64,000 nt of DNA from Methanocaldococcus sp. FS406-22 (lineage in GTDB: Archaea; AGJL01; Methanococci; Methanococcales; Methanocaldococcaceae), in assembly GCF_000025525.1 (NCBI RefSeq), contig NC_013887.1:1064729-1128728 (forward strand). Direction: 5' to 3'. Below the pieces are notes generated by a model. The model worked only from the letters and a program-made list of their open reading frames with translations. It was not told the DNA's origin and did no database searches. Positions 1-64,000 of the stretch are shown piece after piece. The position numbers and the translations under genes were made by a program. Each line of letters opens with the position of its first letter. Within the stretch, counting starts at the first letter, position 1.

Positions 1-2920
1 AAGGATAGGCTTTTTTAATTAGGTTGTATGCTTCATCTACATCCCAAACCTTCTCTAATGCCATTCCAACTAAATGTTGAGCTAAGACATCCAAACAGTT
101 TTTTGGAATATGAACTTTATCTATTCTCCCAATTTTTGCATCATAAGCGAGAACAACATTCTCTACCAAATCATCCCTATCAAATGGAATTATTATCCCT
201 TTACTTTTCTCATGCAACCTATGTCCACTCCTACCAATCCTCTGCAAAGCTCTCGAAACACTCTTTGGTGAGCCGAGAAGAATAACCAAATCAATACTTC
301 CAATATCAACTCCAAGTTCAAGTGATGTCGAACTATTTTTTGAAATAAAGTTATTTACAATGTAATTTCCTGTTTTTGAGTTTATAATTCCATAAACTTT
401 TTTAAGCTTTATAGATTTTATTTCTTTTATTCTATCAAAGAATATATCGCCTTCAGCCAATCTTAATAAGGACTCAATCTCTTCTATTACTTCTTTATTG
501 TTAGTTTTTTTAGCATAATCTAAATATTTGTTCATGAGTTTTATTAAATTCCTTCTACTTATCTGCCTCTCTCCAACTTCAACTCTTTGTGGATTATAGA
601 ATTTTTCTTTCTGAAGCTTATATGTGCTTATTCTCAATTTCTCTCTAATTTCTCTCAATTTCTTTCCAATGTTTGGGATAATATCTATATTACAATAACC
701 CGCTGAAAATGCCTTTTTTATTAACTCCCTATCTTTTGTTCTCCAAATGTCCAATATATTAATAGCTTTTTCTAAATACTCTCCTCCTAATATTGATACA
801 GTGTAAGAAACTCCTCTTTTCTTTATAATCCTCCCATTTAATTCATTTTCATAATTTATTTCTTGTTTTCTTACAGATGACATAATCCCAAAATACAGCA
901 ATAAATCCCTTATTCCTTCAGCAAACCTCTTATTAAATGTTGAAAATCCAATTGAGTATAGTTTATTATCTTTTTTTATTTCTAAAAACCCGTCACCATC
1001 AAAATAACCAGATAAAAATGCCTTTTTATGCTCTAATGGAAGTTTATATAAAATCTCTGGAAACATTCCATTTTTTGATTTTCTCTTTTTATTACCTACC
1101 AAATTTTTAAACATGGTTTCTAAAACTGATGAAGATATTTCTAAGCAGTAGGTTGATTTATTAGCTCTCCTATAATGTGGTTTCATATTTAATTCTTCTA
1201 TTATTCTTTTTTCATATTCTTTTAATAGTTGCAAATCAGAGGAAAATAATCTTAAACATCCTGAAGTCCAAGAACCATCAGCCATCCAAAATCCAAGTAA
1301 TCTGGCTAAAAATGGTGTAAATGTTTTTATTTCCATGGGATATTTTTTCTTATTTGTTCTTATTATCTCAATATCCTCACTCTCAATTTTTATACTCAAT
1401 ATTTTTTCAATTTCTCTCAATACTTTTAATTTAAATGGACTTTCTCCTCTTAACTTTGCATTAAAATGACTTTTTTCCATCCCAATAATCTTTGAGAAGT
1501 TTTTTGAAGTTCCATATTTTTCTTTAATCTTCATCCTAATTTTTTCGAGAGTTGATTTTTTTAATCCAACATAAGCGTTATCTGGCAATAAATCCAGTAT
1601 ATTAATTTTCTCTCCATCATTCGGATACTTTCTTAATACTGCAATATAGTCTCCAACTTTTAAAGTTCTGCTTTCAACCCATTTTAATTCTCCATTAGCA
1701 ATAGTTAAAAACCTATGTTCCTTTGTGCATTTAATTTCAAAACCAAGATTGGTTTTTATTAAAAATCCGTCATTGTTGTAATCTCTTATATGTGGTTTAT
1801 CAAATTCAGTAAATTTTCCCTTAAAGTTATCAATTCCCAAGATTTTGTTATTGCTTTTTAAATCTTTTATTTCTATAAGCCCATTATTGGTTAATATCTT
1901 AGTATCTGGTGATACACAAACAACTACCTTAAGTTCTCCTTTTTTTAATTTCTCTTCAACTTCCAACCTATGTTCTCTACTTAAAGATGAGTGATGAGTT
2001 TCTACTTTCTCAACTCCCAACTGCTTTAAATAAAATGCTACCCTCTCAGTAGCACTTCTCGTATTTGTAAATATTAAAGTTGTTTTATGCTCTTCTATGA
2101 GTTTTTTTAATAAGCTATACAACCTTTTACTAATTTCCTCTGAAGGTGTGTAGATAAAATCATCTACTGGTGAAATAACTCTTATCTCAATCTCTTTTTT
2201 ATAGCTAACATCTACAATATAGCAGTCTCTCCCATTTCCAACTAAAAATTTAGCTACTTCAGTTAATGGGTGAATAGTTGCTGATAAACCAATTCTTATG
2301 AAATTGGCAATTCTATTCAACCTCTCTAAAGATAGGGAGAGATGAACTCCTCTTTTGTTTGTTAAAGCATGGATTTCATCAACTATCACATACTTAATTC
2401 CACTTAACAGTTGAGAAAATTTTGGTGAATTCAAAGCTATAGCTAAAGATTCTGGCGTAGTTATTAAAATATGAGGAGGTTTTTTCAGCATTCTTTGTTT
2501 TTGTGAGCTTGTTGTATCACTCGTTCTAACAGCTACTCTAATCTCATCCAAATCTATATTTAATTCCTTAGCAACTTCATAAATCTCTTTTAAAGGCTCT
2601 TTTAAATTTCTTTCAATATCGTTATTTAAAGCCCTCAGTGGGGATACATAGAGAATATAAATTCTATCTTCCAATTTATTTTCCATTGATAATTTTATTA
2701 ATTCATTTATCCCAGCTAAAAAAGCAGATAATGTCTTCCCACTTCCAGTTGGTGAGCAAATTAAAACATTCTTCCCTTCATGTATCTCCTTAATTGCATA
2801 TCTTTGTGGTGGCGTAAATGTCTTATATTTTTTTCTAAACCATTCTTTTACTGGCTCTTCTAAAATTTCATAGATTTCTTCATCAGAATACTCTTTTTTT
2901 AAATACTCTACTCCTCCCAT
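1..2920 (-). CDS. lhr: Lhr-type large superfamily 2 helicase, intein-containing, 3' end outside window
   Basis: ATP-dependent SF2 helicase of the Lhr group, which acts on DNA or RNA-DNA hybrids in repair. Reading starts at ATG 2918-2920 and stays open past base 1, so the C-terminus is missing. Walker A (SPTGSGKT) is read near 2735-2765 and the DExH box (VDEIHA) near 2375. The RecA2 motif GELKVVV is interrupted by an intein (335-1918) and resumes as [12 protein letters not shown], followed by [11 protein letters not shown]. The 5' end overlaps the fdhD stop by 13 nt, so the two are probably co-transcribed. The identity is firm from the motifs. Confidence 0.93.
335..1918 (-). other. Intein with LAGLIDADG homing endonuclease, inside lhr
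   Basis: In-frame 528-residue insertion in lhr. It starts at Cys codon 335 of the protein ([10 protein letters not shown], intein block A) and ends with VNNFISKN before Ser+1 of the extein. Two dodecapeptide endonuclease motifs are visible: LLGFWMADG near 1290 and [10 protein letters not shown] near 1005. The penultimate residue is Lys where most inteins have His. Removing the segment restores the continuous helicase motif [11 protein letters not shown]. The length fits a full splicing-plus-endonuclease intein, and the frame is intact throughout. Confidence 0.92.
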
Positions 2921-3582
2921 AATCTCCCAGAATAAATATTAAATTTCCCATTTCTTGCAAAGCCAATTAGTAAGATATCATTTTTTTCTGCCAATTCTAT
3001 AGCTTTATTTGTTGGTGGAGATTTTGAGATAATAGCACTTAAACCACTATTTACAGCCTTTTTAACAATCTCATAAGGGATTCTCCCACTGTAATGTAGA
3101 ATTAGTCCATTTAAGTTATAATTGTTTAGGACAGCGTAGCCGATAACTTTATCAACGGCATTATGCCTACCAATATCCTCAACAAAAATTATTCTCTCTC
3201 CATTCAAATTAAACAATGAAGCCCAGTGAAAACTCCCAGTAATTTTCCAGTATTTGGCTTCTATTTTATAAGAGATTATTTTTTTGATAGTCTCAATATT
3301 TATCTTTGGTTTTTCTCTTTTTTTGTTTTTTTCATTTTTATTTTTTTCTCCAAAAATATATATGCTGTTTTTATCTACCTCAACTTTATCAATTCTATTT
3401 AAAAACCCCTCATTAATTGCAAACCCAACCCCAAATTCATTTAAAAAAGAGGGGGATAAAGAAAGATTTTTAACCAACTCTCTATTAATAAAAATATTGT
3501 AGGTTTCTTCAACAGCCACGTAATCATAAACATCATAAAAATTTTTACCGTCAAACTTTTTTATTTTTACCTTTTTAATCAT
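2908..3582 (-). CDS. fdhD: FdhD-like formate dehydrogenase accessory protein
   Basis: FdhD proteins carry sulfur to the molybdenum or tungsten cofactor of formate dehydrogenase. The family signature is clear in the second half: [36 protein letters not shown] and a final [14 protein letters not shown] choose ATG 3582, preceded by GGGGGT, over the upstream TTG at 3594. The protein is about 224 aa, slightly short for the family. No cysteine is visible in the translation, so the CxxC pair used for persulfide transfer is absent. It either works differently or depends on another carrier. Confidence 0.85.
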
Positions 3583-3636
3583 ATATACCCCCAACTAATA
3601 TATATTTAGTAGTTTAAAATTCTAACTGGTGGAAAT

Positions 3637-4194
3637 ATGATAAAACTTCTATATGAAGGGATTTTAATCAGAGAAAACGGAATAATTAAGAAAGCTTCAT
3701 CTTCATCAACCTTAATTATTACAGACAACAACAATATAATTGTTGATACTTCAACAAAAGATATGGAAAATATCATTATTAAAAGTTTATCTGAACTAAA
3801 TCTATCCCCAAATGACATAGATGTGGTTATAAATACTCATCTCCATTACGACCATATAGAAAACAACCCAATATTTAAAAACGCTACATTTTATGCCTCT
3901 CCAAAAGAGTTTGGATTTAACGATGATTTTGAAGATTTTAAAAAGTTTAAAGATAAAGAGATTGAGATTATTGAAACTCCTGGACATACTTATGGCAGTA
4001 TATCAGTTATTTATAAAGATTATGTTGTTGTTGGCGATGCCTCTCCTTTAAAAAACAATATATTAAAAATGATTCCTCCAAAATTAAATGTAGATGAAAA
4101 ATTAGCTTTAGAGAGTTTAAAAAAGATTAGAGAGCTGAGAAAGAATGTTATCACAGGACATGAAGGAATTGTTTATAAGGAATGGCTCAAATAA
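3637..4194 (+). CDS. MBL-fold metallohydrolase
   Basis: Small metallo-beta-lactamase-fold hydrolase of 185 aa. The zinc motif NTHLHYDH is followed by GHTYGSIS, then GDAS and a late TGHEG histidine, the usual order of metal ligands. No substrate can be deduced. It is divergent from fdhD and preceded by a GGTGG ribosome site at 3627-3631. Confidence 0.85.
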   Translation: MIKLLYEGILIRENGIIKKASSSSTLIITDNNNIIVDTSTKDMENIIIKSLSELNLSPNDIDVVINTHLHYDHIENNPIFKNATFYASPKEFGFNDDFEDFKKFKDKEIEIIETPGHTYGSISVIYKDYVVVGDASPLKNNILKMIPPKLNVDEKLALESLKKIRELRKNVITGHEGIVYKEWLK

Positions 4195-4263
4195 GCTAAA
4201 TTAAAATTTAAATATTCAATTTTCTATTTTTTATATTGTTTGATTTCATTTTGGTTCACATTA

Positions 4264-4632
4264 TCACAAACTTGATATTTTTTCGGCTATTTTTCCTATT
4301 ATTGGGAATTTAAACTTTTCTCCAATGGATGCTTTGTAAGCTCCAAATATTAGGGATGCTAAGAATATTATAAATCCAAAACTTGTAATATAAACAAATA
4401 AATCAAAGTTTCCATTTTCTATAAGATATCTTAGGATATATTCCTTATTTGTTAGAAGTTCTATTGCGATAATGTAGAATATTAGTTGGATAAAAAATGC
4501 TTGAATTGAGTGGAATAAGATAAATTTATCCCTACTAAGAATAATTATAAAAATTAATGGAGCAAATACTGGAAATACAAAGAATGAAAGATAAGACAAT
4601 GAAGCAACAATGTTTTCTATTTTAGTTTTCAT
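4264..4632 (-). CDS. DUF4870-like small membrane protein
   Basis: 122 aa with about three to four hydrophobic helices. The pattern of helix pair, FILFHSIQAFFIQ, later helices and GAYKASIGEKFKFPIIG matches DUF4870/Tic20-like small membrane proteins, whose function is unknown. It lies just downstream of another membrane protein on the same strand, with a 32-bp gap, so the two may form an operon. Confidence 0.75.
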   Translation of the reverse strand: MKTKIENIVASLSYLSFFVFPVFAPLIFIIILSRDKFILFHSIQAFFIQLIFYIIAIELLTNKEYILRYLIENGNFDLFVYITSFGFIIFLASLIFGAYKASIGEKFKFPIIGKIAEKISSL

Positions 4633-4664
4633 ACCTTACACCCCTAAAATAAAAAAATTAAAGA

Positions 4665-5114
4665 TTATTGATTTTGTGTTGAATAGAATCTTTTTTTGAT
4701 AAAGAGATAAGTGCAGAGGATTATAATCATTCCGCCTATCCATGTTATGCCATTGATTGTATTGGGATTGTATGTTAAGATTACATCGCCACTCACTAAC
4801 ACAATAATTAGCAACATTGCAGAATATATTATTGTTCCAACTATTATGGAGATGGTGGAGATTTTAAGGTCTTTAATAGTATCTGGATTACTATCCAAAT
4901 GTGCTCCAAAGTATCCAAATAAAAATATCATTAAAATTATAAAATTGAATAATAGACATGATTCTATTGGGTAGAATTTATGAGGAATTCTTAAATAAGG
5001 GTTTATGAATAATATATAATAAATCATACAAAAATATCCAAACAAACCTCCAAAAATCATTCCAACTATAGAAAAAACTCCAATATTTCTAATCCCTAAC
5101 AGCTTTTTATCCAT
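4665..5114 (-). CDS. Four-helix membrane protein of unknown function
   Basis: 149 aa. Hydrophobic helices lie at roughly residues 12-35, 50-70, 85-108 and 120-140, and the C-terminus is basic and cytoplasmic (KKRFY). I recognise no family. It is probably co-transcribed with the DUF4870-like gene downstream. Confidence 0.7.
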   Translation of the reverse strand: MDKKLLGIRNIGVFSIVGMIFGGLFGYFCMIYYILFINPYLRIPHKFYPIESCLLFNFIILMIFLFGYFGAHLDSNPDTIKDLKISTISIIVGTIIYSAMLLIIVLVSGDVILTYNPNTINGITWIGGMIIILCTYLFIKKRFYSTQNQ

Positions 5115-5438
5115 TACATCACCTCAAAAATATAAAGAAAAGAAATTATACACCCATAAATTTATGGATTGCCTATATTCTCCCAATCCCAAAGAGTGTA
5201 TGGGCCAACTCTTTCATTGCCAACATTTTTTACTTTACTTTTATAAAATTATATTCACCAATCATTTGATAATTTCATCTTAAATTTTTAATATTTAAAC
5301 ATTACTAAGTAGTGTTATTTTTCGCAACAACCTTTAACAACAATAGTAAAGTGTAAAAAGAAAGTTATCAAAGTTTCTAATAATTAAAGTAGTTTAAAAA
5401 ATTAAACTTATAGATTAATCATATAAGGAGGAGTTACT
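5115..5438. other. Intergenic region with a short inverted repeat
   Basis: 324 bp without a convincing gene. It contains a 7-bp inverted repeat (AAAGAGT 5191-5197 and ACTCTTT 5208-5214) around a GC-richer loop. AT-rich DNA follows, carrying divergent promoters for the membrane gene pair and the flavodoxin. A GGAGGAG ribosome site precedes the flavodoxin ATG. Confidence 0.5.
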
Positions 5439-5891
5439 ATGAAAGCTCTCATCTTATACAAATCTATACATCATAAAAATACTGAAAAGATAGCTAAAGC
5501 TATAGCTGAAGAGTTAAATGCTGATATCTACGATATTGATAAAGTAAACCCAGAGATAATTGAAAAATATGACCTCATAGGTTTTGGTTCTGGAATATAC
5601 TTTGGAAAACATCATAAATCCTTATTTAAATTTTTAGACAAAATCAGCAAAACAAATAAAAAAGCCTTTATTTTCTCTACAGCTGGTTTTCCATTTTTAA
5701 AAAATATTTTTCATAAAGAACTTAGAGATAAACTTAAAGATAAAGGATTTGAGATTGTTGGTGAATTCTGCTGTAAAGGTTACCACACTTATAGCATCTT
5801 TAAGCTAATTGGTGGTTTAAATAAAAATCATCCAAATAAAGATGACATTAAAAAAGCAAAAGAGTTTGCTAAAACTATTTTTAAAAATTAA
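5439..5891 (+). CDS. Flavodoxin-family protein
   Basis: 150 aa. The N-terminal phosphate-binding loop ILYKSIHHKNTEKIA and the later GFGSGIYFG and STAGFP segments are those of a flavodoxin fold that binds FMN. It likely carries electrons or serves as the flavin domain of a redox partner. A GGAGGAG site lies 8 nt before the ATG. Confidence 0.85.
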   Translation: MKALILYKSIHHKNTEKIAKAIAEELNADIYDIDKVNPEIIEKYDLIGFGSGIYFGKHHKSLFKFLDKISKTNKKAFIFSTAGFPFLKNIFHKELRDKLKDKGFEIVGEFCCKGYHTYSIFKLIGGLNKNHPNKDDIKKAKEFAKTIFKN

Positions 5892-5906
5892 AAAAGTTAA
5901 GGTATT

Positions 5907-7067
5907 TTATTCTACGTCTCCTCTATCTTTTCTTGTAATTCCTCCTTCTTCAATTAATTCTAAACCTTCTAAAGGAATGAATCTATCCTCCAATGCTTCT
6001 AAAACCTTTGGAACTGTTGTGTATTCCATCATTGTTGCTGGCAATCTGTGTGGTTGGAATGGACCCATTCTTCTTATTATGTCTGCCATCTCCAATGCTT
6101 TTTCTCTTGCCTTATCAAACCCTTTATCTGCAAATAAATCGTTAGGGCCGATTAACATTCCGTCACAAACTTGGAATCCGAGGGCAATAATTCTTGCTGG
6201 CCCATCAAATCTTGTAGGTGTTGCATCTTCCTCTCCAACTGGCATTAATGGCCCCCAGTGGCTACCTCTCATCCACCCTGGAACAAAGTGTGGGTTAGCA
6301 AATGGCTCTAAAACCTCTCCAACAGCTGGGAATCCACTTTGAGCTCTAACAATGGCTACTGGGTCATCTTTACCAACATACTCCCCAGCTATGTAGTTTA
6401 ATTTCTCAGTGCTGACAACAGCAGCTATCTCGTTATCTCTTCTTCTATAAACTCTCTTAATTGCATACTTCTCATAATCACCAATTAAAGCTAAGAGCAT
6501 ATACATCTCTTCTGGAGTATCTAAAAAGACCTTTTTATGTCCAACAACATCATGAACTTCAAATTTAAATCCAGAAATCATTGAAGGGTCGAAAACTAAA
6601 CCAGCTGTGTTGAATGGGTCTGCAAACATCTTGAATAATGGGTAGTTAAATGCTGTTGGATCTGTTTTATCGCAGCAGAAAACAACTATTGGCTCACTCT
6701 TTCTTTCAACAAATTCCATCTCTGCACATCCTGGCCCCATCCCTCTAACATTTCCTGAAAAGCTGTCAGCCAATAAATCCTGCCCAGCTCCATACAATTT
6801 TAGTTCTTTAGCTACTTTTGTAGCTTCTTCAAAAGCTCTCCATGCCAATCCATGGACTTTCTCATTATCACAGCCTAATTTATGGCTCATGATTAAATCA
6901 ATGTCATCCCCACATCTTGTAACATAATAATCCAATATTATCTCATCAACTGCCTCCTCTAAAACTGCCTCACATGTTTCTAACAACTCATCTGGAGCTA
7001 GTGTATGCCCACATAAACCTCCAACATCTGCCTTTATAACACTGATTGTTACTCTGTTATTTTCCAT
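5907..7067 (-). CDS. fbp: Fructose 1,6-bisphosphate aldolase/phosphatase
   Basis: Bifunctional class V enzyme of archaeal gluconeogenesis. It condenses dihydroxyacetone phosphate with glyceraldehyde 3-phosphate and dephosphorylates the FBP formed. Family signatures include VIKADVGGLCGH at the N-terminus, YGAGQDLLADSFSGN, RGMGPGCAEM and FVPGWMRGSHWGPLMPV. ATG 7067 is preferred because GGTGG lies just upstream and the resulting 386 aa fits the family. A TATA box on the minus strand lies at 7126-7133. It is convergent with the flavodoxin gene and divergent from a LysR regulator. Confidence 0.96.
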   Translation of the reverse strand: MENNRVTISVIKADVGGLCGHTLAPDELLETCEAVLEEAVDEIILDYYVTRCGDDIDLIMSHKLGCDNEKVHGLAWRAFEEATKVAKELKLYGAGQDLLADSFSGNVRGMGPGCAEMEFVERKSEPIVVFCCDKTDPTAFNYPLFKMFADPFNTAGLVFDPSMISGFKFEVHDVVGHKKVFLDTPEEMYMLLALIGDYEKYAIKRVYRRRDNEIAAVVSTEKLNYIAGEYVGKDDPVAIVRAQSGFPAVGEVLEPFANPHFVPGWMRGSHWGPLMPVGEEDATPTRFDGPARIIALGFQVCDGMLIGPNDLFADKGFDKAREKALEMADIIRRMGPFQPHRLPATMMEYTTVPKVLEALEDRFIPLEGLELIEEGGITRKDRGDVE

Positions 7068-7125
7068 ATAAACCACCATTTTGAATTTTTTACCATTAAT
7101 ATTTCTTAACATTTTTAATAATTGG

Positions 7126-7190
7126 TATATAAACTTAACCTCATTACTCACATTAACTTTATATATAGGAACTATTAGTTATTCTAATAG
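7126..7190. promoter_or_regulatory. Divergent fbp/LysR promoter with palindromic operator
   Basis: The minus-strand box TTTATATA (7126-7133) points to fbp, and ACTTTATATATAGG (7157-7170) points to the LysR gene. A perfect inverted repeat, CTATTAG-ttatt-CTAATAG (7172-7190), sits between the LysR-side TATA box and its start codon. That position suits repression of the regulator's own promoter. The sites are seen; their use is inferred. Confidence 0.6.
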
Positions 7191-7214
7191 GGATTAGGTA
7201 ATATAGGTGATAAT

Positions 7215-8105
7215 ATGGATCCAAAAATAAGTTATTTCCAAACATTTATAGTTGCAAGTAAAACAAAAAGTTTTTCTAAAGCGGCAAAGAGATTGGGAAT
7301 AACCCAAGGAACTGTTAGTAATCATATATCGGCACTTGAGAAATATTTTGATGCTCAACTCTTTTTAAGAACTCCAGAAGGTGTTGATTTAACTCCTGAA
7401 GGAAAGATATTTTATGAGAGGGCTGAAAAAATTTTGGATTTGTTGAATGAGGCAAAATTGTTGATGAGAGCCATACATGAAAATCCAGAGGGGGTTATTA
7501 GGATTTATGCCTCTACAACCCCCGGAGAGCATATACTGCCATCAATAATTAAGGAGTATAAAAGCTCATACAAAAATGTTGATTTTGAGATTACAATAAC
7601 TGATTCTGAGAGATGTTTTAAAGCTTTAGATGAAGGATTAGCAGATATAGCGGCTGTTGGTTATCTAAAAAATAAGAACTATGAATACACAATTATAGGT
7701 AAGGATAGGTTGGTTTTGATTGTCCCACCAAATCATCCACTTGCAGAGAAAGGTAGTGCTAAGCTTGAAGATATACTTAAAGAGGATTACATTGATAGGG
7801 AGGAAGGGTCTGGGACAAGAGAGGCATTTATAAAAGCTTTGAATGATAAAGGATATTCAATAATGGATTTAAATGTTGTAATGAGATTAGGTAGCCACTC
7901 AGCAGTTATAACTGCAGTTTCTGAAGGTTATGGAGTTAGTGTTGTTTCAGAAATCCCTGCTAAAAAGGCAGAGGATGCTGGTTTAGTTAGGATTGTCCCA
8001 GTTGTAGATTTGGATGTTGTTAGATATTTATATTTAGTTAAAAGTAGAAGACCAAAGAATCCAAGTGCTGTAAAATCATTCTGGGAATTTGTTACAAAGG
8101 TTTAA
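7215..8105 (+). CDS. LysR-family transcriptional regulator
   Basis: 296 aa. The N-terminal winged HTH (FSKAAKRLGITQGTVSNHI, then FLRTPEGVDLTPEG) is canonical for LysR proteins. A periplasmic-binding-type effector domain follows from about residue 90 (YASTTPGEHILPSII, GSGTREAF). It is divergent from fbp and has a palindrome in the shared promoter, so autoregulation and control of fbp are plausible. The effector is unknown. Confidence 0.92.
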   Translation: MDPKISYFQTFIVASKTKSFSKAAKRLGITQGTVSNHISALEKYFDAQLFLRTPEGVDLTPEGKIFYERAEKILDLLNEAKLLMRAIHENPEGVIRIYASTTPGEHILPSIIKEYKSSYKNVDFEITITDSERCFKALDEGLADIAAVGYLKNKNYEYTIIGKDRLVLIVPPNHPLAEKGSAKLEDILKEDYIDREEGSGTREAFIKALNDKGYSIMDLNVVMRLGSHSAVITAVSEGYGVSVVSEIPAKKAEDAGLVRIVPVVDLDVVRYLYLVKSRRPKNPSAVKSFWEFVTKV

Positions 8106-8123
8106 TTAGTTTAATTCTTAATT

Positions 8124-9001
8124 TTAAAAGCTTATAACCTTTCCGGAGTGTATTCTATCAAAATCTTTTCCAAACTCCTTCATAAACATATTCTCAGCCT
8201 TAAATCCTGTGCAATGTCCAGTATAGATTTTTTAACACCCAACGTTTTTAGAGCTTTTATTGTGCTTACAATCCTCTTATCATCAGCCTCTATTAAGTGA
8301 AAACCACCTATAACGGCATAGACTTTATTAACCCCACTTATGTTAATAGCTTTTTGCACCATACTAACTATTCCTGGATGAGCACAGCCACTGATAACAA
8401 CTAAACCCTTTTCAGTAACTATTCCCAACCCAATCTCGTCCTCTACATTATCCAAAACTACTCTCCCATTTTCAAGCTTATAGAGACCAATTGTTGGTTT
8501 TTTCTCAAAATCTACTTTTTCTTCATCTTTAATCTCTCCAAGTGTAAAGATGCCTGGCATCAATCTCATAGGGTCTTTACTTAAAATCCACCTTCCCCCC
8601 AATTTCTCAATCTCCTCTTTTAATGTTTTGTTAAGAGTTCCAGCAAGCATAAACTCTGGTTCTACAGCAAAGCTAACCTTAAATATGTTTGGGTGGGCAA
8701 ATATTGGAATTTCTTTGTTTATTTCTTTTATAATTCCAAAAAGCCCACCAGTGTGGTCAAAGTGGTTGTGAGATAAGATTATCATATCTATACTCTTTGG
8801 ATTAATGTTTAGGAGTTTCATGTTAAAGAGGATTGGTTCTGCATAAGATGCTGTGTCAAACAGTATCCTCCTTTTAATGCCATTAAACTCTGCTTCAATT
8901 AAAAGAGAAAGACCATGCTGACTCCAAAATGGGCTGTTGTATCCAGCATAATCCTCAGCTAAAGTATAAATCTTTAGATTATCAACTTTTCCAATGTTCA
9001 T
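8124..9001 (-). pseudogene. MBL-fold metallohydrolase, frameshifted near its C-terminus
   Basis: Large MBL protein with the motif LSHNHFDHTGG, then ISGCAHPGI and GGFHLIEA, as in the 7,8-dihydropterin-6-methyl-4-phosphate synthase-like group. The ORF as read ends at 8180 in nonsense (DLRLRICL). One extra base in the T6 run at 8228-8233 (A6 on the coding strand) restores KIYTGHCTGFKAENMF and a normal end at 8124. ATG 9001 is chosen because GGGAGG lies upstream, and a longer N-terminus would run into hisE. It is either a real single-base deletion or a base-call error. Confidence 0.8.
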
Positions 9002-9089
9002 TGGCATCCTCCCACTGCTATCATAGAGTTCAAAAGTATGTTTTTGCAAAATCCTCTTCTTATTAAAATTAAAATAAAAAAAGATTGTA

Positions 9090-9386
9090 TTATTTCTTTC
9101 TTCTTTCAAATTCTTTTAATAATTCCTCAAATTCTATGTTTTTATAAGCCAATAAAACCATTGTATGGAATATCAAATCAGCAGCCTCATAGATAATCTC
9201 ATCTTTTTTGTCATCCTTAGCTGCCAATATTAGTTCAGTAGCTTCTTCTCCAATCTTCTCACAGATTTTGTTTATTGCAGTTTTTTTGTCATCATCAGTT
9301 GTTAGCTTTGCTACATAAGAATTCTCTGGCTTTTCTTTTATCCTCTGCTTTATAACTTCATAAACCTCTTCCAAAATCATAGACAT
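9090..9386 (-). CDS. hisE: Phosphoribosyl-ATP pyrophosphatase
   Basis: 98 aa. Hydrolyses phosphoribosyl-ATP to phosphoribosyl-AMP in histidine synthesis. Typical all-alpha NTP-pyrophosphatase signatures are visible: [21 protein letters not shown] with metal-binding Glu residues and [13 protein letters not shown]. The start lies 3 bp downstream of the ribH stop, so the two are translated from one message. Start ATG 9386 or 9380. Confidence 0.93.
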
Positions 9387-9389
9387 CCC

Positions 9390-9809
9390 TTATTTCTCCT
9401 CTAAAGCTTTTAATCTCTTAACCATTTTAACTGCAGCTTCAACAGCCCTCTTACCATAATCAACTCTCTCTTGAGCCTGCAACCTTGTCATTCCAGGCCC
9501 TGAAATACCTAAAGTTACTGGTTTGTCATACTGCAGAGCTAAATCAGCTATCTTCCTTGCTGCATTATGGACAACTATCTCATCGTGCTCAGTCTCTCCT
9601 TCAATAACACATCCAATTGTTACAACGGCATCAACATCATCCTTCTCTAACAATTTTTTCACAGCTAATGGCATATCAAAAACTCCTGGAACAATGATTT
9701 TGTATTTAACCTTTGCTCCTAAGAACTCCGCATGCTCCTCAGCAACCTTTTCCATCATATAGGTTATATCTCTGTTGAATTCAGCAATAACAAACCCAAG
9801 ATTAACCAT
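9390..9809 (-). CDS. ribH: 6,7-dimethyl-8-ribityllumazine synthase
   Basis: 139 aa. Penultimate enzyme of riboflavin synthesis. Motifs: [11 protein letters not shown] at the N-terminus, [24 protein letters not shown] with the catalytic His region, and [12 protein letters not shown]. The size is normal for archaeal lumazine synthase. It is probably co-transcribed with hisE downstream, a pairing of two nucleotide-consuming pathways. Confidence 0.95.
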
Positions 9810-9853
9810 TTATCTCCACCTCAAAATTTATTAACTATTAGATTAAATCCCCT

Positions 9854-10339
9854 TTATATCTTTTTATAACTTTCTAATGTTTCAGACAACTTAACATATC
9901 TCAATGCATTCTCTCTTATACTTTTAATCTCCTCCTCTGTTAATTCTCTAACAACTCTACCTGGAACTCCCAAAACTAAGCTGTTTGGTGGAATCTCCTT
10001 ATTTTGTGTAACTAATGCGTTAGCCCCAATTATACAGTTCTCTCCAATCTTTGCCCCATTTAATATTGTGGCATTCATTCCAACTAACACGTTATCCTCA
10101 ATCTTACATCCGTGTATAACTGCCCCATGCCCTATGCTCACATAATCTCCAATAATAGTCGGATAGCCCTTAGAGCAATGAACTACACAGCAATCTTGTA
10201 TATTTGAGTACTTACCAATTATTATCTTATCTACATCTCCCCTAATAACAGCATTATACCAGACTGATGAATAATCTCCAATACTTACATCTCCTACAAT
10301 TACCGCCCCTTTAGCTATCCTTGCATTTTCGGAAATCAT
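9854..10339 (-). CDS. Gamma-carbonic-anhydrase-like hexapeptide-repeat protein
   Basis: 161 aa left-handed beta-helix protein. Hexapeptide repeats cover most of the length, with His ligand positions at VVHCSKG and SIGHGAVIHGC. It ends in an alpha helix (EEEIKSIRENALRYVKLSETLESYKK). It is like the YrdA/gamma-CA group, which binds a metal between subunits. True carbonic anhydrase activity cannot be judged from sequence. Confidence 0.88.
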   Translation of the reverse strand: MISENARIAKGAVIVGDVSIGDYSSVWYNAVIRGDVDKIIIGKYSNIQDCCVVHCSKGYPTIIGDYVSIGHGAVIHGCKIEDNVLVGMNATILNGAKIGENCIIGANALVTQNKEIPPNSLVLGVPGRVVRELTEEEIKSIRENALRYVKLSETLESYKKI

Positions 10340-10406
10340 TCTCCCACCAGAAATTTTAAAAATGAGAAATTTTATAGTTTATTAAAAATTATGGCTGAGG
10401 ATATTT

Positions 10407-11588
10407 ATGGATATCGTTAATACTCTCAATAAACTTATAAAAATGATAAAATGGATTGGTATTGCATCACTAATAGGGATTGTGGGGGGTTTAAGTTCAG
10501 TTATTATGGCTATTATCATTGAATACTTTCCAGAAAAACATAATATTTTATTAATTCCAATTGTCTTTTTTATTGCTGGATTGTTTGTTGATTATATTTA
10601 TGAGCTGAAAGGTTCTGGGATTGATAGGGTTTTAAAAGCTTTAAATACTAATGAGAGATTAACATGGATAAAAGGGCTTTTAAAAGTTTTGTTAGCTGGG
10701 GCAGTTATAGCTGTTGGAGGTAGTGCTGGAAAAGAAGGACCTTGCGTGCAGTCAAGTGCATCTTTTGCAGATGAACTTTATAGATTATTAAAATTAAAAA
10801 ATAGAGAACTGGTTATTATAACTGGAATCGCTGGAGGATTGGGAGGAGCGTTTTCAGCCCCTTTAGGTACTGCTATATTGGCATGTGAGATTATTGAGCA
10901 TGAGAATTTTAATTACATCAATTTACTTCCTCCAATTATAGCAAGTGTTGTGGGTTATATAATCTTCTACCTAATTACTGGAAAGAAACACCTCTTTAAT
11001 ATCTCTATATCATACACTGTCAGCTCATCTGACTTTATTTTATTTTTAATGGCCGCATTTTTCTGCTCAGCCATATCTTATTGCTATATAAAAACTTATA
11101 GAAAGATAGCTACAAGTTTTGATAATCTTAAGTTCCCATACTGTATTAAAACATTGATTGGCGGGATTTTAGTAGCTATAATTGGCTATTTTATTCCAGA
11201 AGTTTTAGGATTAGGTTTAGAGCTTACAAAAGATTTATTTTTCATAAAATTTCCCTTAGAGTTATTGATACTGATATTAATTGGCAAGATATTGGCTACT
11301 TCATTCACCGTTGGTTCTGGAGTTCCTGGGGGATTAGTTTTCCCATCTATGTGTGTAGGGGCTGTCTCTGGAATGATATTTAGTTCCTTAGTTGGAGCTA
11401 ACCCAATCCCATTTATAGTTTTAGGAATAGCTACATCTTTATCAGCATCAACAAACGCTCCATTAGGAGGAGCGGTGTTATGCACAGAGATTTTTGGATT
11501 TGATTTTGCAGTCCCAGCATCAATAGGGGCAGTTATTGGTTATCAGATGACAAAATTGGAGACAATATTCAAATATATAAGGTTCTAA
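10407..11588 (+). CDS. ClC-family chloride channel or antiporter
   Basis: 393 aa polytopic membrane protein with about ten helices. ClC signatures: GSGIDRV (Ser site), GSAGKEGPCVQ with the gating Glu, and GSGVPGGLVFPSM. The Glu in GKEGP is kept. It moves chloride or a similar anion across the cell membrane. No cytoplasmic CBS domains are present. It is divergent from the carbonic-anhydrase-like gene, with only 67 bp between starts. Confidence 0.93.
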   Translation: MDIVNTLNKLIKMIKWIGIASLIGIVGGLSSVIMAIIIEYFPEKHNILLIPIVFFIAGLFVDYIYELKGSGIDRVLKALNTNERLTWIKGLLKVLLAGAVIAVGGSAGKEGPCVQSSASFADELYRLLKLKNRELVIITGIAGGLGGAFSAPLGTAILACEIIEHENFNYINLLPPIIASVVGYIIFYLITGKKHLFNISISYTVSSSDFILFLMAAFFCSAISYCYIKTYRKIATSFDNLKFPYCIKTLIGGILVAIIGYFIPEVLGLGLELTKDLFFIKFPLELLILILIGKILATSFTVGSGVPGGLVFPSMCVGAVSGMIFSSLVGANPIPFIVLGIATSLSASTNAPLGGAVLCTEIFGFDFAVPASIGAVIGYQMTKLETIFKYIRF

Positions 11589-11656
11589 AATAGAACTTTC
11601 GCAGTTTGTATATTAAATAAAAGATTTTGATGCCAAAAATAAAAAGAAAAAAGAGT

Positions 11657-11848
11657 TTAATCCACATCTAAAATTCTTTTTAACGTCTCACAGTTTGGAA
11701 TGATGATTTCATCTATATTATATTCCTCATTCATCATCTTTATCATTGTTATCAAATCCTTCCCCATACAAAGCTCACATTTTATGCAGAGTTCATCGTC
11801 TGTAAGAGATTCCTCCTTACAAACTACTCTCAGCTTCATAATCTTCAC
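11657..11848 (-). CDS. Small Cys-rich protein of unknown function
   Basis: About 61-63 aa with CIKCELC and one more Cys near each end (VVCKE, NCETL), which could bind a metal or form a redox centre. ATG 11842 (MKLRVV) is a possible alternative start. It sits 28 bp from the thioredoxin-like gene on the same strand. Confidence 0.6.
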   Translation of the reverse strand: MKIMKLRVVCKEESLTDDELCIKCELCMGKDLITMIKMMNEEYNIDEIIIPNCETLKRILDVD

Positions 11849-11875
11849 TATTTTTTATTTAAAGGTTTAAATTAA

Positions 11876-12133
11876 TTACAATCTTTTTTTAATAGCCTCA
11901 ACTAACGCCTCTTTTGTAGGAGCACCTATAAACTCAACATCCCCATTTATTACAATTGTTGGAACTGCCATTATTCCATATTCTACAGCTTTTTGAGGAT
12001 TTTCCATAACATTTATATATTCTACCTCAACAGCGTCAGGCATTTCGTTAGCTACTTCTTCAACAACCCTTTTAGCTGCAGGACAGTGAGGACACATTGG
12101 TGAAGTAAAAAGCTCTATCTTTACCTTTGACAT
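11876..12133 (-). CDS. Thioredoxin/glutaredoxin-like protein
   Basis: 85 aa. Active site CPHC after FTSP, then the cis-Pro loop AVPTIVINGD. It is the small archaeal thioredoxin-like fold known from M. jannaschii and reduces protein disulfides. It lies upstream of the small Cys-rich gene. Confidence 0.9.
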   Translation of the reverse strand: MSKVKIELFTSPMCPHCPAAKRVVEEVANEMPDAVEVEYINVMENPQKAVEYGIMAVPTIVINGDVEFIGAPTKEALVEAIKKRL

Positions 12134-12249
12134 ATTTTAACCCCTAAAACTTTTGAATTGTATAAAAAATAGTTTATTCAAAATTTTATAAATAGTTTTC
12201 CCCAAAAAATTTAATGTGGTTACTGTCTTAAATTTACTGAAATTAGAAA

Positions 12250-12954
12250 TTAGTGGCTACCACATGTCCATACTTGTCTGAAATATTCAATTGCTTCGAC
12301 AATGTCTTTTAATTTCTCTGGTGGGAAGGCAATAACTACTTCTTCTGGCTTTATACCTGCATATTTTCTTGAACCGTTACAACCTAATGTCATATTAGGT
12401 GCTTTTCTTGTATATACTGCAGCAACTGCGTCAGCACATAATGACTGAATTCCTGAGAAATCTGCCTGGAATCTTCCACCTTTGTGGTAAAGTATTGCCT
12501 GAACCAATCTTAACGCATACAGTGGCTCCCCAATAAATACAATTGAATCTGGGATGAAGTCAGTTTCATCTAATGGAGCATAGACAGTTGCATAAACCTC
12601 TTCCTCAACTTTTGGTATTGCATCGACAGTTTTTTTAGCTGCCTCTTCATCTTTAAAGTTTCCTAATTTGACATACAACTTTCCTGTTGCTAATGGTTCT
12701 GGTGGGTTCCTAAAGACTCCAATCGCATAAGCCCCTCCCTTACAAAGATGCTTATCAACTGTTGCATATATTTTTTTTCTTTCTAATCTTGCCATTTGAA
12801 TCATTTCACAATGTCTTTTCTCCTCTTCTAATGTTTCATAGCCTTCTGGAATCTCATCCTTTGATTTTGCTAATTTTACAGCAACAAATGGTTTATCTAA
12901 CATCATCAATTCCATTAATTTTTTTGCATTTTCTCTTATTTCATTGACATCCAT
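12250..12954 (-). CDS. DUF169 family protein
   Basis: 234 aa. It matches the DUF169 pattern: PFVAVKLAKSKDEIPEGY near the start, HCEMIQMAR, CKGGAYAIG, and LGCNGSRKYAG near residue 190. Conserved Cys residues suggest a metal or cofactor site. The function is unknown. The gene stands alone between promoters. Confidence 0.8.
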   Translation of the reverse strand: MDVNEIRENAKKLMELMMLDKPFVAVKLAKSKDEIPEGYETLEEEKRHCEMIQMARLERKKIYATVDKHLCKGGAYAIGVFRNPPEPLATGKLYVKLGNFKDEEAAKKTVDAIPKVEEEVYATVYAPLDETDFIPDSIVFIGEPLYALRLVQAILYHKGGRFQADFSGIQSLCADAVAAVYTRKAPNMTLGCNGSRKYAGIKPEEVVIAFPPEKLKDIVEAIEYFRQVWTCGSH

Positions 12955-13149
12955 AATCTCACCTGTGAATGGTTGTGTATGTTTTACGAACTTATATTAT
13001 TCCTCTCATTAGTATATATACTTTTCGATTTAATTTCAAATCACAAAAAATTTAAATCACATCATAGCTTTTCACTAAAAATAATGAAAAATAACATGAA
13101 TTAGGTGTGTAGGTGGGAAGTATATTTTTAACACTTATGCTCAAAAATT

Positions 13150-14004
13150 TTATAAAATCATTAACATAAGCTCTCTCGCTATTTTTGCCGCTGTTATTGC
13201 TGTAATATTGGCAATATCATAAATTGGTGAAACTTCAACAATATCAAAGCCAATAATCCTATCTTTAACCTCTTCTAATAAATATAAGGACTTAAATAAC
13301 TCCTTTGTTGAAAAACCGCATGGTTCAGGAGTCCCAGTCCCAGGGGCATAGGCGGGGTCTAATACATCAATATCTATGGTTATATATATCGGCTTATTTA
13401 GACTCTTTATATACTCCAAATCCTCCTTATTCATCAAATCCATCTTTAAATAGAGATCGTTTTTCTTTGCAAAATTCCACTCTTCTTTATCTCCACTCCT
13501 AATTCCAAATTGGAATATATCTTTAGTTAGTTCATAAACTCTCCTCATAACGCATGCGTGAGATAATTTATTTCCCAAATATTCATCTCTCAAATCACAA
13601 TGGGCATCGAATTGAATAACAATAAACTCATTATAGATATCTTTTACAGCCTTAATTATTGGATAAGTTATAGAATGCTCTCCTCCAAAGACAATTATTT
13701 TCTTGTTATCTTTTAATATCTCTCTTGAAACTGAATGTATTGTATTGAATATCTCTTTTTGATTTCCATACAAATCCAAATCTTTTAAATCACAGTATTT
13801 TAAATCTGACAAATCCCTATCTAAGATTGGGCTGTATGCTTCTAATCCCCACGATGCTGTTCTTATAGCATTTCCTCCCTCTCTTGCTCCTGGTTTAAAA
13901 GAAGTTGTTTCGTCATAAGGGATTGAGAATATAACTCCCTTAGCTTCTTCATAAGAACTATTTGCCATCATAAATTTAGATAAATCAATAAAATATCCTT
14001 CCAT
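13150..14004 (-). CDS. speB: Agmatinase
   Basis: 284 aa member of the ureohydrolase family. It hydrolyses agmatine to putrescine and urea. Mn-binding motifs are present: [22 protein letters not shown] and [18 protein letters not shown]. With pdaD, speD and speE further along it completes the arginine-to-spermidine route. A GGTGG ribosome site precedes the ATG. Confidence 0.94.
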
Positions 14005-14149
14005 TTAACCACCTCAGAAAGAAAATGTGCTAAAGAAGAATAGAAACTGGGTACATATAAAAATATACCTATCACTAAAATAAAACTTTCACATAAAATT
14101 TTATTAATGCATAAAATTCTATAAAAATAAAAATAGATATTGGGGTTTT

Positions 14150-14345
14150 CCCAACGTGGTCATTTATGGACAATTATAGACGTTTAAGATATTTTCTATT
14201 TAAATCTACTCCATAAACCATCAGAGGAAAATCTTCGATTTTCCTTATTGGAAGCTTCGCTTCCACGTTGGGATTGGGCGTCATCAGTTTCCCAAGTGAA
14301 ACCTCTGCCCCTGTCGTGGGAACCCCAACTCCACCCATAAACTCT
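14150..14345 (-). ncRNA. Candidate omega RNA (reRNA) at the 3' end of tnpB
   Basis: The last part of tnpB and its 3' flank hold perfect tri-loop hairpins: GGAAAATC-ttc-GATTTTCC (14226-14244) and GGAAGC-ttc-GCTTCC (14250-14264). A 10-bp long-range pair is also present, CCCAACGTGG (14150-14159) with CCACGTTGGG (14263-14272). The GC content is far above the surroundings. TnpB guide RNAs are known to form from exactly this part of the gene. The boundaries are approximate. Confidence 0.55.
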
Positions 14346-15460
14346 TTAAATCTTTTAAATCCTCTTTTAAAAATATTAAAACAACCAACTAACTGCCTAT
14401 TAAAAGAATTCATACAATTATAGCAATAGACAACCTGTCCTTCTTGGGACTTCATTTTACTCCCGCATACAGGACAGGTTGTTGATGTGTAGGCAGGATT
14501 AACTAAGATAATAATCGATTTATAGCTGAGTTTTTCAATTATACCCATCCAATTGGCCCTGTCTATCCTTCTATTGTGGTGCTTATTTTTATACATCTTT
14601 CGTTTATTTAAATCCTCAAAGACAAAGATAGCATTAGGAAATAATCGGGATAGTTGGATTGTAAGTTTGTGTAAATAATCGTTAACCCTATTTCTCCTCC
14701 TTTCGAATAATCTTTTAATCTTTCTTAATGCTCTTAAAGGACATTTTTTAAGTAGTTTTTTAAGAAAATCGATTTTTCTATCATAAACTTCCTTAATTCG
14801 GTGTAATTCAGATAAATCTATCCTAATCCATCCCTCTATCGGATGGAATAAATCTAACGACTTTAAGTTGCTATCAACTCCAACGATTATTTCTCTATCT
14901 GAATAATTTAAGTTATCTTTGAAGGTTAAAAATGCTTCATTTTCCTTTAAAATAACCTCTCCGACTGTTAAGTTTCTAACCTTATCAAAAAACCATTCGT
15001 TTTTAATGTTTAAGGTTAAATACTCCTCTCTCGGTTTTATTGTAATTCGTATAATTCCATTACCTTTATCGTATTTTATTAGAGTTGTCTTAACTCTAAC
15101 GAACAATCTTTTAACAATCGGTTTTGTTTTAGTCCTATATCCTCTTTTATAATTCGAAGCCCAACTCTCTAAAATAGAATAAGCAGTTTTTATAATCCCA
15201 TCGATATAATGGGAGGCATAATTCCAATCTTCTAATAGTTTATTCCTTAACTCTCTTTTAAACTCTTTAGATTTTGGTAGTTTTGGTTTATTCTCTTTAG
15301 AATATTCGATATTGTTCCAAATTATACTAATGGCTGTGTTTAGTTTGTCCCTACATTCGATTAAAAAAGTTTTAATTGGATGGTTATGACTAACCTTATA
15401 GGATAAAACAATTTGATAAGACAATTCTTGGTTATCTTTCGATTTGGTTTTATTCGGCAT
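14174..15460 (-). CDS. tnpB: TnpB (IS605 OrfB-type) RNA-guided nuclease homologue with altered RuvC-III
   Basis: 428 aa. N-terminal OrfB region, RuvC-I VGVDSN near residue 191, RuvC-II FEDLN near 283, and a zinc ribbon CPVCGSKM...CYNC near 331-352. Where active TnpB has D-R-D before the last helix, this copy reads FNRQLVGCFNI, so both acidic residues are gone. No tnpA transposase is nearby. Hairpins in the last 130 bp overlap the predicted omega RNA. It lies between speB and a roadblock gene. Such proteins are guided by RNA to cut transposon-free sites; this one may only bind. Confidence 0.88.
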   Translation of the reverse strand: MPNKTKSKDNQELSYQIVLSYKVSHNHPIKTFLIECRDKLNTAISIIWNNIEYSKENKPKLPKSKEFKRELRNKLLEDWNYASHYIDGIIKTAYSILESWASNYKRGYRTKTKPIVKRLFVRVKTTLIKYDKGNGIIRITIKPREEYLTLNIKNEWFFDKVRNLTVGEVILKENEAFLTFKDNLNYSDREIIVGVDSNLKSLDLFHPIEGWIRIDLSELHRIKEVYDRKIDFLKKLLKKCPLRALRKIKRLFERRRNRVNDYLHKLTIQLSRLFPNAIFVFEDLNKRKMYKNKHHNRRIDRANWMGIIEKLSYKSIIILVNPAYTSTTCPVCGSKMKSQEGQVVYCYNCMNSFNRQLVGCFNIFKRGFKRFKEFMGGVGVPTTGAEVSLGKLMTPNPNVEAKLPIRKIEDFPLMVYGVDLNRKYLKRL

Positions 15461-15589
15461 GATAATCGTTATTTGTTTTTGATAAACTATTTATAACCAA
15501 ATTATTTAAAAGTTTCTTTTGAAATATTTGCCCATAAATGTCCATATTTGTCTACGAATAATTAAACAGTTTTGGAAGGCAAATTTCAT

Positions 15590-15934
15590 TTAAAACATTG
15601 CTTTTATTTTTTCTGCGGCTCTTTTCATTGTTATTCTGATTAATCCTAAGTTAACCTTTGCATCTGTTAAGACTACTAAGATTCCTTCTCCTGCATCGAC
15701 CATTAGGGTTTTACCATGTTCTCCTTCAATCATTGTTTGTTCTAAAGCCCCCATGCCAATCTCTGCTGCTGTTCTTTCAGCAGCCCCAAATGCTGCTGAA
15801 GCCATAGCCCCAACTAACTCAGCATCAACATTCCCAGGCAACTGAGAGGCAATAACCAAACCATCCTTACCAACAACCATAGAACCCTTAATACCCTCAG
15901 TCTTATTCAACTCCAACAAAACCCTATCAATCAT
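15590..15934 (-). CDS. Roadblock/LC7-domain protein
   Basis: 114 aa. The whole length fits one Roadblock/LC7 fold ([17 protein letters not shown], then a long middle helix and the strand [16 protein letters not shown]). These proteins regulate small GTPases as dimers (MglB-like). Two further genes on the same strand upstream are of similar type or unknown, suggesting one functional set. Confidence 0.88.
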
Positions 15935-16027
15935 ACTATCCCATTTAACTTCTTTTCATTTTTGGTTTATTTAATCAGACATCTAAAGGATATCAATGTG
16001 CAATAAAATGCTTCTCCTGCGAGAGTT

Positions 16028-16363
16028 CTATTTAAGTATTTCTTTTATTAGAGGAAGAATTTTATAGATATTTTCATCGTCTCCTTTAAATAATATTGCT
16101 AAAATACTTCCATCTTTAGAAAACAACTGGATACCATGATTTTCTGCTTTGATAAAAATGCATTCTGTGTTTTCGTTATATATGTCTTTTATTACTTCAG
16201 AAATACTGTTTAAAATGATAGACAATCTTGCTCCTAAACTTTCCGTATTTAAATCATCTTCTGGCAAACTGGAGTATTCAACTAATCCATCGTTTCCTAT
16301 TAGTAAAACCCCATGAACATAATCCAAATCTTTTATTTCTTCAAGAATTTCTTTAGGAATCAT
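16028..16363 (-). CDS. Diverged roadblock-like protein
   Basis: 111 aa with the roadblock layout: YVHGVLLIGNDGLVEYSS, a middle helix (SIILNSISEVIKDI) and C-terminal strands. It is only weakly similar to the gene downstream. It probably forms a heterodimer or works in the same pathway. Confidence 0.7.
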   Translation of the reverse strand: MIPKEILEEIKDLDYVHGVLLIGNDGLVEYSSLPEDDLNTESLGARLSIILNSISEVIKDIYNENTECIFIKAENHGIQLFSKDGSILAILFKGDDENIYKILPLIKEILK

Positions 16364-16421
16364 ACTGTGCCTCCTATATATTATTTTATTATGTTTTATT
16401 TAAAAACTAAAAATTGGAAGA

Positions 16422-17003
16422 TTATAATCTACTAACTTCTTTTATTTCAATAATCAATGTCTCTCCATCAACTGGAAGTTTTGTATTTACATTAACCCTT
16501 GCTTTTGTATCGCCTCCTGTTCTTTCTCTTAATACTCTTCTAACTATAGAAGCAGATAACAAACCCTCTGGACTTAATGGGAACTCTTTCAACCCTCTAT
16601 CAATTAAAATTTTATGGACAGGAGCAAATAACGAACCTTTTATATGTAATTTATAAATTCTCATATTGTCTTTTACATCTTTTTCAATTTTGACATCTTC
16701 TGCTATTCCTAACTCTAAGAATGCATTTTTTAACAATTCTTCAACATTTTCTAATTCGTAACTTACCTGCTTACTACCTAAGATTTCATCAATCATTGCA
16801 CTCAAAACTTCTCCAACTTCTGATAATAAGATTTGAGTCATTGCTCCAGCTCCACTACCCAAGGTTTTTGCTAATGCAATGCTGTAGCCAGTTACTAAAG
16901 CGTTCAATAGAGGAATCATTCTCTCAGCTGTTCTATTTGCCATATTTCCAACCCCTGTGTTTGTTAATAGTTCATGTGCCTGACTCATATATTTCTCCTC
17001 CAT
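16422..17003 (-). CDS. Conserved archaeal protein of unknown function, roadblock-linked
   Basis: 193 aa. It has an alanine/glycine-rich helical N-terminus (ALAKTLGSGAGAMTQILL), then an alpha/beta part with LFAPVHKILIDRGLKEFPLSPEG. I do not recognise the fold. Its place upstream of two roadblock genes, with short gaps, suggests a partner. Start ATG 17003 follows GGAGGAAC; ATG 16988 (MSQAHELL) is possible. Confidence 0.75.
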   Translation of the reverse strand: MEEKYMSQAHELLTNTGVGNMANRTAERMIPLLNALVTGYSIALAKTLGSGAGAMTQILLSEVGEVLSAMIDEILGSKQVSYELENVEELLKNAFLELGIAEDVKIEKDVKDNMRIYKLHIKGSLFAPVHKILIDRGLKEFPLSPEGLLSASIVRRVLRERTGGDTKARVNVNTKLPVDGETLIIEIKEVSRL

Positions 17004-17040
17004 AGTTCCTCCACCTTTGGAGGTTTTGGAGATTTACAAT

Positions 17041-17086
17041 ATTAAACTATAGGAGTATATTGTATTAAACTATAGGAGTATATTGT
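17041..17086. repeat. Perfect tandem duplication of 23 bp in a promoter region
   Basis: Two exact head-to-tail copies of a unit beginning attaaactataggag and ending tatattgt (17041-17063 and 17064-17086). They lie in the upstream region of the roadblock set. A recent duplication could alter promoter strength. Confidence 0.85.
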
Positions 17087-17192
17087 ATTAAAGCGAGTTG
17101 TTGTTATGTGCTAATTAATATATATAGATTTCTGTTCTATTATGGTAAAAAATGTGATAAAATTAGACGAATTCCATATAAAATAGTAAAAA

Positions 17193-18074
17193 TTATTCTA
17201 AAGCTTTTTTAACAGCATCTTTTAAAAATTTAGGTGATGCCAAAAATATTCCCTTATGAACTTCTTCATCATAGTATTTAGTTTCTATATCTTTTAAAGC
17301 TTCTTTTATTCTTTCTTCATCAACCTCTAATGGATTGTATTTTTTAGATGCTAATGTAAAGCTCCAAAATCCACTTGGATATGTTGGCATTGGGTATGTG
17401 TATGGCATAATTATCTTAAACCCAGCATCTTTTAAATATCTGCAGATATTTTGTATTAAATCTAAGTTGTACAATGGACTTTCTGATTGTTGAACCATAA
17501 TTCCATCATCATTTAAACATTTAAACACATTTTTATAAAATTCTTTCTCAAAAAGTCCCTTAGCAGGCCCAACAGGGTCTGGGCAATCAACAATAATCAC
17601 ATCATACTTTTTATCTGTTTCAGCAACATATCTAATTCCATCTGTTATTATCAAATTAACCTTTTCATTGTCTATCTCACAGCTCAATTTTGGCATATAC
17701 TTTTTACATGCTTCAATAACCTTTTTATCCAACTCAACAAAATCCACTGTTTCAACTGATTTGTGCTTAACCACTTCCCTAACAGTCCCTCCATCTCCTC
17801 CTCCAATAACTAAGACGTTCTTTGGATTTGGGTGGGTAAAAAGAGGTATATGAGATATTAATTCATGATAAATAAATTCATCTCTCTCTGTTGTCTGAAA
17901 AGTGTTATCTAAAATTAATGCCTTTCCAAAATCATAGGTGTCAATAATCTCTATCTCTTGAAATTCCGATTTTTCCCTATATAAAATATCCTTAACTCTA
18001 ACCGAAAGAGCTACATTGTTGTTGTGAAATTCTGTAAACCATATATGGCATTTAAAATTGTTATTTTGATTCAC
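17193..18074 (-). CDS. speE: Spermidine synthase (polyamine aminopropyltransferase)
   Basis: 293 aa. Transfers an aminopropyl group from decarboxylated AdoMet to putrescine or a related diamine. Signature motifs: [14 protein letters not shown] for the nucleotide site and [16 protein letters not shown] with the catalytic Asp. Its start overlaps the speD stop by 4 bp, a tight operon. Confidence 0.94.
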
Positions 18075-18442
18075 TCCTCATCACCTTCATTTAGCCTTAT
18101 GCCCCTCTTTAAATCTAAGATTTCAACGTGTTTTGGCTTTAAAAATTCTTTAATAATTGGAATTGCTTTTGCTGGTTCTACATGAGTTCCACATGTAAAA
18201 ATGTCCATAGCAGCGTATCCAAGCTCAGGCCATGTGTGGATTGATATATGGCTCTCTGCCAAAACAGCAACTCCTGTAGCCCCTTGAGGAGAGAATTTGT
18301 GAGTTCTTACACAAATTAAAGTAGCTCCACATGCTTTTACACTATCTACTAACATCTTTTCTATTCCTTCTATGTCATCCAATGCCTTTGGGTCGCAACC
18401 CCATAATTCCAATATTAAGTGTTTCCCTAAGTATTTTAACAT
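18071..18442 (-). CDS. speD: S-adenosylmethionine decarboxylase proenzyme
   Basis: 123 aa, class 1B small AdoMet decarboxylase. Self-cleavage at Glu-Ser in [13 protein letters not shown] gives the pyruvoyl cofactor. It supplies decarboxylated AdoMet to SpeE, encoded immediately downstream. Confidence 0.95.
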
Positions 18443-18606
18443 ATTCTCACCTCCAAATGTGGTAAATAAAAATAAATTATTGAAAAATTTTCAAAATCTC
18501 AATTATCTTTAAATTATTTACTACCAAATAATTATTAATCTTAATCATATTTAACTGTTAATGTCGTTTTAAATTTTTGGATTTTATTTTTATTATTTTA
18601 TTATTT

Positions 18607-19104
18607 TTATTTATACCACAATGCAGCTGCAGCAAATGCACATCCAAGTTTTTCTACTTCATGTTCTATTGCCACTGACTCTATCCTATCCAACTCCCAG
18701 CCTCTCATCTCAAATCCTATTTTTGCCATCTCTCTAACAGTTTTTTCAGCCTCTTTTTTTGAACACTTCCCTTCAAACTCCATTATTAAGCCACATAAGC
18801 TTTTATCTTTTGGAATAGCAACACTTATTGCAGCTGCTATTGTTTCTCCTGGAACATCACTAATGATATAACCATAAGCTGTTGGGACTAAAGCACCCAT
18901 TGGTAACTTAGGTAGAGGGACAATTTCAGCTCCTGGAGGCATTATACTGCTTATTCTAATTAAATTGACATTCCCTATCCCTGCATTTAGCAGAGCTCCA
19001 TCAAATGCGTTTAGTGGTGTTTCTCCTTCGCTACTACCTGCTACTAAAGAAACTGTGTTTGGTAGTTTAAAATAAGCATGGAGAGGGTTTATCTCAGCAT
19101 TCAT
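18607..19104 (-). CDS. pdaD: Pyruvoyl-dependent arginine decarboxylase
   Basis: 165 aa. Decarboxylates arginine to agmatine, the first step of polyamine synthesis here. Cleavage occurs between the serines of [11 protein letters not shown] to make the pyruvoyl group. The length and the C-terminal region ([20 protein letters not shown]) fit the archaeal family. Confidence 0.95.
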
Positions 19105-19376
19105 TCAACGCACCTCCAAAAATACATGTTTTTCTCAATTTATGAACGAGTATATATAATTGCCATAAGATTTTTTAGTGTAAATAATGATTACTCATAT
19201 ATAAACTCTTCGGTGCTGAAATAAATTAAAATTTTTTGAGCTTTTATGTAAAAAAATAGGATATTATGAACTATTTTTAATTAGATTAGGAAGGTATCAG
19301 CAAAAAAGAAAATTTTAAAATTTTTAAAACCTTTAAGTATTAAAAGCAAATTTTGTTAGGTATTTATTGATTATCT

Positions 19377-20051
19377 TTAAATTAAGAACTCTTTTTCTTT
19401 CAATATGTCCTCTACTGTCTTCCCTAAGTAATCATCCTTAGAAACTACTCCATAAGGATAAACAAAAACCTTATTTTCAACATTTATTCTTGGATACTCA
19501 GGTTCTATAACAACATCCTCCAATAGACATCTCTTTAAGTGGTTGGCTGTCTTTGTAATATTCATCAATCTTGGCGGCTTATATGGAGGGTTGTTTTTCA
19601 AAAACTTCCACTTTGTCCCATAATAAACAATATAGTCCGGATTAAACAACAACACAACCTCTCCGTGTATCTCCAAAACTAAAGTCCATGAAAAAACTCC
19701 TCTTGTAAAACCTAACAACCTTCCTAAATAAGATGTCTTTGGAGTTTCATAATAAACTTTCAATGTCCTTCCAACAATTCTTGACAACGCTTCTTTAATA
19801 TGCACATTCTTTGGGTTTGTTGGGAGAGATGTTTTTGGAATGACATTTATTGGAACACAATTTATTGGCTTAACCATGTGTAAAGCTAAAAGAGGATAGA
19901 AATAAATATGTTCTTTTTTATTTTTCATCACTATACCCTCAATAGGGCCATTAAAATCAGCCTTCAAAACTTTGCCTCTGTAAGTATTAAAAGATTTATT
20001 TAGTGTAAATTCTCCAATCATATCCTTTCTTAATGCATACTTTGGCTTCAA
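19377..20051 (-). CDS. Conserved protein of unknown function
   Basis: 224 aa, mostly beta-rich by eye, with no membrane segment or clear motif. The N-terminal part (DMIGEFTLNKSFNTYRGKVLKADF) could be a PRC-barrel-like fold, but this is weak. It stands alone between pdaD and ftr. The 272-bp gap to pdaD holds only AT-rich promoter DNA. Confidence 0.7.
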   Translation of the reverse strand: MKPKYALRKDMIGEFTLNKSFNTYRGKVLKADFNGPIEGIVMKNKKEHIYFYPLLALHMVKPINCVPINVIPKTSLPTNPKNVHIKEALSRIVGRTLKVYYETPKTSYLGRLLGFTRGVFSWTLVLEIHGEVVLLFNPDYIVYYGTKWKFLKNNPPYKPPRLMNITKTANHLKRCLLEDVVIEPEYPRINVENKVFVYPYGVVSKDDYLGKTVEDILKEKEFLI

Positions 20052-20210
20052 ACCAAAAACCTCCTATATTGGTTTTATTAAATTTTAAATTACTTTCTTA
20101 TAACCACCCATATAATTTAACTAAGTATAATTTAAATTATTAACTATTTAAATTTTGTTTATATATATCTTTTCCTTATCTATTATAAAAAAAGAAAATT
20201 GGAAATGAAT

Positions 20211-21116
20211 TTATTCAAACAACTCCCTTAAGTTGAATTGGTATTTACCCAACTTACCTCCATAGTTTCCAGCTGTAATCTTCTTAACTCCTGGAACTTT
20301 TGTAGCTGCTAATATACCCTGCTTCATAGCCTCTTTAACTGCCTCCTCATCAACCCCATCAATAACTATTTCATAAACTCCATTTACATCTTCTGGAATT
20401 TCTGAATCTTCAACAACTCCCTTCAATGTTGGACACATCTTGTGGTTTGTTGTAGCAACCATGAACTTGTATTTTGGATTGCTTGCTCCAACCTTACTAC
20501 CAGAAGCAACAACTCCTCCTGGGAATGGAGTTATAACGCCATCAACACTTGCAATGGCATCAACTGCAGCCTCAGCAGCGATTAAGGCAGAGGCATTTGT
20601 ATCTGCCATTATAAAGAAGTTTCCTCCAGCAACTCCCTTCTTAATTCCAAACTTAACCTCGGTTATAAATTCTCCTCCCATGATTGGTATCTTATAAACT
20701 TTTCTTCCGTATAACTCATCTTTCTTCTCATAACCGTCTCCGAAAAACTTCAACTTAAATCCAACCTTTAATTGCTCATCAGCTTTATCTCCCATAGCGT
20801 CAAAAATAGCAGTTGTTGGGCATGTTAAGACACACTGTCCTAATCTCTCTAACATCTGATGCTCTAATTCTGCCTTCTTAGGGTGGCATATTTGTATTAT
20901 GTACCCTGGTCTTCCATCAGGTGTTTCTGATGGTGGAACATATTTTTCAATCCCTGCCTCTGCTGGACACATGATAACAGAGCAACCAAAACCTGTTGCC
21001 TCTGTAGCAGCAATCTTAGCCCACTTCTTTGTAGCAGCTGTTATTAAAACTCTTGACACCCATATTGGGAATGCTTCTGCAAATGTATCTTCAATATATA
21101 CTCCATTTATCTCCAT
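20211..21116 (-). CDS. ftr: Formylmethanofuran:tetrahydromethanopterin formyltransferase
   Basis: 301 aa. Second step of CO2 reduction to methane: moves the formyl group from methanofuran to H4MPT in the cytoplasm. The sequence matches methanogen Ftr over its full length ([51 protein letters not shown]). A GC-rich structured region lies directly upstream and could be its 5' leader. Confidence 0.96.
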
Positions 21117-21139
21117 AGTCTCCCTCCACTAAGATTTTA

Positions 21140-21250
21140 CGTAACCATAGAGCATAGCTTTATGGTGCGGATACCCAATAAAGTGGGGTTGCCTTTGGCA
21201 AACCCCGCTCGGTGTATAGCAATAGGGGGCTCCCCTCTATGCGATTTTAA
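21140..21250 (-). ncRNA. GC-rich structured RNA or ftr leader
   Basis: In an AT-rich genome this 110-bp stretch is strongly GC-rich. It has an outer stem CATAGAG (near 21148) with CTCTATG (near 21236). One inner hairpin is GGGGTTGCC-ttt-GGCAAACCCC and another is AGGGG-AGC-CCCCT. It lies 24 bp upstream of the ftr ATG. The strand is chosen because the ftr promoter should be upstream; a free ncRNA on either strand is possible. I know no named riboswitch with this form. Confidence 0.55.
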
Positions 21251-21397
21251 CAATTATAGTTTATCCTAAGAGCTATTAATATCTTATCATTTGGTTTTTA
21301 ATATTCGATAAATCCATAAATAGAAATATATCAACAATAATTTTAAATAATCTAAGTATAGGTAATATAACAATTAAAAAGATTTAGAGGGATAGAA

Positions 21398-21691
21398 TTG
21401 AACGGTATTAGAAGGATTGTTTTAGATATATTGAAGCCGCACGAGCCAAAAATAACAGACATGGCATTAAAACTAACATCATTACCAAATATTGATGGGG
21501 TTAATATTACAGTCTATGAAATAGATAAAGAGACAGAAAACGTTAAAGTTACAATTGAAGGGAATAATTTAGATTTTGATGAAATTCAGGAAATTATTGA
21601 AAGTTTAGGAGGGACTATTCACAGTATAGATGAAGTTGTTGCAGGTAAAAAGATTATTGAAGAAGTTAGAACACCACAAGATAGATATTAA
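21398..21691 (+). CDS. DUF211 family protein
   Basis: 97 aa, archaeal DUF211: starts [16 protein letters not shown] and has the ferredoxin-like pattern [23 protein letters not shown]. It ends [15 protein letters not shown]. The reaction is unknown. It starts at TTG 21398 after GAGGGAT. Confidence 0.85.
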
Positions 21692-21748
21692 GATTTTAAT
21701 TTACGCTATTTTACTTATTTTTAAAATAAATTTAACTGTGTGATAACT

Positions 21749-22396
21749 ATGGACTTTTTTGAGAGATATAAAAATTTAAAAGAAAAATATGAAGAAAAAA
21801 AGATAAAACCAAAAGTTATTGTGGTTGGGAGGAGTAATGTTGGTAAGTCCACTTTTGTTAGATTAATGACTGGGAGAAAAGATGTTAAAGTTGGAAAAAA
21901 ACCAGGAGTTACTTTAAAAATTAATGAATATGATATGGGGGAGTATATTTTAGTAGATATGCCAGGTTTTGGATACATGGCTGGATTACCAAAAAAAGTT
22001 CAGGAAAAAATTAAGGATGAGATTGTTCATTATATAGAAAATCATGCTGATGAAATAGCTGCAGCTGTTCAAATTATAGATACAAAATCATTTTTTGAGA
22101 TAGTTGAAAGATGGAAAGGGAAGGGGGAAATTCCAATTGACTTAGAGATGTTTGACTTTATAACTGATTTGAAGATAAGTCCAATTCTTGTAGCTAATAA
22201 AATGGATAAGATAAAGAAAGATGAATGGGATGAAGTTTTGGATGGTATCTGTGAATATTTAAAATGCCAACCACCATGGCATCAATGGAAGTTTATAGTC
22301 CCAGCTATACTAAAAGAAGGTAAAGGGATTGAAGAGATAAAGAAAAAGATTCTTGAGAGGGTTAGATTATTTAAAAAATTAAGAGGAATAGAATAA
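21749..22396 (+). CDS. engB: EngB-type GTPase
   Basis: About 215 aa P-loop GTPase: G1 GRSNVGKS, G3 DMPGFGYM, G4 NKMD. Members help ribosome assembly in bacteria; archaeal versions are less studied. ATG 21749 is preferred over the GTG 9 bp upstream. Confidence 0.9.
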
Positions 22397-22424
22397 TTAT
22401 TGAATTAAGGTTGGTTGTGACAAA

Positions 22425-22856
22425 ATGACGAACAATGATAAAAAATCCAATGAAAATAATACTATAGTTACATTAACTGTTGCAATAGTGACTTTAATAG
22501 CCATTACGTGCATATTTTCAATCATTAGGTCATGCGATACTTTAGTAATAGCAATTGGTGTTCCTACACTTGTTTTGTTGTGGCTTGTATTTTTAGGCTG
22601 GATAAACAATAAAAAATTAGATAAAGGGGAGATGAGAAGGGCGATAACTGGAAGTATTGTTATAGCATTTTTTATTATATTGATTGCAATATCCAAAAAT
22701 CCAGAAATATACTCTAACAATAAAGAAATTTTTTCATTATTTTTTGGGATGGTTAGTACGATAATAGGTTATTATTTTGGATATAGAAGTGGGAAAGAAT
22801 CAGAAGATGAAAAAACCATACTTAAATTTGCTATCACTGAAAAGAAAAAAGATTAA
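22425..22856 (+). CDS. Four-helix membrane protein of unknown function
   Basis: 143 aa with four hydrophobic segments. The last (MVSTIIGYYFGYRSGKES) is followed by a charged cytoplasmic tail. No family is recognised. It lies 28 bp after engB, likely on the same message. A strong hairpin follows the stop. Confidence 0.75.
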   Translation: MTNNDKKSNENNTIVTLTVAIVTLIAITCIFSIIRSCDTLVIAIGVPTLVLLWLVFLGWINNKKLDKGEMRRAITGSIVIAFFIILIAISKNPEIYSNNKEIFSLFFGMVSTIIGYYFGYRSGKESEDEKTILKFAITEKKKD

Positions 22857-22867
22857 AAAAGGAATTT

Positions 22868-22898
22868 CGTTGCAATCCTCACTGCTCAGATTGCAACG
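22868..22898. terminator. Perfect hairpin between convergent genes
   Basis: CGTTGCAATC (22868-22877) pairs with GATTGCAACG (22889-22898) around an 11-nt loop. T- or A-rich DNA follows on both sides. It is placed between the convergent membrane gene and rps10, as a two-way terminator would be. Confidence 0.65.
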
Positions 22899-22942
22899 TT
22901 TTTGCCTATGAAAATTTACCTGATAAAATAGCTACACCATTT

Positions 22943-23248
22943 TTATTTAAACTGTATCTCTATTTGAACATTGTCAGGGATTTTTATTTTCATAATGTGT
23001 CTTAAAGCTCTCTCATCTGCATCAATGTCAATTAATCTTTTGTGGATTTTCATTGTCCATCTGTCAAATGTTGATGAACCTTCTCCATCTGGACTTTTTC
23101 TTGTAACAACTCTTAAGACCTTTGTTGGTAATGGTATAGGCCCTGAAATATCTACTCCAGTTTTTTCGGCAATCTCTTTTATTTGTCTGCAAATTTCATC
23201 TAAAACTTTGTGGTCTGTACTTGATAACTTAATTCTTGCTCTTTGCAT
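22943..23248 (-). CDS. rps10: Small ribosomal subunit protein uS10
   Basis: 101 aa, full-length archaeal uS10 ([44 protein letters not shown]). It follows tuf on the same strand as in many archaea, so the two are co-expressed. Confidence 0.96.
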
Positions 23249-23330
23249 ACTCTCCCCTCTCGAACTCTTTGAAATATAAAAAATATAAAATGGGATTTAA
23301 AAAATTAATTAAAAGGGAAGTTTAGAGAAT

Positions 23331-24617
23331 TTACTTGTTCTTAGCTTTGACATCGATTGCCATACCAGCAGCGATTGTCATACCCATATCTCTGATAGCG
23401 AATCTTCCTAATTGTGGAATTTCTCTAACGTTTTCAATGACCATTGGTTTTGTTGGTTTGATTTTGACTATAGCAGCATCACCAGTCTTTAAGAACTGTG
23501 GATTCTCCTCAATGACTTGCCCTGTTCTTGGGTCTAATTTCTTCAACAACTCAATGAATGTACATGCAACCTGTGCTGTGTGTGCGTGGAAGACTGGTGT
23601 GTAACCAACTGTAATTGCTGTTGGGTGCTGTAAGACAACGATTTGTGCAGTGAATTCTTCAGCAACTGTTGGTGGGTTGTCTGGGTGTCCACAAACGTCT
23701 CCTCTCTTAATGTCTTTCTTACTGACTCCTCTAACGTTGAATCCAATGTTATCTCCAGGTTCTGCTTGTGGGATTTGTTCGTGGTGCATCTCGATTGACT
23801 TAACTTCTCCGCTAACTCCTGCTGGTTCAAAGACAACTTTGTCTCCTGGTCTTAAGATACCTGTTTCGACTCTTCCAACAGGAACTGTACCAACCCCTGT
23901 AATTGAGTAAACATCTTGGATTGGGATTCTTAATGGTAAGTTTGTTGGTTTTTCTGGTGGTTGGAACTTGTCTAAAGCTTCAACTAATGTTGGTCCTTTG
24001 TACCATGGCATGTTTTCTGATCTTTTAACAACGTTGTCTCCTTTCAATGAAGCTGTTGGGATGAAGTCAATTTGGTCTGGGTTGTAACCTAAGACTTTTA
24101 ATAATTGGTCTGATAATAATTTCTTCATTTTTTCGTATTCTTCTTGGCTGTAGTTGACTGTATCCATCTTGTTGATTGCAACAGCGATTTGCTTAATACC
24201 TAATGTTCTTGCTAAGAACATGTGCTCTCTTGTTTGTGGCTGAATTCCTGTCTTAGCGTCGTTAACATCAACAACTAAGACAGCAGCATCTGCCTGTGAA
24301 GCTCCTGTAATCATGTTTTTAATGAAGTCTCTGTGTCCTGGACAGTCGACGATTGTAATTTCATATTTTTGGGTTTCGAATTTCTTGTGAGCTACGTCGA
24401 TTGTAACTCCTCTTTCTCTTTCTTCTTTCAAGTTGTCCATGACATAAGCAAACTCGAATCCTGCTTTACCTCTCTCTTGAGCTTCTCTTCTTAACTTCTC
24501 TAATAACTGTGGGTCGATAGCTCCACTGTCGTATAACAATCTACCGACTGTTGTTGATTTACCTGCATCGACGTGTCCAATGAATGCTACGTTTAATACT
24601 GGTTTTTGCTTTGCCAT
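23331..24617 (-). CDS. tuf: Translation elongation factor 1-alpha
   Basis: 428 aa GTPase that brings aminoacyl-tRNA to the ribosome. G1 [10 protein letters not shown]3 DCPGHRDF, G4 NKMD and all three domains are present. It shows more G/C-ending codons than its neighbours, as expected for high expression. A 7-bp inverted repeat lies in its leader. Confidence 0.98.
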
Positions 24618-24672
24618 AATCCATCACCAATCTCTCTTCTTTTTTAATTTTTATTATATCGCCTAAAATGGT

Positions 24673-24690
24673 GTTAAGTTTTCACTTAAC
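24673..24690 (-). promoter_or_regulatory. Palindrome in the tuf leader
   Basis: GTTAAGT-tttc-ACTTAAC, perfect 7-bp arms, 56 nt upstream of the tuf start codon. It could be an operator or an RNA hairpin. No function can be assigned from sequence alone. Confidence 0.4.
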
Positions 24691-24821
24691 AAAGTAGGAA
24701 TATAAGAATACAGAATTTGTGGTGATATAACTATTAAATAGGAGGTATATAAATCTTTTGGTTATGTGAAGATTTTGCAATTAACCCTATATTATATAAA
24801 ATTGTAGTATAAATAAATAGT

Positions 24822-25751
24822 TTATTCCAATTTTCCAACACCCAATATCCTAATCTTTGCACTACCGTCAACTAAACATAATTTATCTCCAACATCGTAA
24901 GCTATTTCCTTTTGCAGTGAAAGCCTTATCTTATTGTTATTTACTTCCTCAACAATACAAGAAACACTTTGCAGACCAACAATTATTTGGTAGTTTTCTC
25001 CTTCTTTTACAGTTTTTTGCATGAATGGATTCCAATTAATGTTAAGTTCAATTTCTTTAGTAACTTTTAACTCTCCATTTGACAGTATCATTCCTCTATC
25101 CAACTCATCTGTAGTTATTCCTTTTAGAGCTAACCCCACTCTATTTCCAGCCTTTGCTTCTTTGAAATCATTATCATGTATTTGGATACTTCTGACCATT
25201 GCCGTTTTATCTGTTGGATAAACCCTCAGATTATCATGAACCTTCACAATTCCAGTTTCAACCTTTCCCAGTATAACAGTTCCTACGCTCCTAACTGTGA
25301 AGTAATGGTCTATTGGAATTTTAACAAAGCTATTATAATCCCTATCTACATTCAAATTAATCATCTTCTCTCTAATGTTTATAAAATCTCTCTCCAAGAT
25401 TTCAAAGTCCTTCATTGATGTTTGGGATATGATATTTTTTAGCATGTCTAAATCAACATATTCTCCTAAAACAAAAGCTCCTCTATTTATTTCAAACATA
25501 TCCAATGCTAAAAGAGTTTCTCCCAATTCACCTGTAATCTCATCAATAAAAACTAAAGCGTAATCCATCATGTTTATTGCATATATTAAAGGATTTATTC
25601 TATCCGGATATCTTGTTGGCTCAACATAGCAAACTGCCTTATTTCCCTGTTTGTAATTATATAAAGTTATATCTGTTGATGTCCCTTTTTTCCCCAACTC
25701 TTTTCCAACTCCTTCAATATGCCCAAATAATCCTACTGTTAAACCTTCCAT
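24822..25751 (-). CDS. Degenerate EF-Tu-like protein, probably archaeal SelB-like
   Basis: 309 aa. Domain 2/3 signatures of elongation factors are clear (FTVRSVGTVILGKVETGIVKVHDNL; GNRVGLALKGI). The G domain is short, and the P-loop reads GHIEGVGKELGKKGTS instead of GHVDAGKST. It lacks an NKxD, so GTP binding is doubtful. It resembles the archaeal SelB-like group that lost GTPase residues. It lies beside tuf; a translation role is inferred. Confidence 0.75.
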   Translation of the reverse strand: MEGLTVGLFGHIEGVGKELGKKGTSTDITLYNYKQGNKAVCYVEPTRYPDRINPLIYAINMMDYALVFIDEITGELGETLLALDMFEINRGAFVLGEYVDLDMLKNIISQTSMKDFEILERDFINIREKMINLNVDRDYNSFVKIPIDHYFTVRSVGTVILGKVETGIVKVHDNLRVYPTDKTAMVRSIQIHDNDFKEAKAGNRVGLALKGITTDELDRGMILSNGELKVTKEIELNINWNPFMQKTVKEGENYQIIVGLQSVSCIVEEVNNNKIRLSLQKEIAYDVGDKLCLVDGSAKIRILGVGKLE

Positions 25752-25795
25752 TTAATCACCATTAATAGCAATTTTTAGTAGCCCAATTATATAGT

Positions 25796-25911
25796 GTTTT
25801 TCAAAACTTATAAAATTAATAAAGAAATATTTTGAACACCTTCTTAAAAGAAGGTGTTCATCAGTGACTTAAGTTATACTTACACTAATTACTAAAGTAT
25901 TTTTGAAAAAC
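25796..25911 (+). promoter_or_regulatory. Nested inverted repeats upstream of the purine permease gene
   Basis: An outer pair of 11 bp (GTTTTTCAAAA 25796-25806 and TTTTGAAAAAC 25901-25911) flanks a perfect 13-bp hairpin TGAACACCTTCTT / AAGAAGGTGTTCA (25833-25860). It lies in the 300-bp space between divergent genes, 150-260 bp before the permease ATG. A leader RNA or repressor sites could form here. The rest of the space is AT-rich promoter DNA. Confidence 0.5.
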
Positions 25912-26057
25912 ATTAATTTTTCCTAAAAATATTGACCATTTAAGAACTAGATTATAATTCTTTATTTCACATTAATGTTTATAAAATACGTTGATTATAG
26001 ATACAACATATTATTATTCTATTATCAAATATAGTAAATACATTTGGAGGGGTGGTT

Positions 26058-27362
26058 ATGAAATTTGTTGAAAGATACTTTGAATTTGAGAAGTATGGAA
26101 CTAATCTAAAGGTAGAGACTCTTGCAGGAATAACAACATTTATGACAATGGCATATATAATCTTTGTTAATCCACAAATTTTAAGTGCTACAGGAATGGA
26201 TTTTGGGGCTGTCATGGTAGCTACTTGTATCGCTTCAGCAATTGCCACATTAATTATGGGTTTATATGCAAGATATCCATTTGCTTTAGCTCCAGGGATG
26301 GGGCTTAACGCTTACTTCACTTATGGTGTTTGTTTAGGTATGGGTATTGATTGGAGAGTTGCGTTAGGTGCTGTTTTTATCTCTGGAGTGTTGTTTATAA
26401 TATTAACGTTAACAAAAATAAGGACATGGATTTTTAATGTTATCCCAAATGCTATAAAGTATGGAACTGCTGTTGGTATTGGACTATTTATTGCATTTAT
26501 TGGATTAAAAACTGCGGGTATTGTTGTTGAGAGTAAAGCTACACTGGTTACATTAGGGAATTTAATGGAACCATCTACACTATTGGCATTGTTTGGGATA
26601 TTTTTGACATCAATCTTAGTTAGTAGGAATGTTATTGGCTCTATCTTAATTGGAATTATAGTAACTTCACTTATAGGAATGATTTTGGGCATTTCCCCAT
26701 TCCCAGAGGGAATATTCTCAATGCCCCCATCAATTGAGCCAACATTCTTAAAATTAGATATAATGGGGGCTTTAAACTTAGGACTTTTGACAATTGTCTT
26801 AGCATTCTTCTTTGTTGATATGTTCGATACATTAGGGACTTTAAGTGCTTTAGCTTCTCAGGCTGGCTATTTAGATAAAGATGGAAAACTGCCAAGAGTT
26901 GAAAAGGCATTAATGGCTGATGCTACTGGAACTGTTGTTGGCTCATTGTTTGGGACTTCAACTGTAACCACATATATAGAATCTGCAAGTGGTATAGCAC
27001 TTGGAGGGAGAACAGGTTTTGTCTCAGTAGTTGTAGCAGTGCTGTTTTTATTATCATTATTCTTCTATCCAGTAGTTAAAGCAATTCCTCCCTATGCAAC
27101 AGCAGCAGCCCTTGTCATTGTAGGGGCTTTAATGATGAAATCAATAAAATATATTGACTTTGATGACTACACAGAAGCAATTCCTGCATTTATAACTCTA
27201 TTAACAATTCCTTTGACATACAGTATAGCCACTGGGCTTGCTTTAGGATTTATAACCTATCCAATCTTGAAGGTATTCACTGGAAGATGGAAAGAAGTGC
27301 ACTGGCTTGTTTATGTTTTAGCAGCAATATTCGCCCTAAGGTTCATATATCTCTCAGGGTAA
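26058..27362 (+). CDS. AzgA-type purine (NCS2) permease
   Basis: 434 aa with 12 or more membrane helices. The N-terminus (ETLAGITTFMTMAYIIFVNP) and ALAPGMGLNAYFTY are AzgA hallmarks. FFVDMFDTLGTL, GTSTVTTYIESASGIALGGRTG and the late GFITYPIL confirm the family. It takes up adenine, guanine or hypoxanthine with protons. ATG 26058 follows GGAGGGGTGG. Confidence 0.92.
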   Translation: MKFVERYFEFEKYGTNLKVETLAGITTFMTMAYIIFVNPQILSATGMDFGAVMVATCIASAIATLIMGLYARYPFALAPGMGLNAYFTYGVCLGMGIDWRVALGAVFISGVLFIILTLTKIRTWIFNVIPNAIKYGTAVGIGLFIAFIGLKTAGIVVESKATLVTLGNLMEPSTLLALFGIFLTSILVSRNVIGSILIGIIVTSLIGMILGISPFPEGIFSMPPSIEPTFLKLDIMGALNLGLLTIVLAFFFVDMFDTLGTLSALASQAGYLDKDGKLPRVEKALMADATGTVVGSLFGTSTVTTYIESASGIALGGRTGFVSVVVAVLFLLSLFFYPVVKAIPPYATAAALVIVGALMMKSIKYIDFDDYTEAIPAFITLLTIPLTYSIATGLALGFITYPILKVFTGRWKEVHWLVYVLAAIFALRFIYLSG

Positions 27363-27424
27363 AGTATTTAAATAACCTTAGATTTATTTTCTCTTTCCAC
27401 TTTATTGATTTTAGAGTTGAGATT

Positions 27425-27730
27425 ATGAAAGTAGCTATTTCAATGGATGTTGATAAGATTAGCAATAGTTTTGAAAATTGTAAGTATTTCTTAATCGTTA
27501 GAATAGAAGATAACGAAGTTAAGAGCACAAAAGTTATTTTCAATGATGAAAATGGAAGAAAATCTATTGTAAAAGAAAAAGTCAATGCAATTATATGTAA
27601 AAGCATAAATGAGGAGAATTATAAAAAGTTTGGTAAAAAGATAGAGGTTTATCATGCTGAAGGAGATGATGTCGATAAAAACATCTCTTTATTTATTGAA
27701 GGGAAATTGACCAAAATAACTAATCCATAA
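27425..27730 (+). CDS. NifX/NifB-associated cofactor-binding family protein
   Basis: 101 aa, dinitrogenase Fe-Mo-cofactor biosynthesis domain (MKVAISMDVDKISNSFENCKYFLIV; AIICKSINEENYKKFGKKIEVY). The fold binds Fe-S or metal clusters and occurs outside nitrogen fixation in methanogens. ATG 27425 is chosen because longer forms overlap the permease gene. It is the last host gene before the tRNA and the integrated element. Confidence 0.8.
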   Translation: MKVAISMDVDKISNSFENCKYFLIVRIEDNEVKSTKVIFNDENGRKSIVKEKVNAIICKSINEENYKKFGKKIEVYHAEGDDVDKNISLFIEGKLTKITNP

Positions 27731-27756
27731 TTTCTCCTAAGAATATTACCGTAAAA

Positions 27757-27764
27757 TTTATATA
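27757..27764 (+). promoter_or_regulatory. TATA box of tRNA-Ser
   Basis: TTTATATA, 42 to 35 bp before the first tRNA base, the usual archaeal box A position for a stable RNA gene. Confidence 0.7.
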
Positions 27765-27798
27765 CTAAATCATTATATTTTTTATATGCCTGTTTTGT

Positions 27799-27885
27799 GC
27801 AGGGGTAGCCAAGCCAGGACTACGGCGCTGGACTTGAGATCCAGTGGGGCTTTGCCCCGCCTGGGTTCAAATCCCAGCCCCTGCG
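27799..27885 (+). tRNA. tRNA-Ser (anticodon UGA)
   Basis: Acceptor GCAGGGG pairs with CCCCTGC, the anticodon loop is CTTGAGA (anticodon TGA), and there is a long variable arm (GGGGC-ttt-GCCCC). The T arm is CTGGG-ttcaaat-CCCAG and the discriminator base is G. CCA is encoded at 27886-27888. The 3' half is the integration site of the element and remains functional because attL restores it. Confidence 0.96.
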
Positions 27886-27889
27886 CCAT
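27833..27889 (+). repeat. attL, 57-bp core in tRNA-Ser
   Basis: The sequence from CTTGAG in the anticodon arm through the encoded CCA and one T is identical to 58228-58284. Direct repeats of this kind mark tyrosine-recombinase integration into a tRNA gene. Confidence 0.95.
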
Positions 27890-28026
27890 CTATTTTAGTG
27901 TTAAAAACTATCCTAAGAAGGTTAAAAAATACTCCTTTAGTAGCCATTTTTCAACTGGATTAAACCAGTGGAATAACAAAGTCCATTATGGTAATATATT
28001 CAACTGGACTAACTATTTTCAAAAAA

Positions 28027-29013
28027 TCACAACAACTTTTTTATCGTCTTCAACATCTTCAAAGCCCTCTCCTTAGAGTGGGAGTAATAAAGCGTTGTAT
28101 CCAAACTCCTATGACCAAGATACTCTTTTACAATATCTATCGGAACACCTTTATCCAATAAATCTACAGCCCTCCCGTGCCTAAGAGAATGCAATACAAT
28201 TCTCTTATTTTTAGGTATCTTTCCTTCCTTCTTAAGCTCATCAACAGCTCTTTTAAACACTTTATATATTGTATCCTTACTAACCCTCTCCCCCTTAGGA
28301 GTTTGAAATATATAATCATCAGAGTTCTGCCTTGGATTAAACTGCACATACCATCTCAAAGCCTCTAACGTATCAGAAGAACAAACAACAACCCTTTCCT
28401 CATGAGTCTTAGTATTTGTAATCCTAAAAGTCCCCTCATCAAAGTCACAATCTTTATACTTTAAATTTAATACCTCACTAATCCTCGCACCAGTATCCCA
28501 CAACAACCTAACAATCAAACAATTCCTAATACTCATCCTTGAATTCGACTCCATCATTTTCTCCAAGATTAAGTTTAAAGCATTAGCATCAATGGCATCA
28601 TAATGCTTAACCTCAAACTTGGAGAATCTCCTCCTTTCCTTTGATTCTTCTGCAAACTCTCTAAAATTGTTCAACCTCATTAACCTATAAAACACTTTAA
28701 GCAACTTGAAATACTTATCCTGAGAGCTCCTACTAACCTTCCTCTCTTTTTCTAAATAGTTAAAGAACCTCACAAAATCGGCATTAGTCATTGTCTCTGG
28801 TGTTTTATTCAACCTATTATAAACAAAATCTAAAAACACTCTCAACCTTAAAATATCACTCCGTATAGTGCTTTCTTTTATTCCATCGAATTCCCTTTCC
28901 TCCCTAAACCTATCAACCCACTTTTTAATTTCAGGAGATTCCTCAACCTTCTCCCTCTTTGGTTTCACCAACAAAAGATTTTTAAAATTAAGCCCGTTCC
29001 CCTTCATCCTCAT
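28027..29013 (-). CDS. int: Tyrosine recombinase (integrase) of the element
   Basis: 328 aa. N-terminal SAM-like core-binding domain (residues about 30-130), then the catalytic domain with Arg in WDTGARISEVLN, a Lys in TNTKTHEERV, HSLRHGRAVDL and GHRSLDTTLYYSH with the Tyr nucleophile. All catalytic residues are present. Next to attL, it most likely made the integration. Its start overlaps the next gene upstream by 26 bp. Confidence 0.95.
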   Translation of the reverse strand: MRMKGNGLNFKNLLLVKPKREKVEESPEIKKWVDRFREEREFDGIKESTIRSDILRLRVFLDFVYNRLNKTPETMTNADFVRFFNYLEKERKVSRSSQDKYFKLLKVFYRLMRLNNFREFAEESKERRRFSKFEVKHYDAIDANALNLILEKMMESNSRMSIRNCLIVRLLWDTGARISEVLNLKYKDCDFDEGTFRITNTKTHEERVVVCSSDTLEALRWYVQFNPRQNSDDYIFQTPKGERVSKDTIYKVFKRAVDELKKEGKIPKNKRIVLHSLRHGRAVDLLDKGVPIDIVKEYLGHRSLDTTLYYSHSKERALKMLKTIKKLL

Positions 29014-29251
29014 TCACCAAAACATAGTTTAACAATAAACCAGTAGCCTTACCAAACCTCTCCACAATCTCTTTTTCTTTGTCAGTAAGAACAATCCTCT
29101 TCTTATACCTCTTCTTAACCTCAATAGCTTTCTTTAACCTCTCAGCATCAATGATTTTAATCCCCTCAAGCTTATGCAAAATATACCTAAGCTCCCTACT
29201 ATCTATATTTTTGCACAAACAAAATGTGGCTTTAGTCATGGGAATCACCAT
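28988..29251 (-). CDS. Small protein of unknown function next to integrase
   Basis: 87 aa, basic and helical, with two Cys near the start (FCLCKN) and EKEIVERFGKATGLLLNYVL. It overlaps the integrase start by 26 bp and the upstream gene end by 20 bp, so it is translationally coupled. It could be an excisionase-like partner, but nothing beyond position supports this. Confidence 0.65.
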   Translation of the reverse strand: MVIPMTKATFCLCKNIDSRELRYILHKLEGIKIIDAERLKKAIEVKKRYKKRIVLTDKEKEIVERFGKATGLLLNYVLVNEDEGERA

Positions 29252-29585
29252 CTACCAACTTCAACTTCTTAACAAGAACCCTCTCTACAATATCCAACCT
29301 CCCCAAATACCCGACAATTACATCAAACTCTGGATTTTCCCTACAAAACTTCCTAACCTTATCCAAATAAGCAACAAATAACTTCCTAAACAAAGCATCA
29401 ACAGAATCTTTAATACAAAACGTCAACTCATAAATCTCCTTATCATTATAAACTGCCCAAATTGTAATATAATCATCGAAACTCCAACCATAATCCCTAT
29501 AAATATTCGTATCTGCTTCCTTCATTATAAATTCAGCCTCTATAGGATTAATCTCCCTACCCTTAACGCCCATAAGCATCCCCAT
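29232..29585 (-). CDS. Element protein of unknown function
   Basis: 117 aa, acidic N-terminus and helical C-terminus (DALFRKLFVAYLDKVRKF). No motif is recognised. It is part of the minus-strand run that ends with the integrase. An internal ATG near the start (MGVKGREINP) is possible. Confidence 0.65.
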   Translation of the reverse strand: MGMLMGVKGREINPIEAEFIMKEADTNIYRDYGWSFDDYITIWAVYNDKEIYELTFCIKDSVDALFRKLFVAYLDKVRKFCRENPEFDVIVGYLGRLDIVERVLVKKLKLVDGDSHD

Positions 29586-29600
29586 CTATGAGAATCCCTC

Positions 29601-29765
29601 CTAAAAGCTTCGATATGCAGGGCAACAGCTGAAACCGTCCCCATTCTTAAATTTTACATCTCTATAGCCACAATCTGGACAATATATAACATACGCCTCC
29701 AGTTCTTCGTCATAATATCCTTCCAGCTCTCCACCACACCATGGACATTCACCACATTCTGACAT
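29601..29765 (-). CDS. Tiny zinc-ribbon protein
   Basis: 54 aa. Two CxxC pairs (CPWCGG at residues 7-12 and CPDCG at 29-33) form a zinc ribbon, and two more Cys sit near the end. A GGGGGTGG ribosome site and the overlapping frame context support expression. Small zinc ribbons are common DNA-binding regulators of archaeal elements. Confidence 0.75.
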   Translation of the reverse strand: MSECGECPWCGGELEGYYDEELEAYVIYCPDCGYRDVKFKNGDGFSCCPAYRSF

Positions 29766-29778
29766 GCTACCACCCCCA

Positions 29779-31014
29779 TCACATCACAGCAACGTTATGC
29801 ACTACGCCATTACTGTCAATGTAGTAGCTTTGAGCCTCACTCCTAACCCTAACCTTTGATTTATCCCTTCTCTTTTCCCTTCCATCAATTACCCTCGTCC
29901 ATGTAGAGAGAATTTCCATAACAAAATTATAGGCCTCTTCAACTGCGTCCATTGACTTTGATAGAGAGAAAGCAAACTTTAAAATCTCGTGAGCATTCCT
30001 CATCAACTGCATGTCTTGGGAAGCTCTAAACCACATCTCAGGGTCTTCTTGTAATGCTTTAAGATTTACAGCATTGATTGGTTTTTTTAGAAATCTCTCA
30101 TACTTTCTTTCTATTTTCCACTGTTCAGCTGACAAACTCTCAACCGTCTGCTCCCTATTCAAACCATAAAGCCCTAAAATCTCATGATACTTCATATCCT
30201 CAATTTTTGCCTTTGCCAACTCTTCATCGTTGTTAAAGAATAATAAATTCTTCATCTCGCTGTGAAACCTATCACAAACTTCAGTTGGTGGTTCAACTAA
30301 TTTGAAATTAGAAACATCGAAAACAACTGGCTTATACCCAGAGATGTATTTATACTCTAAAACTCTGATAGGGAGGAATCTAAAAATCAAATCAGATGGG
30401 GCCATTTTGCTCAATGGAACTATAGCATAACTATCAAAAGTTGCTGGATTCTCTTTACCCCAACTGTGCCTATACTGCTGTTCTATAATCCTAATGTGTT
30501 CCCTAAGATTAACAACGTCTTTTAATTGCTTTCTGTGTAGGTCATATTCAATAAATACCTCATCATTTGGGAAGATTGACTTTATACAGCATGTTTTTCC
30601 TATACCTTGAGAGCCAAAAATTAACAACCTTAAGTTTGTAAATTTAGCAATTGCTAAGGCAGTTATCACCAAATCATAATTGCCAATGCTCCAGTTATTG
30701 GCTCTTAAGTGGGAGCTAATAGTATCTCTTAAATGAGTTAAAGATTTGATTTTGGAAAGGTCTAACTTAACAACTTTAGAGTTTTCAGAGTGAGTAGATG
30801 GTTGAGTTGGAGTTATAGGGATGATGATTGTGTGATTACCTTGTTTTTCTATTTTGATGTAGCCAAGTTTTTGGAGTTTGTTTAAAGAGTTTGTTAAAGA
30901 ACCACTTTTAACATCTAAACTTTCAATAATTTCCTGTCTGGTAGTTTCTCCATTTTCTAAGATAAAATCAAGAATTTTCTTATCAGTTTCATTAAGTTTT
31001 ATTTTATTATTCAT
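29779..31014 (-). CDS. Winged-helix plus P-loop ATPase of the element
   Basis: About 411 aa. An N-terminal winged HTH (TDKKILDFILENGETTRQEIIESL) is followed by a linker. Then comes an AAA-like domain with Walker A FGSQGIGKTC and a probable Walker B (PVVFDVSNF). The C-terminal half is helical with no known domain. It could be an origin-binding or DNA-handling protein. ATG 31014 overlaps the upstream gene by 8 bp. Confidence 0.75.
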   Translation of the reverse strand: MNNKIKLNETDKKILDFILENGETTRQEIIESLDVKSGSLTNSLNKLQKLGYIKIEKQGNHTIIIPITPTQPSTHSENSKVVKLDLSKIKSLTHLRDTISSHLRANNWSIGNYDLVITALAIAKFTNLRLLIFGSQGIGKTCCIKSIFPNDEVFIEYDLHRKQLKDVVNLREHIRIIEQQYRHSWGKENPATFDSYAIVPLSKMAPSDLIFRFLPIRVLEYKYISGYKPVVFDVSNFKLVEPPTEVCDRFHSEMKNLLFFNNDEELAKAKIEDMKYHEILGLYGLNREQTVESLSAEQWKIERKYERFLKKPINAVNLKALQEDPEMWFRASQDMQLMRNAHEILKFAFSLSKSMDAVEEAYNFVMEILSTWTRVIDGREKRRDKSKVRVRSEAQSYYIDSNGVVHNVAVM

Positions 31015-31195
31015 TTTCACCACCACTTATTTCTTCATCTTCTTCTAAAATTACTAAAACAGCTTTTTTGCCAACATACTCAGCAGGTATTGAAGGATAA
31101 AATCTCGCAGAATTTCCCTGTTCTTTTATTTTTCCAAATATTGCTGGGAATATCATCCTCGCTTTAGTCCATCCCTTTTTCTTTATCTCTGGCAT
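31007..31195 (-). CDS. AbrB/DUF2080-like small DNA-binding protein (copy 1)
   Basis: 62 aa. The motif SARFYPSIPAEYVGKKAVLVILEE is that of DUF2080/AbrB-like swapped-hairpin proteins. A paralogue of the same length lies at 43348-43536. Both are divergent from a winged-helix gene and preceded by the same palindrome, so this gene is part of a duplicated regulatory cassette. Confidence 0.75.
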   Translation of the reverse strand: MPEIKKKGWTKARMIFPAIFGKIKEQGNSARFYPSIPAEYVGKKAVLVILEEDEEISGGENE

Positions 31196-31202
31196 GCTAT
31201 CA

Positions 31203-31243
31203 CTGTTCGAACATCTTTTTACGAACAGTATTATAATTATAGC
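31203..31243 (-). promoter_or_regulatory. Operator copy 1 with TATA box
   Basis: CTGTTCG (31203-31209) and CGAACAG (31222-31228) are inverted arms around an AT-rich centre, 8 bp before the start codon. A TATA-like stretch (TATAATTATAA) follows upstream. The same 25-bp core recurs at 35875-35900, and a shorter form at 43563-43584. Confidence 0.75.
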
Positions 31244-31374
31244 TGTATAAATATTTTTCGGTCGAACAAAAAAATAGTTTCGAATATTTAGAAGTGCCTA
31301 TATTCTTTTTATAAAACAAACTCTAAAAATATGATTAGTCACAAAATGGAAAGTAAGAACAAAATGGTGACAAT

Positions 31375-31704
31375 ATGGAAGGACTCATAAAGCTATTGGC
31401 AAAAAAACACGTAAAAGAAATACTCCAATATTTAGACACTTACGGCGAGGTTCATTTTGGACAACTCCACAAAGATTTAGGAATTCACAAAGGAACATTA
31501 GGAAATGTTTTAGAAGAGTTAGTAGATGCAGGACTCCTCAATAAGAGAAGAGAAGACACAGGGACATTATTACCAAGAACATACTACTCACTAACGGACT
31601 TTGGCAGGAAAGTATTGATACTCATGAGAGCTATAAACATGTTAGGAACTAATCCAAATATTGAAGTATATCAAAAAGATAATAAAATAATAGTAGCAAT
31701 TTAG
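31375..31704 (+). CDS. Winged-helix regulator (copy 1)
   Basis: 109 aa. ArsR/PadR-like winged helix: VKEILQYLDTYGEVHFGQL, LGIHKGTLGNVLEELVDAGLL and TYYSLTDFGRKVL. It is paralogous to 43694-44041. It is divergent from the AbrB-like gene with the palindrome between, so it is a good candidate for the protein that binds it. Confidence 0.85.
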   Translation: MEGLIKLLAKKHVKEILQYLDTYGEVHFGQLHKDLGIHKGTLGNVLEELVDAGLLNKRREDTGTLLPRTYYSLTDFGRKVLILMRAINMLGTNPNIEVYQKDNKIIVAI

Positions 31705-31711
31705 ATAAAAC

Positions 31712-32070
31712 TCTTTGCAAACTTTTGCAAATCCAAAAATAAGCCCAAATTGTTGAGATTCAAAACATCCAAAAAATTGCGTTTTGGCAATTTACAGAAT
31801 AAAAAAGGAAGAAAATTTAAAAAGACAAGTATATATCTCTATGCAAAGGATTTGCAACAAAATCCGTTAGTTTGCAACAAAATTATCGGATTTGCAACGT
31901 TTGCAAAATATATAATATAATATAGATATACAATATAGATATACTTTCTATAAATGTTTCTTTTATTTTTTACTTTATTATATATTTATTTAGTATTTAG
32001 CTTTGCAAACGTTGCAAATCGTTGCATTTCTTTGCATCTCGTTGCATTTCTTTGCATCTTTTTGCAAAAC
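31712..32070. repeat. Iteron-like TTTGCAA array around an AT-only core (candidate origin 1)
   Basis: Left arm: TTTGCAA units at 31851, 31871 and 31891 with exact 20-bp spacing, plus further copies at 31716 and 31726. A perfect 18-bp inverted repeat (31890-31907 and 32002-32019) flanks a 94-bp stretch that is almost all A/T. Right arm: seven TTGCA units, the last six exactly 10 bp apart (32011 to 32061). The layout is that of a replication origin with iterons and an unwinding region. Confidence 0.75.
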
Positions 32071-32144
32071 TGTATATTTCTAATATCTCACAAAAATAAG
32101 CCATACTCATTGAGTTTAATAACTTTTTAGGTTAGGGGGAGAAC

Positions 32145-33515
32145 ATGGATAAAGCAAAAAGAGGGAGGTATTTTGATTTAGATGTGTTGAACGGTTATGA
32201 GTTTGAAGAATTTGTTGCCCGATTGTTGAGATTAATGGGATATGAAGATGTCCAAGTAACTCAAAGAACGGGGGATAAAGGTAAAGATATTATTGCCTAT
32301 TCTAATCATGGGAAGCCATTCAGATATAAAGTTATCGTTGAATGCAAACACACTAAGAGTGTTGGAAGGCCAGTAATTCAAAAGCTTCAAGGAGCTTTGT
32401 TGCATGAGTTGGGAGAGGACAAGTATATAAAAGGTATTGTAGTAACTTCTGGAAAATTTACCAAAGAGGCTATAGAATATACTGAAGAGATTAATAAAAA
32501 GCATGGTAGTTGGATGGAGATTGAATTAATTGATGGTAAAAAATTGTATGAACTGTGTAAAAAGCATGGGATTAAGATTGTTAGTGGGAATATTCAAGTA
32601 GTTTCAGACATCACCTTTAAACATTTGCCAAAAGAGGAAGTTAAAAAGAGAACTATTAATGAATTAGGGTTTATCAAAGGAATTGAGAAAACTACCTATC
32701 AAGTAAAGACGTGGAAGTCTTATTACCCCTATTATTGTGTAAGGTATTCTGTTCACTCCCAAGTCTGCACCAAGGTTGGTTGTATTTATGAGGTTAATGT
32801 TGATGATGAATTATTATTTGTGGATGGGGTTACTGGGAAAGTATTGGATAACTTACCACATGGCTTTTTTAGATTTTCTCCTGAGAATATGACTAAAATT
32901 CCTGAAGAGGAGAAGAATTTAATTAGACCTTTTAATTTTTCTGTTGATGAGCTTGAACAAAAGGTTATTGACTCTATAATCAATAAATACACTAAAGAGG
33001 TTGTTTATAGGGGTAAAAATAATGTTGAATATAGGAAGGTTTGCTCTCCAAAGAAAAAAGATATTTTAATTAAGGAGTCTTATCCAATATATCTGCCTCA
33101 ATATACTAACAGCATTAAAATTCAGGAGACTAATTATAATCAAAGTATCGTGGCTAATGAGAGGGATATATTTAAGATTAGTGATGATTTGGCTTTTTGT
33201 AAGGTTTGTGGTAGGGCAGTTCCTATTGGAGAAAGGTATGTTTGTCCAGTGTGTGGTAGGATTTTAGGAGCTTGCCATGTGATTTTTGATTATTTGGATG
33301 AAACTCCAGTGTGTCCAGACCATGCAATTCCAAGAAAGTTATATTTAAAAACAATATACTTTGCCTCTAAGGAAAATCTTGAAAAGTTTAATAACATGTG
33401 GGCTACAATGTCTTTATGGGAGAGGATTACTACTGATTCAACTTTAATGAAAGTTCTTATAGTGGTTGGAATTATTACGGTGTTTTATTTGATTAAAATC
33501 TTGGGAGGAGGATAA
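32145..33515 (+). CDS. Mrr-like restriction endonuclease with zinc ribbon and C-terminal membrane helix
   Basis: 456 aa. The N-terminal PD-(D/E)xK Mrr domain shows FEEFVARLLRLMGYEDV, GDKGKDII and VIVECKH. The middle part is unknown. Near residues 350-395 lie two zinc-binding clusters (CKVCGRAVP, CPVCGRILGACH, CPDH). The end is one membrane helix (VLIVVGIITVFYLI). It could cleave invading DNA at the membrane; another role in element transfer is possible. 26 more open codons follow the stop in frame (33516-33593). Confidence 0.8.
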   Translation: MDKAKRGRYFDLDVLNGYEFEEFVARLLRLMGYEDVQVTQRTGDKGKDIIAYSNHGKPFRYKVIVECKHTKSVGRPVIQKLQGALLHELGEDKYIKGIVVTSGKFTKEAIEYTEEINKKHGSWMEIELIDGKKLYELCKKHGIKIVSGNIQVVSDITFKHLPKEEVKKRTINELGFIKGIEKTTYQVKTWKSYYPYYCVRYSVHSQVCTKVGCIYEVNVDDELLFVDGVTGKVLDNLPHGFFRFSPENMTKIPEEEKNLIRPFNFSVDELEQKVIDSIINKYTKEVVYRGKNNVEYRKVCSPKKKDILIKESYPIYLPQYTNSIKIQETNYNQSIVANERDIFKISDDLAFCKVCGRAVPIGERYVCPVCGRILGACHVIFDYLDETPVCPDHAIPRKLYLKTIYFASKENLEKFNNMWATMSLWERITTDSTLMKVLIVVGIITVFYLIKILGGG

Positions 33516-33618
33516 GATGATGGAAAAGGTGAGCAATACTTAAGCAAAGAAACAGACCCAGAGTTTTGGGTTTCATTAGCCCGTAGAAAAGATTAATATT
33601 TAATCTTTGGTGATTCCT

Positions 33619-34089
33619 ATGGCAACTACTTATGAGCTAATTATCTATGGGAAGGTTCAGCATGTTGGATTTAGAGATAGAATTGAGAATATAGGTAGAG
33701 GTTTAGGCATTAGTGGAGTTGTTTATAATTACAAAGATGGAACTGTAAGAATTTTGGCTAATTTTGATGATGAGGAAATTAAGGAGCTGTTTAAAAAGAG
33801 TATTAAAGCTTTGAGTAAGAAGGATAAACTTATTGAAATTGAAAGAATTGAAGAAAGAGAGCTAAATACCTACATTGAGTTTCCAGAGGGGATTAATAGA
33901 ATTTCAGCAGATGATTTAATTGAGTTGAATAAAAAGCTTGATGAGGGGGTTAAATACATTAAGTTGATATTTGGAGAGTTGGAGGGGCATACTAAAATCT
34001 TAGAGAAGATTGACAGTAAATTAGATAAATTGAATAGTATAGATGAGAAGTTAGATAAGATTATAAAGTTGCTGGAGCAAAAACTCTAA
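33619..34089 (+). CDS. Acylphosphatase domain fused to a coiled coil
   Basis: About 156 aa. Residues 1-85 match acylphosphatase ([12 protein letters not shown] with catalytic Arg; [11 protein letters not shown] with Asn). The rest is a heptad-rich helix ending in [10 protein letters not shown] and [11 protein letters not shown]. Acylphosphatases are normally 90 aa single domains, so the tail is unusual and suggests a scaffold or oligomer role. ATG 33619 follows GGTGAT; a TTG start lies 12 bp upstream. Confidence 0.8.
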
Positions 34090-34283
34090 AAACTCTAAGC
34101 CCTCTCCTTGTCTTTTTCTATTTTGTTGCTTCTATGAGATGCTACAATAGATATATCTAAAATTATAAATATAGCGAAACATTTTAATATTAGTTAAATT
34201 ATACTAAACATTGAAAGTGATAAATCTTTTATGTTTTTTATATTTGAGGGTTACTGTTATTTTTGTTATTTGGGAGGGGGATT

Positions 34284-35204
34284 ATGGACAAAGACATTCT
34301 TTTAGCAGTGTTTTGTGATGTTGTTAATGAGGTTTTTGGTGAGGATGTTAAATATGTCAAAAAGAAAACACGATATATGAAATTGTTTATCCTAACAATG
34401 GACAGATTAGGGGAGAGAGTTGGTTATGATGAAATACCAATTGCCTATGGTTGGTATAAATTTGGAATTTTTAGTTTTGAAGCTCATGAGATGTTTAGTA
34501 GGGATATTTATTATATCGACCCTATAGCTCCACATCTAAAAATCCCTCAAGAATTTGAGAATATCCAAAAAACTATAAAACATATCGTTAAAAATTTGGC
34601 AGGTAAGTTTAAAATGACATGGGATGATTTTGATAAATTCATTCATGAAGAATTGCCTGATGGAGAAGTCAAAGAATTTTACAGAACCGTTAAAAAGGTA
34701 AATGATGCTTTTGATTTATTAATATCCGATAAAATAACATTGTCATCTATTTTCAATCTTGGGACTTCAAAAGTCGATGCATTGAGGGAAGCGATTGAGC
34801 ATTTAGAAAATTCTATTAAATTTAAGTATATGGTAGAGGATAGGGAGGAGGCATTGTATTATTATACCGATTCTTTAATGTTATTTTTAGATAATTATAG
34901 AGATAATGCTACTTGTAAAGAGATATTAAAAGATATGAGGCAGATATTTGAAGATGACGTTTTAAGCATTATATCTCCATATCCTGAAACATTGAGAGGC
35001 AATGAAGAGAAGAAGGGAGTAGAGTTAGAAAGATGTCTTGAAGTCATTAATAACAAAATAGAAATGCTATATAATAAGATTGATACTATTGAAAATAGAT
35101 ATATGGAATACTTCCCAACTTATGATGATTTAGTTGATGATATCAGAAAAATAGAGATTAGTGAGGAGTTGAATTCAAAAATTTTGGAAATATTGCACAA
35201 GTGA
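34284..35204 (+). CDS. Element protein with Panacea-like N-terminus, upstream of a PIN gene
   Basis: About 306 aa. The N-terminal region (KLFILTMDRLGERVGYDEIPIAYGWYKFGIFSFE) recalls Panacea/DUF4065-type domains that act as antitoxins. The C-terminal half is helical and ends in a coiled coil (CLEVINNKIEMLYNKID). The stop is 13 bp before the PIN start, so the two form a pair. GGGAGGGGG precedes ATG 34284. The domain call is weak. Confidence 0.6.
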   Translation: MDKDILLAVFCDVVNEVFGEDVKYVKKKTRYMKLFILTMDRLGERVGYDEIPIAYGWYKFGIFSFEAHEMFSRDIYYIDPIAPHLKIPQEFENIQKTIKHIVKNLAGKFKMTWDDFDKFIHEELPDGEVKEFYRTVKKVNDAFDLLISDKITLSSIFNLGTSKVDALREAIEHLENSIKFKYMVEDREEALYYYTDSLMLFLDNYRDNATCKEILKDMRQIFEDDVLSIISPYPETLRGNEEKKGVELERCLEVINNKIEMLYNKIDTIENRYMEYFPTYDDLVDDIRKIEISEELNSKILEILHK

Positions 35205-35217
35205 GTGAGGGGATAGT

Positions 35218-35733
35218 GTGGATTTGTTTTTGGATACTTGTGTTATTATATCCTACCATATACCATGTCATCCCCATAATAAAATAGTTTCGGATTTTTA
35301 TAGCAACAATCATATAAACTCTCAAACAACTTGTCAGAGGGTTGAAAGAGAAGTTAATAAAAAGTTGAGAGAGATTTTAGAAGAGTTTAAGAACTCAGGT
35401 GAGCTTTCTGATACTGATATAAGGAAGATTAGGCATGCAGTTAAGAAGTTTCTTAGAAATATTTTTATAGATGACTTTAGTAAATTAGATGATTTTTTAT
35501 TTGATGATTTAATCATGTTTATTGGAAATACCATACCTAACTCTTCTGATAGAATAATATTTGCTAATGCCGTACTTTGGTGCTGGCGTTATAACCCAGA
35601 CCATCCAGTTTTCCTAACACTTGATAAAAATGATTATCATGATATTCCAAATATCGAAAATTCCGTGGATAATTGGATATCTGCCAATAAAATTAACATA
35701 AATAAACGGCTAAATATATGTATATTGCTCTAA
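35218..35733 (+). CDS. PIN-domain protein (copy 1)
   Basis: 171 aa. PIN nuclease pattern: LFLDTCVIISY with first Asp, a middle acidic site (SSDRIIFANAVL) and VFLTLDKNDYHD at the end. Such proteins cut RNA as toxins. It starts at GTG after GAGGGG and directly follows the Panacea-like gene, probable antitoxin partner. Confidence 0.8.
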   Translation: MDLFLDTCVIISYHIPCHPHNKIVSDFYSNNHINSQTTCQRVEREVNKKLREILEEFKNSGELSDTDIRKIRHAVKKFLRNIFIDDFSKLDDFLFDDLIMFIGNTIPNSSDRIIFANAVLWCWRYNPDHPVFLTLDKNDYHDIPNIENSVDNWISANKININKRLNICILL

Positions 35734-35850
35734 TTATTATTACTTAAGGGGCTTACTCTCCTTTTTCTTTCTGTTATATCTATTTTCTCTTTTTAGTTAA
35801 TGTCATTAACTTTTTTAATATCACATATTAACTTTTTTAGAGAGAAAGGT

Positions 35851-35900
35851 TTTTATATGGTTATAATTATAATACTGTTCGTAAAAAGATGTTCGAACAT
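35851..35900 (+). promoter_or_regulatory. Operator copy 2 with TATA box
   Basis: TTTTATATGG at 35851-35860 followed by CTGTTCG (35875-35881) and CGAACAT (35894-35900). The core is the exact reverse complement of operator 1 over 25 bp. It points to the right, towards the GC-rich RNA candidate and the run of small genes after it. Confidence 0.75.
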
Positions 35901-35940
35901 AATTTTAATAACAAACTTTATCACATGACCACCCAAGTAT

Positions 35941-36055
35941 ATGATGGGTAGGTTCAAAACCTACCCTGATTGGGTGGGATGTAAGCCCGGTATTACTGCT
36001 TTCAGTGGGCCTTCAGGTGTTGGTATTACTGCCCCCACTCCCTCCCACTAATATG
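35941..36055 (+). ncRNA. GC-rich structured RNA candidate, with a possible 36-aa ORF
   Basis: Hairpin GGGTAGG-ttcaaaa-CCTACCC comes first. A nested stem-loop, GCCC...ACTG-cttt-CAGT-GGGC, follows, and GGTATTACTGC occurs twice. An outer GTGGGA/TCCCAC pair closes the region. The GC content is far above the element average. ATG 35941 opens a 36-codon frame ending at 36051, rich in Gly, Pro and Thr (GPSGVGITAPTPSH). Either a structured RNA or a peptide fits. Confidence 0.5.
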
Positions 36056-36125
36056 ATTTTTTAATTAATATAAAAGACAGGGCGGGATGAAGCCCACTAT
36101 TTCTTTAAATCTAAAAATGGAGGGG

Positions 36126-36380
36126 ATGGTAATGGATTCTTGGGAGTATATTAAGAAAAGAGATGAGATGATGGGTAAGCTGCATGAGAGCTACAATATG
36201 TTGATGAAGGTTGCAGGTATTGAGAGTGAGACTGCTAAGATTATTGACAAGTTTAAGAAAGAGATTGATAAAATTGATTTGAGAAGAATGAAAGGAGAGA
36301 TAACCGTTGAAGAGGCTTATAAACAATTAGTAGAGATTGAGAAAAAGATTGTTGAGGAGATTCCAGAGTTCTGGAATTAG
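36126..36380 (+). CDS. Small helical protein of unknown function
   Basis: 84 aa. Charged alpha-helical, starting MVMDSWEYIKKRDEMM with coiled-coil potential (FKKEIDKIDLRRMKGEITVEEA). ATG 36126 follows GGAGGGG. It is the first gene of a series of small plus-strand genes behind operator 2. Confidence 0.7.
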   Translation: MVMDSWEYIKKRDEMMGKLHESYNMLMKVAGIESETAKIIDKFKKEIDKIDLRRMKGEITVEEAYKQLVEIEKKIVEEIPEFWN

Positions 36381-36406
36381 ACCAGGGGCAGGAATGGTGG
36401 GATAGG

Positions 36407-36553
36407 ATGGATATTGATAAGTGGTTTTTTGAAAGAATGATTGAAAAGAATCCTTTTGCGGCTGCATTGTTTGCAATTGAGAGATGTAATGAAAATGAGC
36501 AGAAAAAACTGAAGCAGATATTCAAGAAGAAAATTAAGAAGATGTATAAATAG
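36407..36553 (+). CDS. 48-aa basic helical peptide
   Basis: Begins MDIDKWFFERMIEKNPF and ends in a Lys-rich tail (FKKKIKKMYK). A GGTGGGATAGG ribosome site lies just upstream. A strong hairpin follows the stop codon. Its function is unknown; it could bind nucleic acid. Confidence 0.65.
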   Translation: MDIDKWFFERMIEKNPFAAALFAIERCNENEQKKLKQIFKKKIKKMYK

Positions 36554-36555
36554 CT

Positions 36556-36600
36556 AGGCGGGGGGGCTTAAGCCCTGCCACCAGTTTTTTTCTTTTCTTA
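36556..36600 (+). terminator. GC hairpin with T-tract
   Basis: GGCGGGGGGGCTTAAGCCCTGCC forms a stem around CTTAAG, followed by a run of T (about 36586-36600). It sits between small genes, so it may stop or attenuate transcription. Confidence 0.55.
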
Positions 36601-36624
36601 AAACTACTTTTGGAGGTGGATAAT

Positions 36625-36951
36625 ATGTGGATTAGGACTTCTTCTGGTAAAGGATTATTCAATCCAGATGCTGGAGTTATGATTTCTGCAAGATGTAGCA
36701 TGTTGAAGGATAAAGAGAAGATAGCTGTAATTTCAGTTTCTGCAGAGGGTCTCCATACGGAAGATGTCTATGGATTTGGTCTTGGAAAATTTGAAGTTAG
36801 AGTAAAAGGAGATAGGGTAGATGACATGTGGAAAGATGCAGAGGGTATCTGTAAGAAGGTAATTTCTGTATTGTGGGAGTTTTTGAAAGAAGGGAAAGAT
36901 TTTGACATGGAAGATGTTTTTAAAATGGTTTTAAAGGAGGTGAGAGCGTGA
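36625..36951 (+). CDS. Small protein of unknown function (element)
   Basis: 108 aa beginning MWIRTSSGKGLFNP, mixed alpha/beta, with GEGLHTEDVYGFGLGKFEVRV-like strands in the middle and a helical end. ATG 36625 is chosen over TTG 36610 because GGAGGTGG lies 5 bp before it. Its stop overlaps the next start by 4 bp. Confidence 0.7.
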   Translation: MWIRTSSGKGLFNPDAGVMISARCSMLKDKEKIAVISVSAEGLHTEDVYGFGLGKFEVRVKGDRVDDMWKDAEGICKKVISVLWEFLKEGKDFDMEDVFKMVLKEVRA

Positions 36952-37223
36952 GGTTCTTGGTGGTTAAAACAAGACACGCAGTTAGGAGGATTAATGTTGA
37001 TAGGATTATTAACATTCAGTCTTTTGATAATAAGGTTAAGATTCTTTATGATATTGGTGGGGAGTGTCATAGTGTGGAGTTAGAGGTTAAGGGCTCTGCT
37101 GAGCATGTTGCTGATTATATTATGAACATGATTTTGAGTGATATAAAGTTGATTGATTTAAGAGACATGGAAAGGCTTGAGTTTAAAAAGGCTTCAGAGT
37201 TGGCTGGGAAAATTCCTGCATAG
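36948..37223 (+). CDS. Small protein of unknown function (element)
   Basis: 91 aa, GTG start overlapping the previous stop. Pattern of beta strands then helix (RRINVDRIINIQSF, VKILYDIGGECHSVEL). No family is recognised. Confidence 0.7.
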   Translation: MRFLVVKTRHAVRRINVDRIINIQSFDNKVKILYDIGGECHSVELEVKGSAEHVADYIMNMILSDIKLIDLRDMERLEFKKASELAGKIPA

Positions 37224-37274
37224 GGCTTTTTTTATTTTAAATCTTTTTTGGATAAAAACTTTTTGGTGGTGTTT

Positions 37275-37499
37275 ATGGCTTGGGATTTTGAGTTTGGTTA
37301 TTCAATCTTGACGTTACATAAAAAAGAAAGTGGGAAGTCGTTAGAAGTTAAGATTTTTGACATTGGGGATGTTGAGAATATACGTATTAGAGAGACTACT
37401 TGGGGAAGGTTGGGCACTTCACAAAATGAAGTTAGATTAACATTCGAAGATTTAGAGTATATTTATGAAAAAGCTAAGGCGTTTTTAAAGAAAAATTAA
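37275..37499 (+). CDS. Small protein of unknown function (element)
   Basis: 74 aa starting MAWDFEFGYSILTLHKKE, alpha/beta. ATG 37275 follows GGTGGTG. It belongs to the same run of small genes and is not recognised. Confidence 0.65.
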   Translation: MAWDFEFGYSILTLHKKESGKSLEVKIFDIGDVENIRIRETTWGRLGTSQNEVRLTFEDLEYIYEKAKAFLKKN

Positions 37500-37520
37500 A
37501 ACTCTTTTTTGGTGATTTTT

Positions 37521-37937
37521 ATGGGAAATATAAGGATTGAGACAAAGCTTAAAGATTTGGAGGGGCTTGGAGATTGGATGCTCAGTAGGAAATATAGTTA
37601 TGGCTATGTAAGGAATACAATTAAATGGCTTAAGGAGATTTATAATATTTTTGGTAGTTTGGAAGTGTCTGAAGAGGATATTAATATAATTGATGATGTT
37701 TTAAAGAGGAAGAGAATGAAAACTGCTTTAAGGAGGTATAAGGAGTTTTTAGATTCAAAATCAATTGTAAGAAAAAGTGCTATTAAAAGTGGGAAATCTG
37801 TAAGGATTCCTCTAAAAGAGCTGTTTTATATTAACAATCAAGGTTTAAACATTAATTACGATGTTCTGAAAAAATTAGGTGTAAGTGAGGCAATATTTAT
37901 GGAAAAGTTAAGAAAGGGAGATTTTAGAGTAGTGTAA
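37521..37937 (+). CDS. SAM-like (core-binding-type) protein without catalytic domain
   Basis: 138 aa. The helical pattern with SYGYVRNTIKWLKEIYNIFG and TALRRYKEFL recalls the core-binding domain of tyrosine recombinases, but no catalytic domain follows. The last 42 bp recur at 44075-44116 with one mismatch. It could be a recombination accessory protein. Confidence 0.6.
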   Translation: MGNIRIETKLKDLEGLGDWMLSRKYSYGYVRNTIKWLKEIYNIFGSLEVSEEDINIIDDVLKRKRMKTALRRYKEFLDSKSIVRKSAIKSGKSVRIPLKELFYINNQGLNINYDVLKKLGVSEAIFMEKLRKGDFRVV

Positions 37938-38031
37938 TTAAAGGTTGTGCTTCATTATACCACAACTACTTAAACTTTATAATGTATAGTGTATAATGTA
38001 TAATTTAGTATAAAAAATGGAGTTGGTTATT

Positions 38032-38148
38032 ATGGACAACCAAACTTTGTTTATGATTATGGGGTTGGCATCTTTGGGATTAATTGTTTTATTGTCATTA
38101 GCTTTGTATGTTTGGTATTTTAAATTGGGGGTGGTAAAAAAGCGTTAG
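38032..38148 (+). CDS. 38-aa single-helix membrane peptide
   Basis: MDNQTLF, then one long hydrophobic helix (MGLASLGLIVLLSLALYVWY) and a basic C-terminus. A TATA-like stretch precedes it. Tiny membrane peptides of this sort are common in archaeal viruses. Confidence 0.6.
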   Translation: MDNQTLFMIMGLASLGLIVLLSLALYVWYFKLGVVKKR

Positions 38149-38155
38149 AAACTAA

Positions 38156-38377
38156 CTAAAGCTTCTTATAAATGTCATATAACACAGCACAGAACAGCCA
38201 AACTGTTATTAATATTGCTACAATATCTCCTATAAATAGCACTATTCCGATATTTGGTGGGATTTCTCCAGATGCAGTATTTAGAACAACATATAGCATA
38301 AATAAAAACTCATATCCAACGAATACTGTTCCAGCGTTTGCTATTTTGTCAAATAAGAGTTTTCGTTTTTCATCCAT
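38156..38377 (-). CDS. Two-helix membrane protein
   Basis: About 73 aa with two hydrophobic helices around a loop. It is convergent with the 38-aa membrane peptide, 7 bp apart. ATG 38377 follows TTGGGA. The function is unknown. Confidence 0.65.
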   Translation of the reverse strand: MDEKRKLLFDKIANAGTVFVGYEFLFMLYVVLNTASGEIPPNIGIVLFIGDIVAILITVWLFCAVLYDIYKKL

Positions 38378-38822
38378 AATTCCCAACCTTTTGTCTTATA
38401 TTCTCAAATGTATTTAAATATACTATTCTAAGCTTTTTTATTTTTGTACTGGGGTTTTAACTGTTTTAAAATTGTTGAAGTTTTGTTTTGGTTTGTTGGT
38501 TTTGGCTTTTCTCTCTGCTTATTGGTTTTTCCGTAATAACATATAAATCTAACGGAACAATTTTCCCTTATATAATTTAAATAGGTGCGATAATTCTTTA
38601 AAATTGTATATAAATGCAGGAGTCTCTTTATTTAATTAAATAATGTAATATAGAAATATTTATATTAATTACAAACATGCCAATTCCTGATGTGCTGGCT
38701 ATATTTAGTTATTTTTATTTTGAGTTTGGATTTGTAGATTTGAATTAATGAATTTACAGAGGGAAAAATTTAAAGAAGAAAATAAGTAAATGATATTTTT
38801 ATAAAAGTGGGAGGTGCTGGCA
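38378..38822. other. Intergenic DNA with a repeat shared with 44.15 kb
   Basis: 445 bp with no supported gene. The stretch around 38714-38746 (beginning ttattttgagtttgga) recurs with few changes near 44147-44179. The rest is AT-rich and includes the promoter of the lipoprotein gene. Confidence 0.5.
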
Positions 38823-39560
38823 TTGAGAATTTTGGGGTTAGTAGCATTTATACTTTGCTTAGTTGTTAGTATAGTTGGATGTGTCTCAGAGCAATCTAAT
38901 TCAAAACAACAACCTGAATGGTATAAATATTACAATATGGGTGTTCAGAAATATAACAGCCAAGAATATGAATCAGCCATTGCATGTTTTAAAAAAGTAA
39001 TCTTAGATAATCCAAACTGTGATATGGCTTATTGGTATATTGGTAAATGTTATCTTGAGCTTAAAGATTACAATATGGCAAAAGAGTATTTTAAAAAAGC
39101 TACAGAAACCAGGCCAGAAGAAGGTTGGTATTGGTATTGGCTTGGAGTAGCAAACTATCTTACTGAGTCCCATAGCGGTGTTAATGAATGGGGTGTTAAA
39201 TATGTTAGACCAGAATCAAAAGAGACAGATAGGTATTTCAAAACAGCAGTTCAATTTAGCCCAAATGATTCAAAACTGATAAAGAGCATAGCAGAATTCT
39301 ATGAAGATACATGGAATGATGATAAAGCTATAGAATATTATGAGAAATATCTAAGCCTATGCCCAAATGATACAAAAGTAGCACAAAAAGTCATTAGTTA
39401 TTATTTTGACCACATGGATTATCAAAAAGCTTTGTATTATCTAGAACTTATTAATAAATACCATCCACATGAAGCTTATGAACAAAGTATTAGAAATCTT
39501 AAGCAGGGAAAACATATAATTGTATTTCCTGATGGTAGTTCAAGGGCTCACTATGATTAA
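38823..39560 (+). CDS. TPR-repeat lipoprotein
   Basis: About 245 aa. Signal peptide with lipobox-like VSIVGC, then repeated TPR helices (YYNMGVQKYNSQEYESAIACF, AYWYIGKCYLELKDYNMAKEYF, AIEYYEKYLSLCPND). It is an extracytoplasmic scaffold. A TTG start at 38823 is preferred because GGGAGG lies 8 bp upstream; GTG 38814 is the alternative. It is the only plus-strand exported protein of the element. Confidence 0.8.
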   Translation: MRILGLVAFILCLVVSIVGCVSEQSNSKQQPEWYKYYNMGVQKYNSQEYESAIACFKKVILDNPNCDMAYWYIGKCYLELKDYNMAKEYFKKATETRPEEGWYWYWLGVANYLTESHSGVNEWGVKYVRPESKETDRYFKTAVQFSPNDSKLIKSIAEFYEDTWNDDKAIEYYEKYLSLCPNDTKVAQKVISYYFDHMDYQKALYYLELINKYHPHEAYEQSIRNLKQGKHIIVFPDGSSRAHYD

Positions 39561-39600
39561 TTAATTAAAGAAACCTTATTATCTCTTTTAGAAACTCATA

Positions 39601-40065
39601 GTAACCACATGTCATTTGATGACAAAATCGATGACAACTAATTTATTCTATTTTTGTTTGAATCTTTTTTTATTTTGAAGATAATTAAAAAAATAACCAT
39701 ATAATCTCATTGTCATTGGGTTATCAACACATATTACAAATATTTTAAAATTTTCTCAATTTTAAACCTGTTTTGAAAATCAATGACACTAATGACACCC
39801 AACCCCGCCAAATTTTTTCATCGGCTAAAAAATTTTTATGTTAATTAGGGTTGTCATTAGTGTCATTGGAAAATCTAAAAGTCATTAGAATTGAGATTAT
39901 ATTAAGATACGCAATAATATTTCTTATCACCCCAATGACATTATATTATTTGTCTGTTTTATAATAAAATAAAAACAAATAAGTAAAATTCGGCCAAAAT
40001 CTGAAAAATCTCATCAATGACAAAACGATGACATAATGTCATTGGTGTCATTGAATTGTCATCGG
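39601..40065. repeat. Iteron-like TGTCATTG/CAATGACA array (candidate origin 2)
   Basis: About 15 copies of GTCAT or its complement. Two form a 17-bp perfect inverted repeat: CAATGACACTAATGACA from 39781 and its complement from 39852. Between these lies a second palindrome (AAATTTTTT...AAAAAATTT). Further paired copies lie at 39609-39635, 39932 and 40015-40060. It is next to the large helicase gene, as in many plasmid origins. Confidence 0.75.
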
Positions 40066-40111
40066 TAAAATAGTGATGCCTTCAATGTAAAAATAACAAA
40101 TTAGAAAAGAG

Positions 40112-42457
40112 TTATTCTAAAATTTTGTATGTTTGGAATCTTACTTCTTGTATATCTCCTAACTTTTTCAATTTGTCAATTATTTCTTCTAATTTTTCAT
40201 CACATAATCCTGCCTTTTCTTTTAATTCATCAAATCCAATCTCTCCACTTTCTTTTATAATATTTAAAACTTTTTCTTCTAAAGTTTTTCCACTTTCAGC
40301 AGTCATGTCATTAAGTTCTATAAAGAATGCTCTGCAAGTTATACCATGGATTGTCGTTCTTTTATATTCAAACTCAATGCCATTCTGCCTTAAATAGCTC
40401 TCAATATCTCTCTTATTATCTAAATCGGGTAGTTCTTTGATTTTATTTGTTAGGTTTTTAAACCCTCTAACTGAGAGTATTATATAATATTTATTGTCTT
40501 TTTGATATATTGAATATCCTTTAGATGCGAGTAGTGATTTTATCACATTTCTTTCAGTAACCATGTCTAACATGTCTGTATCACATTCTATCCCTAATGT
40601 TCTTGCTATATGTATTGCATCTTCAATTATTGCTCCTTTTATTAATTCTAATAAGCTTATGTCTCCAAATCCCAATACTTCTTTTTCACTTTCTTCAAAC
40701 CTTTTAATAAGGTTGTCATAATCTATATTTAATTCAATATTATATTTCTTACAAATTGTTTTCCAGAGTTCAAGACCTGTAAGCAGTAATTTATATTTTT
40801 CCCTCACGGTAAATTGTTTATAAATTTCCTTAATTTCTTTTTCAGAGAATGATATTATTTCATCAAGCAGTATTTTAATCAAATCATCCCTGTATATGTC
40901 CAACACTTCATAAGCTTCATTAATGTCTTTGTCTGTTATTTCATCAAGCTCTTTTATGACTTTTAAAAATATTGCCCTCCTTAGAAGCCCCTTTAAGTCT
41001 TCAAGCCCTTTTGTTTTGAATTTTGGCTGGGGATTTGATGTTGCTAAAAACATGACATTTGCAATATATTTTTTGTTATGGCTGATTCTGTGCAAGTATC
41101 CATAATTAGTAGCTGAATACTTTAAATCTTGGGTTAATTGTGCTGAATAATCAATTTTTTCATCAAAATAAACTAATCCACATCTAAACCCAGAAATTTT
41201 TTGCATTAATTGATGGCTTGTAGTTTGAGAACTTGAAGGATTTACATAGCTAAGCAACATAGCAATACTTGTCTTTCCTACGCCACTATCCCCCCAGATG
41301 AAGACGGGAGAAACAATTTTTGGTTTTATAATATGTATTAAATGACTTGCAATGAATGCTCCTATGATTGTTAAGTTATGTGTTTTATTAAACAATGCAA
41401 GATATTTTATTAAATCCTCTCTAATTAAATTATCAATGTTTTTTGATAATATTCTATCTAAATGTTCTAAATTTTCACAAAATACGGTATCAGGAGTTTT
41501 ATATCTTTTTGGGATAATTAAGCGTCCATTACGAGAAATTATGGCAAAACCTTCAGTTTTTATACAATCTTTAGCCTTTTGAGAGATTAAGTATTTTAAG
41601 ACATTTTTTAATTCCATATATAGTTCTTTGTATTTCTTACACAGGTTAATAACTGGAGAACTTAGTAATTGACCTATATCATTGATGTCTATGATTTCAA
41701 CATATTTTTCTTCACTACCTTGTAATTTCCATCCAGCTACATAAAATACTGTTTTGTCTTCTATTGGGTCATAAATCTTTTCACACTTGTCTAAATGGAA
41801 CACTGGAATATTTTCTTCAGCAGTTATAACTTGTCCATCTTTTTCTACGGTTTTTATTGCATGTAAATAAACAAGATTATTGTCATCAATTTTTAGATGA
41901 TAATTAATTGTCATTTTTGGAGTTTCAATCTCAATAAGTCTCCAAGTATTTACATCCCCATATAGATTGTCTCTAAACTTTATTACAATTGGAACATCTT
42001 CAAATTTACTTATTCCATGTAATTTTGTATCTTTCAGTAGTGATAATATTGAGTCTACAAAAAATTCTTCAAAACTTTTCTTAATAGTTTTTCCTTCTTT
42101 TCTGGCTTTTTCTATAGCTTGGTTGTAGTCCCACTCATGAACTTTTATTAGAGTTTCCAAATCTATTAAACCATACCATTTGGACTCTTCATCGAAATCA
42201 ATAAATACCTGATATTTGGTAAAGAAATGTTGTTCTATAATCTCTGGGAAATAGAAATCTAAACTTTGGTAATACTTTTTAATGTTATCTTCAGAAGCCA
42301 ATACTACTTTATAATGAAGTTTTAGAGTTCCCATAGAAGGAATAACTTCAACTAAATCTTTTATTGTCTCTGCATGTTTTTCTCTTAGTTCGTTAAAAAA
42401 TTTTTTAAATATTGGATTTTTCAGGAGCTCTCTAATATTGTGAATTACTTCTGACAT
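40112..42457 (-). CDS. Large SF3/AAA-type replicative helicase of the element
   Basis: 781 aa. The centre (about residues 390-560) has Walker A FIWGDSGVGKTSIAML, Walker B GLVYFDEKIDY, a sensor region VMFLATSNPQPKF and Arg-rich LLRRAIFLKV. The long N-terminal half has no known domain; a primase part is possible but no motif is seen. The C-terminus is a winged helix (LEEKVLNIIKESGEIGFDELKEKAGL). The second iteron array adjoins its 3' end. It most likely drives element replication. Confidence 0.8.
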   Translation of the reverse strand: MSEVIHNIRELLKNPIFKKFFNELREKHAETIKDLVEVIPSMGTLKLHYKVVLASEDNIKKYYQSLDFYFPEIIEQHFFTKYQVFIDFDEESKWYGLIDLETLIKVHEWDYNQAIEKARKEGKTIKKSFEEFFVDSILSLLKDTKLHGISKFEDVPIVIKFRDNLYGDVNTWRLIEIETPKMTINYHLKIDDNNLVYLHAIKTVEKDGQVITAEENIPVFHLDKCEKIYDPIEDKTVFYVAGWKLQGSEEKYVEIIDINDIGQLLSSPVINLCKKYKELYMELKNVLKYLISQKAKDCIKTEGFAIISRNGRLIIPKRYKTPDTVFCENLEHLDRILSKNIDNLIREDLIKYLALFNKTHNLTIIGAFIASHLIHIIKPKIVSPVFIWGDSGVGKTSIAMLLSYVNPSSSQTTSHQLMQKISGFRCGLVYFDEKIDYSAQLTQDLKYSATNYGYLHRISHNKKYIANVMFLATSNPQPKFKTKGLEDLKGLLRRAIFLKVIKELDEITDKDINEAYEVLDIYRDDLIKILLDEIISFSEKEIKEIYKQFTVREKYKLLLTGLELWKTICKKYNIELNIDYDNLIKRFEESEKEVLGFGDISLLELIKGAIIEDAIHIARTLGIECDTDMLDMVTERNVIKSLLASKGYSIYQKDNKYYIILSVRGFKNLTNKIKELPDLDNKRDIESYLRQNGIEFEYKRTTIHGITCRAFFIELNDMTAESGKTLEEKVLNIIKESGEIGFDELKEKAGLCDEKLEEIIDKLKKLGDIQEVRFQTYKILE

Positions 42458-42842
42458 AGGCTTTCTCCTCTTTAATTTTTTTAGCTACCTCAAGAACAAT
42501 TCTCATTTTTTGTTCCTCTGTGAGTTTTGAAACTTCTAAAAAGAAATCATATAGGTCTGATGTCATCATATTTGGCGTTTCAGAGTTTAGTATTAAGAAG
42601 GCGTTGTATGTGAGGTCGTTTAAATGGTCGAGAGTGTTTTCCAAGTAATTTTTATAAGCCTCAAATGGATCCTGATATTTGATAAAATAAATAACTGGAA
42701 TAGCTTTTGTAGGCATAGTTTTGTATTTTAATATATATTCGTATAAGAGTAATATTTCTCTATTCAAATTCTTTGTATTAATGGCAACGAAAGTTTTTAA
42801 TATGGCATATATCATAAAATATGTTAGCGGGTTGAATTGCAT
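42432..42842 (-). CDS. Element protein of unknown function
   Basis: 136 aa, helical, with a coupled 26-bp overlap to the helicase start. The N-terminus (LTYFMIYAILKTFVAI) is hydrophobic but short. Not recognised; perhaps a helicase loader or partner. Confidence 0.65.
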   Translation of the reverse strand: MQFNPLTYFMIYAILKTFVAINTKNLNREILLLYEYILKYKTMPTKAIPVIYFIKYQDPFEAYKNYLENTLDHLNDLTYNAFLILNSETPNMMTSDLYDFFLEVSKLTEEQKMRIVLEVAKKIKEEKAYVRSNSQY

Positions 42843-42953
42843 ATTGGCATCACCTCTAAATATGCAAAGGTTGGGTAATTTTCTTTTTTATTGAATAACT
42901 AAATCCATAGATTTAGATTAAACACTAAAAAGAACAAAATAAATTGGCGAAAT

Positions 42954-43334
42954 TTATCGCCTAATAACATTCAACTTTAACTCTTTCAAATACTGCCTTA
43001 CTTCATCCTCTAAACTGTTAAACAAATTATCAATAATCTTAATTAATAATCTACCAGCTGGATTTTGTGTATTAGTATCAATTTCACAAATACTTTCTCC
43101 ATTTTTTGATACAGTGTAGAATTCTTTATTTATTTTCCAAATTTCGTATAAATTACCATTATTCTGGATTTTAATAAACATTCCATCTTTATCAAATATA
43201 TCAAAATCTACAACGATACCTTTATTAATTTCCTCAACCAATTCTTTAACTGCCCCTAAGGATTCGATTGTCTGGACGTCTATAACTAATGAGAGAGCTA
43301 CTTTCTTTTGTGGTATGGTAACGCCTATTTGCAT
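42954..43334 (-). CDS. Element protein of unknown function
   Basis: 126 aa starting MQIGVTIPQKKVAL. Alpha/beta. ATG 43334 follows GGTGG; the longer frame from 43388 runs into the AbrB-like gene and is unlikely. It follows the AbrB-like gene, perhaps in one operon. Confidence 0.65.
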   Translation of the reverse strand: MQIGVTIPQKKVALSLVIDVQTIESLGAVKELVEEINKGIVVDFDIFDKDGMFIKIQNNGNLYEIWKINKEFYTVSKNGESICEIDTNTQNPAGRLLIKIIDNLFNSLEDEVRQYLKELKLNVIRR

Positions 43335-43347
43335 ATATATCCACCTT

Positions 43348-43536
43348 TTAATCTTTTTGAATCTCAAGAGTTTCTTTGTCATTATCAAGAACTGTAATTA
43401 AAAGTTTCTTTCCACAATATTCTGGTGGTAATGCTGGAGAAATCATTGTTGAATTGCCTACTGGCTTTGCTACAGCTACAAAAGTTAAATATGCGTTTCG
43501 TGGCTTTTTCCAGTGTTCTTTTTTTACTTTAATCAT
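43348..43536 (-). CDS. AbrB/DUF2080-like small DNA-binding protein (copy 2)
   Basis: 62 aa, same length as 31007-31195. It shares AVAKPVGNSTMISPALPPEYCGKKLLITVL. ATG 43536 (MIKVKKEHWKK) is the real start; the frame reaching 43890 is a longer artefact over the palindrome and the divergent gene. Confidence 0.78.
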   Translation of the reverse strand: MIKVKKEHWKKPRNAYLTFVAVAKPVGNSTMISPALPPEYCGKKLLITVLDNDKETLEIQKD

Positions 43537-43562
43537 AGTTCCACCGTTAGGTAATATTAGGT

Positions 43563-43610
43563 ATGTTCGAAATTTTACGAACATTACTATAATTAAGGAA
43601 CTATATAAAC
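43563..43610 (-). promoter_or_regulatory. Operator copy 3 with TATA box
   Basis: ATGTTCG (43563-43569) and CGAACAT (43578-43584), a perfect inverted repeat with 8-bp spacer, 27 bp before the AbrB-like start. The TATA box (GTTTATATAG on the minus strand) lies at 43601-43610. It matches operators 1 and 2 except for a shorter spacer. Confidence 0.75.
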
Positions 43611-43693
43611 TTTTCGGTAAAATTGTAATATTCATATTTATATGGTAAATTCTAAAAAATTGTAAAAAAACAAAAATGTTTGGAAGTGGTATA

Positions 43694-44041
43694 ATGTTAC
43701 TAAAACTGTTATCAAAAAAGAGGGTTAAAGAGATTTTAACATTACTCGATAAACACGGAGAAATGTATTTTGCACAGATTAATGAGCATATTCCTATCAG
43801 TAAAAGCACATTAAGTGCTATTTTAAGTGAGCTTGTTTTGGCTGGATTGCTTGAAAAGAGGGAAGGTAGTGATAAACAAAAATTACCCAAAACCTATTAT
43901 AAACTCACAGATTTTGGAAAAACTGCATTAATATTATATGAGATTGAAGAAAAGCTTGAAAAAATGAGAAAAATACCAGATGTTAAACTTGAGTATAAGA
44001 TAGTCTCTAAAATGAGTGAAAATTGTGAAGATTTTAAATAA
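43694..44041 (+). CDS. Winged-helix regulator (copy 2)
   Basis: About 115 aa. Paralogue of 31375-31704 (LLSKKRVKEILTLLDKHGEMYFAQI; LPKTYYKLTDFGK). Divergent from the second AbrB-like gene. It starts at ATG 43694 after GGAAGTGG. Likely binds the same palindrome. Confidence 0.85.
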   Translation: MLLKLLSKKRVKEILTLLDKHGEMYFAQINEHIPISKSTLSAILSELVLAGLLEKREGSDKQKLPKTYYKLTDFGKTALILYEIEEKLEKMRKIPDVKLEYKIVSKMSENCEDFK

Positions 44042-44398
44042 TAAAATAGATAAAAAGTAAAAATAATCACTATCTTTATGGAAAAGTTAAGAAAGGGAGA
44101 GTTTAGAGTAGTGTAAAGTCAGGTTGGGCGTTAGGTTTTTTATTTTTTATTTTGAGTTTGAATTTGTAGATTTGGATTTTAAATTATATGCAAGCTTGTA
44201 AGATTATTTTTGTTATCTCGTGGAAATTTTTTTATTTTTAATTTAAAGCTTTTTAAAAACTTATTTTTTGATTTTAAGAGATAAATCAGTTTAAAATATT
44301 CTGTATTAAATGTTTCGGTAATCGAAAACTATTTAACATATTATGTAATTATACATTACATAAATGTAATTCTGATACGATAACAGTATTACTTTTTA
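44042..44398. other. Intergenic DNA with a duplicated gene tail
   Basis: 44075-44116 repeats the last 42 bp of the gene ending at 37937 with one mismatch (encoding MEKLRKGEFRVV). The stretch near 44147-44179 matches 38714-38746. Palindrome TTTCG-gtaat-CGAAA lies near 44313. No gene is seen, so this is the scar of an earlier duplication. Confidence 0.6.
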
Positions 44399-45184
44399 AT
44401 GTTGAGTAGGATTAATTCGGCACTTGATAGATATAACAGTTTTTTACTACTGTTTGGTATATTAATAGGTATGTTTGTAAGCTTTATGATTTTATTGGTG
44501 AGGGGGATGATTGCCACAACAAATGAGGAAATTATACAAAGTAATATAGATGAATTCGGAAGACTTACATTATACCCATTAAGACCAATGATAGGAGCTG
44601 AAAATGAAATAATCAAAATGAGGAGAAAACAGTTTTTGAGATTATTGGAAAAAATAAAAAATTGGGATGATGAAAAAAAATTTAAGCTTTTAGATATATT
44701 AACTAACATAGTATCAGTTCCTTATTTTTCAATTGATGAGTATATGAAATGGGTAGACACGATAGAAAAAAAGATAAGTGAGTTAGATGAATATAAAGAA
44801 CTCAAAATGTTAAAAGATTTAGAAAAACTAATTGATTACAGACAATTAAAGAAAATTAGAGAGGAAGCTATGGAGAAACTTAAAAATGATTTAGAAAAAT
44901 TTATGAATAATATTTGCTTAAATATTGAAAAATTGGAAAATCAAGAAAAAATTGAGGAATTAGTTGTCTTAGGTTCAATGGTGCAACATCTAATTGACTT
45001 AATTGAGCAAAATTATGAAAAGAATATGGAAATAATAAGCATATTTGTCCTTAGAATTATCGCTTACTTGATGGGTAAAATAGATTTAGATTCTCTACAA
45101 CTTGATTTAATGAAACTAAGTCATGAAATCCCAAAAGTATATGTAGGTGATGATTATATCACCGAATGCTTTATCAAGCCATAA
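44399..45184 (+). CDS. Membrane-anchored coiled-coil protein
   Basis: 261 aa. One N-terminal hydrophobic helix (FLLLFGILIGMFVSFMILL), then long helical segments with many Glu and Lys. It overlaps the following PIN gene by about 35 bp. It may anchor or inhibit the PIN protein, but no family is recognised. Confidence 0.6.
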   Translation: MLSRINSALDRYNSFLLLFGILIGMFVSFMILLVRGMIATTNEEIIQSNIDEFGRLTLYPLRPMIGAENEIIKMRRKQFLRLLEKIKNWDDEKKFKLLDILTNIVSVPYFSIDEYMKWVDTIEKKISELDEYKELKMLKDLEKLIDYRQLKKIREEAMEKLKNDLEKFMNNICLNIEKLENQEKIEELVVLGSMVQHLIDLIEQNYEKNMEIISIFVLRIIAYLMGKIDLDSLQLDLMKLSHEIPKVYVGDDYITECFIKP

Positions 45185-45934
45185 TACTTTAAATTGCTCA
45201 GTTGATACGAATATTCTTATTGCAATATATAATGAAGAAGATAGATTGCATCAAGATGCTTTAAAATTAATAAATCATGTTAATAATAATCTATATATTG
45301 GATTTGCTGTGCTTGATGAGACTGTTATAACATTTGGAAGAAAGATACGAGAAATTATGGGAAAAATTATATCATTTTATAGCAAACTAAACTTAAAAAT
45401 TCCAAAAGAAAAAATCATTGATGAAGAAGAAAAATTACTATCGCAATTAAACTCTGAGAATCCGAGAAATGAGAATTTTCATAAATTCATCATTAAAAAG
45501 GCCAGAGAAATCAGAGGAAAATGTTCTTCCAATATGGAAATTATTCGTGAGTTACTTAGATTACACAAAGAACTTAATGATGCAAATCATATATTGTGTG
45601 TTATTACCAATAGAATTTTAAAAATAAACAATAACATTAATTTTTGCTTATATACTTTTGAATACATTAACAGTTATAAGGAAAAAATTAAAGAAATTCT
45701 TGATGTAATTGATGATATCAAGTTTAAAGATGATAATGATAAAAAATATTTGTAGAATTGGTTGTTTGCTACCCTACTCAATTTGAGTTACCATTGCTCT
45801 TTGTTACTGACGATAGAGAATTCATAAAAAAAGCACATAGAGCTATAGAGAAATTAAAATCGAAATATGGAAATGGATATTTTAATGATTTAAAACTTAA
45901 AAGATTACCTAATTTATTATCAGAACTAAATTAA
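45150..45934 (+). pseudogene. PIN-domain protein (copy 2), frameshifted
   Basis: The first part (CSVDTNILIAIYNEEDRLHQDA) is a PIN N-terminus. Reading ends at 45755 in one frame. One extra A in the A6 run at 45741-45746 restores KIFVELVVCYPTQFELPLLFV and then TDDREFIKKAHRA, the usual last PIN motif, with a stop at 45934. Either a disrupted toxin or a homopolymer base error. The start is uncertain (GTG 45147 or ATG 45150). Confidence 0.75.
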
Positions 45935-45972
45935 ATTTTGAAGTTTTATTATGTTTGGCTAATTTTTCATAG

Positions 45973-46554
45973 TCAAGCATCATCCCCCTCATCCTCCTCT
46001 TCATCTTCTATGTATATTATATTCTCATGTCTATATTCTATTATTTTTCTTAGAGCTTCATTGGCTTTCTCTATGTTATTGCTCTTTATATATGCTTCCA
46101 GTTCTGCGAATAGTGCTTTTGCATAATTATCATACCAGCCTTCTTCTATTGCTAATTCTTTAAATTTCCATATATCGTTCCACAACCTTTCATATAGAGT
46201 TTCATCTTTAATTTTAGCCAGTTCTTCTCCAACATTGTCCCAAATAGTGCTTTTTGGTATTCTTAAAATTTCTGAGATTTCAAGAATTGTTTTTCCATTT
46301 TTATATAGTTCTAAAATTTTCTTCTTTAGGTCATCATTTACTTTCTTTGGTCTTCCTCTTCTGTCTCTAATTTCAATATCTATTCCACAAATGAGTAATC
46401 TTTTAATCCCATTGGGATTTTTCTTTAACATTAGTTCATAGTGGGATTTTGGAATTACAACTTTCTTTATTTTTGGATTTTTAATAATTTCATCAATTAT
46501 TTTATTGTTAATGTATTTGGGGCTGTAGTAAATTTCGTCGGGATTATAAATCAT
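45973..46554 (-). CDS. HTH DNA-binding protein next to recombinase 2
   Basis: About 193 aa. A Hin-like helix-turn-helix follows an RDRRGRPKKV linker (LYKNGKTILEISEILRIPKSTIWDNV, about residues 85-110). The C-terminus is acidic (DEEEDEGDD). ATG 46554 overlaps the recombinase stop, so the two are coupled. Confidence 0.75.
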   Translation of the reverse strand: MIYNPDEIYYSPKYINNKIIDEIIKNPKIKKVVIPKSHYELMLKKNPNGIKRLLICGIDIEIRDRRGRPKKVNDDLKKKILELYKNGKTILEISEILRIPKSTIWDNVGEELAKIKDETLYERLWNDIWKFKELAIEEGWYDNYAKALFAELEAYIKSNNIEKANEALRKIIEYRHENIIYIEDEEEDEGDDA

Positions 46555-47101
46555 AATAATCCCCAATTTTTCTCAGTTCTGCTTTTAGGTCTTCAACTGT
46601 GATGTTTAAGTATTTCATTGTTGTGTTTATGGATTTATGCCTTAGATACTTACTGACCTTTTCTAATGGGACTCCATCATTAAGTAGATGTAATGCTCTG
46701 GTCCTTCTAAATGTGTGGGTTGATAGTTCTTTGTTAATTCCTGCCTTTTTTGTATAGTATTTTACGAGTTCCCATGCATATTTTCTATTTTTGAAATTAA
46801 ATAGTCTATCATCATCTTTCAATCTTTTTTCTCTAATGTGTTGTCTAATGTCTTCAATTAGCCATGTTGGGATTACACACACTTGAAATGATTCCGTTTT
46901 GGTGTCCCAGAGTTTGGCTACTTGTTCATCCAAGTTTATGTCTTTAACTCTTAGGTTTAGAAGTTCTGAGACTCTTAGTGCCATCCCGTATAGCATTTTA
47001 AAGAATAGTTTGTGTTCTGGGTTTTCTATGGTGTTGATGAATTTTTTTAGTTCTTCTTTGGTTAGCCAGTCTTTGCAGTAGTGTCTTTTTTGTTTTGTCA
47101 T
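46544..47101 (-). CDS. Second tyrosine recombinase, catalytic domain only
   Basis: 185 aa. Catalytic Arg in MALRVSELLNL, a Lys in DTKTESF, HTFRRTRAL and the Tyr in RHKSINTTMKYLN. It lacks the usual N-terminal core-binding domain. It may resolve dimers or invert DNA. No second att repeat is seen near it. Confidence 0.85.
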   Translation of the reverse strand: MTKQKRHYCKDWLTKEELKKFINTIENPEHKLFFKMLYGMALRVSELLNLRVKDINLDEQVAKLWDTKTESFQVCVIPTWLIEDIRQHIREKRLKDDDRLFNFKNRKYAWELVKYYTKKAGINKELSTHTFRRTRALHLLNDGVPLEKVSKYLRHKSINTTMKYLNITVEDLKAELRKIGDYYDL

Positions 47102-47282
47102 GTGAGCCACCATAATGCAAGATTTATTCCGAAAATTTTAACCTGACAAAAGAGACAAAATGTCAGTGTCTAAAAAACACTAACTCAAAGTAACCTTATG
47201 GGGATATGATTACCTTGCAGAGATGGTAAAAAAATAGAGAATTAAAATCACATTAAAAACAGTAATAGCAATTATTATATAA

Positions 47283-47735
47283 TCAGCCCAATTGGGAGTT
47301 TTCTCTAACTCTTTTAATTTTTCCTCTGATTTTTTCAACTTCTTCATCAACGTATTTTAGCAGTTCTAAGATATTTTCTGATGTTTGTATATCTTCAAGG
47401 GCTTTTTCTCTCTGTTTTTTAACAATATCTTCTAAAGTTTGTGGGCTTTGTCCAAGCATCCTTAATAATCTTTTTAGGATGTATTCTAATTCTAACACTC
47501 TCCCCATGTGGTAGTCAATTAGAATTTCTGCACTTTCTACTCCCCCTGCATGAAGCAACCTGTTTAGGGCTAAGTAATAAGCATGCTTCTCAAACTCTTC
47601 TTTTAAGTCCTCCACTAAAAATGATATATCTTCTACCAACCTTTTGTATTTCATTTCAAAATCTGGCTGAACTTGCATTTCTGGGATTTGAGCATACTCT
47701 TGCCTATTTCTTTTTAAGATGCTTAAAAATCCCAT
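47283..47735 (-). CDS. Coiled-coil protein at the end of the virion-like operon
   Basis: 150 aa, helical, with heptad repeats (YKRLVEDISFLVEDLKEEF). ATG 47735 follows GGAGGTGAG. Last gene of the long minus-strand run; likely cytoplasmic. Unrecognised. Confidence 0.65.
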   Translation of the reverse strand: MGFLSILKRNRQEYAQIPEMQVQPDFEMKYKRLVEDISFLVEDLKEEFEKHAYYLALNRLLHAGGVESAEILIDYHMGRVLELEYILKRLLRMLGQSPQTLEDIVKKQREKALEDIQTSENILELLKYVDEEVEKIRGKIKRVRENSQLG

Positions 47736-47736
47736 T

Positions 47737-48081
47737 TTACTCACCTCCAAGTTTTAATTTTATAAGTTCATCAAGTAATTCCAAATCTCTCCCAATTTCT
47801 CCAGCCAATAGCTTAATCCTGTCCTGATAAGTTATATTGTGTATTATCTCCAGCCGTTTTACAATCCTAATCATTATTTTCTTATAAAGAGTGTTAAAAT
47901 CTAAGATTGGCTGTTCATCTTCTGTAGGTTTTTTAGGGCTGGCAGTTTTATCTTCTGATTTGGTAGTGTTAGTTGGAGGGCTCTCTTCATCATCTTCAAA
48001 ATTTGGAAAATTGTCTTCATCCTCACTAACCATTGGAACATCTTCAAAACCTTCAAAATCTTCATTCTCGTTCATCATCAT
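47737..48081 (-). CDS. Acidic protein of unknown function
   Basis: About 114 aa. The N-terminal half is very acidic and disordered (EDEDNFPNFEDDEESP). The C-terminal half is a helix with possible dimer heptads (IVKRLEIIHNITYQDRIKLL). Start ATG 48081 after AGGTGGG. It overlaps the next upstream gene end. Confidence 0.65.
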   Translation of the reverse strand: MMMNENEDFEGFEDVPMVSEDEDNFPNFEDDEESPPTNTTKSEDKTASPKKPTEDEQPILDFNTLYKKIMIRIVKRLEIIHNITYQDRIKLLAGEIGRDLELLDELIKLKLGGE

Positions 48082-48853
48082 ACCCACCTAAGGATTTTAA
48101 AAACCTATCAAAAGAGAAACTCATGTCAAATCCTGCAAACTCTTTGGTTTTAGACGTCTTTTTCTTCTTATCACTCATTGTTTCTTTTCCAATGTATGCC
48201 CTCATTGTTGGGTTCAAATTAAGTGCAGAGTCGGTAACATTTGGAAGCTCATAGCCAATCTTTTCAAGTGCGTTCCTATACATTTCTGCCTCTTGTAGTG
48301 CAAGGAAGTATGCCATTCTTTCTTTTGGGTCTTCTCCCAGAGGTATGGCTATCTCAGTGTAACTATTGACTATGAAAAAACTGTGTGCGTATATGGTGAT
48401 TAGCTCTTCTGAAATGTCTATACAAGATTCTGGAACATGCACTGCCCTATATTGCTCTTTTTTACCAGTGATAATTGATTTTAGTGTGGTTATAAGCTCA
48501 TCAAGCCAGTCATAATATCTTTTCCTGTATAGAATGACATACATTTCATTTGGTTGGGGTATTATTGCAATAGGGTAACCGAAGATTTTTTCTCCCCTTC
48601 CAGAGTTCCAGATAATTGCTTTTTGATGGGCTTTATATGGAGCTAATGCATTTAGTGCAATACTCTCTTTTTCTTTCTCAATTTGCTTCTTTTTCAATAA
48701 TTTAATAGGATTTGACAATCTTTTTTTATCATGTGGATTACTCTCGGACTTAGTTTCAGTAGAAAGATTTTCTGGTTCTGTTTTAATTTCTTGAAGTAAA
48801 GATTGGTTTTGTGTAGTAGTATAGTTGGTCTTAAATTTTCCAAAGAGTCCCAT
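48062..48853 (-). CDS. Element protein of unknown function
   Basis: 263 aa beginning MGLFGKFKTNYTTT, with a Lys-rich linker (KLLKKKQIEKEKES) and a mixed alpha/beta core (YPIAIIPQPNEMYVILYRKRY). No membrane segment. It lies directly downstream of the HerA/FtsK-type ATPase and may be its partner. Confidence 0.65.
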   Translation of the reverse strand: MGLFGKFKTNYTTTQNQSLLQEIKTEPENLSTETKSESNPHDKKRLSNPIKLLKKKQIEKEKESIALNALAPYKAHQKAIIWNSGRGEKIFGYPIAIIPQPNEMYVILYRKRYYDWLDELITTLKSIITGKKEQYRAVHVPESCIDISEELITIYAHSFFIVNSYTEIAIPLGEDPKERMAYFLALQEAEMYRNALEKIGYELPNVTDSALNLNPTMRAYIGKETMSDKKKKTSKTKEFAGFDMSFSFDRFLKSLGGYDDERE

Positions 48854-48862
48854 TTCCTCCAC

Positions 48863-50206
48863 CTATAAGGATTGTGGATGCCTATAGGCAATTCTCTCAC
48901 AAAATTGTTTATCGTAAATAAAATAGCCACGGAATTTGTTTTTCTGCTTAATTTTTAGGTATTCGTCTATAGAGTTGCACTCTTCCATCATAATGTCATC
49001 AATGTCAAGGTTTGGAACCATGTTTGCCAGTAGCTTGGCATCATCTAACCTTACTATTTTTCCAACAATGGCCACATGCATGGCACCGTCAATCAATATT
49101 TTATCCAGCCCTGTCAAGAATTGGGTAGCTCCAAACAAGTTTATTCCCAGCGACCTCCCCTCTCTGTATATTTTAGTAATTGCTGCTTTACCGTGAGAGT
49201 TTGTTATGAAGTTTTGAATTTCATCAATGAAGAAAAAGACTGGGATTTTATACTTGAATGCTACTTTTATCGCCCAATCAACAATCATTTTAAAAATGAG
49301 GTTCTCTTCTTCATGTGTTAAATCAGAGTTCTGAGAAAAGTCTATAATATTGATTCTTTTGGGAGTTATGTGTTTGAAAAAGTTTTCATCTGGAGAAAAT
49401 AGCTTATCCTTTTTCAACCTGTCCATTGTTTCTTCTATCCTCATGTATGTCCTTGATGGGCTTTCTGGGTTTTTCTCATGTTTTAATGCAATTTCTAAAA
49501 CTTTATCAGGGTCTCTAATGCCTTCAATATCCCATATTCTTTTTAATCTTTCCCCATGTAGTGTTCCAGTTCCAACATTTGTTAGGTTTTCCAAAAATGC
49601 ATAGTTTATACTGCTGTATTTTATCTTTGCATCTACAACTTCAGTTTTCCAGCCGTTATCTGCTTTTATGTGGTTTAAAGGCCTTCTTGGCCTAAATACA
49701 AATCTGGTAACTGGGTATGCTTTGGGTTCTAATCCAAAGTATCCTAATATGGAATTGGCTCCAGACCATCTTGTGTATTTTCCTAAAACATTTGGCATTC
49801 CCATTGCAAAATCTCCAGGACTTCCATAAAAGTGAGGATATTTTTTCATTTGTTGGACATACCATTCGATATATTTCCATGTCTTTTCTCCGTATTTTTT
49901 CATGCATTCTGCTCTGGAATATTTTTGGGTTTCAATATAATAAATTTCTTTTATTTTTTCAGCTTTTGAAACGTCAATTTTTCTTTCAAAAACAAAGATT
50001 AGTGGATAAATTCCCTTCTCAGTGTATGCTGTCCATATTGCCTCTACCATTCCTCTCATAACAGTTGTTTTTCCAAATCCCGAACCTCCAATGAATAATG
50101 TATGGTTTGCTTCTTCTGTTTTTAGTGGAAGGGTTCTTATTGTTCTATCCCCATATTTTCTCCAGCCTAATGCCCTACCTCTGCCAAGATATATTTGCAC
50201 TTCCAT
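48863..50206 (-). CDS. HerA/FtsK-type ATPase of the element
   Basis: 447 aa. Walker A FIGGSGFGKTTVMRGMVEA near residue 41, Walker B VFFFIDEIQNF near 327, then a HerA-like run (IYREGRSLGINLFGATQFLTGLD). It starts at ATG 50206. HerA/VirB4/packaging ATPases pump DNA or drive secretion. Position in a run of membrane proteins points to DNA packaging, vesicle loading or transfer. It is the only recognisable motor in the operon. Confidence 0.85.
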   Translation of the reverse strand: MEVQIYLGRGRALGWRKYGDRTIRTLPLKTEEANHTLFIGGSGFGKTTVMRGMVEAIWTAYTEKGIYPLIFVFERKIDVSKAEKIKEIYYIETQKYSRAECMKKYGEKTWKYIEWYVQQMKKYPHFYGSPGDFAMGMPNVLGKYTRWSGANSILGYFGLEPKAYPVTRFVFRPRRPLNHIKADNGWKTEVVDAKIKYSSINYAFLENLTNVGTGTLHGERLKRIWDIEGIRDPDKVLEIALKHEKNPESPSRTYMRIEETMDRLKKDKLFSPDENFFKHITPKRINIIDFSQNSDLTHEEENLIFKMIVDWAIKVAFKYKIPVFFFIDEIQNFITNSHGKAAITKIYREGRSLGINLFGATQFLTGLDKILIDGAMHVAIVGKIVRLDDAKLLANMVPNLDIDDIMMEECNSIDEYLKIKQKNKFRGYFIYDKQFCERIAYRHPQSL

Positions 50207-50349
50207 AAGCATCCCTATTTAATAGTTGAAAAATAGTATTTCTGTTTATATTGCATATTTTCAAAAAATAGAAGTTTTCAGTTGAAATTGTGAATAAAAA
50301 AATATATAGCACCGTGTAGTAGTTGAAGAAAAAAGCAATTAAAAATCCT

Positions 50350-50964
50350 TCATAATGGGCATTCGTGCCTCTTTATGTATCTTCTTAAAATCAGCCCTAA
50401 TGCACATACTCCCACCACAGCAATCCCTAATGCTGTAAAAGTAGCATTCCATCTTTTATTCTCAGCTTTTTCCTTCTCTATGGCTTCTTGAAGTGTTGAA
50501 TTTGAAGATTTTTCAATTAAATCAGTTATCAAATCTTTATACTGTTTATTTTGTTCTTTTAATAGCTCATTTTCAGCTTTTAACATTGTTATTTCACTTT
50601 TCAACTTGCTAATGTTCTTCTGCAATTCAATATTCTTTTTCTTATAAGTTATCAACTCTGCAAGCTGCTGATTCTTATGATTCAATTCTTCTTGCAATCT
50701 TGTTATGTTTCTTTGTAACTCTGCTATTAGGGCTTGATAAGCAGCAATCATGTTAGCATCATAAACTATCACTGTCTGATTTCCTTCCACTTCAACTACA
50801 TGCTTAATAACTATTGTAATATTGTCTGGAAGTGTGGTATCGTTTGTTTCATTAATGTAGAATGTTTTTGTTTCCCCCGTTTCTGGATTTACAAGTGTTA
50901 TTGTCTTTGCTATTGCTGGAGTTATTAATATTAATAATATTGTAAGTATAGGCAACTTTTTCAT
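50350..50964 (-). CDS. Secreted coiled-coil protein with C-terminal membrane anchor
   Basis: 204 aa. Signal peptide (LTILLILITPAIA), short ectodomain, a coiled coil of about 80 residues (ELQRNITRLQEELNHK; LQKNISKLKSEITML) and a C-terminal helix. This looks like a surface stalk. Confidence 0.75.
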   Translation of the reverse strand: MKKLPILTILLILITPAIAKTITLVNPETGETKTFYINETNDTTLPDNITIVIKHVVEVEGNQTVIVYDANMIAAYQALIAELQRNITRLQEELNHKNQQLAELITYKKKNIELQKNISKLKSEITMLKAENELLKEQNKQYKDLITDLIEKSSNSTLQEAIEKEKAENKRWNATFTALGIAVVGVCALGLILRRYIKRHECPL

Positions 50965-51426
50965 CTAACCACCAAATAGGCCTCTCATTTTTACATAGCC
51001 AGTAGCCCTATCTACAAGAATATAACCCATCCAATCCCCTTTTGAGCTTCCTTTTCCAAAATAGAGTTTAAACATCCAATAATATTGCCCGTTTTCTTCA
51101 TATTCAGATAAATCTTTAGCATCAATGTTTAGATGATAATTATACTTTGAAAGCCCATACTCTTCTTCTTTCTTTTTTAGGAATTCTTTTGCTAAGTTGT
51201 ATGCTTGAATTCCACCAATTGGATACTTTTTTGGTGGTGTTGATAGGACCACAAAAGAGCCATCACTATACCTTATAGTGTTATTTATAATCACATAACC
51301 ATGCTCTGGATATCCAAACTCAAGTAATTTTTCTCTAATAACGTCTTCATCTGATTTTTGAATGCTTAAAATAGCAAAAGATATTAAAAAGACAGTTAAA
51401 AAAGAGAAAAATAGAATTCTCTTCAT
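50965..51426 (-). CDS. Secreted protein of unknown function
   Basis: 153 aa. N-terminal signal or anchor helix (ILFFSFLTVFLISFAIL). The body resembles PepSY-like folds only loosely (YYWMFKLYFGKG, GYILVDRATGYV). Its stop directly abuts the next gene. Confidence 0.65.
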   Translation of the reverse strand: MKRILFFSFLTVFLISFAILSIQKSDEDVIREKLLEFGYPEHGYVIINNTIRYSDGSFVVLSTPPKKYPIGGIQAYNLAKEFLKKKEEEYGLSKYNYHLNIDAKDLSEYEENGQYYWMFKLYFGKGSSKGDWMGYILVDRATGYVKMRGLFGG

Positions 51427-51430
51427 AATC

Positions 51431-51937
51431 TCACGTGGTTATGTTATAAGCTCCTTCTGCTGGTAGTCTATAAGCAGTTCCATTATACATTATATCTATG
51501 TAGTAATATACAGTGGCATTTTGTGTAATATTTGAGATTTCAACAACTGTTGGCAATGTAACATTTGCTAAGCTTGCAGCTTCAGTGAAGTTAATAGCAT
51601 CAAATGAAACAAATGCAGTTATTGAATCTGCAGTAATGTTCTCCTTTGAAGCAGATACTGAAATCAATACAACACTATTATTAGCATCATAAACAGCACT
51701 TGCATCAAATGAGATTGTTGAGTTATCTGTTATATTCTCAGTTTGGTTTATTGGAGCTGTCTCATTTATTGTAGTATTTATTACATCTGTTGAGTTTGTT
51801 GAGGCATTTTCAGTGTGATTTTTCAAGAAGTCAAGCAAGAATCCAGCTCCCCCATCACTACTATGGCTCATATAAAAAGCTCCTATTATTGTTAGAATAA
51901 AAGCAATTATCAGCCCTATTGTGATATTTCTTTCCAT
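51431..51937 (-). CDS. Secreted glycoprotein-like protein rich in N-glycosylation sites
   Basis: 168 aa. N-terminal anchor (ITIGLIIAFILTIIGAFYM), then a Ser/Thr/Asn-rich body with many N-x-S/T sites (NHTENASTNST, NQTENITDNST). Archaeal surface proteins are glycosylated at such sites. Overlaps the end of the basic gene upstream by 21 bp. Confidence 0.7.
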   Translation of the reverse strand: MERNITIGLIIAFILTIIGAFYMSHSSDGGAGFLLDFLKNHTENASTNSTDVINTTINETAPINQTENITDNSTISFDASAVYDANNSVVLISVSASKENITADSITAFVSFDAINFTEAASLANVTLPTVVEISNITQNATVYYYIDIMYNGTAYRLPAEGAYNITT

Positions 51938-52090
51938 GCTATCCCTCTGTTATCTTTTTTTCTTTTTCTTAGATGATTCTCTTTTCTTTAGTAAATCTTT
52001 CCTATCTGCTTCAATAATCCTCCCTCTCTTATCGATATAATAGAATTTTCCTTTTTCACGTTTGATTTTTCCTACAACCTTTTTTGCCAT
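51917..52090 (-). CDS. Small Lys/Arg-rich basic protein
   Basis: 57 aa, MAKKVVGKIKREKGKFYYID, with a Lys-rich cluster near the end. It may bind nucleic acid inside a particle. It sits within the membrane-protein operon, which is unusual for a basic protein unless it packs DNA. Confidence 0.6.
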
Positions 52091-52092
52091 TT

Positions 52093-52326
52093 TTATCTAC
52101 CTCCAATAGCTTTTAAAATCTCTAAAATGTCTATTTTTGAGATTATATTTTCAAAAACACTTTTGAGATTGTCAATATCTAAGATTCCAAAATAAGAAAG
52201 CCCTAAAACAATCAAAATAGCTATTATAATGTATTTCAAACTTCTCAAAATGAAAACTATTCCCAGAATAAGTAAAATCTCAAACCAATGAGCTTTTAAC
52301 AATTCTATTATCACATTAACATCCAT
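52093..52326 (-). CDS. Small membrane protein
   Basis: 77 aa starting MDVNVIIELLK. Two membrane helices (WFEILLILGIVFILR; IIIAILIVLGLSYF) and an amphipathic tail. ATG 52326 follows GGTGGGTGAA. Confidence 0.65.
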   Translation of the reverse strand: MDVNVIIELLKAHWFEILLILGIVFILRSLKYIIIAILIVLGLSYFGILDIDNLKSVFENIISKIDILEILKAIGGR

Positions 52327-52336
52327 TTCACCCACC

Positions 52337-52666
52337 TTAATCATCACCTTTAGCAAGATAACCAATTATAACCCCGACACTAATCCCCAAAACAATTTTT
52401 GAGATTTCTAAAACAATTTTCCCAATGTCTTGAGTATAATACAACATTATTAGAATGCAAATTACAATTGCAGCAAGAGCATCTCCCAAACCCCACTTAT
52501 CTTCGGCTATTTTCCAAACACATAGTAAAAAAATAAGTGTAGGAACTGCCCATGCTAAAACATCGTTATTAATGTCTAAAATATGCCCAATTTGTTCTAT
52601 TTGATTCCTATATGCAAAACAAAGCAAAAAAGTCAGTATCGAAGCTATTATTTGCTGTATCACCAC
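52337..52666 (-). CDS. Small polytopic membrane protein
   Basis: 109 aa with about four membrane helices. Begins MVIQQIIASILTFLLCF. It may form the envelope or pore of a particle. No family is recognised. Confidence 0.65.
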   Translation of the reverse strand: MVIQQIIASILTFLLCFAYRNQIEQIGHILDINNDVLAWAVPTLIFLLCVWKIAEDKWGLGDALAAIVICILIMLYYTQDIGKIVLEISKIVLGISVGVIIGYLAKGDD

Positions 52667-52676
52667 ACTATATCAC

Positions 52677-53219
52677 CTAAAATAGTGTTGTTCCAACTCC
52701 AGGCATTTCTGGAAGTCCAGGAATTGGTGGGAGTAGCATAATATACTGCCCACCAGTAGCAATTGTAGCACCAATCCAGAAAAACAATATCAATTCATCG
52801 TCTCCAGTTTCAGGAGCCAGTATGTAAATTGCATATAGTGCTGAGACGATAAGCACTCCTGGAGAGAGTGTTCCTAACGAAAGTGTAAATGTTCCAGTTA
52901 AAGCCCAAAGTATTCCTAAAAATGCCAAAAATGCCATTAGTAAAGCTAAACCAACTTGTTTGTATGAATTATCAATATCTTCAACCGTTCCTATCCTAAT
53001 ATACATTTTTGCATAGACATCTTTCATATCAACAAACTTATCAATGAGTTCTATTAAAATAACAATCACTAACGGAGTTTTAGCTATTGTCGTTACTATA
53101 TCGTTCATAGTTACTGAAACCGTCGAAGAATACCAGAACACCGCCCCTAACGCAACACTAACAGCTATAGTTTTTAATATCCAAACTTTGTAGTTAGTTT
53201 GGAAAATATTCCTTGCCAT
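52677..53219 (-). CDS. Polytopic membrane protein
   Basis: 180 aa, four to five helices, starts MARNIFQTNYK at ATG 53219 after GGAGGTGG. Compares in layout with four-helix matrix or envelope proteins of pleomorphic archaeal viruses, but this is by topology only. Confidence 0.65.
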   Translation of the reverse strand: MARNIFQTNYKVWILKTIAVSVALGAVFWYSSTVSVTMNDIVTTIAKTPLVIVILIELIDKFVDMKDVYAKMYIRIGTVEDIDNSYKQVGLALLMAFLAFLGILWALTGTFTLSLGTLSPGVLIVSALYAIYILAPETGDDELILFFWIGATIATGGQYIMLLPPIPGLPEMPGVGTTLF

Positions 53220-53274
53220 AAAATCCACCTCCAAAAGTAGTTATTTCTAAAAAAAGAATTAAGAAAAAAGAGCA

Positions 53275-55398
53275 TTAGAGTATTTTAAGCACAATTATTG
53301 CCCCTCCAACAACCAAAATAACCACTATAAGAATTATTGCCCAATCTGGAATCCAGTCAATTCCTAAGCCGCTCTTAAACTGAGACCACCATTCTCCAAG
53401 TGTTGAACCTAAACTGAAAAACATACTTGGTTCATATTGCTTTGTATCATCAATAATCTTCTCTGCATTATTTACATCAGCCTCTGCTTGGTCATGCTGT
53501 CCATAGAACTCTTTTTGTGCAGCATCATAGTAGTAATCTCCAGCCATTTCGTAGTTTTTACTAACTTTATAGTCCCTCGCTACTGTGCTTGCATCATTTG
53601 AAGCCATCATGTCTTCTAAGTAGCCTATTGCCTTATCATAGCATTCTACAGCTTTCTTAGCATATTCCTGAGCTTTTGGATTACTTGAATATCTCTCTAC
53701 AAGGTGTTCTGCAGAATATTTTTTCTGCTTTAATGCTGAAATTGCACTTTCTGCAATGTTCTTAAGCGATTGTGCTTCACTTTCAGTTATTTTTCCATCA
53801 TCAATAATTGATGCTATTTCTTCTGTTTGCTTATCACCTAAAACGACCTCTGTATTATCTAAAACACTAATTTTTGGTTTTACAATAATCCAAATTGGAA
53901 TTTCATTTACATTTCCACAGTCATTATGTGGTTTTAAAACTGCATACACTACAAAATAAGTGCTATACCCAACAGTATTATTGTCATGTTTATATGTCAG
54001 AGTTGATGCTACTGTTGAAATGTAATCTCCCATATTTCCAAAACTTCCAGGAATCTGGTCTGCTATTACCCAAGTTCCATCAGCAAATTCTCTAAAAACT
54101 ACCATTTTGTAGTCATCAATGATGCTGACATTAATTGGCTTCATATTGTCTCTATTTGCAATTACGACGAACTTATAATCTGCTGTTGAATCAAACAAAT
54201 GCACTGGAGTAGCCCAACATCTTGCAACAATTAGAGAAGTCGCACCATTAGCATACATCCCATAAGCAGTAAATTCCCTAACATCTCCAAATCTTGCAGG
54301 TAAAGAACCTTCAGTACCCCCGATGAAATACTTACCATTTTGAAGATGATTGTATGCTGATAAAGATGATGCTTTTACATTTAGTTCTACATTTTTAACA
54401 AATTCTGGAGTGTAAAATAATCCTTCACCAGTCTCTGGGTCTGTTTCATGAAATTCTCCAACTGGTGTCCCTTGTGCAGTATATACATGTGTCCCATCAA
54501 TCCTGTAGCCTCTCTCTTTTAAGTCTCTCCATGTAGTATATTCACTTTCCCATCTCCAAACTTCTCTATAACCTTGAACTTCAACTACAACTTCAAACTT
54601 AGAAATGTTTGCATTCAATAATTCCTCTGCTGTTTTATAATCTGCAGTTCCTTGAACAATGTTCTTTGCCTTACCAACATATTTGTCTGGTGCTTTTAAA
54701 GTAAAGTTAAAATCCCAATCCTCCCCAAGTGCGTCTGGATACCACCAACTTTTTGGCCTTAAAACTAAATCCCCCGTCCAAACGTCCTCATACCACTTTC
54801 TTCCACTGTCATCCACAACATACGCCTTAACTGATGTTATATGGACACAATTTTGAGGAGGTTCTTTACTTGATGGAGCGTGAATATGTACTTGTAATGG
54901 AAATGGGCTAAACCCGTATATCTTCTCCGGTCCTTTTATAGTAATCCTTATATCGGCAAGAGCTCCCTCTGTTTTAAAATCATAAGTTGTAAGTGAGGAA
55001 CTCAGTTGCTGTCTCAGCTGGAAAAGGTCTTTAGCTGCTTCTGATTCTGAATATGCTTGTAGATTTGCCAATTTATTTTTGACATCCGTATCGTTGATTA
55101 ACTCATCTTTTGTTGGTGTTTTTGCACCAGTATTAACAGCTGTAGGGGTGTCATACTTTCCAGTTACTTTTCTATAAATTAAATCACACAACCCCCCGAT
55201 TGCTATTGCTCCACCAATTGCTACCAAGTCAAGCCCACCAGTTGCAACAGTAGCGGCTACAAGAGCTACAGCTGCTGCACCACTTGCAACCCCTGCATCA
55301 TCCCAACCAATTTCATGCCCAAAAATCTCAAAAGCATTAACAGGAGCTAAAAGATACATTATAATTATAAAAACTGATAAAATCCTCTCAAACTTCAT
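53275..55398 (-). CDS. Large spike-like surface protein
   Basis: 707 aa. Signal peptide (IIIMYLLAPVNA), then an Ala/Gly-rich hydrophobic stretch (about residues 37-72, GAAAVALVAATVATGG), a long ectodomain with no known repeat, a helical, charged region (about 530-660) and a final membrane helix (WAIILIVVILVVGGAIIVL). Layout fits a viral spike or fusion protein with a buried hydrophobic peptide. Start ATG 55398 is preferred over GTG 55407. Confidence 0.75.
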   Translation of the reverse strand: MKFERILSVFIIIMYLLAPVNAFEIFGHEIGWDDAGVASGAAAVALVAATVATGGLDLVAIGGAIAIGGLCDLIYRKVTGKYDTPTAVNTGAKTPTKDELINDTDVKNKLANLQAYSESEAAKDLFQLRQQLSSSLTTYDFKTEGALADIRITIKGPEKIYGFSPFPLQVHIHAPSSKEPPQNCVHITSVKAYVVDDSGRKWYEDVWTGDLVLRPKSWWYPDALGEDWDFNFTLKAPDKYVGKAKNIVQGTADYKTAEELLNANISKFEVVVEVQGYREVWRWESEYTTWRDLKERGYRIDGTHVYTAQGTPVGEFHETDPETGEGLFYTPEFVKNVELNVKASSLSAYNHLQNGKYFIGGTEGSLPARFGDVREFTAYGMYANGATSLIVARCWATPVHLFDSTADYKFVVIANRDNMKPINVSIIDDYKMVVFREFADGTWVIADQIPGSFGNMGDYISTVASTLTYKHDNNTVGYSTYFVVYAVLKPHNDCGNVNEIPIWIIVKPKISVLDNTEVVLGDKQTEEIASIIDDGKITESEAQSLKNIAESAISALKQKKYSAEHLVERYSSNPKAQEYAKKAVECYDKAIGYLEDMMASNDASTVARDYKVSKNYEMAGDYYYDAAQKEFYGQHDQAEADVNNAEKIIDDTKQYEPSMFFSLGSTLGEWWSQFKSGLGIDWIPDWAIILIVVILVVGGAIIVLKIL

Positions 55399-55434
55399 TT
55401 TAATCACCTAAAAAAAGAGATTTTGAAAAAAAGA

Positions 55435-57192
55435 TTATTTTCTTCTCATTACAAATACAGCCCCAACTACTAAGAGAACTCCCACAATAGCTATTAGCCA
55501 CAATGGAATGCTACTATCTCCTCCTATTGGAATAAATGATGATTCTTTTATGTTTAATATTACATCATTTTGGAATATTGGCTCTGCTTCTCCTTTTTCA
55601 AACACCTCTACTGTTAATTCATAGTTATCATACGTTATATTCTCTGGCACTTTAAACTTCAATTCAACTATTTTTGTCTCTCCTGGTGCAATTGAGAATG
55701 CCTGTTTTGGAGTATTATTAACATCAAAGATTTCGCCAAGAACTTCTGCATTATAATACTTTACTTCACTTGTTGGATTCTGAATCTCTATTTTAATTGT
55801 TGCTACACTTCCCTTACTTGCATTGACTTCTGGAGTTAAGAGCTTAATTGGTTCTACAACATGCACTGGAACATAAGTTTTTACCTGCCCTCCTTTTGCC
55901 AAGATTTCTAAAACATAATCCCCACTTTGATTTATTGGAACTACAAAATCGTGGCTGTCATAGGCATCAAACCCTTGTGACTGACTCCAAACTTCAGTTC
56001 CATTTATGTCCTTTAAAGTGAGCAATACACTGTAATCCTCTCCACTTTGGTCAGTTATAGTCACTGTGTTATCTCCAATCTTCCATTGTGATGGTGTTTG
56101 CAGTAAAAATGGCAACTCCTTAACCTCATAAGTTATCTGCTCTTGGTTAGTGTATTGGTTCCCTTCAATGTCAGTTGCTGTTATAGTCACTGCAAATGAA
56201 TGCTCTCCCCAAGTTGCTGGTGTCTTAAACTGAATTTCAACATCCACAGGGCTATCTACTGTTCCCAGCACATAAGCACCATTACTTTCAGCTAAATAGC
56301 TGTTTTTGTAATATACTTTTACAACATCTACTCCTGAAATTTGCATTTGGGTTCCATAAGCTGTTCTAATTGGATATAAGGTTAATTTAACCTCCCCAAT
56401 GCTGTTTGGATATAAATCACTGGTAACGTTCTTTTCAACTCTGAATAAACTTGTTTTTGGTGCTAAATCAATGTGCAATGTTGTATCATTTTCTATTTGC
56501 AATTCAGTGCTGTAATCCCAAAAGTCTTCTTTAGTTATTTTAAGCTGATGTTCCCCTTTTTCAACTAATACTTTTGCATAACCCCCATTGTCTGTTGTTC
56601 CAGCCAAATTATTATCTATGTAGATATTTGCTTTTGGCTCGGTGTAGATGTGAAGAGAATACTCTGGAATAGTTTGCTCAACATCTATTTTTTTCAAATA
56701 TGTCGCAGAATACCAGCTACTATCAGCCCCAGCCTCTTTTTTAAGCACAACTGTTTTCACACTTGTCATACCATTCAACGTAATTGTCTTTACCTTGTCA
56801 GTTTTACCGTCAATGTACACATCTGCGACCCCATCATGAATATCAAATTGAACCCAGTGTGCTCCGCTATACCACGTCACACCCAAAGGTTTCCCGCCAT
56901 CCCAATGATTATTGTCCATATACAAATCTCCAAAAATGTCTTGTGTTAAAACAAATCTAATATACTTCATATCATCTTGCTTTAAATACAGTGCAAAAGC
57001 AAATTTTTTAGATGTTGTTTGGACATCAACTTTAATTTTTGTATGATTCGCATTTTCAAAGCCAATATTGACATTAGCAGGAACATCAAAACCAGCCGTT
57101 CCCAACCATGCAGTCCATGAATTTGATTCTGCATTAACAAAACATAATACAAAACCTGAAAGCAATAGCAATAAAAGCATAATCTTCCTCAT
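55435..57192 (-). CDS. Surface protein with PEGA and Ig/CARDB-like domains
   Basis: 585 aa. Signal peptide (LLLLSGFVLCFVNA), a jelly-roll-like N-terminal domain (about 25-175), a PEGA domain (IYTEPKANIYIDNN; HQLKITKEDFWDY), several beta-sandwich parts including a CARDB-like end (APGETKIVELKFKVPENITY), then a membrane anchor and RRK. Probably binds carbohydrate or another cell surface. Confidence 0.8.
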   Translation of the reverse strand: MRKIMLLLLLLSGFVLCFVNAESNSWTAWLGTAGFDVPANVNIGFENANHTKIKVDVQTTSKKFAFALYLKQDDMKYIRFVLTQDIFGDLYMDNNHWDGGKPLGVTWYSGAHWVQFDIHDGVADVYIDGKTDKVKTITLNGMTSVKTVVLKKEAGADSSWYSATYLKKIDVEQTIPEYSLHIYTEPKANIYIDNNLAGTTDNGGYAKVLVEKGEHQLKITKEDFWDYSTELQIENDTTLHIDLAPKTSLFRVEKNVTSDLYPNSIGEVKLTLYPIRTAYGTQMQISGVDVVKVYYKNSYLAESNGAYVLGTVDSPVDVEIQFKTPATWGEHSFAVTITATDIEGNQYTNQEQITYEVKELPFLLQTPSQWKIGDNTVTITDQSGEDYSVLLTLKDINGTEVWSQSQGFDAYDSHDFVVPINQSGDYVLEILAKGGQVKTYVPVHVVEPIKLLTPEVNASKGSVATIKIEIQNPTSEVKYYNAEVLGEIFDVNNTPKQAFSIAPGETKIVELKFKVPENITYDNYELTVEVFEKGEAEPIFQNDVILNIKESSFIPIGGDSSIPLWLIAIVGVLLVVGAVFVMRRK

Positions 57193-57198
57193 TTTGAA

Positions 57199-57540
57199 TC
57201 ACCCTTCAACAAAATAATCTAAAACTATCAATCCAGCAATAATCAAACATAAAAACGTTAAATCCTGACTAAAACCCTCTAAAAAACCCTTTATGAGTAA
57301 TGTAGAAAGGTATATGTCATACAAAAGAACTCTGAAAGATGCTGATAAGGGTTTAATATTCACAATGTTATGATTTCCCTTATTTGTCACTGACCAATGA
57401 ATTATCAAACCAATTATTGTTCCAAACACTGCATACTCTGTTAATATAAGACCTTTATAGATTAAATAAAAAGAAACTGCTAAAAACAGAACAATTTGAA
57501 TAATACTTAAAGCCCTCAATTTAACCACCCTCAAGAGCAT
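57199..57540 (-). CDS. Membrane protein of unknown function
   Basis: 113 aa with three to four helices. Overlaps the upstream gene by 20 bp, so the two are coupled. Second gene of the operon. Confidence 0.65.
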   Translation of the reverse strand: MLLRVVKLRALSIIQIVLFLAVSFYLIYKGLILTEYAVFGTIIGLIIHWSVTNKGNHNIVNIKPLSASFRVLLYDIYLSTLLIKGFLEGFSQDLTFLCLIIAGLIVLDYFVEG

Positions 57541-57892
57541 ATCCTAAAACAGAGTTAATAGCTATTTCTAAAACCTTCCAATCTGGCCAATATCTATTAT
57601 TCTTCCTCAACTCTACAACCTTTGAAAGATATTCTTTTCTTTTAGATTCATCAAAACTAACTCCTAAAAGCTCCTCAACTCGTTTTAATATAGCCCCCGC
57701 ACGAATCCTAAGCTTTTGAACATTAGAACAAGAAGCATTCTTATAAACATCCCTTCCCAACAAAACATGACACTCTTTATTTTCTAAATCAACCCTAACT
57801 GGTTTAACATGCCCATCTAAGTAATCTTTTGAATAACACAAAACAGGACTAAGACAATAAGGGCAAATATGGATATAGACTCCAGTTTCCAT
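57521..57892 (-). CDS. Zinc-binding protein at the head of the operon
   Basis: About 123 aa. It begins METGVYIHICPYCLSPVLCY, with CPYC and two further Cys pairing as a zinc site, then a helical part (LRIRAGAILKRVEELL). ATG 57892 follows GGGGTG; GTG 57922 is possible. First gene of the minus-strand operon, perhaps a regulator of it. Confidence 0.65.
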   Translation of the reverse strand: METGVYIHICPYCLSPVLCYSKDYLDGHVKPVRVDLENKECHVLLGRDVYKNASCSNVQKLRIRAGAILKRVEELLGVSFDESKRKEYLSKVVELRKNNRYWPDWKVLEIAINSVLGYALEGG

Positions 57893-58227
57893 CAATAACA
57901 CCCCACAAAATAGATATACCACCCACTACCACAACTGCCCCCTTCATCGTCGCAACTCTGGGGGGAGAACCTAAAAGAGCCAACAATACTTTCTTTGAAT
58001 AAAATATAACCACAAAAGATATATTTATACATTTCGATATACTCATAAAAAATTTAGTCCTGCATACTGTAACTCCAATTTTTAGAGTCCTCTAACCAGA
58101 TAGCCGAGATTATTAAAAATAGAAAATGATAACCCCATTGGACATATACCAATCTCAATTAATAAAACTTATTTTCCAATAAAAACAGTTATTTTTTAAT
58201 TTTATATATCCATTTCATGAGGCAGTC
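57893..58227. promoter_or_regulatory. Promoter region of the virion-like operon and right end of the element
   Basis: A minus-strand TATA box (TATAAATAT, 58021-58029) lies about 130 bp before the first start codon. The sequence TCCTGCATAC near 58057 has a complement (GTATGCAGGA) near 58471 on the other side of attR, a possible recombinase arm site. A frame of 65 codons here overlaps the promoter and is not accepted as a gene. Confidence 0.5.
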
Positions 58228-58284
58228 CTTGAGATCCAGTGGGGCTTTGCCCCGCCTGGGTTCAAATCCCAGCCCCTGCGCCAT
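58228..58284 (+). repeat. attR, 57-bp core
   Basis: Exact copy of tRNA positions 27833-27889. It lacks the 5' half of the tRNA, so it is not a functional tRNA. It marks the right edge of the element. Confidence 0.95.
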
Positions 58285-58753
58285 ACCTATTTTACCACAA
58301 AGAAAGTTAATTTATCACTCTTTTAGAGATGATTAATCAATTGGATATATCCAGAGGACTGATAAAACCAGTGGTTTTAAAAACTTCTGGATATTATTGG
58401 TTATTTTAAATGTTTGAATTATTGCATCTTTGGAGCTTCATGGTTTTATGATGACTCGGAGATAAATAGCAGAGATCGTATGCAGGATTTAAATTATATC
58501 CCTCCTATTAAATAAATTAGTATGAAATGACATTAATAACTCACAAAAAAAACTTATACAGGAGACAAAAATAGGAGACATTTTGGACATTGGATAATTG
58601 TCCTCATTATGTCTCTAATGTCCTCTATATTGAGAAACAAATATATTAAAAATAAAGAAAAAAGGAAGTTTATTAGAAATACACTTTAAAAAACATAAAT
58701 TAAAAGTTCCTTAAGTTCTAACTCCAAAAGAATTTATCAAATTCTTAGAAAAA
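58285..58753. other. Intergenic DNA right of attR with paired TGTCC/GGACA elements
   Basis: 469 bp without an intact gene. At 58562-58625, GAGACAT and ATGTCTC, and GGACATT and AATGTCC, form interleaved inverted repeats that recall an iteron array. At 58717-58768 the plus strand can read LTPKEFIKFLEKLNLK then a stop, which resembles a PIN-toxin C-terminus. A relic of an older element is likely. Confidence 0.45.
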
Positions 58754-59017
58754 TTAAATCTCAAATAATCCATCTATACCCTTTTCTTTATATGCTTTAA
58801 TAGCTTTTTCTAACCATTCTTTTTCTTCTTCTAATGTCATCTTTTCTTCTTCCTTTTCAGCTTCAATTAACCACTTTGGTTTTTTATACTTAACTCTTTT
58901 AGTTTTTCCAGCTAAATAGTCAAAATATTCGAACACATCTATCATTAGTTTTGGCTTTTCTTTTTTTATTTTTCTTTTTAAGAATTTTTTTATAATCCTC
59001 TTAGTTTGTTTTTTCAT
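58754..59017 (-). CDS. Tandem small-protein family, member 1
   Basis: 87 aa. A basic tail (KKQTKRIIKKFLKRK), then MIDVFEYFDYLAGK, KPKWLIEAEKEEEKMTLEEEKEW and a helix (EKAIKAYKEKG). Five relatives stand in tandem upstream. The layout fits antitoxin-like DNA-binding proteins, but no function is proven. Confidence 0.65.
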   Translation of the reverse strand: MKKQTKRIIKKFLKRKIKKEKPKLMIDVFEYFDYLAGKTKRVKYKKPKWLIEAEKEEEKMTLEEEKEWLEKAIKAYKEKGIDGLFEI

Positions 59018-59030
59018 AATCTCACATCGA

Positions 59031-59150
59031 TTATTTGTTTCTTCTCTCTTTAAGCTCTATTTCAATTTCCTCAATATCTTCTCTATTCAACAACTTATAA
59101 AGTTCTTCAGCTAAAAGTTTATATTTATCATAATCAAGGATTACTGGTAG
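59031..59150 (-). pseudogene. Relic of a small protein between family members 1 and 2
   Basis: Open frame without a start: VILDYDKYKLLAEELYKLL, then an acidic helix to the stop at 59031. No ATG, GTG or TTG fits upstream. It ends 13 bp before the start of member 1. It resembles antitoxin tails. Confidence 0.45.
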
Positions 59151-59407
59151 GTTTTAAATTTAAAATTTCTTTGAATCCCCCTTTTTTTGTATGCTTTAAT
59201 GGCTTTTTCGAGCCATTCATCATAATCATCATCACTCATATTCTCAACGATATTTCTTGCTTTTACCAACCACTCAGGAATTTTAAATTCTACATTTTTA
59301 GTGTCATATTTTCCAGATAAATAATCAAAATAATCAAACACATCTATCGTTAAACTATCCTCTTTTCTTTTAGATTTCCTTGTAACTCTTTTAGTTTGTC
59401 TCCTCAT
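59141..59407 (-). CDS. Tandem small-protein family, member 2
   Basis: 88 aa with RRQTKRVTRKSKRK, TIDVFDYFDYLSGK, IPEWLVKARNIVENMSDDDYDEW and EKAIKAYKKRG. Clearly paralogous to member 1. The last residues run past the relic start, so the end is likely altered. Confidence 0.65.
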   Translation of the reverse strand: MRRQTKRVTRKSKRKEDSLTIDVFDYFDYLSGKYDTKNVEFKIPEWLVKARNIVENMSDDDYDEWLEKAIKAYKKRGIQRNFKFKTYQ

Positions 59408-59457
59408 AATCTTACCACATCTGTCATCAAACTATTTACTTAAAAATATAAAAAATA

Positions 59458-59634
59458 TTAAATACTTAATGCCTCTCGCAATCCTCCTTTTTTCAATTTA
59501 GAATATGTAATCTCGAATAACTCATCAAGTTCTTCATCACTCATATTTTCTATCTTATTTTCCACGTTCAAAAGCCATGCTGGTTTTTTATATATGTCTT
59601 TTTTGGTTTTTATGTTAACTACCCTTTTTTGCAT
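59458..59634 (-). CDS. Tandem small-protein family, member 3 (short)
   Basis: 58 aa, [20 protein letters not shown], then [19 protein letters not shown]. It keeps the C-terminal NMSxEE motif but lacks the DVFEYFDYL block. Below the usual ORF cut-off. Confidence 0.6.
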
Positions 59635-59665
59635 AATATCGCCGTTAATTTATTATTATAAAAAA

Positions 59666-59916
59666 TTAAATCTTAAATAATCCATCTATGCCCTTTTCTT
59701 CATACGCTTTTATCGCTTTTTCTAACCATTCTTTTTCTTCTTCCAATGTCATTTTTCTACTCTTTTTTCTGCCTTAATAAGCCAATCTGGTTTTTTATAC
59801 TTAACTCTCTTAGTTCTTCCAGCCAAATAGTCGAAATATTCGAACACATCAATCATCAATTTAGGTCTTTCACTCTTTAAGAATTTCCTTATAACTCTTT
59901 TAGTTTGTTTTTTCAT
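59666..59916 (-). pseudogene. Tandem small-protein family, member 4 (frameshifted)
   Basis: Nearly identical to member 1. Reading breaks after AEKRVEK; adding one base in the T5 run at 59752-59756 gives EKMTLEEEKEWLEKAIK and an end at 59666. The length is then exactly 84 codons. A single-base loss or base-call error. Confidence 0.75.
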
Positions 59917-59989
59917 AGTTCCACTCCCAATAATAAAATAAATTGAATAGATAAATCCTTTTTAATGACTCCAGAAGAATATAAATTTA

Positions 59990-60209
59990 TTAAACATCTC
60001 CAAATAATACTTTTTCAACTCCTTCCTTTTCCAACTCTTTAACAAAGTTTTCTACATCTTTAATATATTCCTCATGACTCATATTTTCTATCTCATTTTT
60101 TACTTTTTTAGTCCACTCGAGTAGAATATCTTCTTTCTGTATTTTTTTAATTTTTATTGTTTCCTAAAAATTTTCTTATAATTCTCTTTGTCTGTGCTTT
60201 CATAGCCAT
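59990..60209 (-). pseudogene. Tandem small-protein family, member 5 (broken)
   Basis: MAMKAQTKRIIRKFLG ends early in one frame. The next frame continues ETIKIKKIQKEDILLEW and ENMSHEEYIKDVENFVKEL to the stop at 59990. The middle block is missing. Degenerate copy. Confidence 0.6.
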
Positions 60210-60364
60210 CATCACCGATATTTTATTTTATCATCCTTCAAAATTCATTCTTAAGTGATTATAATGTAATTATTACTGATTACAGTGATAGATAAGTTTA
60301 ATATTGAGAGTTAAATAGCTACTTTGTTTTTTGTATTCATTTTTGGTATATCCTCATCTTAAAT

Positions 60365-60535
60365 TTATTTTATATCCTTAAATACTAAATTTTTTACTCC
60401 TCCAACTTTTTTAGCTTTTAATCCAAATTTTATCATCTCATCACAGAACTCTTCATGGCTCATTTTATTAATCTCTTTTTCAACTTCTTTAATCCATGCA
60501 AGATGCTCACTATAGCTAATAAATTTCGTTTTCAT
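60365..60535 (-). CDS. Tandem small-protein family, member 6 (short)
   Basis: 56 aa, MKTKFISYSEHLAWIKEVEK, then KMSHEEFCDEMIKFGLK. Same C-terminal half as the others. It lies next to an antitoxin-like gene. Confidence 0.6.
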   Translation of the reverse strand: MKTKFISYSEHLAWIKEVEKEINKMSHEEFCDEMIKFGLKAKKVGGVKNLVFKDIK

Positions 60536-60574
60536 GCTAATTTCCCTCTATATACATAATGTTAATAATTTCCG

Positions 60575-61006
60575 TCAGATGAAGGTCGGTTTATCCAAAT
60601 CAGAAGTGACGATTAAAACTCCCTCCATATCTGGAAATTTTTTATTAACTTCTTTCCAAGCATCGAATACCATTTCTTTTATTTTCCTTACAATGGATTT
60701 TATATCCTTTAATTTTCTCTTATCCAATTTTTTCTTAAACATCACTTCTACGATTACCTTCTCATCAATTCCATCATAATCTAAAACAATCTCAAACTCT
60801 TCTTTTGGATATTTTTTCTTTAAATATTTCTCAACATAATCAGCAATTTTATAAATCTTCATCTTAAAATCCTCATCCTTAACAAATAATTTAAAATTAT
60901 CCGTCTTTTTGTATTTCTCTTCCAATTCTAATCTTTTAATTGCCTCTTCAATTTTCTTTTTAGAAATATTTGAAGGAACTTTTAAGGTTATTGTCTTAGT
61001 TGGCAT
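60575..61006 (-). CDS. Antitoxin-like protein, copy A
   Basis: 143 aa. N-terminal KTITLKVPSNISKKKIEEAIKR looks like a ribbon-helix-helix or VapB-type DNA-binding start. The C-terminal domain (KIYKIADYVEKYLKKKYPKEE, FEIVLDYDG) is shared with 62262-62642 and 63501-63827. No HEPN gene is beside it now. Role as antitoxin is inferred from the copy next to HEPN. Confidence 0.7.
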   Translation of the reverse strand: MPTKTITLKVPSNISKKKIEEAIKRLELEEKYKKTDNFKLFVKDEDFKMKIYKIADYVEKYLKKKYPKEEFEIVLDYDGIDEKVIVEVMFKKKLDKRKLKDIKSIVRKIKEMVFDAWKEVNKKFPDMEGVLIVTSDLDKPTFI

Positions 61007-61047
61007 AATATCACCATAATATCTGTTAAAAAGATGAAAAGTTGATT

Positions 61048-61965
61048 TTATGGCTCATAGTTAATGTAGTCATTAAACTTGTCTATTGGAATTTCAGTTT
61101 CCTCAAATATGAATATACCATCTTGATGTGCATTTATTTTTCCATTCCATTCGTATCTTACTTTATCCATCAGTTTTAAATAATAGTTGTCAAAATCTTG
61201 CTCTGCAGTGTATTCATCTGGATATTTTGCAACAAATTTAATGATTGCTTTGTTATCGTTAAATATTATTACTCCATAAGCACAGTCATAATTTGAGGAG
61301 TAGGTTTTTGGAGGATAGAATTCAGCACATTCAACATCATAGTTATTTACATTAATGTAGGATTTTAATTCTTCGTATTCTTTTTTTCTAACATCCAATA
61401 ATGATTTTTTTCCAAATAATGTTAGTGTATCAATGCAATCTTTAAGAAGCTTTGTACTATTTGATATTATTAAATAATTCCCAACTACGCAACTGTATTC
61501 TGTCTGCTTATTTCCATCAACATCTTCATAATCTAATTTATATATTATAATATCATTATATCTTTCATAACTATGGGGCGTTGGATAAGCCCCTTTTGTC
61601 CAATAATTTTTTAGGTTTTCTTTACTAAATTCTAATAGTTTTTTTAGATATTCTTTCTGAGAATAGGATTCTCTTAATTTATAAATTGTAAGATAATTTC
61701 CAGATCTATCCCACGCTTCTACAAACTCTTTAACTTCACTTTTTTTAATAGGATAACATGCTAAAATATCGAGACAGAATTTTACGAAATCAACCTCATC
61801 ATAAACATAAAACTTATTTGCTAAAGTATTCTCAGTCACATAAATGTAACCAATACAGGATGATGGGATGCAATCTTTTATATCTCCTTTCACAAACATC
61901 CCATTGAGACATCCAGAGGACATTAATATTAACAAAAAAGTGAGTAAAATTGTAGCGTATCTCAT
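61048..61965 (-). CDS. Lipoprotein of unknown function
   Basis: 305 aa. Signal peptide with lipobox LMSSGC, then a body with repeated Tyr, Lys and Cys (CIPSSCIGYIYV, DVECAEFYPPKTY). No domain is recognised. It is one of two lipoprotein genes in the window. Confidence 0.75.
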   Translation of the reverse strand: MRYATILLTFLLILMSSGCLNGMFVKGDIKDCIPSSCIGYIYVTENTLANKFYVYDEVDFVKFCLDILACYPIKKSEVKEFVEAWDRSGNYLTIYKLRESYSQKEYLKKLLEFSKENLKNYWTKGAYPTPHSYERYNDIIIYKLDYEDVDGNKQTEYSCVVGNYLIISNSTKLLKDCIDTLTLFGKKSLLDVRKKEYEELKSYINVNNYDVECAEFYPPKTYSSNYDCAYGVIIFNDNKAIIKFVAKYPDEYTAEQDFDNYYLKLMDKVRYEWNGKINAHQDGIFIFEETEIPIDKFNDYINYEP

Positions 61966-61980
61966 ATTATCACTCTATTT

Positions 61981-62194
61981 TTAAATTTCAGCATTTTCAA
62001 ACGCTTTTGGGATGTGGAATTCAATAGTAATTTTTTCAATATTATGCCTCTTCATAAAATCAGCTAAAATGTATGCAAAGAACTCGTTATGACTTTTGAA
62101 GTTGTATCCCTGCTTTTTTTAATGCATCATACAGCAAATCAAACTCATCCTTAACTTCCTTTTTTACTCTTATTGACGCCCATGCCATTACCAT
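61981..62194 (-). pseudogene. Antitoxin-like small protein, frameshifted
   Basis: MAWASIRVKKEVKDEFDLLY, then LKKAG. Removing one G from GGG near 62112 continues YNFKSHNEFFAYILADFMKR to the stop at 61981. RHH-like start. Another single-base break. Confidence 0.65.
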
Positions 62195-62261
62195 CCCTCA
62201 AATTATATTAATACATCAATTATATATAATGGCAATATAAAAATTTTATTTGGTGATTGTT

Positions 62262-62642
62262 ATGGCATCTAAAGTTAAAGTAACCATAGAACTTCCATCA
62301 ACATTAACAAAAAAGGAAGCAATAGAGATTTTAAAAAGAGAGGCATTAAAAAAGAAATTCAAAAAGACAGAATTATTTGAAAAATATTCTAAGAATAAAG
62401 ATATTGCTTATAAAATTGCTGATTATGTTGAAAAATATTTGAAGAGGTATTATAAGGGCTTAAAGTTTGAGATTTTATTAGATTATGATTTGGATGAGGA
62501 TGTTAATGAAATATGTGTTTTAGCTGATGAGTCAGTAGATGAAGATACATTATTAAATGCTGTAAGAAAAGTTAGAAAGAGTGCAATTAAGAGATTTGGA
62601 AATTTAATTGATTACAATGTGATTATTGCTGATTACAGGTGA
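62262..62642 (+). CDS. Antitoxin-like protein, copy B, paired with HEPN
   Basis: 126 aa. N-terminal SKVKVTIELPSTLTKKEA is like VapB/RHH proteins. The C-terminal IAYKIADYVEKYLKRYY and LKFEILLDYD match copies A and C. Its stop is 4 bp before the HEPN start codon, so the two are translated together. ATG 62262 follows GGTGAT. Confidence 0.75.
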   Translation: MASKVKVTIELPSTLTKKEAIEILKREALKKKFKKTELFEKYSKNKDIAYKIADYVEKYLKRYYKGLKFEILLDYDLDEDVNEICVLADESVDEDTLLNAVRKVRKSAIKRFGNLIDYNVIIADYR

Positions 62643-62646
62643 TGGA

Positions 62647-63150
62647 ATGACGTTTAATGTTGAAGAATTTAAAGAAATTGCCGATAAAATTCCAAATTTT
62701 AAGTCACTCCCAAATGAAGGTAGATATAGGACTGCAATAGGTAGATACTATTATTATACGTTTTTAAAAATAAGGGACATAATTTTAGAAGTTGATGAAA
62801 GAGAAGAAATTCGTGATTATTTCAAAACAGGGAAATCCCACCACTTAGTTAGAGTTTATCTATCAAAACTGGGAGATATTTTAAATTTAGATATTTTAAA
62901 AGAAATTTCTTCAGATTTGTATAACCTACATAGGATTAGAAAATTGGCAGATTATAACACAGATAGAACCGTTAAATATATTAAGGTTAAAATAGCAAGA
63001 AAGCTATCTTATAATATAATTAAAACACTCAACACTTTAGAATACAATGGAGTTATTGGCTTTGAAAATATTTTAAAGCACTTAAAAAAGATTGGAGAGG
63101 AAGAAGGAGATGAATATAAATACTTTCCAAGAATTAATCAGTTAGGATAA
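62647..63150 (+). CDS. HEPN-domain protein (UPF0332-like)
   Basis: 167 aa. FNVEEFKEIADKIPNFKSLPNEGRYRTAIGR, then a helix pair with HHLVRVYLSKLGDIL and the RIRKLADYN motif typical of UPF0332-type HEPN proteins. HEPN proteins are often RNase toxins. The second His of RxxxxH is not obvious. It starts at ATG 62647 after AGGTGATGG. Confidence 0.75.
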   Translation: MTFNVEEFKEIADKIPNFKSLPNEGRYRTAIGRYYYYTFLKIRDIILEVDEREEIRDYFKTGKSHHLVRVYLSKLGDILNLDILKEISSDLYNLHRIRKLADYNTDRTVKYIKVKIARKLSYNIIKTLNTLEYNGVIGFENILKHLKKIGEEEGDEYKYFPRINQLG

Positions 63151-63386
63151 AACCTACAATAAAAAAATAATATAGCAGTTATTATTGCCCCTACGAATCC
63201 AAACATTCCGATAGCAAAGAACAAAAAATTAATAATGATACTATATACAAAATTCCATAGAGAACTCCTATTGTCCCCTACTTATCCCAAATTTAACAAT
63301 TACTTTAAATTATGGTTTTGTCCGTTTATATCCACCACCATCTTCATAATCATTAAATTATCAAATAAATTTAACAAGCTTTTTTC

Positions 63387-63500
63387 TTAGATAAAAAATA
63401 CATTGCCATAAATTTCGTTTTTCCCCTGTAAGCTTTCTGGAAGAGATTTAAAAGTTGAAAAGTTTTCAGCTACTTCTTTAAATTCATCAACATTTAACAC
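63387..63500 (-). pseudogene. HEPN remnant
   Basis: 37 codons from GTG 63500, immediately after the copy C stop. Reads LNVDEFKEVAENFSTFKSLPES, matching the N-terminus of the HEPN gene at 62647, then ends. A second toxin-antitoxin module has lost most of its toxin. Confidence 0.7.
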
Positions 63501-63827
63501 TTACAACACCTCCAAATCAGAAGTAACTAATACATAATACATCAACTCATTAAATTTCTCATGACATCTTAAACTGACATTATCTATAATCTCGTTGATC
63601 CTATCAATTTCTTTTTCAGTGTTTTTTGTCATTTTTAGTTTTTTCTTAAATACAATTCTTATAACTGCTCTTTCATCAATTCCATCATAATCTAAAATAA
63701 TCTTAAACTCTTCCTTTGGATATTTTTTCTTTAAATATTTCTCAACAAATTCGGCAATTTTATAAATCTTCATCTTAAAATCCTCATCCTTAACAAATAG
63801 TTTAAAATTATCCGTCTGCATGCTCAT
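63501..63827 (-). CDS. Antitoxin-like protein, copy C
   Basis: 108 aa. It lacks the N-terminal VapB-like part of copies A and B but keeps TDNFKLFVKDEDFKMKIYKIA and FKIILDYDG. It is followed by a HEPN remnant in the same operon. Mirror image of 62262-63150. Confidence 0.7.
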   Translation of the reverse strand: MSMQTDNFKLFVKDEDFKMKIYKIAEFVEKYLKKKYPKEEFKIILDYDGIDERAVIRIVFKKKLKMTKNTEKEIDRINEIIDNVSLRCHEKFNELMYYVLVTSDLEVL

Positions 63828-64000
63828 CCCAAATTAACTATAATGTTTTTTTCAATCAATAAAATTTATTGTTTTTAAATGTATAAATATCTTTCTCAAG
63901 ATGCATAAAAATTAATATCCAAGACATCTATGGGATTTTATATCTAAAATAAAATACCAATTTAGAAAATATCTAATAAATCCATAGATTATTGAGATTT

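Follow-up and report, generated by a model that had tools for sequence, protein, structure and literature searches.

A 64,000-nucleotide stretch of Methanocaldococcus sp. FS406-22 DNA (hereafter the window) was analysed, and it contains an element (27833-58284) whose borders are a tRNA-Ser gene and a second, exact copy (57 bp) of the 3' half of that gene. These borders and the tRNA-Ser target are the same as those of MspFS406-22_IP1 (1,092,561-1,123,012), a published integrated plasmid of the pT26-2 family (PMC6972569), and the element is that plasmid. The att repeats, the tRNA-Ser gene and an integrase gene correspond to the tRNA integration by a tyrosine integrase which is typical of the family, and, from a family core of seven genes that were not each checked singly, we found T26-6p domains in 53275-55407 (Pfam 1e-43) and a HerA/VirB4-like ATPase at 48863-50212. 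Badel et al. 2019 (PMC6972569) gave MspFS406-22_IP1 one predicted origin and listed no Rep; MigKol5_IP1 was likewise without a listed Rep, and the predicted origins in the family had no common consensus or location. The features discussed below are collected in Table 1.

Table 1 Features of the integrated element around the iteron array (positions in the window).
Feature	Position	Strand	Remarks
attL	27833..27889	+	57 bp, 3' half of tRNA-Ser(TGA)
attR	58228..58284	+	exact 57-bp copy
Tyrosine integrase	28027..29013	-	Pfam Phage_integrase 9e-35
DUF2540 protein, Rep operon	28988..29251	-	Pfam 1.4e-27
117-aa ORF	29232..29585	-	position held by PCNA (G024) or DnaQ/PolB-type exonuclease (G004, G009, G005, G007)
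P0001, proposed initiator (Rep), 415 aa	29779..31026	-	start GTG 31026 or ATG 31014
DUF2080 small protein, first gene of Rep operon	31007..31195	-	Pfam 2e-21; conserved position
P0002, PadR-like winged-helix protein, divergent from Rep operon	31375..31704	+	Pfam PadR 1.6e-7; family survey
Outlying TTGCAA pair, 10 bp apart (31715/31725)	31715..31730	.	just past wHTH stop codon
Left iteron arm	31841..31907	-	ATGCAA 31841, TTGCAA 31852/31872/31892/31901; CGTTGCAAAT-type units on - strand
19-bp inverted repeat, left half	31889..31907	.	GATTTGCAACGTTTGCAAA
A/T-rich core, proposed unwinding element	31908..32001	.	94 bp, 88% A+T
Right iteron arm	32002..32067	+	seven TTGCA sites, 32003 to 32062
19-bp inverted repeat, right half	32002..32020	.	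TTTGCAAACGTTGCAAATC

The winged-helix (wHTH) protein P0002, encoded divergently from the operon that holds P0001, is probably a regulator, and the 117-aa ORF had no family match of its own. Immediately to the right of the array, 32145-33515 encodes a protein with an Mrr-type nuclease domain, then a possible zinc ribbon and, at the C-terminal end, a hydrophobic stretch; in the plasmid pMEFER01 a restriction endonuclease gene likewise comes after the origin-MCM region. The next product (33607-34089) has an acylphosphatase domain with a C-terminal helical tail, which is unusual plasmid cargo, and is 66-86% identical to copies in other elements (L140, L119).

Within 350 bp the array holds 14 TTGCA-type sites, compared with a mean of 2.4 and a maximum of 8 in 2000 dinucleotide shuffles, and among all 400-bp windows of the 64 kb it was the richest in repeats (z = 12). 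The preliminary description had reported TTTGCAA units 20 bp apart on the left and TTGCA units 10 bp apart on the right, and both spacings were borne out. On the left an imperfect ATGCAA precedes three TTGCAA sites in 20-bp steps, from which an additional step of 9 bp leads to a fourth; on the right the TTGCA sites start at 32003, 32012, 32022, 32032, 32042, 32052 and 32062, one 9-bp step followed by five of 10 bp. The inverted repeat, earlier given as 18 bp, is indeed perfect but one base longer, and sits within a pair of 35-bp arms which are 80% complementary. The 94 bp between the arms proved exact, but to call this core "AT-only" was an overstatement, as it contains 11 G/C; it is nevertheless here that A/T content over 94 bp peaks in the window (9 G/C, from 31905).

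A feature beyond that description is that the arms mirror each other about one dyad axis at 31954.5. Four pairs of sites are mirrored (31901/32003, 31892/32012, 31872/32032 and 31852/32052), giving spacings of 20, 20 and 9 bp up to the axis and 9, 20 and 20 bp away from it, and the dyad score was above that of all 1000 shuffles (p = 0.001). The z score of -6.3 for a single-strand fold of the array merely restates the inverted repeat. Rfam has no family at this position. The locus combines what characterises iteron origins: multiple short direct repeats in helical phase, an adjoining A/T-rich region and a gene for a proposed Rep nearby, P0001, which occupies the MCM slot of the adjoining operon.

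We compared the array to related loci in other methanococcal elements. In G024, which comes from another family and whose element matches MigKol5_IP1 of M. igneus Kol5, the region is kept at 82% DNA identity: the left arm is near-identical, the right arm is cut down to sites at 9, 20 and 20 bp, the mirror of the left arm, and one site of the outlying TTGCAA pair remains. The gene downstream is a different one from 32145-33515, and the reading of the array as an origin is supported because the array was kept despite this difference. G009 has the same gene order and, in the same place, another iteron (CATACGG/CCGTATG) mirrored around an A/T core; its P0001 is only 38% identical to that of the present element. 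Mirror architecture recurs with at least five other repeat sequences beside replication genes of methanococcal elements, and this comparison lends support to the earlier proposal that the array is the origin of element replication. No common 7-8-mer clearly beyond chance was found among the origin regions. Outside both arms of the present array lies a 33-bp direct repeat (76%; CAAAAATAAGCC...TTGAG) at 31734-31766 and 32091-32123, and a resembling TTGTTGAG stretch comes after the G009 array; no significant motif was found in common. G024 also has a second repeat cluster, AATGAAC/GTTCATT (L137 3201-3800), beside a wHTH gene that is truncated; this may be what is left of a second replicon.

A survey set of 33 methanococcal loci around P0002-type winged-helix genes was annotated with reference proteins. 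The common cassette is a wHTH gene divergent from DUF2080, Rep, an exonuclease or PCNA, DUF2540 and integrase. In most elements the Rep slot is filled by MCM, and in four by P0001, namely the present one (G000), G024, G004 and G009. Downstream of the wHTH gene, repeats were enriched in the 14 loci with Rep in the slot compared with the 19 without (Mann-Whitney p = 3e-5), and dyads beside the wHTH gene were found in 10 of the 14 but in none of the 19 (Fisher p = 1e-5), although these p-values ignore the relatedness of the loci and so overstate their independence. The remaining four slot elements have no dyad at that place. Where Rep lies elsewhere, a strong repeat window is found directly beyond the Rep gene (L104, L118, L134, L109, L122, L123 and L125), as is also the case for the repeat window at 39.6-40.1 kb of the present element; at a few of these loci (e.g. 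L125) further repeats are strong too.

P0001 is an intact ORF, about 75-76% identical to its G024 counterpart, with an N-terminal winged helix (residues about 11-70; Pfam HTH_24 1.4e-9) and a P-loop NTPase domain (GSQGIGKT). In the AlphaFold2 model the wHTH has a pLDDT of 75-86 and the remainder is poor, so that only the wHTH is usable. The NTPase domain could not be placed by family libraries, PDB profiles or profile comparison with MCM and with a 781-aa P-loop protein encoded elsewhere in the element. Membership of the MCM family was rejected, as hhalign gave the NTPase domain an 11% probability of matching MCM, over the Walker A region only, and so was a RepE/TrfA-type Rep, which has tandem winged helices and no NTPase where P0001 has one N-terminal wHTH and a P-loop domain. 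A profile search of 297 genomes together with GTDB and IMG/VR scans yielded only four family members, with the metagenome-assembled genome (MAG) G004 as the sole match in the GTDB contig scan; neither P0001 nor the array had a relative in plasmid records, phage records or IMG/VR. A PCNA or PolB/DnaQ-type exonuclease gene is found beside P0001 in three of the four members; in the G024 element it is the PCNA sliding clamp gene (L042 17419-18162), between P0001 and DUF2540. The G004 P0001 (L064 246-1517, MAG JALVUY010000240.1) joins a G009-like N-terminal winged helix to a G000-like ATPase and, by these resemblances, is a natural domain swap; the contig ends at the array position, and the array is not in the assembly.

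Both the ATPase P0001 and the winged-helix protein P0002 had been put forward as candidate binders of the array. The P0002-like proteins of G009 and of G013/G015/G028 are 63-65% identical and go with different iterons, whereas those of G030 and of G015/G013/G028 are about 30% identical and go with the same iterons; in these comparisons iteron sequence is uncoupled from P0002. On the Rep side, the MCMs of G005 and G007 share the same iteron and are 58% identical overall but 87% over the first 90 residues, and the P0001 proteins of G000 and G024, also with the same iteron, are 76% identical. The members of the group with CATTCAC iterons have [VI][SA]MAK in common in the presumed recognition helix. 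A dyad array lies near the gene in all nine elements whose MCM has an N-terminal extension of about 60-70 residues (Walker A at residue 371-405; L136, L139, L121, L119, L133, L128, L103, L138 and L141), and none was found in the slot in the three whose MCM has no extension (Walker A at 317-326; L108, L111 and L112). The extension of the pMEFER01 MCM has a winged-helix profile match (6e-6) that falls slightly short of Pfam's own cut-off; Pfam did not recognise those of the other elements, which would presumably also be winged helices. The link between iteron and Rep N-terminus rests on few pairs, and there is a counter-example, as G030 and G015 have the same iterons although their N-terminal identity is only 37%. 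Iteron sequence nevertheless appears to fit the Rep N-terminal winged helix better than it fits P0002, so that of the two earlier candidates the ATPase is favoured, and P0001 seems much likelier than P0002 to be the iteron binder.

The G005 locus is the provirus of the isolated virus MFTV1 (MCM 100% identical), and its array has a dyad p of 0.001. In the free plasmid pMEFER01 the MCM gene has a TTCGG/CCGAA dyad array (about 12.9-13.3 kb) immediately upstream of it. The architecture therefore occurs in replicons known as free molecules.

The present element also contains a second replication-like module (39610-44041) with a 781-aa P-loop protein (40112-42457), AATGACA repeats of its own and its own paralogues of DUF2080 and wHTH. 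Proteins related to the 781-aa protein occur on free methanococcal plasmids (e.g. the M. maripaludis C5 plasmid NC_001811, 25% identity), and the G011 relative also has repeats directly beyond its gene; in G024 the protein is absent altogether. The AATGACA repeats (39610-40071) are mirrored (dyad p = 0.002). Because direct repeats flank the module, at 37893-37950 / 44072-44129 (88%, 6,179 bp apart) and at 38712-38746 / 44144-44178 (94%, 5,432 bp apart), the sequence suggests that a small plasmid entered the larger one here.

Taken from sequence comparison, it is probable that 31841-32067 is the iteron replication origin of an integrated pT26-2-family plasmid, most likely read by P0001. Several copies of P0001 would dock by the N-terminal winged helix on the TTGCA(A) iterons, which lie one or two helical turns apart on either side of the core, and with the two arms in opposite orientation the initiators would face each other over the A/T-rich stretch between them. 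The core would then be opened and helicase loaded both ways, with P0001 either recruiting the host MCM or being itself the motor, and P0002 and DUF2080 would probably regulate the divergent Rep operon. Replication of the element would, on this reading, still continue. Points against an origin read by P0001 are its NTPase domain without a curated family, together with only four members and a poor model, and the second Rep-plus-repeats module in the same element. GC skew, which had been suggested as a check, was uninformative: its two turns, at 30.7 kb (near the array) and at 46.0 kb, lie half a circle from each other but are explained by gene orientation because 21 of the 23 element genes have positive coding-strand skew.

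The array could be an origin at which P0002 or DUF2080 binds and recruits the replication machinery and P0001 acts later, as helicase or loader. P0002 is a winged-helix protein, it directly adjoins the array wherever Rep is in the divergent operon, and the DUF2080 and P0002 genes go with most arrays; we nonetheless consider this unlikely, given that the array is found at none of the 19 P0002-family genes without a neighbouring Rep and that, in the comparisons above, iteron type does not follow P0002 identity in either direction. That the array is a remnant, with the working origin at the second module derived from a pURB500-like plasmid, is about as improbable. The element could replicate from that module because the module has Rep and repeats of its own, and both the free-plasmid relatives of the 781-aa protein and the dyad beside its gene speak for this, but the P0001 ORF is intact and 75% identical to that of G024, the iterons are intact and conserved, and G024 lacks the 781-aa Rep.

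A role as a partition site (centromere) rather than an origin, to which P0002 would bind as AspA of pNOB8 does, is very improbable. AspA is a winged-helix protein that has a 23-bp palindrome as its binding site and spreads (PMC5120986), the TTTGCAAACGTTGCAAA units come close to being palindromes and the P0001 winged helix is weakly similar to AspA by profile; on the other side, the deviant Walker A motif of ParA was absent from the six frames of the element, there was no ParB match among the proteins scanned, the presence of the array tracks Rep and not the wHTH gene, and partition has no need of an A/T core. It is likewise very improbable, finally, that the array is an operator or promoter region for the restriction-like gene 32145-33515 or for the wHTH gene: it is intergenic and directly before 32145, but G024 and G009 keep the array or its counterpart in front of different downstream genes, and 14 helically phased sites with a dyad exceed what an operator needs.

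More generally, we tentatively suggest that the mobile elements of Methanococcales may share a self-targeting mode of initiation, in which Rep reads its own mirrored iterons and Rep and origin form a co-evolving, exchangeable pair without Orc1/Cdc6. Rep would then be either a winged-helix-fused MCM or the unrelated P0001, a new class of archaeal initiator. If this is true, pT26-2-family origins have a common design that is recognisable even where their sequences are not similar, two elements hitherto lacking a Rep can be assigned one, and iteron and Rep N-terminal winged helix, as a pair, make up a directly testable specificity code. Replication initiation in Methanococcales is poorly understood, and for that reason a two-part system with a small plasmid origin would also be useful as a genetic tool.

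The iteron origin is a known kind of origin, and as far as the open literature searched shows, what is new here are the mirrored arms, the unit of about 10 bp, the NTPase Rep in the MCM slot and the exchangeable Rep-iteron pairs. Like the bacterial iteron origins of RK2, R6K, F and P1 (PMC4980987), the array has short, helically phased repeats of the kind bound by Rep beside an A/T-rich unwinding element, and the initiators of those plasmids are winged-helix proteins, as proposed here. However, bacterial iterons are 17-22 bp long and their Reps have two winged helices and no NTPase (PMC4980987), whereas P0001 has a P-loop NTPase and one N-terminal winged helix, and in the present array, unlike in those origins, two arms are mirrored around the core. 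The stem-loop origin of the Sulfolobus plasmid pRN1 (PMC4234260) likewise lies near the Rep gene of an archaeal plasmid and consists of a long inverted repeat with an unpaired middle, conserved in structure and not in sequence, but it has a 21-nt stem, a 58-nt loop and no iterons, where the present array has repeated sites in both arms, and its Rep is a primase-helicase, unlike P0001. MFTV1 and pMEFER01 (M. fervens; MT711370, NC_013157) come with mirrored repeats adjoining the Rep gene, and MFTV1 also has the same operon plan; in both, an N-terminally extended MCM helicase is the Rep in place of P0001, and their repeats are of the CTAAACC and TTCGG types in place of TTGCA(A). With respect to the published pT26-2 family (PMC6972569), the present analysis adds P0001 as the proposed Rep and, behind the variable sequences, a mirror architecture that is conserved.
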